Source of the DNA: a virus
Length of the DNA: 22,031 nucleotides
Reading direction: 5' to 3' (one strand)
IMG/VR virus record: IMGVR_UViG_3300010354_000769
Coordinates: 1-22,031 of that record
Position numbers and translations under genes: made by a program. Shown piece after piece: positions 1 to 22,031 of the stretch (position 1 is the stretch's first letter; the number at the start of each line of letters is the position of its first letter). Under the pieces are notes generated by a model that was given only the letters and a program-made list of their open reading frames with translations, did not search any database and was not told the origin of the DNA.

Positions 1-1217
1 AGATAGATATTGACAGTGTTAGTGCCAGTGGTGGTCCTGAGCCAGACACTGAAAGTGTAGGTCGTCCCGCTAGATAGTGTTACGCCCTGAGTGATAAAGC
101 TGTCAGCAGCAGTACTGGTGCCCTGATAGGCGGTGCTGCTGCCATCAGGTGCAGTCAGTGTATACAGCGGGGTCAGGCCAGTCTGTACCCATGTCACGCT
201 CAGGTCCTGTGACCTTAGCAGCAGGTTAGTGGCAGACTTCTCGACCACCAGACCAGCTGTGGCTGCAGCATAGTTACCAACGGTGCCCACCCGTGGCTCG
301 CTCTGCTCTACTTTGTCCACTATGGCATCGCTGACACCAGTCACAGACCTGCTGGCCACCACCACGCTGGCAGGGTCTCGCCTGTACCAGGTCAGCACAG
401 TAATGGGGTCTGACATTCTGTTGTCGTCGTTGCCTACATACCGCCACACAGTGCCTGCCAGATTGATCCCAGTGGCTGTGGCCACCAGTGCCCCAGCTGC
501 GTCCTCGATTCTGATCTCGCTGTTACCTGGGGGAACAAAAAGCCCCATGCTGGGCAGCACCACCCACGTCCCAGCTGTGCTCTCAGTCCTGCTAGCCACC
601 ACTCGTCTGGTATAGCCAGGTGCAGTGCACCGCACATACAGCACAGAGCTGGCAGCTGGCCCATAGACCTGCAGTCGCAGTGGTGTGGGGGCTGTGCCAG
701 GATTCACCACAGTAAATCTGGGGCCAGTGTACTGATAGCTGGCAGCCTGATATGCGTCCCAGCGGGTGGTAATGCCATACTGCTGCCCCACCTGATAGCC
801 GTACAACGCCTCCCACGCCCCTGTCAGGCCAGTTAGGCTGCTGGTGTAGTCTATGCGGCTGCCATAGGCTCTGAGCCTGTCAGGCCGCAGGCCAGTGGTC
901 ATAACAGACAGCCCCAAGCTGCCCACCTGCAGCCTGCTTGGCCTGCCTGCTATCAGCTCCTGTGCCTGTCCCAGACGCTGCCAGCCTTCAGCCATACCGC
1001 CTGCCTGCAGCAGGTAGCCACTAAGTGTGACTTCACGGGGTGGCAGCTGCTGTGGCCCTGGCAGTATCCTCTGCGTCTCGCCAAAGGTCTGCACCACACC
1101 ACCACCAGCAGTGGCTGTGCCGTCTGCCAGACCTGTAGAGCCAGCCCAATTAAACTGAGTGGCCAGGCCGTCATTTAGGTGCAGCCTGCCTAACACTGGC
1201 CCGGTCGGCGTCGTCAT
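1..1217 (-). CDS. Tail protein with C-terminal carbohydrate-binding-like module (3' end beyond window)
   Basis: An open frame starts at ATG 1217-1215, inside the ATGA overlap with the stop of the preceding hub-like gene, and runs without a stop to the left edge (about 405 codons). It continues past the window. The first 150 or so residues resemble a distal-tail or baseplate component in position and in their Gly/Thr/Gln-rich, beta-type composition; I do not recognise a named family there. Residues about 327-405 begin with TNLLLRSQDLS and contain LTAPDGSSTA and TYTFSVWLR. That pattern is typical of the beta-sandwich carbohydrate-binding modules found in phage tail and fibre proteins. The position after the tape measure and hub gene suggests a tail-tip or side-fibre role in host binding. 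I am confident that it is coding and a tail protein, and less sure of the exact role. Confidence 0.75.
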   Translation of the reverse strand, partial: MTTPTGPVLGRLHLNDGLATQFNWAGSTGLADGTATAGGGVVQTFGETQRILPGPQQLPPREVTLSGYLLQAGGMAEGWQRLGQAQELIAGRPSRLQVGSLGLSVMTTGLRPDRLRAYGSRIDYTSSLTGLTGAWEALYGYQVGQQYGITTRWDAYQAASYQYTGPRFTVVNPGTAPTPLRLQVYGPAASSVLYVRCTAPGYTRRVVASRTESTAGTWVVLPSMGLFVPPGNSEIRIEDAAGALVATATGINLAGTVWRYVGNDDNRMSDPITVLTWYRRDPASVVVASRSVTGVSDAIVDKVEQSEPRVGTVGNYAAATAGLVVEKSATNLLLRSQDLSVTWVQTGLTPLYTLTAPDGSSTAYQGTSTAADSFITQGVTLSSGTTYTFSVWLRTTTGTNTVNIY

Positions 1218-3793
1218 GAGTAGTCCACTAGCTCCCAAGTAGCAGTCAGGTCTGTGCCAGCACCACCATCGCTGATGGCCCACACCATCAGTATCCTAGG
1301 CTCGCCAGTGCCATCAGTCACGGCCACTGTGTCACCCAGGCTGATCCTGGGGTCTAGCACACCAGTCAGCCTGTATCTGCCCTGCGGTCGCCACGCCTCG
1401 TCTAGATACAGCTCGGCAAAGTCTCTGCACTCGTCTGCACTGATGCTGTCCAGCTCCAGCACGGTCTGCCTGTGTGCCACGCTGCTCCAGCTGGCACTGT
1501 AGCTGGGCAGGATGCGTCTCAGCAGCCTGTCTGAAGCATACTTAAAGCTGCCACGGTTTAGAGTGCTGCGCTGCCACCACACACTGCCTACCTGCTTATC
1601 GGTGGCCAGAGTGCTCCAGCCAGTAGGTGGTGTGCCACTAGTGTCGCTGCTGAGTGCTGCAGCCCAAGCTGCACTGACATCAGTATTGAGAGTGATCTCG
1701 CTGACCACTGGCGCCACAGCCACACCAGAGCTGTCATCGCTGTAGAAAGTCAGCTCCACTCTCAGCCACGCATTATCGTATGGCTGGCCATAGCCATATC
1801 CACCAGCTGCCAGCTGGGCTATCTCTGACCACGGGATCACAGTGTCCTCTCGGTCATTAAGTGTCCAATAGCCACCACGGACAAAGCCACCACTACTGGT
1901 GCCCCCAATATTGGCACTCAGTCGCACTACCCTGACAGTCAGCAGGCCCACTGACCCAGACACACGAATGTCGGTAAAAAGACGGTTCCCTACAGAGCTG
2001 GGGCTGACTGCCAGCTGAAAAGTGACAGTACTGCCACTGGTGCAGGTGGCTGTGCTGTTTTTTGAGCCATCAAAAAGCCGCTCCGGGTTAGTCCAGCCAG
2101 TGGACAGAATGGGGCCAGACAGGCTGGCCACGTTTCGCTCAGGACCTTTGGCCAGCACCACCACCTGTGTAACTGGCTCGGGCAATGCCTCTAGATCGGC
2201 CTGTAGAATGCCGTCCAGAGTGGCCACAGGCACAGCTGCCTGACTGTAGGCACTAATGCTGATCCTGCCATCAGGCTCATCGTGTAGAAACGCATTGCCT
2301 GGCATGGCCTGCTTGGTCAGCTCTGCAACAACGTCGGCCAGTGCCTTATTAGGCATTATGAAGCCGCCATAAGTGCCCCCAGTAGGTGTGCCCACATAGA
2401 CCCTGCCTGCAGGCACGATCACGTTGTTTAGCAGGTTATAAAACGCACTTTCTATTCTGGCATTGCTGCCCAGAGCAGCAGTCAGGTCCTCTGTAAAGTA
2501 GCGGATCGGGTCACTGACAGTGGCCTGCACTCTCTCTGCTGTCAGGTAGTGCCTGCCCTGTACTGGCACAGCTCTGCCAATACCCTGCACCACCTGAAAG
2601 CTGGTGCGGCTGTACTCGACGCCACCACTGGTAAAAAGCCTGATCCTGCTGCCCTGGCTAGTGCCGCTGGTGCCATTGCCGGGGGTCCATTGCCTTTTCG
2701 TCTCAGCAGTCACTACCCGGATCGGATCACCATTAGCAGGCGCAGCAGTAAAAGCCACTGACAGTGTGATCACACCAGCTGCATCAGTACTGGCAATGGC
2801 TCTGACTTCCTCGGTGCCGTCGGTCTTAGTCCATGCCAGATAGTCAGTGCTGAAGGGGGCTGCTTGCGCTACCACAGCTGCACCACTCTTGTACGGCTCT
2901 GGGTCCTGCACGGTGATCACAGAGCTGGTACAGCCAGCTGCAGCATAGGTCTGAAAAGTATCAGTAATGCTGCGCCTAGGCGTGTCATACCAGTAGGTTT
3001 TACCGTCAGGGATTACCAGCCACGCACTCGTCACACTGCTGCTGTAGGGTATGGCAAAGAATTGCGGCTCCAGCCAGCGCACATAGATGGTGGCAGCAGG
3101 TGCCACCGGGCCAGGGAAAGTCAGAGCCAGCTGCTGGCCATCAGTGGTGGTCACAGTGTAGTCAACGCCATACACATACAGCACAGAAAAGCTGTCAGTG
3201 CTGGCCACCTGTATGCTGGCTGCGACGGTGGCATCTAGGCTGTGCCATGCACCAGGTACACTGCCAGTCCAGCCCACCACAGCTGTAGTGGCCACAGTGG
3301 CATAGCGTCTGACCACATAGCCGCTAAGGTTGCCAGTTAGGCTGGCAGTAGGACCAAAGCGGCTCCAAAAGGTAGGCTCGTACCGCTTGGCCAGCTGCAT
3401 CACGCCATAGCACTCCAGGGTAAGTGTCTGGACTATTCCGCCGTCCTGCAGTGCCTGTGTCTCGGCTATGCTGTCCACTATGCCAGTGAAATATGGCCAC
3501 CGATTACCATCATCGTCCACTAGGTCTATCTGCAGCTGATAGTAGGACAGTGGCTCAGTAGTCTCTGGCAGGGCATTAGCCAGCACCTCTAGGCTGAGGG
3601 TCCACGTTAGCCCGTCAAGCTGGCCAGCACGCTGCCTGCTAACTATGGCTTCAGGGGGCAGCTCATAAAAGACCCAATTGGTGGTACTGGTCATGCTGCC
3701 AGCTGTGTAGACCAGCCTGGCTGACCACTGCATGCTGCCTGTGTCTACGTCCAGCTGTGGCAGATTATTGCCGTTCCTGTCCTGTGTGATCAC
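1214..3793 (-). CDS. Hub-like phage tail protein (859 aa)
   Basis: The frame starts at GTG 3793-3791 in a GTGA overlap with the tape-measure stop and ends in an ATGA overlap with the next tail gene. The N-terminal 140 residues contain WPYFTGIVDSIAE and TLTLECYGVMQLAKR, resembling the opening of siphovirus hub or baseplate proteins, where a tail-tube-like domain is followed by a Cys-Tyr-Gly segment. The last 110 residues (LGDTVAVTDGTGEPRILMVW) look like the closing beta domain of the same proteins. The middle is a long Ser/Thr/Gly/Val-rich beta region. Its place directly after the tape measure is where lambda-like phages encode distal tail and hub proteins. I see no enzymatic motif such as a peptidase or lysozyme. 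The family assignment rests on position and partial resemblance. Confidence 0.7.
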   Translation of the reverse strand: MITQDRNGNNLPQLDVDTGSMQWSARLVYTAGSMTSTTNWVFYELPPEAIVSRQRAGQLDGLTWTLSLEVLANALPETTEPLSYYQLQIDLVDDDGNRWPYFTGIVDSIAETQALQDGGIVQTLTLECYGVMQLAKRYEPTFWSRFGPTASLTGNLSGYVVRRYATVATTAVVGWTGSVPGAWHSLDATVAASIQVASTDSFSVLYVYGVDYTVTTTDGQQLALTFPGPVAPAATIYVRWLEPQFFAIPYSSSVTSAWLVIPDGKTYWYDTPRRSITDTFQTYAAAGCTSSVITVQDPEPYKSGAAVVAQAAPFSTDYLAWTKTDGTEEVRAIASTDAAGVITLSVAFTAAPANGDPIRVVTAETKRQWTPGNGTSGTSQGSRIRLFTSGGVEYSRTSFQVVQGIGRAVPVQGRHYLTAERVQATVSDPIRYFTEDLTAALGSNARIESAFYNLLNNVIVPAGRVYVGTPTGGTYGGFIMPNKALADVVAELTKQAMPGNAFLHDEPDGRISISAYSQAAVPVATLDGILQADLEALPEPVTQVVVLAKGPERNVASLSGPILSTGWTNPERLFDGSKNSTATCTSGSTVTFQLAVSPSSVGNRLFTDIRVSGSVGLLTVRVVRLSANIGGTSSGGFVRGGYWTLNDREDTVIPWSEIAQLAAGGYGYGQPYDNAWLRVELTFYSDDSSGVAVAPVVSEITLNTDVSAAWAAALSSDTSGTPPTGWSTLATDKQVGSVWWQRSTLNRGSFKYASDRLLRRILPSYSASWSSVAHRQTVLELDSISADECRDFAELYLDEAWRPQGRYRLTGVLDPRISLGDTVAVTDGTGEPRILMVWAISDGGAGTDLTATWELVDYS

Positions 3794-6252
3794 ACTGCAG
3801 CCCCTAACGCCCTGCCAGAGCTGACTGCCCTGCTAGACACCATGCTAGGTCTGAAGGAAAAACTGCGGGGCATGAAGGCATATCGGGAGAAGTCCTCTGG
3901 GTTAGTCACAAAGCTATAAAGCGGTCGCTCTGGTGTGGCCCCAGGCACGTCCTGCTCTGGCTTGCTGACACCACCTGCAGGGGCTGTGGCATCCATGCCT
4001 GCTGGCTTGTCTAGCTCCAACGCCAGCCCACGGACCAGATTTAGGACAAAGCCCAAGCTAGCCTCGTTGTCCAGTGTTATGGCAGTGGCTTGCTCCAGCA
4101 GCCTTGCAGCTGTGGCAGTGTCACCAGACCTGGCAGCCTCAGCAATTGCCTTTGTCTGCTCTGGTGTCAGCCTGCTAAAGGCAGCCAGCCCCAGCTGACC
4201 CAGCTGGGTGGCCTGCCCACCAGCCTCTCGCACCAGCTGCTCGCCAGCAGTCAGCCTGGCTCTCTGAAAGCGCGCCTCGGCTTCAGTAATGGCCCCACTT
4301 TTTAGGGCTTCCTCGATGGCCAGCCTGGCACTGGTGGTGCTGACCCCAGCTTGAAACTCTGCGGCCTTCAGCATAGCTGCCCTGACTTCAGCAGCAGTGC
4401 GCTCAGCCTCGCGACGCTCCAGCTCCCTTAGCTGCTCCTGATGCTGCTGCTCGTCATTGATCTGCTGCCTCAGGGCTGCCACTTTCTGTGCATGTTCTTT
4501 TTGGCTCTGGCCAGTCAAGCCACGCCAAAATACCTCGATGCCATTCCTGTGCTGGTCTGCAGCTAGCTGCTCGTCCCTGGCCTGCTGACTCAGCCTGATG
4601 CGTGTCTCGGTGTCCAGACCCTCCATGGCACTACTCATGATCTTGGCAGTGTCCTCGACGTTCTTAATGACACCGCCGATGGCCTCAGCAGCCAGTGCAC
4701 CCAGGGCACCAAACGGACCCAGAAACAGACTGGCTGCATTAATCAGCCCCTTGGTCAGCTCTGCTGTGCCGATCTCTGTGCCACTGACCAGGGCAGACAC
4801 TGCCTGCTTGCTACCGTCCAGCAGTGTGGCAGCAATGCCCTGCATGGCAGTGTCCACAGTCTCAGCCCACCGCTGCTGGGCATCAGACCACTCCACAGAC
4901 CGCATATCTGCTGCAGCCACCTTAGGCACTGGTGGCCCCAGTGTCTCTCGTGACCTGCTGACCCTATCAGCAGCTGCACCTGCAGCAGGTGGCTTAGTGT
5001 CAAAGGTCCCAGCCAGTGTCAGGCCACGCTTCACTGCATCTAGGTCAAACTTTGGCAGCTTGATCTCGGCAAAAGACTGCTTTACATCGACGGCTGTTTT
5101 GCCAGTGGTCTGCAGCTCTGTCCTGAGCCGGGCTACCTCGTCCATGGCAGCCTTAAAGCTGCCACCACCTATAAGGCCGCCAAAAAACGCCCCTACAGTC
5201 CTGGCCCCTGCCTTAAACGCCTCGATCAGCTCAGCCATTTTGCGCACCACAAACAGAATGGCGTCGCTGACCCCACGGAAGCCCAGAGCCATATTGGACA
5301 GCACTGGCTTGGCCACTTCCCAGATCGATTTTAGGACTGGCAGCACGATGCTGGCCACAGACTGACCCAGCAGCAGGGCAGCCTCGGCCAAGCTGGTAAA
5401 ACCTGCCTTCAGATTTTGTGCCCACTCGGTCCTGCCCAGCTTAGTCAGGCTCTCAGTCAGCCCAGCCAGTGCGCCTGGTGCAGCAGCCATAAAGCTGGCC
5501 AGATAACCAGCAGCAGACTGCAGGGCTGGGGCTAGCTGATCGCCTATTGCCTGCGCTGCCTCGCCAGTCTGTGTCTTAAGGGTAGCCAGGCTGCCAGTCA
5601 GACCAGCCTGCAGCTTAGCTGCAGTCTCTGCTGTACGGCCTGCACTGCTCTGCAGTGCCTGCAGGACCTCTAGCTGGCTGCTAGCCCCCTTTGCCTCAGG
5701 CACCATCATGGCCAGTGCTCTGGTCTGGCCAGTCAACGCCTGCGCCACAGTCTGGGCTGCATCAGACAGCTCCATGCCGTTTGCAATGGCAAGGTTAGAG
5801 ATCAGTGGCAGCAGCTGCTCGATGGCCTGTGGCATAGCCCCAAAAGTGGCTAGAGTGGCTTGGGCTGCAGCTATGCTGTCATCGTCAAAAAACGGTTGTG
5901 CGCCAGCCAGCTGTGCACCAGCAGCAGTCAGCTCAGCAATGGCTGCAGCATTGCCACGCATCACGCCCTCTAGCCTGGCCATAGCCCGCTCAGCGTCTAT
6001 GACTTCCTCTACTGGTGCAGTAAAGGCACTGGCCAGCTGCTGCAGCCCCTGCACCACCAGCTGTGCGCCCACGTTGGCTGCAGTAAAGCTGGCAGTCAGT
6101 CTGCCAAAGTCTGACCCTAGCCGCTTAGCAGCCTCACCAGCCTGGCCTGCCTTGCCACCCAGATCAGCTAGGCTGCCACCCAGTGCCTTAATGGCTTCAG
6201 CTGTATTGCCTAGTGCTGCCTCGATCCTTAGACGCAGCTGCACATCAGACAC
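3790..6252 (-). CDS. Tail tape measure protein (820 aa)
   Basis: The start is GTG at 6252, with AGGAG at 6265-6261 eight bases upstream. The start lies just after the stop of the frameshifted chaperone (6257). The protein is Ala/Gln/Leu-rich and mostly helical. Residues 1-260 hold alternating Ala-rich helices. Hydrophobic stretches lie near 290-312, 328-340, 352-363 and 503-529, as is usual for tape measures, which may insert into the host membrane during DNA injection. Residues about 575-635 form a charged coiled coil (EQQHQEQLRELERREAER). The protein sits inside the tail tube and sets its length: at about 1.5 angstrom per helical residue, 820 residues imply a tail of very roughly 120 nm. 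Placement directly after the G/G-T chaperones is diagnostic. Confidence 0.93.
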   Translation of the reverse strand: MSDVQLRLRIEAALGNTAEAIKALGGSLADLGGKAGQAGEAAKRLGSDFGRLTASFTAANVGAQLVVQGLQQLASAFTAPVEEVIDAERAMARLEGVMRGNAAAIAELTAAGAQLAGAQPFFDDDSIAAAQATLATFGAMPQAIEQLLPLISNLAIANGMELSDAAQTVAQALTGQTRALAMMVPEAKGASSQLEVLQALQSSAGRTAETAAKLQAGLTGSLATLKTQTGEAAQAIGDQLAPALQSAAGYLASFMAAAPGALAGLTESLTKLGRTEWAQNLKAGFTSLAEAALLLGQSVASIVLPVLKSIWEVAKPVLSNMALGFRGVSDAILFVVRKMAELIEAFKAGARTVGAFFGGLIGGGSFKAAMDEVARLRTELQTTGKTAVDVKQSFAEIKLPKFDLDAVKRGLTLAGTFDTKPPAAGAAADRVSRSRETLGPPVPKVAAADMRSVEWSDAQQRWAETVDTAMQGIAATLLDGSKQAVSALVSGTEIGTAELTKGLINAASLFLGPFGALGALAAEAIGGVIKNVEDTAKIMSSAMEGLDTETRIRLSQQARDEQLAADQHRNGIEVFWRGLTGQSQKEHAQKVAALRQQINDEQQHQEQLRELERREAERTAAEVRAAMLKAAEFQAGVSTTSARLAIEEALKSGAITEAEARFQRARLTAGEQLVREAGGQATQLGQLGLAAFSRLTPEQTKAIAEAARSGDTATAARLLEQATAITLDNEASLGFVLNLVRGLALELDKPAGMDATAPAGGVSKPEQDVPGATPERPLYSFVTNPEDFSRYAFMPRSFSFRPSMVSSRAVSSGRALGAAV

Positions 6253-6256
6253 TGGG

Positions 6257-6774
6257 CTATCTCCTGATCCTGCTGGCAGCTGTGGCCTTTAGCCGTTCCT
6301 GCTCTGCTTCCATATTACGCAGACGCCACAGCCCATACCACTGGGTCAGCTCTGCACTGCCCATGCTGTCCATCAGCACCTCGGCAGGCATGCCTAGCTT
6401 TTCAGCTAGCTCGTAGACTCCTCGCCAGTCTGGGACTGTGGAAAATCCTCGGCAGCTTCACGCACTGCGCCCTCCCGCAGCCCATTAACCTGCAGCACTT
6501 CCCGGATCAGGACTGACAGCACAGCCTCGGTCCCGTCCACTTCAGCCACACTGGCCCACAGCTGCTCGTCACTGTCAGGCAACAGAGTGCAGTGCTGCAC
6601 CACCCACAGTGCCCAGTCGTCTGACAGCTCCTCGCCCTGCATGCACTCGCGGCGCCACTGCAGCCGCTCTCGCACGCTCATCTCTCTAATGCGCACCTGC
6701 ACACCACCAGGCAGCTCCAGTGGCACTGCTTTAGCTTTCAGTGCGTCTAGGATACTTGCTCTGGTGGTGGTCAT
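6257..6774 (-). CDS. Tail assembly chaperone G-T fusion made by -1 frameshift (172 aa)
   Basis: This is the long product of the same start as the short chaperone (ATG 6774). The -1 frame is open from a TGA that lies just upstream of a TTTT run (6445-6442) as far as the TAG at 6259-6257, and it encodes a protein-like extension. If slippage occurs on the Phe codon at 6444-6442, residues 1-111 of G are joined to 61 further residues, including VYELAEKLGMPAEVLMD, SAELTQWYGLWRL and a charged helix rich in Glu, Arg and Ala. That pattern (LG followed by a polar helix and QWYGLWRL) is typical of the T part of siphovirus tail chaperones. The extended protein would recruit tail-tube subunits to the tape measure during tail assembly and would be absent from the finished virion. 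The slip site is inferred. Confidence 0.75.
6406..6774 (-). CDS. Tail assembly chaperone G (122 aa, unshifted product)
   Basis: The start is ATG at 6774, preceded by an AGGCAGG purine stretch. The gene follows the second tail-tube gene by 11 bases. The protein is small and acidic, with a basic early segment (VQVRIREMSVRERLQWRREC) and an acidic C-terminal half. This is the layout of gpG-like chaperones, which start with a conserved short beta/helix region just after the tail-tube gene. It ends with TAG at 6408-6406. The downstream -1 frame continues as the T extension. Identification rests on position between the tail tube and tape measure, on size, and on the overlapping T frame; direct sequence similarity to named G proteins is weak. 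Confidence 0.8.
   Translation of the reverse strand: MTTTRASILDALKAKAVPLELPGGVQVRIREMSVRERLQWRRECMQGEELSDDWALWVVQHCTLLPDSDEQLWASVAEVDGTEAVLSVLIREVLQVNGLREGAVREAAEDFPQSQTGEESTS
6442..6447 (-). promoter_or_regulatory. Candidate -1 ribosomal frameshift site (GATTTT)
   Basis: On the coding strand the zero-frame codons GAT TTT CCA lie here. The Phe tRNA on TTT can re-pair perfectly with TTT one base upstream, because the run is four T long. The -1 frame has a TGA some 30 bases before this point and stays open afterwards to 6257, so a slip must occur after that TGA and before the zero-frame TAG at 6408. This is the only homopolymer run in that interval which allows clean re-pairing. It is not a canonical X XXY YYZ heptamer, because Asp tRNA on GGA would pair badly, so the exact site is uncertain. 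Confidence 0.5.
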
Positions 6775-6785
6775 TATGCCTGCCT

Positions 6786-7211
6786 TTAGAAAGCGGTCCC
6801 GCTAGTGTCCCTGGTAATAGCACCGCTGACCTGCAGTGTAGCACTGAAACTGGCCACACCATCAAAGGCAGCAGGCCCCTCATAGGCAGTGACCCACATG
6901 CTGCCAGTGTAGAACGGCGCACTAGTGGTGCTGGTGGCAGCACCAGTCGGGTTTAGCTTGAACGTCACAAGATTGCTATTCAGGAACGCATTAGCCAGTG
7001 TCTCGTCAATAGCACCAGAAACAAAGTCGTTTCGGCCTGACAGGCTAATAGAGCCAGTCCTAAGACCCTCAATATAGTCCCTGCTGCCGTCGCCCAGGGT
7101 GGTAGTCTCCAGTGCGTCCTTAGTCAGGGACAGGCTCACATTGGTAATGTAGGCACTGACATCAGTGGTGCCTAGCTTGACTTTGTAAGACTTGCCAGCA
7201 ATAAAAGCCAC
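6786..7211 (-). CDS. Tail tube protein paralogue 2 (141 aa)
   Basis: The start is GTG at 7211, with AAGGGGG about six bases upstream. The gene lies 12 bases after the stop of a longer paralogue. The N-terminus MAFIAGKS, then SLSLTKDALETT and DYIEGLRTGSISLSG, matches the neighbouring 244-residue protein at 32 of 59 aligned positions without gaps (my hand alignment). Later, YTGSMWVTAYEG and FDGVASFSATLQVSG also match. This is the fold pattern of siphovirus major tail (tube) proteins, which polymerise around the tape measure. It lacks the extra C-terminal domain of its paralogue. Its position just before the chaperones is the usual place of the major tail protein, so this compact copy may be the main tube subunit. 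Confidence 0.82.
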   Translation of the reverse strand: MAFIAGKSYKVKLGTTDVSAYITNVSLSLTKDALETTTLGDGSRDYIEGLRTGSISLSGRNDFVSGAIDETLANAFLNSNLVTFKLNPTGAATSTTSAPFYTGSMWVTAYEGPAAFDGVASFSATLQVSGAITRDTSGTAF

Positions 7212-7223
7212 GGTATGCCCCCT

Positions 7224-7958
7224 TTATCGGCTAACGTTGACGTGGAAAAAGCCACCTGCACCCACTGCAGATATTCTGGCCCTGACATACCGGGCAGCAG
7301 TGCCTGCCCAGCTGCTGGTGCCACTGCCCACACCAGTCAGGGTCAGAGTGATCCTCGTCGTGTAGGTCACGGCATCAGGACTATCCTCGATGATCACTGT
7401 GTAGGTGCCACTGGTGTAAAAAGGCATGTGATAAGTGGCAGTCAGGCCATTAGTGCTGGTGGTGGTGTAGTCCCACGCGCCAAAGGTCTGGGTCGCCGTA
7501 TAGGCTGCAGCAGGATAGGGCACAGCAGCCATGGCTCGCTTAAAGCCACCGCTGGCCTGCAGGGCAGCGGCCACAGTGGTCAGGCCATCAAAGGTAGCAC
7601 CAGTCTCGTATGACCCAGCCCAGACACTGGCTGTGTAGCCAAACTGCACCACGCCGCCGCTGTTAGTGTCGCCTGCAGGAAAGATAGACACAGGCTCTGT
7701 GCTGGTGTCTGTAGCCAGAGCTGACAGGATCACATCAGAGCCAGCATTATTCGGGCTGGCAGCTGCAGCTGCATCAAAAAGCCCTGACATGCTGGCATTG
7801 CCGTTGCGCAGCCCCTCAATAAACTCTCTAGAGCTGTCCTGAAAGCAGGTAGTGTCCAGCACATCCTTAGTCAGGCTCACGCTGACCTGCTTTAGCATCC
7901 CGCTCAGGTCATGCTGGCTGACAAAGACTCTGGCAGACTTTCCTGCAGCAAACGCCAT
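7224..7958 (-). CDS. Tail tube protein paralogue 1 with extra C-terminal beta domain (244 aa)
   Basis: The start is ATG at 7958 in a TAATG overlap with the upstream gene. Residues 1-142 or so are homologous to the downstream 141-residue tube protein (shared MAF-AGKS, SLTKD, R-IEGLR-G and FDG motifs). Residues about 150-244 are an added beta-rich domain (TYTVIIEDSPDAVTYTTRIT, then AARYVRARISAVG). It resembles Ig-like or jelly-roll modules displayed on phage tail tubes and capsids. Possible roles are a decorated tube subunit, a tail-terminal or initiator ring, or a protein mixed into the tube. The tail-tube fold is well supported by paralogy and context; which copy forms the bulk of the tube cannot be told from sequence. 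Confidence 0.8.
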   Translation of the reverse strand: MAFAAGKSARVFVSQHDLSGMLKQVSVSLTKDVLDTTCFQDSSREFIEGLRNGNASMSGLFDAAAAASPNNAGSDVILSALATDTSTEPVSIFPAGDTNSGGVVQFGYTASVWAGSYETGATFDGLTTVAAALQASGGFKRAMAAVPYPAAAYTATQTFGAWDYTTTSTNGLTATYHMPFYTSGTYTVIIEDSPDAVTYTTRITLTLTGVGSGTSSWAGTAARYVRARISAVGAGGFFHVNVSR

Positions 7959-8191
7959 TAGAGTGCTCCAGTCTCGTCGTCAGCATCGTCTGCTGCGTCG
8001 GCCTTGTCATCTACCACTGACTCAGTGTTGGTCGCCTTGCTGCCGCCGTCAGGCAGCTCTGCATCGTCGGCCACTACATGGCCATCGTCCAGCAGCCATG
8101 GGGCCACCTCGATCAGCCAGTCAGGCACGCTGTCACCAGGCTGCCACTCAGTGGCAGACTCGTCATGGAAAATCCCGGTCGCCGCCTTCAC
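7958..8191 (-). CDS. Small acidic phage protein with WQPG motif (77 aa)
   Basis: The start is GTG at 8191 in a GTGA overlap with the upstream tail-terminator gene, and the stop overlaps the ATG of the first tube gene. The N-terminal half contains EWQPGDSVPDWLIEVAPWLL. The C-terminal half is very acidic (DDKADAADDADDETGAL), typical of a flexible tail. A second small protein in the window (10155-10358) shares the WQPG, VxD and PWLL pattern, so the two look related. No function is known to me. The position in the neck/tail junction region suggests a minor structural or assembly protein. Confidence 0.75.
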   Translation of the reverse strand: MKAATGIFHDESATEWQPGDSVPDWLIEVAPWLLDDGHVVADDAELPDGGSKATNTESVVDDKADAADDADDETGAL

Positions 8192-8592
8192 GCTATGACC
8201 TCGATGGTAAACTCTGCCCCCAGCAGTGGCACGCCAGCATAATCATAGACGCCCACCTGCTGTGCACTCAATACTCGCGCCAGATTAGCTGCACCACCCA
8301 AGCTGGTGTCGCCCTCAATAGCATCGGCCACACTGGTGCTGGTGCCAGTGCTTAGGTAGGTGTCTAACTTGTCCTGTGCTGCACGGTCTGACGCCTTAGC
8401 CACCAGCACTCTGACCACCAGCTGCACGCTGTCATGTGCCCTGCCCAGACTGCTGCCATAGGTCACGCTAACTGGTGGGGCTACTAGGGCAGCTGGTGGG
8501 GCAAAGGTATCAGGCAGCACGTCATAGGCTCTCAGGCCACTGATGGTGGCCAGCCTGACCTTAATGCCGTCCCTAATGCTGCTGATATTCAC
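8188..8592 (-). CDS. Probable tail terminator / neck protein (134 aa)
   Basis: The start is GTG at 8592 in a GTGA overlap with the gp10-like gene. The protein opens with a helix (NISSIRDGIKVRLATISGL), followed by a Pro-rich strand region, SVQLVVRVLVAKASDRAAQD and SLGGAANLARVLS. This pattern is common in small phage proteins that follow gp10-like genes and are usually annotated as tail terminator or minor tail proteins. Such proteins cap the tail tube and join it to the head. Position (after connector and gp10, before tail tube) and length agree. The name is a context-based inference. Confidence 0.7.
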   Translation of the reverse strand: MNISSIRDGIKVRLATISGLRAYDVLPDTFAPPAALVAPPVSVTYGSSLGRAHDSVQLVVRVLVAKASDRAAQDKLDTYLSTGTSTSVADAIEGDTSLGGAANLARVLSAQQVGVYDYAGVPLLGAEFTIEVIA

Positions 8593-9155
8593 AGGCCACC
8601 ACTCACGTCCCTGACAATCCCAGAAAAGACACTAGCCCAACGGTCAGCCACTCTGCCCCTCAGGTCCTCGATGGGGCCACGCAGATAGCGTCTGGGGTCT
8701 AGACCACCTCGCCTAGCTATAGCCACCATCAGCCCCCTGGCTGCTGACTCTGGTGCTCCCATGCCTTTGCGCTTGGCCCAGTACACCAGGCCTGGGACTG
8801 GCTGCCAGTGTGCACCTTGCTCCAGCACATAGCCAAAATGCCGCTTTCTGGGCCAGTTAGGATGGTCGTGCCTCAGGCCAGTACCAAACTCCATGTATTT
8901 GGCATAGTGGGGCATAGCCCCAACGTCTACCCACTGTGGTGGCTCTGCACTGTCTACCTCGTGGAAAATCTGACTGCGCAGGACTCCACTGTTTACAGGT
9001 GCTCTGCGCCTTGCCTCGTCTCTCAGCAGCAGGCCAGTGCTGTCCAGAAACTGACGCACGCGCTGCTCTGGCGCCACACTGGCTAGGCTGGCCACTAGCC
9101 GCTCCCAGCCATCTAGCCTGACATCTAGCCTGACGCCACTGCCAGTAGCAGCCAT
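8589..9155 (-). CDS. HK97 gp10-like head-tail joining / tail completion protein (188 aa)
   Basis: The start is ATG at 9155 in a TGATG overlap with the connector gene. Residues 30-75 contain FLDSTGLLLRDEARRRAP, then VNSGVLRSQI, and MPHYAKYMEFGTG follows. A helix ending in a basic Arg-Arg-Ala-Pro, a short turn with SG-LR, and Y-x-x-Y/F-x-E-x-GTG are the signature of the HK97 gp10 (tail component) family. The second half, with PRKRHFGYVLEQG and basic segments, is less conserved and makes this protein somewhat longer than the core family domain. It probably acts at the neck during head-tail joining. Confidence 0.85.
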   Translation of the reverse strand: MAATGSGVRLDVRLDGWERLVASLASVAPEQRVRQFLDSTGLLLRDEARRRAPVNSGVLRSQIFHEVDSAEPPQWVDVGAMPHYAKYMEFGTGLRHDHPNWPRKRHFGYVLEQGAHWQPVPGLVYWAKRKGMGAPESAARGLMVAIARRGGLDPRRYLRGPIEDLRGRVADRWASVFSGIVRDVSGGL

Positions 9156-9769
9156 CAGGCCAGGTCCACTACAGCCAGACGCCTGAAGGGGGCCAGCAGT
9201 ATGCGTGCCTGGGGGTCCATCGCTGCCAGCTGTATGGCCTGCCCCACCTCGCCACCACCAGCTACGCCAAAAGGGGCATCCTTGCGACGGAACAGAGCAG
9301 CACTAAGCAGCAGACAGGTCTGTTTCACAGCAGGTGGCACAGTGCTAGACCAGCCCCAGGCCCCTGTGACCTTAATGCCACGACGGGCAGTGATAAAGGT
9401 TTTACCAGCCTGTGGCACCAGAGCTAGCTGCTGGTATGGCACACCCACACTGGCTGCATTATCAGGCAGCAGCTCGTAGCCCTGCACACTGGGTATCTGG
9501 TCGCTGTAGGTCCTGTCTAACTGCAGGTCCTGATAGACACTGGCCACAGATACAGCATCGTCAATAAAGACCCTCAGTGGGTCACAGGCTGTGTAATACC
9601 TGACCTCACTGCCAGCAGTGTAAAACCGTGTGCCAGTGTAGCGGTCTATCTGTCTGCTGGCCCCCTCGACGCATGCCTCTAAAATGGCATCGTCCTGTGT
9701 GTCTGCAGGCTCAATACTCAGCCTGGCCTTTAGCTCAGCTAGAGTGCAATAGCCATTAGTAATAGCCAT
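9155..9769 (-). CDS. gp6-like head-tail connector (204 aa)
   Basis: The start is ATG at 9769 in a TGATG overlap with the gene before it. The N-terminus (CTLAELKARLSIEPADTQDD, then AILEACVEGASRQIDRYTG) is a classic opening for gp6-like head-tail adaptors: a TLAELK start, an acidic helix pair, and a helix ending in IDR-TGR/TRF. The C-terminal part (VPPAVKQTCLLLSAALFRRKD) is the helical bundle found in the same family. Twelve or so copies would form a ring under the portal as the first neck layer. The middle has an inserted beta region of about 80 residues. Confidence 0.85.
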   Translation of the reverse strand: MAITNGYCTLAELKARLSIEPADTQDDAILEACVEGASRQIDRYTGTRFYTAGSEVRYYTACDPLRVFIDDAVSVASVYQDLQLDRTYSDQIPSVQGYELLPDNAASVGVPYQQLALVPQAGKTFITARRGIKVTGAWGWSSTVPPAVKQTCLLLSAALFRRKDAPFGVAGGGEVGQAIQLAAMDPQARILLAPFRRLAVVDLA

Positions 9770-10158
9770 CAGCTCTGTGCCAGTGCTATCACGCTGAAGG
9801 TAGCATTAGGAGTGCCATTGATCTCAGCAGCCACTCTGACCCACGGGGTAAGTGGCCCCTGCACAGTAGCACTGTACTCTGCAGCTCCATTGCCAGTCAG
9901 CAGGATGGTATCAGTGTGCGGCAGCTTTACCCAGCCAGTACTGCCGTCTAAGCTGCCCTCTAGATGAATTGCAAAGTACTGCCCAGCATTATTGCCACTG
10001 CCTGCAGTCTGGCTGACCACTAAGGTGGCCTGCTTTAGGTAGCCATCATGTGTATCGCTTGCCAGCTCCTGACTGACCCACAGTGGCACAGCATCGCCAT
10101 AGGTATTACCTGTGCGCTGGGCCAGTGGCAGCCCAACGATTTCTTTGATGGCTGTCAC
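9769..10158 (-). CDS. Beta-rich structural protein, possible head decoration (129 aa)
   Basis: The start is GTG at 10158 in a GTGA overlap with the preceding small gene, and the stop overlaps the connector start (TGATG). The sequence alternates polar and hydrophobic residues (QYFAIHLEGSLDGSTGWVKL, TPWVRVAAEING), like a small jelly-roll or Ig-like sandwich of the kind seen in capsid decoration and fibre proteins. It contains no Cys and no enzymatic motif. Its location directly after the capsid gene cluster and before the connector supports a head-associated structural role. I do not recognise a specific family. Confidence 0.7.
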   Translation of the reverse strand: MTAIKEIVGLPLAQRTGNTYGDAVPLWVSQELASDTHDGYLKQATLVVSQTAGSGNNAGQYFAIHLEGSLDGSTGWVKLPHTDTILLTGNGAAEYSATVQGPLTPWVRVAAEINGTPNATFSVIALAQS

Positions 10159-10358
10159 TTGGCCACGGACCCTCGGACCTGCTTGCTGACCTTCACTGGC
10201 TCCTCGGCCTGCAGGTCATTAGCCACCCACGCACTCGGTGCCTGACGCAGCAGCCAGGGGATCAGCTCTGCATCGTCTACCACCTGACCTGGCTGCCACA
10301 CATTGCCAGCAGAGCTGTACGCCTCCACACACTTAATGCTGCCGGGCTGCTTTTCCAC
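10155..10358 (-). CDS. Small head-region protein with WQPG motif (67 aa)
   Basis: The start is GTG at 10358, preceded by GGGAGA about eight bases upstream, which decides the start. The protein has VWQPGQVVDDAELIPWLLRQ near its middle and a basic C-terminal tail (VKVSKQVRGSVAK). The same WQPG...V.D...PWLL pattern occurs in the 77-residue protein at 7958-8191, suggesting two related small proteins in the head and neck region. The gene follows the capsid gene across a 63-base gap that carries a strong stem-loop. Function is unknown; a minor head protein is the simplest guess. Confidence 0.7.
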   Translation of the reverse strand: MEKQPGSIKCVEAYSSAGNVWQPGQVVDDAELIPWLLRQAPSAWVANDLQAEEPVKVSKQVRGSVAK

Positions 10359-10376
10359 TTTGCGTCTCCCTTAGCA

Positions 10377-10406
10377 GCAGGGCAGGGACCTGTGCCCCTG
10401 CCCTGC
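10377..10406 (-). terminator. Perfect 11-bp stem-loop downstream of the capsid gene (no U-tract)
   Basis: The arms GCAGGGCAGGG (10377-10387) and CCCTGCCCTGC (10396-10406) are exact reverse complements with an 8-base loop. The hairpin falls in the only non-coding gap of the head module, between the capsid stop (10422) and the next start (10358). No run of T follows it on the transcribed strand, so it is not a classic intrinsic terminator. It could be a weak terminator, an attenuator, or a 3' mRNA stabiliser that raises capsid expression. Confidence 0.55.
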
Positions 10407-10421
10407 CAGTCACTGCCTGCC

Positions 10422-11780
10422 TTAGACGGTGATATTGTAGCCCACTGCAGCACACTCGATGCTGGACACTGAGCCACTGGGGGCATACCGCCCCAGCCCA
10501 AACCGGATGCGGGCCACCAGAGCATGCTGATCCATGTCAGGCCGCTGCACCAGGCTGATCTGAGTGTCATTTTTCAGGCCCACCTTAAACCCGTTCCGGT
10601 TAAAGCAGACCAGCTGACCCTTAGTGTTATTGGCTGGGACAGCTGCACTGATCTTGCCGTCAGCTTCAGTCAGGCCAATAGCCATCGTCCTAATGACAGG
10701 ATGGCCAAAGATAGACCCGATCTCGCCCTTCAGGATGGTGGCATCAGGCCCATACTCGTTCACAGCCCTAAAGGCGTCCAGAGCACTGATGGTGTGGTAG
10801 GTCTGGGGATCACACACGAAAATCAGGTCCTGACGGTTCTGGGGATTAGACCAGTCCTGCAGGTAGGTGCTATCGATCATCTTATTACGCAGGCTGCTGA
10901 TCAGAGCCACAGTAGGGGCACCAGCAAAGTTAACTGCGTTTGCAGTGTTATCTACCAGTGCAGCCTTACGGATGCCGTCAAAAGCCAGGTAAAACTTAGT
11001 GCTGGTGGGGGCAGCATCGTCGCTGTTAATGTTGCCCGTCGCTGCAGTGGTGGTGTCCCCATTAAGGATCACACTGTCAGCATAGAAAGCCAGAGCACGC
11101 GCCACCTGACTGCGCATGTAGGGGATGAACGGGATCAAGCTATCCTCTACCAGCTCACCAGTGGCCAGCAGATTCCAAATCATCTTTTTGGCTGCCACAT
11201 TAACAAACCTGGTGCCAGGCCGCGCAGTAGCAGTCAGGAAGGTATTATCCGTCGTGTTTTCCCCAAGGAAATACGGCTCTGGCATATCTGCCTCGATGGG
11301 CAGGTTAGCAGTGGGGGCAGTCATAACAAAGGACTCCAGATTGCCGAAAATCTGGCTCTGCTCCCGTGCAGACTCCCACAGCTCCTGCACATACTGAACG
11401 CCGATCAGCTGGGCACCATAGCCAGCAGCCCCCTCGTTCAGCGTGCTCTTCGTCCAGGGCACTGCAGCTGCCTTAGTCTCAGGGATATAGTTATGGCTGA
11501 CAGTGGCATACGCCTCACGCAGCTCGGGGCTGGGGCCAGACTTGCTGCCCATCATCAGGTCATGCAGAAACTGCACGTCGCCTGACTTCATACCAAAAGC
11601 ACCATACTTGCTGCCCACAGTGTTGGCATCGCCCTTAGTGGCGCGCAGCTTGGCTCCAGCACCATCAGCAGGCAGCATCTCGCTGACCAGCTCACGCAGC
11701 TTCGCCTCAGTGGGCAGGCCATCGTGCACTGCCTTATACCGCGCTGCCAGGTCAGCCACGGCCTGCTTCAGATCGTCCAT
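10422..11780 (-). CDS. HK97-fold major capsid protein (452 aa)
   Basis: ATG at 11780 is preferred: GGAGGG lies nine bases upstream, whereas the in-frame GTG at 11786 (TAGTG overlap with the protease stop) would leave only three. Residues 1-100 or so are helical and charged, like a scaffolding delta domain removed by the protease. Then come VPWTKSTLNEGAAGYGAQLI, FVNVAAKKMIWNLLATGELVEDS and ARALAFYADSVILNGDTTT, the typical N-arm, spine-helix and Ile-Leu-Asn-Gly-Asp segments of HK97-family capsid proteins. FNRNGFKVGLKND and QHALVARIRFGLGRYAP are the C-terminal P-domain and A-domain strands. Placement after the portal and protease genes confirms it. Confidence 0.93.
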   Translation of the reverse strand: MDDLKQAVADLAARYKAVHDGLPTEAKLRELVSEMLPADGAGAKLRATKGDANTVGSKYGAFGMKSGDVQFLHDLMMGSKSGPSPELREAYATVSHNYIPETKAAAVPWTKSTLNEGAAGYGAQLIGVQYVQELWESAREQSQIFGNLESFVMTAPTANLPIEADMPEPYFLGENTTDNTFLTATARPGTRFVNVAAKKMIWNLLATGELVEDSLIPFIPYMRSQVARALAFYADSVILNGDTTTAATGNINSDDAAPTSTKFYLAFDGIRKAALVDNTANAVNFAGAPTVALISSLRNKMIDSTYLQDWSNPQNRQDLIFVCDPQTYHTISALDAFRAVNEYGPDATILKGEIGSIFGHPVIRTMAIGLTEADGKISAAVPANNTKGQLVCFNRNGFKVGLKNDTQISLVQRPDMDQHALVARIRFGLGRYAPSGSVSSIECAAVGYNITV

Positions 11781-11785
11781 CGCCA

Positions 11786-13339
11786 CTAGCCCTCCATTAC
11801 GGCCCGCAGCAGCAGGGCCAGCTCGTTATGCAGCTCTCGCTGCTGCTTTACCACACCATCAGACTCCAGCTCTGGGGGATATTCCTCGGCTGGCTCCACT
11901 TGGGGCATCTCGCCGGGCACCTGTGCCAGCAGCTGGTCAAGTGCCTCGACCAGCCCCATAGCCATGTCCCTGGCCTGCCGGATCACGTCCTCGTTCTGCC
12001 TGCTGATCACTCTGCCTGCCTTGCTGGTCTGATCCTGATAGCCCATACCATCCTGCTCTGTCTGCACGCCCTCGGCGTCTGCCCTGGCTGCCTCTACTTG
12101 CTGCCTGTACTCGTCCAGGCTACTGGCTACAGCTTGGCGGTCAGCAGCAGGAATGTCCACACCACCACGGGCACCACCCAGAGCAGCAGCAGCTGCAGCC
12201 ACACCAGCAGCCACCAGCACCAGCTCGCCATCACGCACAGTGGCCACGCCCAGCTTGTAACTGCCCAGCAGCTCTGGCTGGCTCTCGTCTACCCACAGGA
12301 ACGCCTGACGGTAGCGGCTCCAGTCAATAGTGGCAGGATTGCCACTGCCGTCACTGCTGGCCCAGACTCGCACTGCTTGCTCTGCTGCCGCACCATCCCA
12401 TGCAGCCTGCAGGTCTACTGGCAGCTCCTGTGCAGGAATAGCTGCCTTGCTGGCACGCACGCCCACCAGCTGTGCAGCCGGGTTAGCAGGGATGGGCACC
12501 AGTGACACCTCAAGTAACTCAACGTCTCTGTGTATAAGCACGCCGTCCTCGCCACGTTCTCTGCGCTTAGACACAAAACCCACACTAACAGTACGCAGTG
12601 CCCCCTCCATAATCAAGCGCCGCGCTAGTCTGCCCTTATCACAGCCGCTCAGCACCACATCTAGATGCCACTCGTCGCCTACCCGCCTGAGCGGTGGCAG
12701 GCCACGCCCCAGAATGTCTGTAATGCTGCCTGACTGGTGGCCATCTAGGATCACAGGATTTTGTGCATAGCTGTCAAAAGACCAGCCATTAGGGTCCACT
12801 ATCTCGGCCTGCCTGTCTCGCTGGCCATTAGTGACCACAAAGGTAAAGACCTCAGGGCCAGGCAGCTCATCGTCATGCTCGTAGCCCTTCAGGCTGGCCA
12901 GATCATCAGTGGTGGCAGCCCGTGTGCCCAGCAGGCTGGCAGTCAGGCTGTGCAGCTGCTTGCTGTCCTGCCTGATCTTGTCTTTTGCCTCAGTCAGCAC
13001 TTCTCGCATGTGGTCTAGCCCTCGGCTGCCTATAGCCAGCCACTTTACCTGTGCCACCACGCCTGGCAGCTGGTGATCCCTATAATGGCGGGCCACCCAC
13101 GCCTCACGCAACCTAACTGCAGCTTCCTCGGCTGGTGTCTCTGGCCCTCGACGCTCTCTGGCCATCGGTGCCAGCAGGGAAAACTGTCTGTTTCCTCTAA
13201 TGTTGCCACCTTCAGCCCAGATAGCTGGCCACTCGTCTTTTAGCTCCTGTGCCTCGCCCACAGGGAACACGGGCCACTGGCTACTAGCCAGCGTCACTGG
13301 CTTGTCATCGCCTGGTCTGGGAAAGTCTGTCACTGGCAC
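11786..13339 (-). CDS. HK97-type prohead protease with extra N- and C-terminal domains (517 aa)
   Basis: The start is GTG at 13339 (TAGTG overlap with the portal stop), with GAGGAG nine bases upstream. Residues about 160-295 are an S78-type prohead protease: DRQAEIVDPNGWSFDSYAQN, His201 in LDGHQSG, Ser252 in RTVSVGF, and Glu277 in LLEVSLVPIPANP as the likely catalytic set. Residues 25-125 are a charged helical domain (RLREAWVARHYRDHQLPGVV) of unknown role. Residues about 308-412 (IDWSRYRQAFLWVD, SYKLGVATVRDGELVLV, GARGGVDIP) are a module that I recall in other phage head-maturation proteins. The helical, acidic C-terminus may act as scaffold. The family's usual length is near 200 residues, so this is a large fusion. 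It would cleave the capsid delta domain and itself during maturation. Confidence 0.88.
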   Translation of the reverse strand: MPVTDFPRPGDDKPVTLASSQWPVFPVGEAQELKDEWPAIWAEGGNIRGNRQFSLLAPMARERRGPETPAEEAAVRLREAWVARHYRDHQLPGVVAQVKWLAIGSRGLDHMREVLTEAKDKIRQDSKQLHSLTASLLGTRAATTDDLASLKGYEHDDELPGPEVFTFVVTNGQRDRQAEIVDPNGWSFDSYAQNPVILDGHQSGSITDILGRGLPPLRRVGDEWHLDVVLSGCDKGRLARRLIMEGALRTVSVGFVSKRRERGEDGVLIHRDVELLEVSLVPIPANPAAQLVGVRASKAAIPAQELPVDLQAAWDGAAAEQAVRVWASSDGSGNPATIDWSRYRQAFLWVDESQPELLGSYKLGVATVRDGELVLVAAGVAAAAAALGGARGGVDIPAADRQAVASSLDEYRQQVEAARADAEGVQTEQDGMGYQDQTSKAGRVISRQNEDVIRQARDMAMGLVEALDQLLAQVPGEMPQVEPAEEYPPELESDGVVKQQRELHNELALLLRAVMEG

Positions 13340-15537
13340 TAGATAGACTCCTCGGCTCGCTCTGCCTCTACACCAGCAAAGTCACCAGCCCTGTCACCAG
13401 CAGCTGGCCCCAGCACAGCCACCAGAGTGCAACGGCAATTTATGTTTTCCTCTGGGACACTGCCACCATCAGCAGTGATCTGGCCAGGGGCAGGACCTGC
13501 CCCACCAGTCAGTACAAAGTCGGCCCCCACAGCCACAGTCTGGCCATGCGCCTCGGTGTGGCTTTCTCTCGTGCGGTCGTCCAGTGCAGCTAGCCAGGCT
13601 TTCTGGGCCACCACACCGCTCTGCCTGAAAGCCAGCTCGGTGCCACCGTTCATCGCCCCCACCACTTCAGTCCTAGCAATAGTCTCGGCACTGCTCCTGA
13701 TCGGCCTTACCTGTGCAGGCACTCTGTCACTCAGGGCTAGAATGTCCTCGCCAGCATCTATGCCAGCCTGCAGGCTGACCTTCAGTGCCTGCCAGCGGCT
13801 CTCTGTGATCTGCTCCACAAACCGCTGTTCTCTGGCTCTCAGGAAAGCACGCGCCTCAGGGCTGCCAATATTGAAACGGACCACACTGCCTATCCTTGCT
13901 GCAGACACAGTGCCGCCACGCTCCACTGCCTCTCGGATATATGGCCCCATCCCCTCTAGTGCAGCCTGCTGCCATTCCTGCCTGTCAAACGGATCGTCAG
14001 GGTCAACGTCCCCAACGTCACCAGCTGCCTTAGCCCCTACAGCCAGCCTTGCCTGCACGTCTGCAGTTAGTGCCTCGGCCCAGACCATATAGGCATCGGC
14101 CATGCGTTTCTCGATGCCAGCTATCAGCCTGTCCCTGCTGCGCAGCTCTGCCTTATGCCTGGTGCTACCGTATGCAGGCACCAGGCTGGACAGGAAAGGG
14201 GGGCTGACCGCCTTAGCAGCCCCTTGCTGCTCTGCTGCCACTGGCAGCGGCTCCTGACCCGCCTGCACGGTCGGTGGTGCAGCTGGTGCCACACCAGGTA
14301 TCTGCCACGCCAGTGGCTGGTCGCCCCAGCTGTATCCTGTGCCACCTTCAGGCAGCAGGTCTGGCCTGTACGCTTGCAGCAGGGTATTAAGTGGCACGCC
14401 CAGTGCAGCTAGCTTAGTCATTTGGTCTGTGATCTCGGTCTGATCTTCCTGCAGTGCCCTGATGCCAGCAGTGTCAAAGTCAACGACCAGATCAGGGCCA
14501 AACATGGGGGCCAGCTGCTCTGTCAGCTCACTTGCCAGCATAGATAACTCTGGCAGCAGGCAGTCAGTCCACAGGGCTTTATCTGCTTGTTCCACGTTGC
14601 TGTAGGTAGCCCGGCTGAAATCCTGCACTTTCATCGGTGGCACCTGATAGACCCTACACACATCGTTGAGTGTCCATCCCATCAGGGCCATAAACTCAGC
14701 GTCTTTAGGGCTAAGGGTCGGAGTGCTGACATTAACTCTGTGGCTAAAGACCATCAGCCTATGCCGCCTGTCTGCCCCAGCCATTCGCCTGGCCAGCTGT
14801 GCCTCCAGCAGCTCTCGCTCCTCTCTGGTAAAGCTGACGCTGGTGTCCTCTGGACTCAGGATGCCCCCAGGACTCATGCCGTTTCTGAAAATAGCTGCAT
14901 TGCTGCGCATGGCGTCGACGCTGGACTCCACAGACACTCTGGCTGCCTCTAGTGGTGCCAGCCCCCTGTATTCGTCTGCAGGATGGGGATACCGGAACCA
15001 AATCACCTCGCCTGTGGAAAACTCTAGCTTGCGCTGGCCATCCTCGTAGACAAATCCCCTGATGTAGCCCTTCGGGTCAGGTATAGGCCGCATTTTGTCA
15101 GCCCTTGCATACCAGACCTCGCTAGGCTGCCCCTTGCCATTAGCCCCACGCTCCAGCACCCAGTAGGCACTGCCCCAAGTGCACAGACTGGCCTCGGTCA
15201 TCTGCCACAGCCTGGCTGGCGTCCAGTGGGGATTTACAAACTGCAGCAGCTCAGCCAGTGGGTGGTCAGGCACAGCCTGCAGGCCAGTGCTGGTCTTTCG
15301 GTACACCACCAGTGGCACACTGGCCAGAGCCTGGCTACGCAGCCTGACACAGGCATACACAGCCACGCTTAGCTCCAGCCATCGCTCAGGTGGTATGGCT
15401 GTGGGGTCATACTGGCTGGGGCTGCCCAGCTGGTACAGGCTGGCCCCGTTCTCGCCCACTACAGCAGGGCCAAGGCGGAAAGCCCGGCGCACAGTGTCCA
15501 AAATGCGGCCACTAAAAGTCTGCCTATTGTCAGCCAT
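13339..15537 (-). CDS. Portal protein fused to Mu F-like head morphogenesis domain (732 aa)
   Basis: ATG at 15537 is chosen over GTG 15543 because GAGG lies five bases upstream of it. Counting from the GTG, residues 50-420 are an HK97-type portal: WLELSVAVYACVRLRSQALA, MRSNAAIFRNGMSPGGILS, LGWTLNDVCRVYQVPP-like wording (here MGWTLNDVCRVYQVPPMKVQ) and VEQADKALWTDCLLPEL. After a Pro/Ala/Gln-rich linker (about 415-450), residues 460-712 form a Mu gpF-like minor head domain, with IARTEVVGAMNGG (622-634), WLAALDDRTRESHTEAHGQ (650-668) and the PEENINCRCTL signature (697-707). The portal dodecamer sits at the packaging vertex. The F domain is normally a separate gene and would be carried into the prohead here. 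Confidence 0.92.
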   Translation of the reverse strand: MADNRQTFSGRILDTVRRAFRLGPAVVGENGASLYQLGSPSQYDPTAIPPERWLELSVAVYACVRLRSQALASVPLVVYRKTSTGLQAVPDHPLAELLQFVNPHWTPARLWQMTEASLCTWGSAYWVLERGANGKGQPSEVWYARADKMRPIPDPKGYIRGFVYEDGQRKLEFSTGEVIWFRYPHPADEYRGLAPLEAARVSVESSVDAMRSNAAIFRNGMSPGGILSPEDTSVSFTREERELLEAQLARRMAGADRRHRLMVFSHRVNVSTPTLSPKDAEFMALMGWTLNDVCRVYQVPPMKVQDFSRATYSNVEQADKALWTDCLLPELSMLASELTEQLAPMFGPDLVVDFDTAGIRALQEDQTEITDQMTKLAALGVPLNTLLQAYRPDLLPEGGTGYSWGDQPLAWQIPGVAPAAPPTVQAGQEPLPVAAEQQGAAKAVSPPFLSSLVPAYGSTRHKAELRSRDRLIAGIEKRMADAYMVWAEALTADVQARLAVGAKAAGDVGDVDPDDPFDRQEWQQAALEGMGPYIREAVERGGTVSAARIGSVVRFNIGSPEARAFLRAREQRFVEQITESRWQALKVSLQAGIDAGEDILALSDRVPAQVRPIRSSAETIARTEVVGAMNGGTELAFRQSGVVAQKAWLAALDDRTRESHTEAHGQTVAVGADFVLTGGAGPAPGQITADGGSVPEENINCRCTLVAVLGPAAGDRAGDFAGVEAERAEESI

Positions 15538-15581
15538 TGCCACCTCGCTGCTGCCATCCTAGCCGCCACAGCAGCTGCAGA

Positions 15582-16745
15582 CTAGCTCCACTCTAGCACT
15601 CTGGCCCCACTGCCCCAGGCATAGGTCATAGCGTCCACTAGGTCATCGTGCTCGCCCAGGGGAAAAGCCAGCAGCTCCTGCTGAAAATAATCAGGCAGGG
15701 CAGGGTCTAGCATGATCATCCCTTGCTCTAGCCTTGCCTCTACTGGCTGAAAGCGCGTCACTTTGTCTCTGTCTGGCCTGACGCCCTTTACAGGCAGATC
15801 AGTAGTGCGCAGCAGCTCTGACACCACTGCTGCCTGATACTGCACCTGCTCCACACTGATAGCCTGTGGGCCATGCTTGGCAGCCATTGCACGGATGAAC
15901 GCTAGCACATCCTGAAAGCCAGCCCTGACCCTAGCTGCATCCCTGACCCACGTTCTGCCGTCGGCATGCTTGGCCAGCACCACAGCAGCTGTGTAGTCTG
16001 CCCCGTCCTTTGTGCTGATGGCCAGGTCGACGCCCATCAGGATTCGGCTGCGCTCCAGCTCTGCCTCAGTGGGCCTGCCAGTCCTGAGCCACTCTCGCCT
16101 GACTCTGGTGCCACTGCTGGCCACAAACTCAGCCCCAAACTCCTGCCGGAACACGATGCTAGGCAGCTCTGCTCTGGCTGCCTCTACTTCAGCTGCATCT
16201 AAGTGTGGGTTAGTCCAGCTCGGCAGCTGCCAGCTCTGCCAGCCATTACTGCCACTCTGCTGCCACGCCCTGTGGAACCAATCGCCGTCGCCAGCTGGTG
16301 TGCTAATGAAAATCCCCTTGCCTCTGCGGTCAGCCAGTGCTGGCCTGATGGCCTGCTGCCACACAGCCTCGGGGCAATATGCAGCCTCGTCAAAGATCGC
16401 CAGGTCTAGTCCCTCGCCACGCAGCCCGCTGTCTCCACTATCTGCAGACTTAAACCAGACCTCGCCGCCCATCAGGGGCAGCTGCACCATTCTGTCGCCG
16501 TCCCTGATCCTGACGTCTGGCACATCCTGTACCAGCTGCTTAAGCTGCCTGAAGCCGATCCCGCTGGTGGCATAGGTGGGGGCCAGCCACCACACACGCT
16601 GGCCACGCATGGCAGCAGTCAGGGCAGCAATGCCAGCTAGCCTGGTCTTACCCCACCGCCTGCCACAGGCTAGGACCTTCCACCTGGCAGGATGCTCGTA
16701 TATCTCTCTCTGCAGCTGGTGCAGCTTAGGCAGAGTGATTATCAC
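15582..16745 (-). CDS. terL: Terminase large subunit (387 aa)
   Basis: The start is GTG at 16745, preceded by AGGAAA; the start overlaps the glycosyltransferase end by 20 bases. The ATPase half shows Walker A ACGRRWGKT (26-34), Walker B DLAIFDEAA (114-122) and the coupling motif ISTP (147-150). The nuclease half shows the RNase-H-like acidic residues: Asp240 in MGVDLAIS, Glu299 in ISVEQ, and the Asp cluster in EHDDLVDAM (about 365-372). This is the full two-domain DNA-packaging motor, though at 387 residues it is on the short side for the family. It cuts concatemeric DNA and pumps it through the portal. The portal gene follows about 45 bases downstream. The paired small subunit is two genes upstream, with a ParB-like gene and a glycosyltransferase in between. 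Confidence 0.95.
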   Translation of the reverse strand: MIITLPKLHQLQREIYEHPARWKVLACGRRWGKTRLAGIAALTAAMRGQRVWWLAPTYATSGIGFRQLKQLVQDVPDVRIRDGDRMVQLPLMGGEVWFKSADSGDSGLRGEGLDLAIFDEAAYCPEAVWQQAIRPALADRRGKGIFISTPAGDGDWFHRAWQQSGSNGWQSWQLPSWTNPHLDAAEVEAARAELPSIVFRQEFGAEFVASSGTRVRREWLRTGRPTEAELERSRILMGVDLAISTKDGADYTAAVVLAKHADGRTWVRDAARVRAGFQDVLAFIRAMAAKHGPQAISVEQVQYQAAVVSELLRTTDLPVKGVRPDRDKVTRFQPVEARLEQGMIMLDPALPDYFQQELLAFPLGEHDDLVDAMTYAWGSGARVLEWS

Positions 16746-17601
16746 GGGCTGCTTTCCTGCACCACTCTGGCAGGATCAGTGGGGCACAGTTAGGCCAGCT
16801 GATCCTGTGGTGCAGTCTCCTGTGGGCATCGCCCATCTCGGCCACCACAGTGCAGCTTGGCTCGTACATGACTGTGTAAAAGCTTTTCTGATAGGTGCCA
16901 CTCTCCAGATACATATCAGTCAGGCCGCCACTGTTGGCCTGTGTCTGCTTTTGCTGCACAGATAGCATGGGGACAGTCAGGAACAGTGCCCCACGCCTAG
17001 TGTGTGTCACATAGGTGGTCACGTCATCGTTCATTCTGCTGACAAACTGAAATTGCCGCTCAGTGTCACAAAAAAAGCTGTTCATCGCTTTTCTCAGTGG
17101 CCTAGTGCTGGCAGCAATGCCAGCTCGCTTGCCACCTATATAGTCGCCATTCTGTGCCATCGCTATGCTGGCTGCAGGTATGGACTTGTAATAGTCCAGC
17201 ATGATGTCAAACACTGCCTCGATGTCTTTGATCTTTTTTTCCACATAGTTTAGCTGGTGGTCTGTTTTCCACAGCAGCTGCTGATAGTCATCGTCCAGCT
17301 GCACAAAGTATCTGAAGCCCTGCTGTCTAGCCAGGTCGAAACACGCATTGCGGGCATAGGTCACAGTGGCCCTGCTTGGCCTATTGTCGCCCATGTCAAA
17401 CTGCTGCCACAGCTGCTGCTTGCTGAAGGTCAGCACCTTGCCTAGATACTTGCGCTGATAGTCAGCTAGTGTGGGGTCCTCGTCGTCTACCACCAGAAAC
17501 AGTGGCCCAGTGTAGCCAGCACGCTTCAGAGTGTTATAGGTGGTCACTCTGTCGGGTCGTTTGTGGGTCAGGATAAACACGCAAAAGTCAGTGTTACGCA
17601 T
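16726..17601 (-). CDS. TET-associated-type DNA glycosyltransferase (about 291 aa)
   Basis: A GT-A-like fold is suggested by FCVFILTHKRPDRV at the N-terminus, a strand ending FLVVDDEDP, and YFVQLDDDYQ with a DDD triad (109-111 counting from the ATG at 17619), the usual metal and nucleotide-sugar site. VTYARNACFDLARQQGFRY, SRMNDDVTTYV, RRGALFLTVPML and HHRISWPNCAPLILPEWCRK complete a pattern that I recognise from memory as the TET-associated glycosyltransferase (TAGT) family. In phages this family adds sugars to 5-hydroxymethylcytosine made by TET/JBP dioxygenases. ATG at 17601 (Met7) fits the family's usual start; ATG 17619 (AGG seven bases upstream) is the alternative. No dioxygenase or C5-methyltransferase is in the window, so the substrate is inferred. 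The gene overlaps its ParB-like neighbour and TerL. Confidence 0.78.
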   Translation of the reverse strand: MRNTDFCVFILTHKRPDRVTTYNTLKRAGYTGPLFLVVDDEDPTLADYQRKYLGKVLTFSKQQLWQQFDMGDNRPSRATVTYARNACFDLARQQGFRYFVQLDDDYQQLLWKTDHQLNYVEKKIKDIEAVFDIMLDYYKSIPAASIAMAQNGDYIGGKRAGIAASTRPLRKAMNSFFCDTERQFQFVSRMNDDVTTYVTHTRRGALFLTVPMLSVQQKQTQANSGGLTDMYLESGTYQKSFYTVMYEPSCTVVAEMGDAHRRLHHRISWPNCAPLILPEWCRKAARDNHSA

Positions 17602-18439
17602 CCTGACTCTCTGCCCCATACTCAGCCTGATACTGGGCTAGCACTTGCTCTGTCAGCTTCACATAGCCCCGCTCGATGGCCTGATCAAAGTCAATAATGA
17701 CCAGGGCACTGGACTCCATTAGCCCCTGCACTGTCTCGTCGCTGTGGGCATAGTACTCAGCCACTTTCCTAAAGTGCAGCACAGTGTGCCTGTGTGCAGC
17801 CACTCTCAGGAACGCCTTTACGTCCTCTGGCAGCTCTGCTGCGTCTATCTCTGCCAGCAGCTGCCTGGTGCGGGTATCGTCATACAGCTCTGACAGGGCT
17901 GGCATGGGGCCAGTGGGCACATACACCGGGCTTTCTACTTTTCGCGTGTAGACCTCGTCTGGCTCTGTGCCAAGCAGCTGCCCCAGCTCTGTGGCACTGA
18001 AGCCCAGAAGCTCTACAGCAAAGTCGTCGGCCAGCAGCTGCTGTACCTCGCTGGCCAATAGGTCCTCGTCCCAGCCAGCATCTAGGGCCAGTCTGTTATC
18101 AGCTATCACGTAGGCACGCATCTGCGCCTCGTCCAGGTGGCTAACGTCTATGGTGGGCACTTGCTCTAGTTTCAGCTGCCTAGCCGCCTCTAGCCGCCCG
18201 TGACCCGCCACTACCGTGCCGTCGGCCATTACCAGTATCGGCACTGTCCAGCCAAACTCTCTGATGGCTGCAGCCAGCTTGGCTATCTGGGCAGGGCTGT
18301 GTGTCCTGCTATTGCGGGCATACGGCAGCAGGTCTGCCACTGGGGTCATACTGATGCCTTCGGGCATCCTGACCTGCTGGCTTTCCTGCTTGCCACTGCT
18401 GGCCTTTTTATCTGGCTTCACTGCTGGTCCTCGGCCCAT
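17594..18439 (-). CDS. ParB/Srx-fold protein with conserved C-terminal domain (281 aa)
   Basis: The start is ATG at 18439, overlapping the small-terminase end by 22 bases. Residues 30-130 are a ParB N-terminal (ParB/Srx) domain: PVADLLPYARNSRTHSPAQI, the signature DGTVVAGHGRLEAAR (73-87), then VIADNRLALDAGWDED. This fold binds or cuts DNA, or acts as a nucleotide-dependent switch, in many phage proteins. Residues about 165-275 form a second domain (SPVYVPTGPMP, AAHRHTVLHFRKVAEYYAHS, ESSALVIIDFDQAIERGYVK). From memory this domain accompanies phage ParB proteins next to TET-associated glycosyltransferases. It is not a DNA methylase: there is no SAM or catalytic motif. The role is probably in DNA modification or in coupling modification to packaging. 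Confidence 0.82.
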   Translation of the reverse strand: MGRGPAVKPDKKASSGKQESQQVRMPEGISMTPVADLLPYARNSRTHSPAQIAKLAAAIREFGWTVPILVMADGTVVAGHGRLEAARQLKLEQVPTIDVSHLDEAQMRAYVIADNRLALDAGWDEDLLASEVQQLLADDFAVELLGFSATELGQLLGTEPDEVYTRKVESPVYVPTGPMPALSELYDDTRTRQLLAEIDAAELPEDVKAFLRVAAHRHTVLHFRKVAEYYAHSDETVQGLMESSALVIIDFDQAIERGYVKLTEQVLAQYQAEYGAESQDA

Positions 18440-18765
18440 CGGATCACAATCTCCTGCCTGTCTGCACCTTCAGGCCGCCTGTCCTGCCTGCCAAAGCGGT
18501 CGGGATACTTGCGCTCCAGATACCAGGCACTGGCCTGCCAGACTCCATCTCGGCTGGCCTTCATAATCTGGGCCATGTGAAAGCTGATGGCTTCAGCTTC
18601 CGCCTTTTCCACTGCTTCAGAAAATGCAGGGTCAGCTTTCAGCCACTTATAAAAAGTGTCATGACTGATGCCAGCTGCAGTGTAGGCATGGTCCCTATAG
18701 TTACCCAGCTTCAGCAGGGTAATGATGCGCTCGGCAGTCTCTGGTGTGCGCTTACTTTTGGCCAT
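18418..18765 (-). CDS. terS: Terminase small subunit-like DNA-binding protein (115 aa)
   Basis: ATG at 18765 is preferred to the GTG at 18774, which has little room for a ribosome site. A GGGTGG stretch lies about five bases before the ATG. Residues 10-45 form a helix-turn-helix (ERIITLLKLGNYRDHAYTAA, then GISHDTFYKWLK) of the kind that recognises the packaging site. The middle helix (FSEAVEKAEAEAISFHMAQI) would mediate oligomerisation, and WQASAWYLERKYPDRFGRQ is a motif often seen in phage small terminases and related HTH proteins. It overlaps RusA upstream and the ParB-like gene downstream. The family name is supported by the downstream large terminase. Confidence 0.85.
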   Translation of the reverse strand: MAKSKRTPETAERIITLLKLGNYRDHAYTAAGISHDTFYKWLKADPAFSEAVEKAEAEAISFHMAQIMKASRDGVWQASAWYLERKYPDRFGRQDRRPEGADRQEIVIRWAEDQQ

Positions 18766-19126
18766 TGCTACCACCCACAGGCTCGACCACCACCACCAGC
18801 CCTGCTGGCTGCTCTGCTGATGGCTTCAGCCAGGCACAGCTGCAGCTGTGGACCTGCCTGTCGTCTTTCCATACTTGGCCATTGCCAGCATCTAGCACTG
18901 CGCCTAGCAGGTTATCCAAGTCGCCTCGTGGCTTTTTGTCAGCCACTATCAGCACCTGCACAGCCACGGGCACGTCCAGCAGCTGGTGGCCCCTGTACGC
19001 CAGCATTAGCTGCACTCTTGTCTCGTTCAGCCAGTCCTGATAGCCAGGGGGCATATAGGTGCCCCTGCTGGTCACTCGTGGCCTGGCCTTAGGCACTGCA
19101 TGCCAGCCAGTCAGCTCCAGTCTCAC
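18752..19126 (-). CDS. rusA: RusA-family Holliday junction resolvase (124 aa)
   Basis: The start is GTG at 19126, with AGGAAGG about nine bases upstream. The sequence has the RusA layout: VPKARPRVTSRGTYMPPGYQ near the N-terminus (DNA-binding basic loop), KKPRGDLDNLLGAVLDA (64-80) with the conserved acidic pair Asp69 and Asp71, and QVWKDDRQV (84-92) with Asp88/Asp89. These acidic residues coordinate Mg2+ for paired nicking of four-way junctions. Length agrees with E. coli RusA (about 120). In phages it resolves branched replication intermediates before packaging, which fits the position just upstream of the terminase block. Confidence 0.92.
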   Translation of the reverse strand: MRLELTGWHAVPKARPRVTSRGTYMPPGYQDWLNETRVQLMLAYRGHQLLDVPVAVQVLIVADKKPRGDLDNLLGAVLDAGNGQVWKDDRQVHSCSCAWLKPSAEQPAGLVVVVEPVGGSNGQK

Positions 19127-19128
19127 GG

Positions 19129-19467
19129 TTACTGATCCTTCCTGCGGTTGCGCCGCTCTACTTCGTCACTGAAGGCACGCCAGCCCTCATAGCAGGACAG
19201 GCACAGCCTGGCCTTGCTTGCCTGATGGCTGGCAGGTGCCCTGACTAGCACATCGCAGCCAGTACAGGGAAACTTAGCCCAGCTGCCGTCTGGCTTGATC
19301 CTGTACAGCATCCATGCCTGTGTGCAGCTAAAGCAGAGTGGCCTGACAGTATCAGGGGCAGGGAAGCGGTCCACTGGCTTGACTGTCCTGCACCCGTGGC
19401 AGGCCCTAGCCGTCGGCGGGATCAGGCTGCTGTCTATTCTGTCCTCTGGGTCACGCTCTGCTGCCAC
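19129..19467 (-). CDS. Small protein with two CxxC zinc ribbons (112 aa)
   Basis: GTG at 19467 is the likely start: GGAG lies five bases upstream (19476-19473) and just after the stop of the small coiled-coil gene (19479). An in-frame ATG at 19695 would put most of the N-terminus over that gene in a frame with Gly/Arg/Ala-rich, unprotein-like content. Four cysteine pairs are visible: Cys23/26, 45/48, 68/71 and 89/92. The first two with KPVDRFPAPDTVRPLCFSC resemble the C-x2-C, K-P-x-x-x-F, C-x2-C ribbon that precedes some endonuclease VII/HNH enzymes. The protein ends in a basic tail (VERRNRRKDQ). It probably binds nucleic acid; no nuclease motif is visible. It sits 2 bases before RusA. Confidence 0.72.
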   Translation of the reverse strand: MAAERDPEDRIDSSLIPPTARACHGCRTVKPVDRFPAPDTVRPLCFSCTQAWMLYRIKPDGSWAKFPCTGCDVLVRAPASHQASKARLCLSCYEGWRAFSDEVERRNRRKDQ

Positions 19468-19478
19468 CTTAGCTCCTG

Positions 19479-19643
19479 TCAGCTGTGGCCTAGCTCTGCA
19501 TGCTCCAGCTCTGCTAGGTGCTCCAGCTGCTCTCTCACGTCGCCCAGCTCCACTAGGATGCCCACCACACTGCCAGCCAGCTGCTCTACTTGCTTGACCA
19601 GCAGGGCCACACTGACCCTGCGTTCGTCCACGTTCTCTGCCAT
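19479..19643 (-). CDS. Small coiled-coil protein (54 aa)
   Basis: ATG at 19643 is preceded by AGGGG about ten bases upstream. The sequence (VSVALLVKQVEQLAGSVVGI, then LVELGDVREQLEHLAELEH) has heptad-like Leu/Val spacing and reads as a single amphipathic coiled coil. Third-position bias favours this frame over the overlapping one on the same strand. It is followed at once by the zinc-ribbon gene. I do not recognise it; small coiled-coil proteins are common as phage oligomerisation or regulatory factors. Confidence 0.6.
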   Translation of the reverse strand: MAENVDERRVSVALLVKQVEQLAGSVVGILVELGDVREQLEHLAELEHAELGHS

Positions 19644-19687
19644 ACAGTGCTGCCCCTGATACAGGATGGCGCACAGCAGCCCTGCTG

Positions 19688-19909
19688 TCAGCCATGCTGC
19701 CTGTGTCCGTCTACTTTGGCCCTGATCTCTGCATATCGTTTCTCTGCACTGGCCACAGCTGCCAGTGCTGTGGCTGTAGGTGTCACGGTGCACTCGTGCA
19801 GGGCAGCCAGTAGGTGGTCAGCTGCCTTTAGTGCCTCGTGCAGCAGGGCAGCCCTATCAGCCAGTGTGGCCTGCCGTTTCAGCAGTGCAGACAGGTTACA
19901 GGCCAGCAT
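19688..19909 (-). CDS. Small helical protein of unknown function (73 aa)
   Basis: ATG at 19909 is chosen because AAAAGGCGAG lies just upstream and the region further upstream belongs to the zinc-protein gene (14-base overlap). The in-frame ATG at 20044 would run 45 residues inside that gene in another frame. The sequence is Ala/Leu-rich and helical (LADRAALLHEALKAADHLLA), with a basic C-terminus (EKRYAEIRAKVDGHRQH). I do not recognise a family. It is co-directional and overlapping with neighbours, which supports it being real. Confidence 0.55.
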   Translation of the reverse strand: MLACNLSALLKRQATLADRAALLHEALKAADHLLAALHECTVTPTATALAAVASAEKRYAEIRAKVDGHRQHG

Positions 19910-20186
19910 GGCGGCTCGCCTTTTTCTGGTCGTTGAAACAGTGCTTGCAGGTGGCCATATAGCCACTGGGCCTAGTGTTGCACCTGTAGTACTGGCTCCA
20001 GTCCTGCCATATAAAGCAGCGGCTGCACTCTCTGCCATGGGCATCCTTAGCAGTGCCTGGCCTGACTGCCTGCTGTGGTGCGCTTAGTCTCTCAGCAGTA
20101 GCTGCACAGGTCTGGCAGCGGTGCTGCTGGTCAAGATAGCCAAACAGTCTGGCACACACAGAGCAGCACGACAGCCTACGGCTCAT
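19896..20186 (-). CDS. Zinc-binding protein with endonuclease VII-type ribbon (96 aa)
   Basis: The start is ATG at 20186, overlapping the methyltransferase end by 11 bases. Two four-cysteine clusters occur: Cys8/11 with Cys24/27, and Cys54/57 with Cys80/83. The second (ECSRCFIWQDWSQYYRCN, then GYMATCKHCFNDQKK) matches the pattern C-x2-C, W/F-x-x-F/Y-Y, x-x-x-G-x-x-x-x-C-x2-C found before phage recombination endonuclease VII and HNH domains. No Asp/Asn/His catalytic block follows, so it may be a stand-alone DNA- or RNA-binding ribbon, or a remnant of a nuclease. Its neighbours are a DNA methyltransferase and, further on, RusA. Confidence 0.75.
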   Translation of the reverse strand: MSRRLSCCSVCARLFGYLDQQHRCQTCAATAERLSAPQQAVRPGTAKDAHGRECSRCFIWQDWSQYYRCNTRPSGYMATCKHCFNDQKKASRHAGL

Positions 20187-20760
20187 GACGCTTCACCCAG
20201 CCAGCCTGCCTGACCACCCATGCACCAGCTCTGGCAGCTTCAGCCTGCAGCTTATTAGCTGCCCTTGCTGTCCTGTGCCTGTGTATCACTAGTGCGCTGG
20301 GGAACGGTGCAGCACCACAGCTGCTGCCATCAGGACCCTGCAGAAACTTGACCCGGCCCTGCAGAAAGATCACAGAGCTGCTGGCTGCCACCAGCACCCG
20401 CCACCACCTCGTATCAGTCCTAGCAGGCACTAGGGTCACGATGCAGTGTGCCAGCTTGGCACTGGCCATAGCCAAGTGCTGCCTGTCCACAGCTGCTGCC
20501 CAGCTTGGCAGGGCTGTGCCGTATGGCGGATTAACATACACCAGCTCCTGTGGGCTGACAAACTGGCTCCAGTCAGCCTGCAGGCCATCGTCTAACTCTG
20601 TCAGGCTGTGCCTGGCTGCCACTAGGCTGGTGGCATTGCTGCACGGGTCTAGAGCCACACCAGCTGGCCAGCCTGCATGCAGCAGGCTGATCAGCTCTGG
20701 TGGTGTATTCCACGTGTCGGCAGCACTGCTGACCATTGCTGGCAAGTGCAGCCTAGCCAT
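20176..20760 (-). CDS. Phage DNA N6-adenine methyltransferase (194 aa)
   Basis: The start is ATG at 20760 in a TAATG overlap with the upstream gene. WNTP (17-20), LDPCSNATS (37-45) and VYVNPPYGTALPSW (74-87) give the usual order of this family: a substrate motif, an Asp-Pro-Cys SAM-binding loop, and the N-P-P-Y catalytic motif. LVPARTDTRWW (110-120), FLQGRVKF and APFPSALVI are further signatures of the phage DNA N-6-adenine methyltransferase family. It would methylate adenine in phage DNA to resist host restriction or alter replication and packaging. The basic C-terminus (GWVKRHEP) is normal. Its target cannot be read from the sequence. Confidence 0.9.
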   Translation of the reverse strand: MARLHLPAMVSSAADTWNTPPELISLLHAGWPAGVALDPCSNATSLVAARHSLTELDDGLQADWSQFVSPQELVYVNPPYGTALPSWAAAVDRQHLAMASAKLAHCIVTLVPARTDTRWWRVLVAASSSVIFLQGRVKFLQGPDGSSCGAAPFPSALVIHRHRTARAANKLQAEAARAGAWVVRQAGWVKRHEP

Positions 20761-21302
20761 TAGTGCTGATCCCGCACAGACAGAATAAACCGCCTGCCCT
20801 GGTGGCTGACCTGCCAGAGCATGTAGGCTGACCCACCAGCTGCTGCCAGCCTATTAATGCTGTCTAGCATGTCCACTAGGATGCGGCCACGTCTGTGGCC
20901 AGTCAGCTTATCTGCCAGCAGCTCTGGGCACAGAGCCATGATGGGCTTTCTAAAAGACTCCATTGCACATGCGGTGATCACATCAGTGGTGCCAGTCCTG
21001 CTGTCCAGCCCAAAACGCTCGTGCCACGCATTAAGCAGGCTGGCTGCAGCCTGCTGCCTGCCATTGCCACCATTCTGCACGGGCTGTACGGGCTGCACGA
21101 CAGCAGGCGGAAGGTTATCTAGGGCACTGGCCAGGCTGTGGCCAGACAGCTCAGCTGCTGCCATTGCTGGCTGCTGCTCAAATAGTGGCAATGGGGAACG
21201 CTGGCCAAGCTGCTGCAGCTCCTGCACTGCCCTGGCCAATAGGTCTGCGTCTCGTGTACTAAGTGCCAGCTGAGCCAGCTGCAGTATCTGATCCCGGTTC
21301 AT
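20760..21302 (-). CDS. Unknown phage protein (180 aa)
   Basis: The start is ATG at 21302, with AGAGGA about six bases upstream. Residues 1-50 form a helical region (ILQLAQLALSTRDADLLARA). Residues 62-84 form a Pro/Val/Gln/Gly linker (VVQPVQPVQNGGNG). Residues 85-180 form a compact helical domain ending in short strands (RRGRILVDMLDSINRLAAAG, then YMLWQVSHQGRRFILSV). I do not recognise a family. It precedes the adenine methyltransferase in the same transcript and may belong to the early DNA-metabolism block. Confidence 0.7.
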   Translation of the reverse strand: MNRDQILQLAQLALSTRDADLLARAVQELQQLGQRSPLPLFEQQPAMAAAELSGHSLASALDNLPPAVVQPVQPVQNGGNGRQQAAASLLNAWHERFGLDSRTGTTDVITACAMESFRKPIMALCPELLADKLTGHRRGRILVDMLDSINRLAAAGGSAYMLWQVSHQGRRFILSVRDQH

Positions 21303-21406
21303 ATTCTGTCCTCTCGTTCTGTGGTGATTATTGGGCTGGCCGGGAGCTTCACATCGGGGATGACAGTGCAGTACCCTACGCCTGCATCCCGGCCACTTGC
21401 GTCCAT
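21299..21406 (-). CDS. Candidate small ORF of unknown function (35 aa)
   Basis: ATG at 21406 to TGA at 21301-21299; the stop overlaps the next gene's start as ATGA, the pattern used at many junctions here. The peptide reads MDASGRDAGVGYCTVIPDVK, followed by a short Pro/Ile/Thr segment and a charged end (TTEREDRI). No clear ribosome site precedes the ATG, so it may be translated by coupling to the upstream gene, whose stop lies ten bases before, or not at all. It fills the otherwise non-coding 113-base gap. It holds a 9-bp inverted repeat. Confidence 0.35.
   Translation of the reverse strand: MDASGRDAGVGYCTVIPDVKLPASPIITTEREDRI
21337..21395 (-). repeat. 9-bp inverted repeat with 41-base loop
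   Basis: TGGCCGGGA (21337-21345) and TCCCGGCCA (21387-21395) are exact reverse complements. They lie in the gap before the 180-residue gene, within the candidate small ORF. They could pair in the mRNA near the start of that gene or form an operator-like site. A chance occurrence is possible. Confidence 0.4.
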
Positions 21407-21415
21407 TCCGGCAGG

Positions 21416-21778
21416 CTACACTGTGGACGCACCCACCTTTGCCACCAGTGCTGTGGCCACCTCAGTGGCTGCCTGGTGGTGCTGCTCTGTGATACTTTCC
21501 TCGTCGCCAGTCCAGTCCAGCTGGTGCAGCTGATAGGCAGCATGCCTAAGTGCCTGCACCATACCAGAGCTGATCCTGACCACTGCCTTGCCAGTGCCTT
21601 TGTGGGTCAGGCTCCACACATCGTGATCTTCGTCATAGACCACCAGCAGGCCAGGTGCCCCTGTAGTCCACGCCTTGCGCCACAGCCTGCCCTGTCCAGT
21701 CTGCACCTGTACATGCGTGTCAGGGCCACACCAGGGCAGACCAGAAACAGTGTCAGCCACCAGCTGCTCGGCACTCAT
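21416..21778 (-). CDS. Unknown phage protein (120 aa)
   Basis: The start is ATG at 21778 in an ATGA overlap with the gene before it. The protein has a beta-rich N-terminal half with aromatic residues (GLPWCGPDTHVQVQTG, LLVVYDEDHDVWSLTHKGTG) and a helical C-terminal half (ALRHAAYQLHQLDWTGDEES, EVATALVAKVGAST). I recognise no family and no catalytic motif. Its position at the promoter-proximal side of the visible operon suggests an early accessory protein. Confidence 0.7.
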   Translation of the reverse strand: MSAEQLVADTVSGLPWCGPDTHVQVQTGQGRLWRKAWTTGAPGLLVVYDEDHDVWSLTHKGTGKAVVRISSGMVQALRHAAYQLHQLDWTGDEESITEQHHQAATEVATALVAKVGASTV

Positions 21779-22029
21779 GACTGACCTGCTCCGCTCGCCA
21801 GTGCCAGCAGCTCTGGTGCAGCCAGCTCTGGCACAGCAGCCAAAATGACAGCATCTTGTGCACGCTTGGTACCAGCCTCGTATGCCTTCATAAAGGCAGC
21901 CCTGTCAGCCCCACTGTTCTCGCTGCTGCACAGCTCGTACCAGCCACCTATGCCCTGCACAGCAGCATAGACACGCTCATGCTGCAGGTCTGGCTTGCCA
22001 GTCCTGCCCACCAGCTGCGCCTGCCGCAT
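21775..22029 (-). CDS. Unknown phage protein, possibly 5'-incomplete (84 aa)
   Basis: An ATG lies at 22029-22027, only two bases from the right edge, so the true start may be further upstream outside the window. The sequence contains HERVYAAVQGIGGWYELCSS, a charged helix (RAAFMKAYEAGTKRAQDA) and a hydrophobic Ala/Leu-rich end (VILAAVPELAAPELLALAS). No family is recognised. The stop overlaps the next start by ATGA. Confidence 0.6.
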   Translation of the reverse strand: MRQAQLVGRTGKPDLQHERVYAAVQGIGGWYELCSSENSGADRAAFMKAYEAGTKRAQDAVILAAVPELAAPELLALASGAGQS

Positions 22030-22031
22030 GA

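Follow-up and report, generated by a model that had tools for sequence, protein, structure and literature searches.

Sugar decoration of phage DNA by glycosyltransferases (GTs) of the TET-associated (TAGT) family is exemplified by the Ggt of phage T6, a beta-glucosyl-HMC-alpha-glucosyltransferase that modifies phage DNA, depends on an alpha-GT and on HMC that arises from dCMP at the nucleotide level, and has as its substrate glucosylated HMC formed without TET (from the portion of PMC13216743 drawn on here), so membership of the TAGT family does not imply TET. The same portion of that source counts solitary TAGTs, with neither alpha-GT nor beta-GT, in 288 of 753 phages; it notes as unexplained these TAGTs that lack a recognised partner glucosyltransferase, flags them as possible novel transferases and, unlike the account given below, mentions for them neither a partner of ParB type nor a C-terminal domain, a link to terminase or genes for donors. 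A eukaryotic TAGT-type protein, GREB1, has been reported to glycosylate protein (in an excerpt of PMC12645433, citing Shin 2021). ParB-type proteins, in turn, accompany enzymes that modify DNA bases: in the DpdB-DpdA system, which places 7-deazaguanine into phage DNA, a ParB-superfamily protein lies directly upstream of the enzyme, and in mycobacteriophage CRB2 the partner enzyme of the ParB-type protein is DpdA-like (PMC6392294), while in phage Rosebush preQ0 replaces about 28% of Gs (PMC6884629). Here we describe a paired ParB-type helper and sugar transferase, carried by hundreds of bacterial and archaeal viruses and probably decorating DNA with sugar, which in our judgement is best understood, with somewhat better than even confidence, as a glycosylation cassette of two proteins that works without TET and is brought to DNA by an exchangeable ParB domain.

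The locus lies in a 22,031-base window that is the whole of virus record IMGVR_UViG_3300010354_000769, itself a genome fragment. According to the open reading frame (ORF) calls, the small terminase subunit TerS, the ParB-type partner, the GT and the large terminase subunit TerL follow one another in this order on the same strand with overlapping ends (22 nt for TerS/ParB, 26 nt for ParB/GT and 20 nt for GT/TerL), partner and GT occupying overlapping frames (Table 1). For the GT, the ATG at 17601 is better conserved than the start at 17619. The other genes of the window (portal/MuF, protease, capsid, connector and tail) are those of an ordinary tailed phage. A sequence-only reading of this DNA had placed a GT with GT-A motifs, overlapping a ParB-fold protein, between TerS and TerL; every motif that it quoted is present in the ORFs, and the ORF calls together with Pfam and PHROGs agree with the placement.

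Table 1. Features of the locus in the 22,031-base window, with positions, strand and supporting matches.
Feature	Position	Strand	Evidence and remarks
Small terminase subunit TerS	18418..18774	-	Pfam PF20901 1.5e-7; PHROGs phrog_4102 5.9e-25; overlaps ParB gene
ParB-type partner (ParB/Srx N-terminal + TAGT-specific C-terminal domain)	17594..18439	-	phrog_620 4.7e-59; ParB_N 27.1 bits
ParB/sulfiredoxin-fold domain of partner, residues ~29-160, exchangeable	17960..18355	-	KorB/ParB/Noc structures Z 12-14
Helical C-terminal domain of partner, residues 163-281, conserved	17597..17953	-	Co-occurrence and co-variation with TAGT
TAGT-family GT-A glycosyltransferase	16726..17619 (start 17619 or 17601)	-	PF20691 1.1e-32; phrog_842 1.1e-66
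DDD metal/nucleotide-sugar motif, D109-D111 of GT	17287..17295	-	Conservation and alignment
N-(E/D)-D motif, GT residues 197-199, candidate catalytic region	17023..17031	-	Conservation and alignment
Large terminase subunit TerL	15582..16745	-	PF17289 1.7e-12, PF03237 7.6e-9; phrog_2 1.2e-42; overlaps GT gene

The assignment of the transferase to the TAGT family, proposed from its motifs, holds in a profile search, with 114.1 bits to Pfam PF20691 (TAGT) against a curated cut-off of 27.5. Its GT-A type is likewise borne out by a structure model, predicted confidently as a GT-A fold (pLDDT 89.4, pTM 0.88), and by GT-A neighbours, the nearest solved folds being GalNAc-T2, GnT-I and POMGNT1 at Z about 13-14; these neighbours are protein or glycan GTs, and the resemblance is at the level of fold only. 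A sequence search of the PDB with the GT as query gave no match. Among 32 sequences D110 and D111 are invariant, D109 is conserved in at least 90%, and N197 and D199 are also invariant. The DDD motif aligns with that of T6 Ggt and of the TET-linked TAGTs, and N-(E/D)-D aligns with CED in T6 Ggt and GED in a TET-linked TAGT. Like the window GT, T6 Ggt is a member of PF20691 (1e-8), with aligning DDD, (E/D)D and GG motifs; unlike it, Ggt has neither a ParB nor a C-terminal-domain partner annotated beside it, and it is missed by the GT profile of the present branch and found by Pfam PF20691.

The partner protein combines two domains. Its N-terminal domain belongs to the ParB/sulfiredoxin superfamily: ParB_N gives 24.7 bits on the protein and 27.1 bits on the DNA, the cut-off being 26.3, and in a model of the partner (pLDDT 84.9) the domain matches ParB, KorB and Noc structures with Z 12-14 and rmsd 1.5-3.2. 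It is presumed to be the DNA-addressing or NTP-binding part. A ParB of plasmid or chromosome partition was considered and set aside, TIGR00180 reaching 29 bits where its cut-off is 58 and the scanned window proteins including no ParA-type match. The C-terminal domain is short and helical, has no Pfam match, and is covered in a PDB structure search with the whole partner model by rows of Z 2.5 or less; within it R217, Y230 and D250 are invariant. Searched alone, this domain was found in 28 of 50,697 phage records, all 28 lying among the 34 records of the TAGT branch, whose remaining six are rearranged or diverged copies. It also exists as a separate protein of 131-153 aa in at least 18 loci, still adjoining the TAGT, and in one of the loci (L061) the stand-alone protein and the TAGT are duplicated as one unit. 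Scanned loci overlap and many are related, so that counts are non-independent and the comparison of distances was made on 110 non-redundant loci; there, GT distances correlate at r 0.62 with those of the C-terminal domain and at 0.24 with those of the ParB domain (the difference having a bootstrap 95% interval of 0.25-0.47), and locus pairs with GTs at least 58% identical include 65 with dissimilar ParB domains and none with dissimilar C-terminal domains. This co-variation and these exchange counts mark the C-terminal domain as the TAGT's partner and the ParB domain as exchangeable.

Relatives of the GT were gathered by tblastn, which places the TAGT branch in 34 phage records whose hosts include Escherichia, Salmonella, Vibrio, Lactobacillus, Nocardia, Porphyromonas and the archaeon Haloarcula; the branch as defined by BLAST leaves out T6-type TAGTs, the pairing statistics being confined to the branch so defined. 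Most of its annotated records show the partner gene adjoining or overlapping that of the transferase, with a terminase gene next in line. At least about 200 more loci came from scans of contigs, viral and bacterial; nearly all of the 600 candidate stretches that the viral scans covered were relatives. Both genes are present in at least 215 loci, and in every one of those listed the partner is upstream of the TAGT on the same strand, the two abutting or overlapping by a few bases except in about 20 of the 215 listed, which have an inserted gene. An all-against-all comparison of c5, phi jlb1, 613R10, HHTV-2, NTR1 and the window, viruses with known hosts in four phyla, yielded exactly two common families, the partner and the TAGT, and since these are the only gene families that the six have in common, the pair looks self-sufficient; the comparison took the first 50 kb of HHTV-2 and, in the window, a fragment, and a third component equally conserved would show, while a fast-evolving one could escape. 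No literature on DNA modification in phi jlb1, c5, NTR1 or HHTV-2 was found, and the HHTV-2 pair is not discussed in PMC8651126.

The company kept by related ParB domains points to DNA. Domains homologous to that of the partner are present in 420 phage records, many of them labelled DNA methyltransferases; the phage ParB-methyltransferase proteins of phrog_498 (1.9e-49) share with the partner a homologous N-terminal ParB domain and differ in having a methyltransferase in place of the TAGT, fused rather than encoded separately. In mycobacteriophage Nigel, gene 1 encodes a ParB protein and gene 2, entered in the deposited record as a queuine transferase, a TET/JBP dioxygenase, and in Nigel-type TET loci the ParB domain precedes TET in 18 of 18 and the TAGT-specific C-terminal domain occurs in none of the 18. 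That ParB partners recur near TET and TAGT genes, as the sequence-only reading had it, is borne out in mycobacteriophages Acadian and Baee, with the order ParB-TET-TAGT-deacetylase. These two loci resemble the window in their upstream ParB protein and in having the TAGT in the same operon, situated at that end of the genome where their relative Nigel has its terminase genes; unlike the window branch they contain TET, their TAGT forms a separate 244-aa branch, and their ParB protein lacks the TAGT-specific C-terminal domain. The DpdB-like arrangement, a ParB protein directly upstream of the enzyme, is seen in nearly all of the 215 listed loci, the window enzyme being a putative DNA modifier, although DpdA is a transglycosylase that exchanges the base and not a GT-A sugar transferase. 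DNA base modification is thus well supported as the theme common to the partners of ParB domains, and the domain itself would give the DNA address. Against this background, glycosylation by the pair of a virion or host protein, a tRNA or an envelope glycan appears rather unlikely. It would agree with the reported action of GREB1 on protein, with the kind of enzyme found among the nearest solved folds, and with the lack of a universal hydroxylated base in these phages, but it sits poorly with a ParB domain that also occurs in the partners of DNA base-modifying enzymes of three kinds (PMC6392294), with the place of T6 and TET-linked TAGTs in DNA-modification pathways, and with the six carriers having no third common phage protein as a potential substrate.

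As to the source of the acceptor, the sequence-only reading held that the TAGT glucosylates 5hmC produced by a phage TET/JBP dioxygenase from 5-methylcytosine, with dioxygenase and C5-methyltransferase both encoded in the unseen part of the genome. The genome in question is incomplete and the prediction was tested on relatives, where neither enzyme was found as expected: TET/JBP (PF12851, Tet_JBP) gave no match in the 65 records tested that carry this TAGT branch, of which the phage collection supplied 13, with a profile that matches Nigel as positive control, and a C5-cytosine methyltransferase occurs in two of the 65, with a search whose control was positive in 10 of 14 genomes. The thymidylate-synthase/hydroxymethylase family PF00303 is present in no ParB-bearing relative tested, its matches being confined to Vibrio phage pv27, where the partner is without a ParB domain, and to the T6 control. 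Phage c5, with all 31.8 kb of its genes listed, offers no obvious hydroxylase candidate. The TET-linked TAGTs moreover constitute a separate, shorter branch (E 0.05-0.09 with the GT profile of the present one), in loci without the partner C-terminal domain. For this branch the TET/5hmC pathway lacks support and, even with the joint occurrence of TAGT, TET and ParB protein in Acadian and Baee and the fragmentary state of the window in its favour, we consider it very improbable here. The results also caution against the label beta-glucosyl-HMC-alpha-glucosyltransferase, which has been copied onto genes of phages that yielded no HMC pathway.

Position offers a further distinction within the branch. 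Among the matches listed, 166 of the 177 ParB-bearing loci with sufficient flank have TerL no more than 3 kb downstream, as against none of 10 loci whose partner is without a ParB domain; several of these 10 are situated among replication and recombination genes (primase, helicase, clamp, NinB-like). So the addressed, ParB-bearing version sits with the terminase genes and the unaddressed version elsewhere. The distance from the pair to TerL has a median of 489 bases and falls within 100 bases in nine of 166 cases, again among the matches listed, and in relatives the pair is usually just upstream of TerS, the exact slot between TerS and TerL being a minority arrangement. Coordination of the modification with packaging, or its checking by packaging, had been suggested from position; the lack of conservation of the exact TerS-TerL slot speaks against such a checkpoint at packaging, which we reject, the ParB-less versions also lying away from terminase.

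Genes found inside or directly after the pair in relatives bear on the sugar donor. They encode a histidine phosphatase fused to a glycerol-3-phosphate-type cytidylyltransferase (at least 12 loci), a CDP-glycerol-type cytidylyltransferase alone (at least two), a UDP-galactopyranose mutase (at least two), a sugar epimerase/dehydratase (at least two), a small-molecule-type methyltransferase (at least four) or a second TAGT (five or more), a repertoire that fits a sugar-type transferase with a donor varying among phages. The window is without any such inserted gene, so a host nucleotide sugar is the likely donor there. A radical-SAM gene stands directly downstream of the pair in a cluster of at least six loci (L207) and in L061, and it is here that another source of the acceptor has to be weighed, namely that the partner itself or some unrecognised phage enzyme makes a hydroxyl-bearing base, which the TAGT then caps. 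A hydroxyl acceptor is the normal case in GT chemistry, and the radical-SAM genes and the three invariant residues of the partner C-terminal domain could be taken as traces of such a step. Yet radical-SAM genes occur in a small minority of loci, the six carriers share no third gene family, and the C-terminal domain is short, helical and free of Pfam matches, which together leave this route improbable.

Glycosylation of DNA as such is what we infer to be the best reading of the pair, and a scheme can be sketched for how a TET-independent cassette might operate. The TAGT would take sugar from a nucleotide-sugar donor, in this phage presumably made by the host; the helical C-terminal domain of the partner would hold the TAGT, and its ParB/sulfiredoxin-type domain would bring the enzyme to chosen DNA sites, an addressing modelled on the apparent role of related domains beside DpdA, TET dioxygenases and DNA methyltransferases. 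Expressed from a late operon together with the terminase genes, the pair would add sugar to progeny DNA at roughly the stage when it is packaged and thereby protect it against nucleases, DNA as acceptor, late timing and protection all being parts of the proposal. The acceptor would not be 5hmC made by a phage TET but an unmodified base or something supplied by every host. In its most specific form, put forward only tentatively, the pair may directly glycosylate an unmodified DNA base, with sites set by the exchangeable ParB domain and donors that vary (hexose, galactofuranose, glycerol-type). To our knowledge a canonical base offers no hydroxyl for O-glycosylation, so that the reaction would call for a novel linkage or for a hydroxylation step as yet unrecognised. 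Were direct glycosylation true, it would define a class of DNA hypermodification needing no prior hydroxylation, spread over bacterial and archaeal viruses and including prophages of about a sixth of E. coli strains. The question narrows to one TAGT branch that comes with its dedicated partner domain, appears to require no further phage gene common to its carriers and exchanges its donor genes: the pair either glycosylates DNA bases that have not first been hydroxylated or modifies something unexpected.

The E. coli copies of the pair are located in a Rac-type prophage. Matches to the pair occur in 1,542 of 5,426 complete E. coli genomes, 903 of which (17% of the genomes) cover at least 80% of it. 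E. coli K-12 retains only the 87-residue start of the partner, known as YnaK, and in E. coli ATCC 8739 the pair is intact with both genes open (262 and 310 residues). Some of the E. coli transferase copies are named GREB1-related by PGAP.

The pair of ParB-type partner and TET-associated glycosyltransferase (TAGT) appears to be lost occasionally, as in the Lactobacillus phages LL-Ku and Ld17 (see the table, in which L-numbers denote comparison loci, with coordinates local to each). In the Rac prophage of E. coli K-12 a truncated partner persists as ynaK, and the transferase gene has been lost. A duplicated arrangement occurs in another of these loci, L061.

Genes of the TET/JBP dioxygenase type also lie close to ParB-type genes, one of them immediately after the second of the two in L238, and another in Mycobacterium phage Nigel, where it is gene 2, with a ParB gene before it and the gene for TerS after it. 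Tet_JBP (4e-6) is all that Pfam detects in gene 2, and its deposited name is probably a misannotation. In phrog_842 and in RefSeq phage annotations, the name beta-glucosyl-HMC-alpha-glucosyltransferase (HMC, hydroxymethylcytosine) is also given to TAGTs from phages where a search revealed no HMC pathway.

The Dam-type gene of the window, upstream of the terminase genes, is a distinct modification gene of the same phage, and the cytosine methyltransferase and nuclease of the E. coli ATCC 8739 prophage look like a defence or restriction pair and not a component of the TAGT pathway.

Features of the window and of comparison loci
Feature	Location	Strand	Details
Two ParB-type genes	L238:5050-8822		Nuclease-like and kinase-like ORFs between them (assigned by eye)
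Mycobacterium phage Nigel gene 2	L219:776-1744		Deposited as queuine tRNA-ribosyltransferase
C-terminal-domain gene plus TAGT	L061:7015-9522		Twice in tandem, then radical-SAM/SPASM gene
ynaK, E. coli K-12 Rac prophage	L240:5378-5641		TAGT partner protein cut to first 87 residues
Lactobacillus phage LL-Ku	L021:90-938		Internal deletion; ParB start fused in frame to TAGT middle
Lactobacillus phage Ld17	L019:75-833		TAGT damaged internally and in C-terminal part
Dam-type N6-adenine methyltransferase	window 20176-20760	-	PF05869, 4e-17
DNA cytosine methyltransferase adjoining ATP-dependent nuclease	L241:10092-12985		E. coli ATCC 8739 prophage carrying the pair
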